From positions 1 through 10,313 of the forward strand of contig JALGZO010000257.1 of NCBI GenBank assembly GCA_025774865.1: DNA of 10,313 bases, given 5' to 3'. A program made the position numbers and the translations under genes. The stretch comes from a bacterium (lineage in GTDB: Bacteria > ARS69). Below the pieces are notes generated by a model. The model made no database searches, was not told where the DNA came from, and saw only the letters and a list, made by a program, of their open reading frames with translations. Below are positions 1 through 10,313 of the stretch, in pieces (position 1 is the first letter of the stretch; the number at the start of each line of letters is the position of its first letter).

Positions 1-827
1 TGCGTCGTCGAGAGATCCGCGTGGCCCAGAAGCTCCTGCACGACGCGCAGATCCGCCCCCCCCTCCAGCAGATGCGTGGCGAACGAGTGCCGAAGCGTGT
101 GCGGGGAGACCCGGAGCAGCAGGCCCGCGTTGTCCGCGTGTCGCTTGATCAAGAGCCAGAAGCCCATGCGCGAGAGCCGGCGCCCTCGTCGGTTCACGAA
201 GAGAGCCGTCTCCCGCGGATCCTTGACGAGCGCGGTCCGGCCGTGCCGAATCCACCCCGTCACCGCCCGAAGCGCGATGCGCCCGATCGGAACCCAGCGC
301 TCGACGTCCCCCTTGCCTCGCACGCGGAGAAGCCCGGGGTCCACGTCGAGATCGGCCAGATCGACGCTGATCGCCTCGGTCGCGCGCACGCCTGTCGCGT
401 ACCCGAACTCGAGGAGAGCGCGGTCCCGCCAGGCGACGGGATCGTCGCCGGACGGAGAGGCGAGAAGCCGCTCCATCTCGGGCACCGTCAGTGCCCCCGG
501 GAGCTTTCGCTGTCGGCGCGGTCCGGCCACCTCGCGCGTCGGATCCGCTTCGGCCGCACCGGCCGCGACGGCGAAGCGGTGCAGCCCGCGTACCGCGGAA
601 AGTCGTCGGCTGACCGTCGAGGGTGCGCGCCCGAGGTCGCGCTGCCCCCGCAGGAACTCCGTGATGTCGTCGCGGTCGGCCCCCCCCACCACCTCGACAC
701 CACGATCCGCGAGGTGCTTCACGTACGCTGCGAGGTCACGCCGGTAAGCGTCGAGCGTGTGGCGGGATAGCCCCTTCTCCACCGCGAGCTCGTCCAGGAA
801 GAGGCGCACCGCGGTCTCGGCTCTCAC
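1..827 (-). CDS. xerD: Xer-family tyrosine recombinase (XerD/XerC), 3' end beyond window
   Basis: Site-specific tyrosine recombinase, probably resolving chromosome dimers at a dif-type site at division. The frame is open for 275 codons to the left edge. Residues 1-85 form the N-terminal SAM-like DNA-binding domain (pattern TLDAYRRDL). The catalytic domain shows R148 in YATGVRATE, K172 in GKGDVERWVP, H243 and R246 in PHTLRHSFATHLL, and H269 in LLGHADLSTT. Spacing is almost identical to E. coli XerD (R148, K172, H244, R247, H270). The nucleophilic tyrosine would lie just past the edge, so the gene is cut by the window, not broken. The GTG start overlaps the ogt stop as GTGA and follows a strong ribosome site, GGGAGGAG at about 832-840. 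Motif spacing favours XerD, but a single Xer protein may be named XerC in this lineage. Being last in a repair/recombination operon fits a chromosomal housekeeping recombinase rather than an integrase. Confidence 0.93.
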   Translation of the reverse strand, partial: MRAETAVRLFLDELAVEKGLSRHTLDAYRRDLAAYVKHLADRGVEVVGGADRDDITEFLRGQRDLGRAPSTVSRRLSAVRGLHRFAVAAGAAEADPTREVAGPRRQRKLPGALTVPEMERLLASPSGDDPVAWRDRALLEFGYATGVRATEAISVDLADLDVDPGLLRVRGKGDVERWVPIGRIALRAVTGWIRHGRTALVKDPRETALFVNRRGRRLSRMGFWLLIKRHADNAGLLLRVSPHTLRHSFATHLLEGGADLRVVQELLGHADLSTT

Positions 828-1351
828 CCGGTCTCCTCCCGGAGGTCCAGCTCGGTCTGGCCGTGCTCGATCGCCAGGAGCCTCCGCTTCATCGCGGGGC
901 CGCACGAGTAGCCCCCCAACCCTCCGCCCTCCCGCAGGACACGGTGGCACGGGACGACGAGCGGAAACGGATTCCGGTGCAAAGCGTTCCCCACCGCTCG
1001 CACCGCGCCGGCCCGTCCGATACGCCGCGCGACGTCGCCGTACGTACGGATCTCACCGAACGGGATGCCGCGTACCGCCTCGAAGACCGACCGCTGGAAG
1101 CCGGTCACGCCGCGCAGGTCGAGCGAGCCGTCCCACGCCAGCGGCCGCCCCCGCAGGTACTCCGCGAGGGCGTCGGCGAGCTCGGATCGATCCGACTCGG
1201 TATCGATCTCGATCCCCTCGACCGGCTGTCCTTTCGTCGCGGCCGCCGCCTCGGGAACCGCTCCGAGACGCACTGCCACGAGACCGACCGGGGACCTCCA
1301 CGCGTGCACGACGATCCCCGCGCCGCGGACCTCCAGGTGGGAAAGCTTCAT
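824..1351 (-). CDS. ogt: Methylated-DNA--protein-cysteine methyltransferase
   Basis: Suicide repair protein that moves alkyl groups from O6-alkylguanine (and O4-alkylthymine) in DNA to its own cysteine. The 175-residue product has the usual length for Ogt/MGMT without an Ada regulatory domain. Residues 1-80 are the variable N-terminal domain. Residues 82-170 are the conserved methyltransferase domain, with GFQRSVFEAVRGIPFGEIRTYGDVA, the helix-turn-helix arginine-finger region GRAGAVRAVGNALHRNP, and the active site PCHRV with acceptor C135. The C-terminal GGYSCG region is also typical. The ATG at 1349-1351 overlaps the uvrC stop in ATGA and follows GGAGGAG at about 1355-1361. A much longer upstream open frame only shadows uvrC and was rejected as the start. 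Placement after uvrC groups two DNA-damage repair activities in one transcript. Confidence 0.95.
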   Translation of the reverse strand: MKLSHLEVRGAGIVVHAWRSPVGLVAVRLGAVPEAAAATKGQPVEGIEIDTESDRSELADALAEYLRGRPLAWDGSLDLRGVTGFQRSVFEAVRGIPFGEIRTYGDVARRIGRAGAVRAVGNALHRNPFPLVVPCHRVLREGGGLGGYSCGPAMKRRLLAIEHGQTELDLREETG

Positions 1352-3198
1352 GACTCCTCCGCCCCTCCGAGGTGGGTCCAGAGCGACAGCGCGAGCTCTC
1401 GTCCGATGCCGGGAACCTCCGCGATCTCGGACAGCGTCGCCTTCCGGATCGCCTCGACCGAGCCGAATCGATGGATCAACACCCGCCGTCTTGATGGACC
1501 GATCCCCGGCACTTCGTCCAGTACGCTCGATGCTACCCGGCCACCTCGCCGCCGCCGATGGGCGCGGAGTGCGAAACGATGCGCCTCGTCCCGCACGCGC
1601 TGCAGCAGCTTCAAGGCGTCGGCGTCGGGGGGGAGCCGCAACGGTTCCGCGCGACCCGGAAAGAAGATGAGCTCCTCTCGCTTGGCCAACGACACGACCG
1701 GAAGATCCTCGAGCGCCTCCGACGCCAGCGCGCGCGAGGCCGCGCCCAGCTGCGTCGGCCCGCCGTCGATGAGCATGAGGTCGGGACGACCGCCGGCCGT
1801 GCGGATGCGGCGCGCGCGACGACGGACCGCCTCCTCGATGGCGCGGGGATCGTCGCGACGGGGCGCTTCGCGGATGCGAAACGTGCGGTACTCCGCTTTC
1901 GCCGGCGCCCCCTCTTCGAACACGACCATTGATGCGTACGTGTCGGTGCCCTGGATCGTCGAGATGTCGAAGCCCTCGATGCGGCGCGGGGGCTTCGCCA
2001 GCCCGAGGGCCTTCGCCACCGCGGCCACGGCCGTCTTCGGGCCGCGACTTCTTGCCTCGAGCCCGGTCTCCGGGCGAGCAAGTGCGACCTGAGCGTTGTG
2101 CTCCGCCATCTCCAGGAGCCGCACCCCCACTCCACGACGCGGGATCCGGAGCGCGACCTGACGCCCCACCTTGTCGCCGAGCCACTCCCGCAGGAGGGGA
2201 GCGTCGCCGGGCTCCGTGCGGACGAGGATCTCGCGGGGCACGCGATCGTGCAGGTGGTAGAAGCCGAGAAACAGGCCGCGGAGAATCTCGCTCTCGCGCT
2301 CGGCCGGCGTGCAACCGATCTCGATGCGGTCGCGACCGATCACACGACCGTCGCGCACGGAGAGGAGAACGCCGATCGCCTGTCGGCCGAGCCTGACGAA
2401 ACCGACCGCGTCGACGTCGCTCTGACCCTTCAGCGTCACGTGCTGCTTCGCGACCGTCTTCTTCAAAGAGAGCAGCCGATCCCGGAGCTTGGCCGCATCC
2501 TCGTAGCGCATCTCCCTCGCGGCGCGCACCATGTCGCGCTCGAGAGTGATGACCACATCGTCCTTCTTGCCGTCGAGAAACCGGAGAACGTCGTTCACGA
2601 TGGTCCGGTATTCCTTCGGGTCGACGTCGCCACGACAGGGACCCACGCAGCGACCCAGGAAGTAGTCCAAGCAGCCGCGCTCCGACATCCCCGGAACGAG
2701 GTTCAGCTTGCACGTGGGCAGCGGGAAGACGGTCCGCAGGGTCTGCAGCGTCCGACGCATGGCGCCGACATCGGTGTAGGGGCCGAAGAAGCGTGACCCG
2801 TCGCTTTCCATCTTGCGCGTGGGAAAGACGCGGGGAAACGTCTCGGGCAGAGTCACCTGGATGTACGGGTACTTCTTGTCGTCGCGGTACACGACGTTGT
2901 AGCGCGGACGATGCTCCTTGATGAGGTTGTACTCGAGGAGAAGCGCCTCCATCTCGGAGGGTGTCACGATGAAGTCGATCTCGTGCGTCGAGTCCACGGT
3001 GCGCTGCACCTTGGGTGCGAGATCGGCCGGATTGCCGAAGTAGCTGCGCACTCGTGAGCGCAACGACTTCGACTTGCCGACGTAGATGACGCGCCCGCCG
3101 CCGTCGAGGAACAGATACGCGCCGGCGCTCTTGGGGAGGCCCTGCGCCTGGCGCACGAGCCGCTCCCGACGCTTCGCCTTCGATTCGCCGCGGCTCAT
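1348..3198 (-). CDS. uvrC: UvrABC excinuclease subunit C
   Basis: Nuclease subunit that makes the 3' and then 5' incisions around lesions in nucleotide excision repair. The 616-residue length is normal (E. coli about 610). Domains in order: GIY-YIG nuclease at residues 20-100 (GAY, YVGKSKSLRSRVRSYF, E84 region, HRPRYN); a cysteine cluster C163, C176, C184, C188 at nearly the spacing of the E. coli iron-sulfur ligands; UVR domain near 217-250; RNase H-like 5' nuclease with D411 (FDIS), D478 (LIDGG) and H540 (DEAHRF); and a C-terminal tandem helix-hairpin-helix (EVPGIG twice, 562-600). The ATG at 3196-3198 overlaps the murJ stop as ATGA. An upstream ATG at 3387 would bury 63 codons of low-complexity sequence in murJ and is not credible. 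No clear ribosome site precedes the start, so translation is probably coupled to murJ. Confidence 0.97.
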   Translation of the reverse strand: MSRGESKAKRRERLVRQAQGLPKSAGAYLFLDGGGRVIYVGKSKSLRSRVRSYFGNPADLAPKVQRTVDSTHEIDFIVTPSEMEALLLEYNLIKEHRPRYNVVYRDDKKYPYIQVTLPETFPRVFPTRKMESDGSRFFGPYTDVGAMRRTLQTLRTVFPLPTCKLNLVPGMSERGCLDYFLGRCVGPCRGDVDPKEYRTIVNDVLRFLDGKKDDVVITLERDMVRAAREMRYEDAAKLRDRLLSLKKTVAKQHVTLKGQSDVDAVGFVRLGRQAIGVLLSVRDGRVIGRDRIEIGCTPAERESEILRGLFLGFYHLHDRVPREILVRTEPGDAPLLREWLGDKVGRQVALRIPRRGVGVRLLEMAEHNAQVALARPETGLEARSRGPKTAVAAVAKALGLAKPPRRIEGFDISTIQGTDTYASMVVFEEGAPAKAEYRTFRIREAPRRDDPRAIEEAVRRRARRIRTAGGRPDLMLIDGGPTQLGAASRALASEALEDLPVVSLAKREELIFFPGRAEPLRLPPDADALKLLQRVRDEAHRFALRAHRRRRGGRVASSVLDEVPGIGPSRRRVLIHRFGSVEAIRKATLSEIAEVPGIGRELALSLWTHLGGAEES

Positions 3199-4802
3199 CT
3201 TCGCCGTGCCGACGCGCGCCCCGGCAGGGAGTCGAGGATCTCCGCCATCTCGTCGTGCCGGAGCCAGCGGTACGCCAGCAGGAGGAAGCCGAGACCGAGC
3301 GTGATGGCGGACCCCACTTCGACGATTCGGGGTACGAAGCCGTCGCCGGGGACCCAGCGATTCGCCAGGGCGAGCCCGGCGAGGCATCCCGCCGCCAGCG
3401 CGGCGCTCGCCGCCAGCGAGCGCCCGAACGCGCGCAGCAGGCTCGCCGCCGGGAGCCGTCCGACCCGTCCGCCGAGGCTCCGGAGCAGGAGCGCGACGCT
3501 CAGATAGGAGGCGAGACTCGTCGCGAGGGCGAGGCCTCGGAGTCCCAGGGGTCCCATGAGGAGAAGATTCAGCGCGATGTTGGCGACCATGGCGATGGAG
3601 GCGATACGGACCGGCGTCTTCGTGTCCTGAACCGAATAGAACGCCTGCGAGAGCCCCTTGACAAGGCCGTACGCCGGCAGCCCGAACGCGTAGAAGAGCA
3701 AAGCCGAGGCCGTCATCGGCGTCGAGCGCTCGCCCGAGAACTCGCCGTATTGGAAGAGGAGCGCCACGATCGGCTCGGCCAGGAGCGCCAGACCCACCAT
3801 GGCCGGCACGAGCAGCGTCAGCAGCAGGCGCAACGTGTGGGCGAGCGTGTCGAGCAAGGCCGCACGGTCGTCCTGCGCGGCCCGGAGCGAGAGCGCCGGC
3901 AACGCGGCGGTGGACACCGCGACACCGATCACGCCGAGCGGCAACAACGTCACCCGGTTTCCGAGCCGCAGCGCCGTCAGCGATCCCTGCTCGAGCCGCA
4001 AGGCCAGCAACGTGTCGACGAAGAGATTCAGCTGCGTCACCCCCAGCGCGATGAGCCCCGGCACCATGAGCGCACCCACCCGCCTCACGTCCGGGTCAGT
4101 CGGCGCCCAGGCGGGCGAGATCGGCAGGCCGAGCTCGCGCATCTTCGGAAACATGACGACCCAGGCGGCGAGCCCCCCGACCAGCCCACCGATCGAGAAC
4201 GCGAACGCCCGAGACTCGAGGCTCGCGAGGGGTACCGCCGCCAGCGCGCCAGCCAGAAAGAAGACGCTGATCAGAATCGGAGAGAGCGCCGGTACGGCGA
4301 AATGGCGTAGCGCGTTGAGGGCAGCGCCGGCGAGCGCCGCCCCCCCGGCGAAGAGCAAATACGGAAAGAGCAGCCGGAGAAGTCGGACGGCGAACGAGAG
4401 CTCGTCGGGTCGCCCCTGCCAGTCGTGCGCGTAGAGTCGTACGAGCGGCTCGGCCAGCAAGAGTCCGAGCCCGACCATGGCGACGAGGATGACGAAGAGC
4501 ACGCCGAACGTACGGCGCAGGAATTGCCCGGCCTCCTCCGCGCCCCGCCGCTCGCGCAGCTCCGTGAACACGGGGATGAACGCGGGGTTGAGATTGCCTT
4601 CGCCAACGACCCGGCGGAAGAAGTTCGGGATCAGGAACGCGAGGTTGAAGGCATCCGCGACGAATCCCGTGCCGAACAGGACCGCGAAGGACGTGTCCCG
4701 GGCGAGGCCGAAGACGCGAGAGAGCATCGTCGCGGCGCCCACTTTCGCCGCCGTGCGCGTGATCGCCGCGCCTCCGCCCTTCCGTTCCCCACCCTGGCTC
4801 AT
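3195..4802 (-). CDS. murJ: Lipid II flippase MurJ (MviN)
   Basis: Integral membrane flippase that carries the peptidoglycan precursor lipid II across the cytoplasmic membrane; member of the MOP exporter superfamily. The 535 residues contain about 14 hydrophobic segments, the family number. Signature motifs are SRVFGLARD (R29, R35) and IPNFFRRVVGEG (R63/R64). Their spacing equals that of E. coli R18, R24 and R52, which line the central cavity. GNRVTLLPLGVIGVA carries R283, the probable counterpart of E. coli R270. The N-terminus is polar (about 20 residues) before the first helix, and the C-terminus ends in a basic cytoplasmic tail. The ATG at 4802 follows GGAGGGA. It is the first gene of the murJ-uvrC-ogt-xer operon and shares an ATGA junction with uvrC. 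Confidence 0.96.
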   Translation of the reverse strand: MSQGGERKGGGAAITRTAAKVGAATMLSRVFGLARDTSFAVLFGTGFVADAFNLAFLIPNFFRRVVGEGNLNPAFIPVFTELRERRGAEEAGQFLRRTFGVLFVILVAMVGLGLLLAEPLVRLYAHDWQGRPDELSFAVRLLRLLFPYLLFAGGAALAGAALNALRHFAVPALSPILISVFFLAGALAAVPLASLESRAFAFSIGGLVGGLAAWVVMFPKMRELGLPISPAWAPTDPDVRRVGALMVPGLIALGVTQLNLFVDTLLALRLEQGSLTALRLGNRVTLLPLGVIGVAVSTAALPALSLRAAQDDRAALLDTLAHTLRLLLTLLVPAMVGLALLAEPIVALLFQYGEFSGERSTPMTASALLFYAFGLPAYGLVKGLSQAFYSVQDTKTPVRIASIAMVANIALNLLLMGPLGLRGLALATSLASYLSVALLLRSLGGRVGRLPAASLLRAFGRSLAASAALAAGCLAGLALANRWVPGDGFVPRIVEVGSAITLGLGFLLLAYRWLRHDEMAEILDSLPGRASARRR

Positions 4803-4823
4803 GCCGTCCCTCCGCGGGCCGGC

Positions 4824-4852
4824 AGGATTCCACGAGGGGCCAACCCCGTCAA
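4824..4852 (-). promoter_or_regulatory. Putative sigma-70 promoter of the murJ operon
   Basis: On the minus strand TTGACG (4852-4847) is followed by a 17-base spacer and AATCCT (4829-4824), a moderate match to the vegetative consensus. Transcription would start near 4817, leaving a leader of about 15 bases with the GGAGGGA ribosome site. It lies back to back with the rpsT promoter. The -10 box matches only three of six positions. Confidence 0.4.
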
Positions 4853-4878
4853 TCCGGCCCAGCCATCGAGACCTCCCC

Positions 4879-4907
4879 TTGACCTAAGGCCCGGGAGAGC
4901 CTATGCT
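4879..4907 (+). promoter_or_regulatory. Sigma-70-type promoter of rpsT
   Basis: TTGACC (4879-4884), a 17-base spacer and TATGCT (4902-4907) give a good vegetative promoter. The predicted start is near 4914, with a leader of about 33 bases before the ATG. It is the best sigma-70 match in the window, as expected for a ribosomal protein gene. Confidence 0.65.
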
Positions 4908-4946
4908 CCCGCGACTCAGATTCCAGAAAACGGGAGAGGCCAGAGG

Positions 4947-5207
4947 ATGCCCCAGCACAAGTCCTGCGAGAAGCGCATACGCCTGAGCCGCAAGCAGAAC
5001 GCGCGGAATCGCACGATCAAGAGCGCGGTCAAGACGGCCACGAAACGGTTTCTCGCCGCCGAGGGCGAGGATGCGGAAGCGGCGTACCGGGCGGTCGCGT
5101 CGGAGTTCGACACCGCCGCGAAGAAGGGGGTCATCCCGAAGGCTCGTGCGAACCGCAAGAAGAGCCGCCTGGCCCGCGAGCTCAACCGAAGGTCGTCCCA
5201 GAGCTAG
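4947..5207 (+). CDS. rpsT: Small ribosomal subunit protein bS20
   Basis: Primary-binding protein of the 30S subunit that contacts 16S rRNA. The 86-residue product is the usual length and strongly basic. It begins MPQHKSCEKRIRLSRKQNAR, matching the S20 pattern (A-K-S-A-x-KR-x-R-x-x-x-x-R-x-x-N), and ends in the conserved KNxAxRKKSRLxR-type helix (KARANRKKSRLARELN, residues 65-80). The ATG at 4947 is preceded by CGGGAGAGG at about 4931-4939. A longer in-frame extension to the left has no S20 homology and lies over murJ in antisense. It is a monocistronic plus-strand gene between two minus-strand operons. Its TAG stop interlocks with the aldolase stop, and no intrinsic terminator is visible behind it. 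Confidence 0.96.
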   Translation: MPQHKSCEKRIRLSRKQNARNRTIKSAVKTATKRFLAAEGEDAEAAYRAVASEFDTAAKKGVIPKARANRKKSRLARELNRRSSQS

Positions 5208-5965
5208 CCACCCCGCGCCTGGGTTCGGAGCTCCGCCAGAACGCGTTCGGTTACCCGCGCCACGATCTCTTCGTCGGCCGTGGCGGCCGGAGGCGTCGCG
5301 GTTTCACACCCCGCCAACCCTTCCCGAACACCGTACCGGGCTCGCGCCGCGATCAGATCCTCGACCTGGGCCGGCGTGAGAGGGTCTGCCCCCCCCAGGA
5401 GCCGGGCCACCAAGAGAATCCGCGCGGAATGCTCGACCGTTTCGAGCCGCTGGTATGCCTCGAGCACATCGCTTCCGACCGCCACCGCCCCGTGGTTCTG
5501 CAGCAAGAAGGCGTCGTGGTTCCGGACGACGGGATCCAGCGTCTCGGCGAGCGCAGCCGTTCCCGGCGTGGCGTACCGGGCCAGCGGCACTTGCCCCAGC
5601 CCGACGATCACCTCGGGAAGCACGCACTCGGACAGCGCGATGCCCGCCGCCGCGAAGCCGGTGGCCACGGGGGGATGGGCGTGCGCGACGGCCCGGATCT
5701 CGGGCCGCGCATCGTAGATCCGGAGGTGCATTCCGGTCTCGGAGGAGGGCTGCCCCCGGCCATCCACGAGACGCCCGCCGCGATCGACGAGGATCAGATC
5801 GTCGACCTCCACATCGCCCTTGCGAATGCCCGCGGGGGTGATCAATACCGTCGAGTCCGAGATGCGAACCGAGACGTTGCCGTCGCGGCCCGCCACGAAC
5901 TGCCGCGCGTCGATGTGCCGGCAGACGCGCACGAGGTCGCGCTTGATCTCGTGCAGGGGCCTCAC
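5204..5965 (-). CDS. Class II aldolase (FucA/RhaD type) with C-terminal encapsulation peptide
   Basis: Zinc-dependent retro-aldolase, probably splitting fuculose- or rhamnulose-1-phosphate into dihydroxyacetone phosphate and lactaldehyde in the microcompartment lumen. Motifs: GNVSVR (29-34) and TPAG (43-46) for phosphate binding, SSE with catalytic-type E76, and zinc ligands H95, H97 (HAHPP) and H158 (QNHGA). They match E. coli FucA E73, H92, H94 and H155. By my alignment FucA Y113 is replaced by L116, whereas Y209 has a counterpart in Y211, so the substrate may differ. FucA ends near residue 215; this 253-residue protein adds an Ala/Pro linker (about 221-229) and an amphipathic helix with IVARVTERVL (234-243), the form of a BMC cargo-targeting peptide. 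The GTG start overlaps BMC-P3 as GTGA. It is the last gene of the BMC operon. Confidence 0.9.
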   Translation of the reverse strand: MRPLHEIKRDLVRVCRHIDARQFVAGRDGNVSVRISDSTVLITPAGIRKGDVEVDDLILVDRGGRLVDGRGQPSSETGMHLRIYDARPEIRAVAHAHPPVATGFAAAGIALSECVLPEVIVGLGQVPLARYATPGTAALAETLDPVVRNHDAFLLQNHGAVAVGSDVLEAYQRLETVEHSARILLVARLLGGADPLTPAQVEDLIAARARYGVREGLAGCETATPPAATADEEIVARVTERVLAELRTQARGG

Positions 5966-6240
5966 TCGTCTCGCCCCAAGCGAACCTCGTCCACGACCCC
6001 GACGATGACGGTGCGGATCGGCGGCTGATCGAGCTCCAATACCTGGCCGGCGGAGTTGCCTTCGTCCAAGACCAGAACCCGGTCGCCCTCCCCCGCACTC
6101 ACCGAGTCGATGGCGAGGTACGCTTCTCCCCGAGCCTCGCCGCGGAGATCGAGCGGCCGTACGAGCAAGATCTTGGCTCCGGTGAGCGTCTCGTCCTTGG
6201 CGGTCGCCCAGACCGACCCGACGACGAGCCCGAGTTTCAC
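5962..6240 (-). CDS. EutN/CcmL-family vertex protein (BMC-P3)
   Basis: Pentameric protein expected to cap shell vertices. The 92-residue length and the N-terminal MKLGLVVGSVWATAKDETL are typical of EutN/CcmL, as are LLVRPLD, AIDSVSAGEGDRVLVLDEGNSA (43-64) and the closing IVGVVDEV. The GNSA at 61-64 stands where classical members have GSSAR. The GTG start at 6238-6240 overlaps the BMC-P2 stop (GTGA), and the stop overlaps the aldolase start the same way, so the three genes are probably translationally coupled. It is closest in the window to BMC-P2 in its WAT-K-D N-terminus, suggesting an old duplication. Family assignment is firm. That it is a pentamer at vertices is family knowledge, not visible here. 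Confidence 0.93.
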   Translation of the reverse strand: MKLGLVVGSVWATAKDETLTGAKILLVRPLDLRGEARGEAYLAIDSVSAGEGDRVLVLDEGNSAGQVLELDQPPIRTVIVGVVDEVRLGRDE

Positions 6241-6524
6241 GCTTCGCCGCCCGCGTCTACGTTCAGATCGGTCCCGTCCACCAGGCCGAGGATCGCGGCA
6301 TCCAGGGGCGCGAACTTTCCGGGAAACGCCTTCGCCGCTTCACGCGCCCGCACGAAGAACACGCGATCGCCTTCGCGCACCGACACGTTGTCCGCCGCGA
6401 CCAGCGGTTCGCCGGTCGGTCGACCGGATTCGTCCTCCGGACGGATGATCCGCAGCTTGATCCCGTGCACTGTCGGGTCTTTGACGGTGGCCCAGACGGT
6501 CCCGATCACGCGCGCGAAGTTCAT
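6237..6524 (-). CDS. EutN/CcmL-family vertex protein (BMC-P2)
   Basis: Second of three pentamer-type shell proteins, 95 residues. The fold signature MNFARVIGTVWATVKDPTVHGIKLRII is clear at the N-terminus, followed by ADNVSVREGDRVFFV (44-58) and ILGLVDGTDL near the end. The usual GSSAR loop is replaced by a longer basic stretch, REAAKAFPGKF (61-71), the most divergent of the three. The ATG at 6522-6524 overlaps the BMC-T stop in ATGA and is preceded by AGAGGA. The stop overlaps the BMC-P3 start. The altered loop may change which neighbours this subunit packs against at the vertex, which is inference only. Confidence 0.92.
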   Translation of the reverse strand: MNFARVIGTVWATVKDPTVHGIKLRIIRPEDESGRPTGEPLVAADNVSVREGDRVFFVRAREAAKAFPGKFAPLDAAILGLVDGTDLNVDAGGEA

Positions 6525-7132
6525 TCCTCTTCGTCTCCTCCGCCGAGCTGCCGGTCCCCGCGAAGGAGTCCCCGCCCGACGCGCCGGGCCAGCGTCGCAT
6601 GCGGCCCCGCGAGGATCTCGGTATGGAGATGATACCCGCGCAGATCGACCACGGCCCTCGCCGCCTGCGCCGCCGCCTCCACCGCTGCCACCTCACCCGT
6701 CATCGTGAAGAAGCCCTTCCCTCCGATACCACGCCCCGCGCCGATCTCCAGGAGCCGCACCCGCGCCGCCTTCGCGGCGGCGTCGGCCCCGACGATCGTC
6801 GCGGCGACGGAAAGCGTCTCCACGACGCCGATCGCGACGCCCAGCTCACCGATCTCCCCGGTCCGCTCGATCGCCGGGGCGACGTCGGCGTGCACTCGAG
6901 GCAACAACAGCTCGTCGACCAGATGCGGGACGCAGATTGCGCGACCCGCCCCGAGCGAGGCCTCCACTTCCGCCACTCCCCCGGAAAAGACGACGAGAAA
7001 CTTCCCCGGCGAGATCGGACACGCTTCGACCAGGTGCACCTGCGCCGTCTTCAACACCTGGTCGGTCGCTCGCACGCCGGCCGCGATCGAGCTCGTCTCG
7101 AGCATCCCGAGGGCGTCGCCGCGGAGCCTCAC
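6521..7132 (-). CDS. Tandem BMC-domain shell protein (BMC-T, PduT-like)
   Basis: Trimer-forming shell protein with two fused BMC domains, forming a pseudohexameric facet tile. Domain 1 (about 1-95) begins GDALGMLETSSIAAGVRATDQ; domain 2 (about 96-185) begins LGVAIGVVETLSVAA and has the pore loop IGGKG (136-140). It aligns along its length with PduT. PduT C38 lies in ICPGKF at the threefold pore and binds an iron-sulfur cluster; here the equivalent residue is S41 in ISPGKF, with the only nearby cysteine at C38, three residues earlier. A polar acidic tail (about 185-203) follows domain 2. The GTG start is six bases after the aldehyde dehydrogenase stop with no clear ribosome site, suggesting coupling. 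The stop overlaps BMC-P2. The start is supported by alignment of EALGxxET in the BMC-H proteins. Confidence 0.9.
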   Translation of the reverse strand: MRLRGDALGMLETSSIAAGVRATDQVLKTAQVHLVEACPISPGKFLVVFSGGVAEVEASLGAGRAICVPHLVDELLLPRVHADVAPAIERTGEIGELGVAIGVVETLSVAATIVGADAAAKAARVRLLEIGAGRGIGGKGFFTMTGEVAAVEAAAQAARAVVDLRGYHLHTEILAGPHATLARRVGRGLLRGDRQLGGGDEEE

Positions 7133-7138
7133 GAGACG

Positions 7139-8608
7139 CTAGACGATGCGGAAGGAATCAATGAGGGTACACCGGCGGAACCGCGTGAAGCTTCGCGCCG
7201 TCGTCATCCCCTCACCGGTGGGACTCGCGATCGTGAAGCTCGTGTACCCCTCTCCCCCCGCTCCCAGGCCCGAGTAATTCGGTCCGTTCTTCACGAAGAT
7301 CGAGCAGTCGATGATGCGCGCCATGCGAGAGAGCTTGTCGACGTTCTTCGAGTACATCGACGCCGTATGGTAGTTCCCCCCTTCCACTTCACGGGCGAAG
7401 TCGATCGCCGTATCGACGTCGCGCACGCCGGCGACGCCGACCACGGGCATCATGAGCTCGGTCCACAGGAAGGGATGATCTTCGTCGACCTCGGCCACGA
7501 GGAGGCGAGTGTCCTTCGGCCCCGAGACGCCCGCGGCTTCGAGGATGACGCCCGCGTTCTTGCCGATCAGTTCTCGATTGATCTTCGATGAGTGACGCGG
7601 ACCACGATCCTCCGTCAGCACCGTCTTCCGTACGACGTCGAGAGTCCGACCCTTCAATTCGAAGGCGCCCGCCGCGACGAGGCGATCCATCAGGCTCCTC
7701 CGGATGCGATCGACCGCGATCACTTCCTTCTCATCCGTGCAGACGATGTTGTTGTCGAAGGAAGCCCCGCTATAGATCCCGTGCGCCGCGACGTCGAGGT
7801 CCGCCGTCGTGTCCACCACCACCGGGGGGTTGCCGGGCCCCGCCGTGATCGCCCTCTTTCCGACGCTCATCGCTTCCTTCACGACACCGCCGCCTCCGGT
7901 CACGACGAGGAGACGGACTTTCTCGTGCCGCATCAGGCCCTGCGTGACCTCGATCGACGGCTGCGCGATCGTCGTGAAGACGTTCGGCGGACCTCCCGCC
8001 CCTCGCACGGCTTCCTCCAACAGCGACACCGTTCGAAGCGAAACTTCCCGGGCGCCCGGGTGCGACGCGAAGATCGTCGCGTTCCCACCCGCCAGCATAC
8101 CGATACCGTTGTTGATGATGGTCTCGGAAGGATTCGTGGACGGCGTGACGGAGAGAATCACGCCGTACGGTGCGCGTTCTTCGAGCATCAACCCGTGGTC
8201 GCCCGATTTCGCGTAGGGGATGAGGATCTCGGTCCCCGGTGACTTGCGCCCGACGAGGAGGTTCTTTCGGATCTTGTCGTCGACGCGGCCGAGACCGGTC
8301 TCCTTGACCGCGAGCTCGGAGATCGCCGGCGCGTGCTCCTCCACCGCGCGGCGACAGGCGGCGATCATCGCGTCGCGGGTCTCGAGTGAGGTGTCGCACA
8401 GATCCAGAAACGCTTGTCGCGCGGCGGAGGCAGTCTCGTCGACGGTCTCGAAGATGGGGCCACCCGACGACCGCCGAGCGGCAGAAGCCGTAGGCGCCGC
8501 AGCCGGCGCGACCGGGCGGCCCGCGGCGACCTCGAGAGCGCCCTGGGACTCGAGCCGCTTCACGACCCGCGCGACGATCGAGTCGATCCGGCCGGCGTCG
8601 ATCCCCAT
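7139..8608 (-). CDS. CoA-acylating aldehyde dehydrogenase (PduP/EutE family) with N-terminal encapsulation peptide
   Basis: Oxidises an aldehyde to acyl-CoA with NAD+ in the compartment lumen; with the aldolase the substrate is probably lactaldehyde, giving lactyl-CoA. The 489 residues contain VTPSTNPSETIINN (154-167) in the cofactor-binding domain, the catalytic cysteine C290 in ASFDNNIVCTDEKEV, and WTELMMPV around E384, all of the PduP/EutE type. Residues 5-22 form an amphipathic helix (RIDSIVARVVKRLES) followed by an Ala/Pro-rich linker (about 24-50), the layout of a BMC encapsulation peptide. The core enzyme starts near residue 52. The ATG at 8608 is preceded by GAGGGAGA, 15 bases downstream of BMC-P1. 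A canonical non-acylating function is unlikely given the family, but the exact aldehyde is inferred from context. Confidence 0.93.
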   Translation of the reverse strand: MGIDAGRIDSIVARVVKRLESQGALEVAAGRPVAPAAAPTASAARRSSGGPIFETVDETASAARQAFLDLCDTSLETRDAMIAACRRAVEEHAPAISELAVKETGLGRVDDKIRKNLLVGRKSPGTEILIPYAKSGDHGLMLEERAPYGVILSVTPSTNPSETIINNGIGMLAGGNATIFASHPGAREVSLRTVSLLEEAVRGAGGPPNVFTTIAQPSIEVTQGLMRHEKVRLLVVTGGGGVVKEAMSVGKRAITAGPGNPPVVVDTTADLDVAAHGIYSGASFDNNIVCTDEKEVIAVDRIRRSLMDRLVAAGAFELKGRTLDVVRKTVLTEDRGPRHSSKINRELIGKNAGVILEAAGVSGPKDTRLLVAEVDEDHPFLWTELMMPVVGVAGVRDVDTAIDFAREVEGGNYHTASMYSKNVDKLSRMARIIDCSIFVKNGPNYSGLGAGGEGYTSFTIASPTGEGMTTARSFTRFRRCTLIDSFRIV

Positions 8609-8623
8609 GCTCTCCCTCGTTCG

Positions 8624-8932
8624 TCAGACGCCGGCCTCGGACCGGGCCTTGTCGTATCGGACCTCGCCGCCCGTCTCGAACGAGTCCACGATCGCCATGA
8701 TCACGGCATCGACCGGCGTGTCGGCCGTCATTTGCGTGAGTCGAGCGGAACTCCCCGCCGCGGTGAGAACGATCTCGCCGTGCCCCGCCCCGACCACGTC
8801 CACCGCCACGGTGAACGTGCCAGTCGGCTGGAGGTCGAGACCCACCGTCTCCACGACTTGGAGCTTGAAGCCGGAGAGCTTGCTCTCCTTGCGGGTGGCG
8901 ACCACCGTCCCCACGACCCGACCGAGGGTCAC
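8624..8932 (-). CDS. EutN/CcmL-family vertex protein (BMC-P1)
   Basis: Pentamer-type shell protein of 102 residues and the most canonical of the three here. It shows MTLGRVVGTVVATRKESKL at the N-terminus, VDVVGAGHGEIV (44-55) and the GSSAR loop (60-64), ending in a slightly longer polar tail. The GTG start lies two bases after the BMC-H2 stop, so translation is probably coupled. It sits among the hexamer genes and the aldehyde dehydrogenase, apart from the P2/P3 pair, which suggests a different role or an earlier divergence. Confidence 0.94.
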   Translation of the reverse strand: MTLGRVVGTVVATRKESKLSGFKLQVVETVGLDLQPTGTFTVAVDVVGAGHGEIVLTAAGSSARLTQMTADTPVDAVIMAIVDSFETGGEVRYDKARSEAGV

Positions 8933-8934
8933 GA

Positions 8935-9231
8935 TCAGGCGCCGGCCGGTTCGGCCGTGCGGCCGACCGGCAGCACCTGCTCCACGTTCTGGTGCGGGCG
9001 CGGGATCACGTGCACGGTGACCAGCTCACCGACCTTGTTGGCCGCCGCCCCGCCGGCATCGGTCGCGGCCTTCACTGCCGCCACGTCGCCTCGAACGACG
9101 GCGGTCACGTAGCCGCCTCCGATCTTCTCGTATCCGACCAGGGTGACGTTCGCAGCCTTCACCATCGCGTCGGATGCCTCGACCAAGGCCACGAAGCCGC
9201 GCGTCTCGATCAGCCCCAGAGCCTCACTCAT
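8935..9231 (-). CDS. BMC-domain hexameric shell protein (BMC-H2)
   Basis: Single-domain shell tile of 98 residues forming cyclic hexamers on the facets. It begins [29 protein letters not shown], the standard BMC-H opening. The pore loop is KIGGG (36-40), and VIPRPH (75-80) marks the end of the domain. The ATG at 9231 follows a strong GGGGGAGGT ribosome site, fitting a highly expressed shell component. It is a clear paralogue of BMC-H1, 37 bases upstream, with a different pore loop and tail. Confidence 0.96.
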
Positions 9232-9268
9232 CGTCTACCTCCCCCATCGCGGATGACTCCGCCCGGCC

Positions 9269-9565
9269 TCAGGCCGAAGGTGCTTCGTCGGTTCCCTTCA
9301 GAAGGATATCTTCCAACATCGAGTGTGGGCTGGGGATCACCCGGCTGGAGACGAGCTCTCCCACCCGGCGCGCCGCCTCTTCGCCGGCGGCGACGGCCGC
9401 CTTGACGGCCCCGACGTCCCCGCGCACGAGAGTCGTCACGTAGCCCGAACCGATTCTCTCGTAGCGGGTGAGCCTGACGCGAGCCGCCTTCACCATCGCG
9501 TCCGAGGCCTCCACCAGCCCCACGTACCCACGCGTTTCGATCATGCCGAGCGCTTCACCCCCCAC
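9269..9565 (-). CDS. BMC-domain hexameric shell protein (BMC-H1), first gene of the BMC operon
   Basis: Single-domain hexameric shell tile, 98 residues. It has [27 protein letters not shown] at the N-terminus, pore loop RIGSG (37-41) and [13 protein letters not shown] (76-88). The GTG start at 9563-9565 follows AGGGAGG at a suitable distance. An internal ATG seven codons in would delete the conserved first strand and is unlikely. It is the first coding gene of the operon; the DNA upstream carries a hairpin, a promoter-like element and a terminator. Compared with BMC-H2, the pore has Arg/Ser in place of Lys/Gly, so the two may pass different molecules. Confidence 0.95.
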
Positions 9566-9580
9566 AGACGCCTCCCTCGT

Positions 9581-9618
9581 CTCGTCATGGCCGGCCGTAG
9601 GATCGGCCGCGTGACGAG
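9581..9618 (-). promoter_or_regulatory. Leader hairpin upstream of BMC-H1
   Basis: CTCGTCA (9581-9587) pairs with TGACGAG (9612-9618), and inside it GGCCG (9589-9593) pairs with CGGCC (9604-9608), leaving a one-versus-three-base internal loop. On the minus strand the hairpin ends about five bases before the AGGGAGG ribosome site of BMC-H1. It could modulate translation or stabilise the mRNA 5' end. It could also be a DNA operator dyad. No U-tract follows, so it is not a terminator. Confidence 0.4.
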
Positions 9619-9654
9619 ATCCCCTCCGGGAACCCCGAACACTCCAGGTTATCC

Positions 9655-9684
9655 GGTGTAGCCGGTCTAGGCGGGGGCTGTCAA
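9655..9684 (-). promoter_or_regulatory. Putative sigma-70 promoter of the BMC operon
   Basis: A perfect TTGACA (9684-9679) is followed after 18 bases by TACACC (9660-9655), or after 17 by CTACAC. Transcription would start near 9648, about 83 bases upstream of BMC-H1, so the leader would include the 9581-9618 hairpin. The -35 is excellent and the -10 weak, which would suit activator dependence. It lies just downstream of an intrinsic terminator, the expected place for a new transcription start. Confidence 0.45.
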
Positions 9685-9699
9685 TCCAGGAGGCGCCCC

Positions 9700-9733
9700 A
9701 AAAGGAAACGAGGGGAACGCTTTCGCGTTCCCC
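9700..9733 (-). terminator. Intrinsic terminator (or attenuator), minus strand
   Basis: A perfect 9-bp stem, GGGGAACGC with GCGTTCCCC (9712-9720 and 9725-9733), is closed on the minus strand by a GAAA tetraloop (GNRA type). It is followed by TCGTTTCCTTTT (9711-9700), rich in T. In the plus direction no T-run follows, so it acts leftward, on a transcript arriving from the right, before the BMC operon. Confidence 0.7.
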
Positions 9734-9773
9734 CCGCTACTTGGTCCCCCACTCTGATGCCGTGCGCCGAGTC

Positions 9774-9806
9774 GCCGGAGAAAAACTTGAACGGCGTCAA
9801 GCCGGC
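9774..9806 (-). other. Bulged hairpin
   Basis: Outer arms GCCGG (9774-9778) and CCGGC (9802-9806) and inner arms CTTGA (9786-9790) and TCAAG (9797-9801) pair around a six-base loop. The seven-base bulge AGAAAAA reads TTTTTCT on the minus strand. There the inner hairpin followed by five T residues resembles a weak terminator, so it could be a switching element or a pause site. Confidence 0.35.
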
Positions 9807-9896
9807 GGCCCACGAATCACGCACATCGCAGGAGACCGATGCCCCGATTTCCTCCGGAACGGAGCCCCGCCGGGCTGGCAAGGCTCGACGTCCCGG

Positions 9897-9984
9897 GAAC
9901 GGCCGGGGAGAGCGTCGAAAGCGGACCGCCGAGTTGTCTCTACCGGGAGGATTGGCCCGCTTTCTGGCTCTCCCCTTTGCGTTC
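9897..9984. other. Rod-like imperfect inverted repeat
   Basis: Three nested helices pair exactly: GAACG/CGTTC (9897-9901 with 9980-9984), GGGGAGAGC/GCTCTCCCC (9905-9913 with 9967-9975) and GAAAGCGG/CCGCTTTC (9917-9924 with 9957-9964). They are separated by small internal loops (3/4 and 3/2 bases) and close on a 32-base apical segment. Twenty-two base pairs in register in non-coding DNA suggest a selected RNA or DNA structure. On the minus strand it would begin five bases after the predicted sigma-54 start. Confidence 0.6.
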
Positions 9985-9999
9985 GCGCTGTGCATCTCG

Positions 10000-10015
10000 T
10001 GCATGGTGCGTGCCA
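10000..10015 (-). promoter_or_regulatory. Putative sigma-54 (RpoN) -24/-12 promoter
   Basis: On the minus strand TGGCACGCACCATGCA matches the RpoN consensus TGGCACG-N4-TTGCA except for one T-to-A change. The essential GG and GC doublets are exactly ten bases apart. With GC at -13/-12 the start falls at 9989, an A, five bases before the long stem-loop. An enhancer-like palindrome lies about 100 bases upstream. Confidence 0.5.
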
Positions 10016-10098
10016 GTACGCGAGTGACACGATTCCGTGCATTCGCTCAAACATCGCTGAAATTCGGGAAAACTGCTTCTGACGCGTGCGACGCAAGA

Positions 10099-10115
10099 TG
10101 CGAATGACATTCGCA
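10099..10115. promoter_or_regulatory. Perfect palindrome, possible enhancer-binding-protein site
   Basis: TGCGAATGACATTCGCA is an uninterrupted 8-bp dyad around one central base. Its centre is at about -118 relative to the predicted sigma-54 start, a normal place for an RpoN activator site. The half-site CATTCGC recurs at 10040-10046, nearer the promoter. The surrounding 10020-10115 stretch is visibly more AT-rich than the coding DNA. Confidence 0.4.
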
Positions 10116-10313
10116 CTCTGCAAGGTCGGCCTCGGTGTTCGTCCGCCCCGCTTCGCCGCGGCGCCCGGGCCGAACCGGTCCCCGATCGGGTACCACGGCA
10201 CTTGCCCCCGGTACCCGCCAGGGCCCGGGATCAGGGTTTCACCGGATGTCCCGACCTCGGTTTTGAGGGTTTTCCCGGACCGGCCGGAAGCGCCGATTCC
10301 GAGCATCGGGTCG
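10116..10313. other. Right-edge non-coding segment with a hairpin
   Basis: No recognisable gene is seen. CGGGTACC (10187-10194) pairs with GGTACCCG (10210-10217) across 15 bases, overlapping the palindrome CCCGATCGGG at 10181-10190. An open minus-strand frame enters from beyond the edge, but its product (rich in Gly, Pro and Arg) resembles nothing I know. It could be a gene tail or chance in high-GC DNA. Confidence 0.3.

Follow-up and report, generated by a model that had tools for sequence, protein, structure and literature searches.

The RNA gene proposed here has its closest counterparts in three groups of described RNAs. The first is 6S RNA (SsrS; Rfam family RF00013), a long hairpin of about 180-190 nt with a long terminal arm and a large central bubble, the latter being needed for promoter mimicry. 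The second consists of the sigma-54-dependent small RNAs, among them GlmY/GlmZ, Qrr and CrcZ, which are small structured RNAs behind a -24/-12 promoter. The third group is found near microcompartment (BMC) genes, where the ethanolamine-utilisation RNAs (ANTAR-responsive leaders and Rli55-type elements) are located. The stretch of DNA analysed here (the window, 10,313 nucleotides) is the entire contig C260 of a 4.7-Mb MAG, and a region upstream of its BMC operon has something in common with each of these groups. We propose that the minus strand encodes a small RNA of about 290 nt between 9989 and 9700. It would be a 6S-like RNA in shortened form, controlled by sigma-54 and acting in trans on RNA polymerase. 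We give this reading a probability of slightly better than one in two (about 0.52). If the RNA does bind RNA polymerase, the synthesis of a 6S-type RNA would be wired to an alternative sigma factor, and sigma-factor competition by means of an RNA would become directly testable.

Layout of the predicted transcription unit

The features of the window on which the argument depends are all on the minus strand, and are given here in the direction of transcription:

10000-10015 (10015-10000 as read), minus: sigma-54 -24/-12 promoter element TGGCACGcaccATGCA, recognized from its sequence, with a predicted start near 9989
9897-9984, minus: 5' rod hairpin, a lineage-specific 5' extension of the RNA (fold z -3.4)
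9742-9840, minus: conserved core domain, a bulged hairpin with a 6S-like closing stem (94.5 bits with covariance model R1; covariation)
9700-9738, minus: intrinsic terminator with a 14-bp stem (stem-loop 9738-9707), GNRA cap GCGAAAGC and interrupted U tract
9655-9684, minus: sigma-70-type promoter of the BMC operon, TTGACA-18-TACACC, with a TTGAC hexamer that recurs at the equivalent place in other loci
9269-9565, minus: first BMC-H shell protein gene of the operon (PF00936, E 1.6e-29)
8935-9231, minus: second BMC-H shell protein gene (PF00936, E 4e-30)
5204-8932, minus: rest of the BMC operon, namely EutN, aldehyde dehydrogenase, tandem BMC protein, two EutN and class II aldolase (Pfam matches)

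The -24/-12 element had already been singled out in a sequence-only reading of this DNA, and a scan of the window bears that reading out: the invariant GG and GC are present at the correct spacing, and the pattern used finds no other such site in the window. The rpoN gene, whose absence from the genome had been named as fatal to the proposal, is found there (PF04552, 212.7 bits). The GNRA-capped terminator was also correctly recognized, with its 14 pairs folding at z -5.6, although a simple terminator scan would find 0.9 such sites by chance in 1.7 kb. An equivalent terminator hairpin, with a CTCGTTTCC.TTTGGG tail, is present at the orthologous locus of genome G003. The predicted 290-nt transcript as a whole folds at z -4.5. 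A protein-coding reading was rejected because none of the reading frames stays consistently open in the 61 RNA domains compared.

Upstream of the promoter, a perfect inverted repeat, TGCGAATGaCATTCGCA, lies at 10099-10115, roughly 85 nt from the -24 element, and is accompanied by a further ATTCGC at 10041. This repeat is a candidate site for an enhancer-binding protein, and it is absent from the other loci of the window's phylum that were examined.

The sequence-only reading had also named the rod stem-loop, and on this point it needs correction. The rod (9984-9897) does fold strongly, at about -50 kcal/mol and z -3.4 with no shuffle equally good, and a hairpin at the same position also folds in other members of the window's phylum. 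However, a rod at that position is restricted to this phylum, and its alignment contains compensatory change in only 2 of 10 consensus pairs, with a consensus energy of -2.8. The rod was therefore rejected as the functional core for want of covariation. The covariation that the sequence-only reading had proposed to look for in homologues is found instead in a second domain, which it had not mentioned.

A conserved core domain in five phyla

A nucleotide search of the family placed the conserved part of the RNA at 9743-9837. This core is a bulged hairpin of about 97 nt in the window, between the rod and the terminator, and ranges across the family from 93 to 112 nt with a short apical part. It begins with a closing stem, CCCUGC...GCGGGG, which includes a U-G wobble that is invariant in the family (GUGGG in the window), and continues through a 3' bulge, a second stem (NAUG..CGUG with CACG..CAU), a 5' AUU-type bulge and a third stem to the apical sequence, GUGGGCUGAUC(C/U)C...GAGU. 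Conservation of this apical sequence is strong in four of the five phyla in which the RNA occurs, and the window's own phylum has an altered form; a leader motif is shared by at least three phyla. In the phylum of genome G138, the closing stem, with the U tract that follows it, is itself the likely terminator, giving an RNA of about 150 nt, and the conserved leader is ACAACUGAAUA.

Compensatory changes argue that this fold is maintained as RNA. They occur in 14 of 29 pairs when six sequences are compared, a value reached by none of 500 shuffles, and in 12 of the 17 consensus pairs of a MAFFT alignment of 61 sequences. The U-G wobble of the closing stem is kept in all 61, and the pairs that surround it vary. 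Hairpins are cheap in a GC-rich window, and the folding z of some loci is only near -2, as would be expected if there were no RNA gene here and the element were a DNA-level palindrome, a mobile repeat or a GC-rich hairpin that arose by chance. We consider that explanation very improbable, given that the compensatory changes are lost when the pairing register is slid, that the promoter is conserved, and that there is usually one copy per genome.

The extent of the family was determined with three covariance models, R1, R2 and R3, built from three, six and twelve sequences, respectively. Together they find the RNA in 64 genomes: 4 of 5 in the window's phylum, and 7 of 8, 17 of 20, 7 of 7 and 29 of 47 in four other phyla. 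Nearly all of these genomes have a single copy. Promoter, alignment and neighbourhood were then analysed for 61 loci. A -24/-12 site scoring at least 6/8 lies within 220 nt upstream of the RNA at 53 of them, where a background of about 0.012 per 215-nt window predicts some 0.7 over all 61; seven more have a site scoring 5/8, so that 60 of the 61 homologous RNAs have one at 5/8 or better, and the last, at a contig end, was left unjudged. A pattern scan of the genome collection gave two true matches, on contigs of G138 and G004, and seven chance matches, and a search of the viral collection yielded one BMC-H relative only.

The original suggestion that promoter, structure and terminator coincide beyond chance thus gains support, because the arrangement recurs in related genomes. 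The more specific proposal of an undescribed RpoN-dependent small RNA that ends at the terminator is likewise supported, as far as sequence comparison reaches, by the occurrence of the RNA behind a -24/-12 site in five phyla, the compensatory changes, the rpoN gene and the lack of any Rfam match at gathering score. No earlier description of the RNA was found in the openly licensed literature, and the family appears to be previously undescribed. The known small RNAs would gain a family that is tied to sigma-54 and very common in several phyla about which little work has been done.

A weak match to R2 and R3 (31 and 25 bits) was noted in the G138 genome, between guaA and csp (locus L042, 8151-8270, minus strand). 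Its promoter is of sigma-70 type and its leader, GAAGUGAAUAG, is similar, so that it is possibly a paralogue under sigma-70 control.

Independence from the microcompartment operon

The RNA is found directly upstream of BMC genes, on the same strand, at 35 of the 61 loci, and at nine further loci BMC genes follow 2-6 kb downstream on the same strand. One way to explain such a location is a cis-acting, riboswitch-like leader or attenuator of the BMC operon, in which transcription from the sigma-54 promoter would end at the terminator unless some signal permits read-through, and the window's terminator does lie between the RNA and the first BMC gene. In 33 of the 35 directly adjoining loci, however, a TTGAC hexamer (background, 0.22 per 350 nt) is found between the RNA and the BMC genes. 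These hexamers are mostly TTGACA or TTGACC and are accompanied by a CTAxxxT-like -10. Because a sigma-70-type promoter intervenes in this way, the BMC operon would have no need of the promoter of the RNA.

A cis-acting leader should also share a transcript with its regulated genes in every case, and copies of the RNA are found that are standalone or separated from BMC genes. Genome G001 has one copy upstream of an orthologous BMC operon and another in an intergenic region away from BMC genes, each with a -24/-12 site upstream. The second (contig C11; L007, about 9269-9490, plus strand) lies between two opposite-strand genes and has a strong site. The RNA is also unlinked to BMC genes in G425-427, in G004 a convergent 2.2-kb gene comes between the two, and 11 genomes that bear the RNA have no PF00936 protein at all. 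Conversely, several genomes have BMC proteins and no detected RNA, and any single absence is soft evidence because the genomes are incomplete MAGs. The standalone copies and the separate BMC promoter led to rejection of a riboswitch or attenuator as the main reading, and we regard it as improbable. Taken together with the BMC-free genomes, they indicate from gene order and promoter sequence that the RNA is an independent gene and its own transcription unit. The statement that it lies upstream of the BMC operon thus holds as a description of a frequent location and not of an obligatory one. Microcompartment loci nevertheless gain a conserved RNA neighbour that belongs to no Rfam family.

Several features of these neighbourhoods deserve mention in their own right. 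In seven loci of one family (L093, L097, L100, L103, L104, L105 and L106), in genomes without BMC proteins, the RNA adjoins a phosphoglycerate mutase-like gene (gpmI by eye). In the window, the BMC operon is followed by aldolase, rpsT, murJ and uvrC (1-5200), and the same genes plus proS are found in another phylum (L041, 13000-20000), a case of long-range conserved synteny. Three tandem 9-bp units, CTAGACCGG CTACACCGG ATAACCTGG, overlap the presumed -10 region of the BMC promoter (window 9645-9672, minus strand) and could be an operator. Finally, a potential strong hairpin, CTCGTCACGCGGCCG...CGGCCGGCCATGACGAG, was seen by eye immediately before the ribosome-binding site that serves the first BMC gene (9569-9613, minus strand).

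Relation to 6S RNA and possible function

Neither the window nor any of five homologous loci gave a match at gathering score in a search against 4227 Rfam families, in agreement with the sequence-only reading that the RNA belongs to no known family. That statement must be qualified, since the closing stem is similar to that of 6S RNA. The RF00013 model matches exactly the RNA, on the correct strand, in 6 of 20 loci, with 24.9-34.1 bits and thus never at the gathering score of 46.4; it has no match to the window's own copy or to the copies of the next phylum, and one match, at L070, was lost once the sequence searched was cut to 141 bases. In two nhmmer tests, likeness to 6S came out weak or for the most part negative, with most true and null sequences alike below the reporting limit. 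They were replaced by a test of the closing stem, in which its two arms were aligned pairwise with 6S RNAs of the same phyla and compared with 100 pair-permuted nulls. The true scores exceed all 100 nulls in all five phyla (z 8-12), and 50 of the 61 closing stems score higher than any of 400 genomic stretches whose ends are self-complementary, counts that are not independent trials because the sequences are related to each other. As an example, CCCTGCCGTGCTCG is common to the RNA of G449 and the 6S RNA of G004. By these comparisons the closing stem is 6S-like, and descent of the RNA from 6S is likely.

The RNA is not simply the 6S RNA of these bacteria. A canonical 6S gene is found elsewhere in most genomes tested (for example, in the window's own genome, G000:C194:1924-2105, 59.7 bits), and R3 gives no match to the canonical 6S loci; identity with canonical 6S was rejected on these two grounds. 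Since canonical 6S is separately present, an additional 6S-like RNA would have to serve a role of its own. Under the reading that we prefer, sigma-54 RNA polymerase would transcribe the RNA from the -24/-12 element, and the intrinsic terminator would end the transcript. The core would keep the 6S-like closing stem, with more bulged helices after it, and a short apical part would stand where 6S has its long terminal arm. When an enhancer-binding protein activates sigma-54 promoters, the RNA would accumulate and engage the housekeeping holoenzyme through its 6S-like stem, and sigma-70 transcription would be damped or retuned for the duration of the sigma-54 programme. An obvious client, though an unproven one, would be the BMC operon with its own sigma-70-type promoter. 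Against this reading, the core has no evident large central bubble of the kind that promoter mimicry requires.

The main rival is a sigma-54-dependent small RNA that acts in trans by base pairing or by sequestration of a regulatory protein, as in the Qrr, GlmY and CrcZ type. The leader ACAACYGAAUA, the apical GGGCUGAUC(C/U)C or both would then be the recognition element, and the likeness to 6S would be convergent. The RNA's own promoter and terminator, the standalone copies, and the conservation of the apical sequence and leader motif would all suit such an RNA. However, the window's phylum has a changed apical sequence, and the 6S-like closing stem is left unexplained. Furthermore, when duplexes of the leader or apical sequences with the neighbouring BMC 5' region were predicted, native pairs did not outdo swapped ones, and pairing with that region was rejected on this basis. 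On balance we find this rival less likely than the 6S-like reading.

A broader form of the 6S-like proposal is a sigma-factor switch, in which a shortened 6S paralogue produced by sigma-54 activity occupies sigma-70 polymerase, the circuit being ancestral to several FCB-type phyla and kept beside microcompartment loci. We offer this only tentatively.

Among the described systems, the ethanolamine-utilisation RNAs resemble this one in lying near microcompartment genes. They differ in that the RNA described here has no Rfam match of that kind, is followed by the BMC promoter, and also exists without BMC genes. GlmY/GlmZ, Qrr and CrcZ share with it a small structured RNA behind a -24/-12 promoter, whereas the window has no Rfam match to any of them, the fold differs, and the present RNA occurs in other phyla and is linked to BMC genes. 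The likeness to 6S RNA includes the long hairpin and a closing stem that has the same U-G wobble as the 6S RNAs of the same phyla. In contrast to 6S RNA, the core described here is about 100 nt as against 182-191 nt and lacks the long terminal arm, and the gene has a sigma-54-type promoter and is present in addition to the canonical 6S gene.
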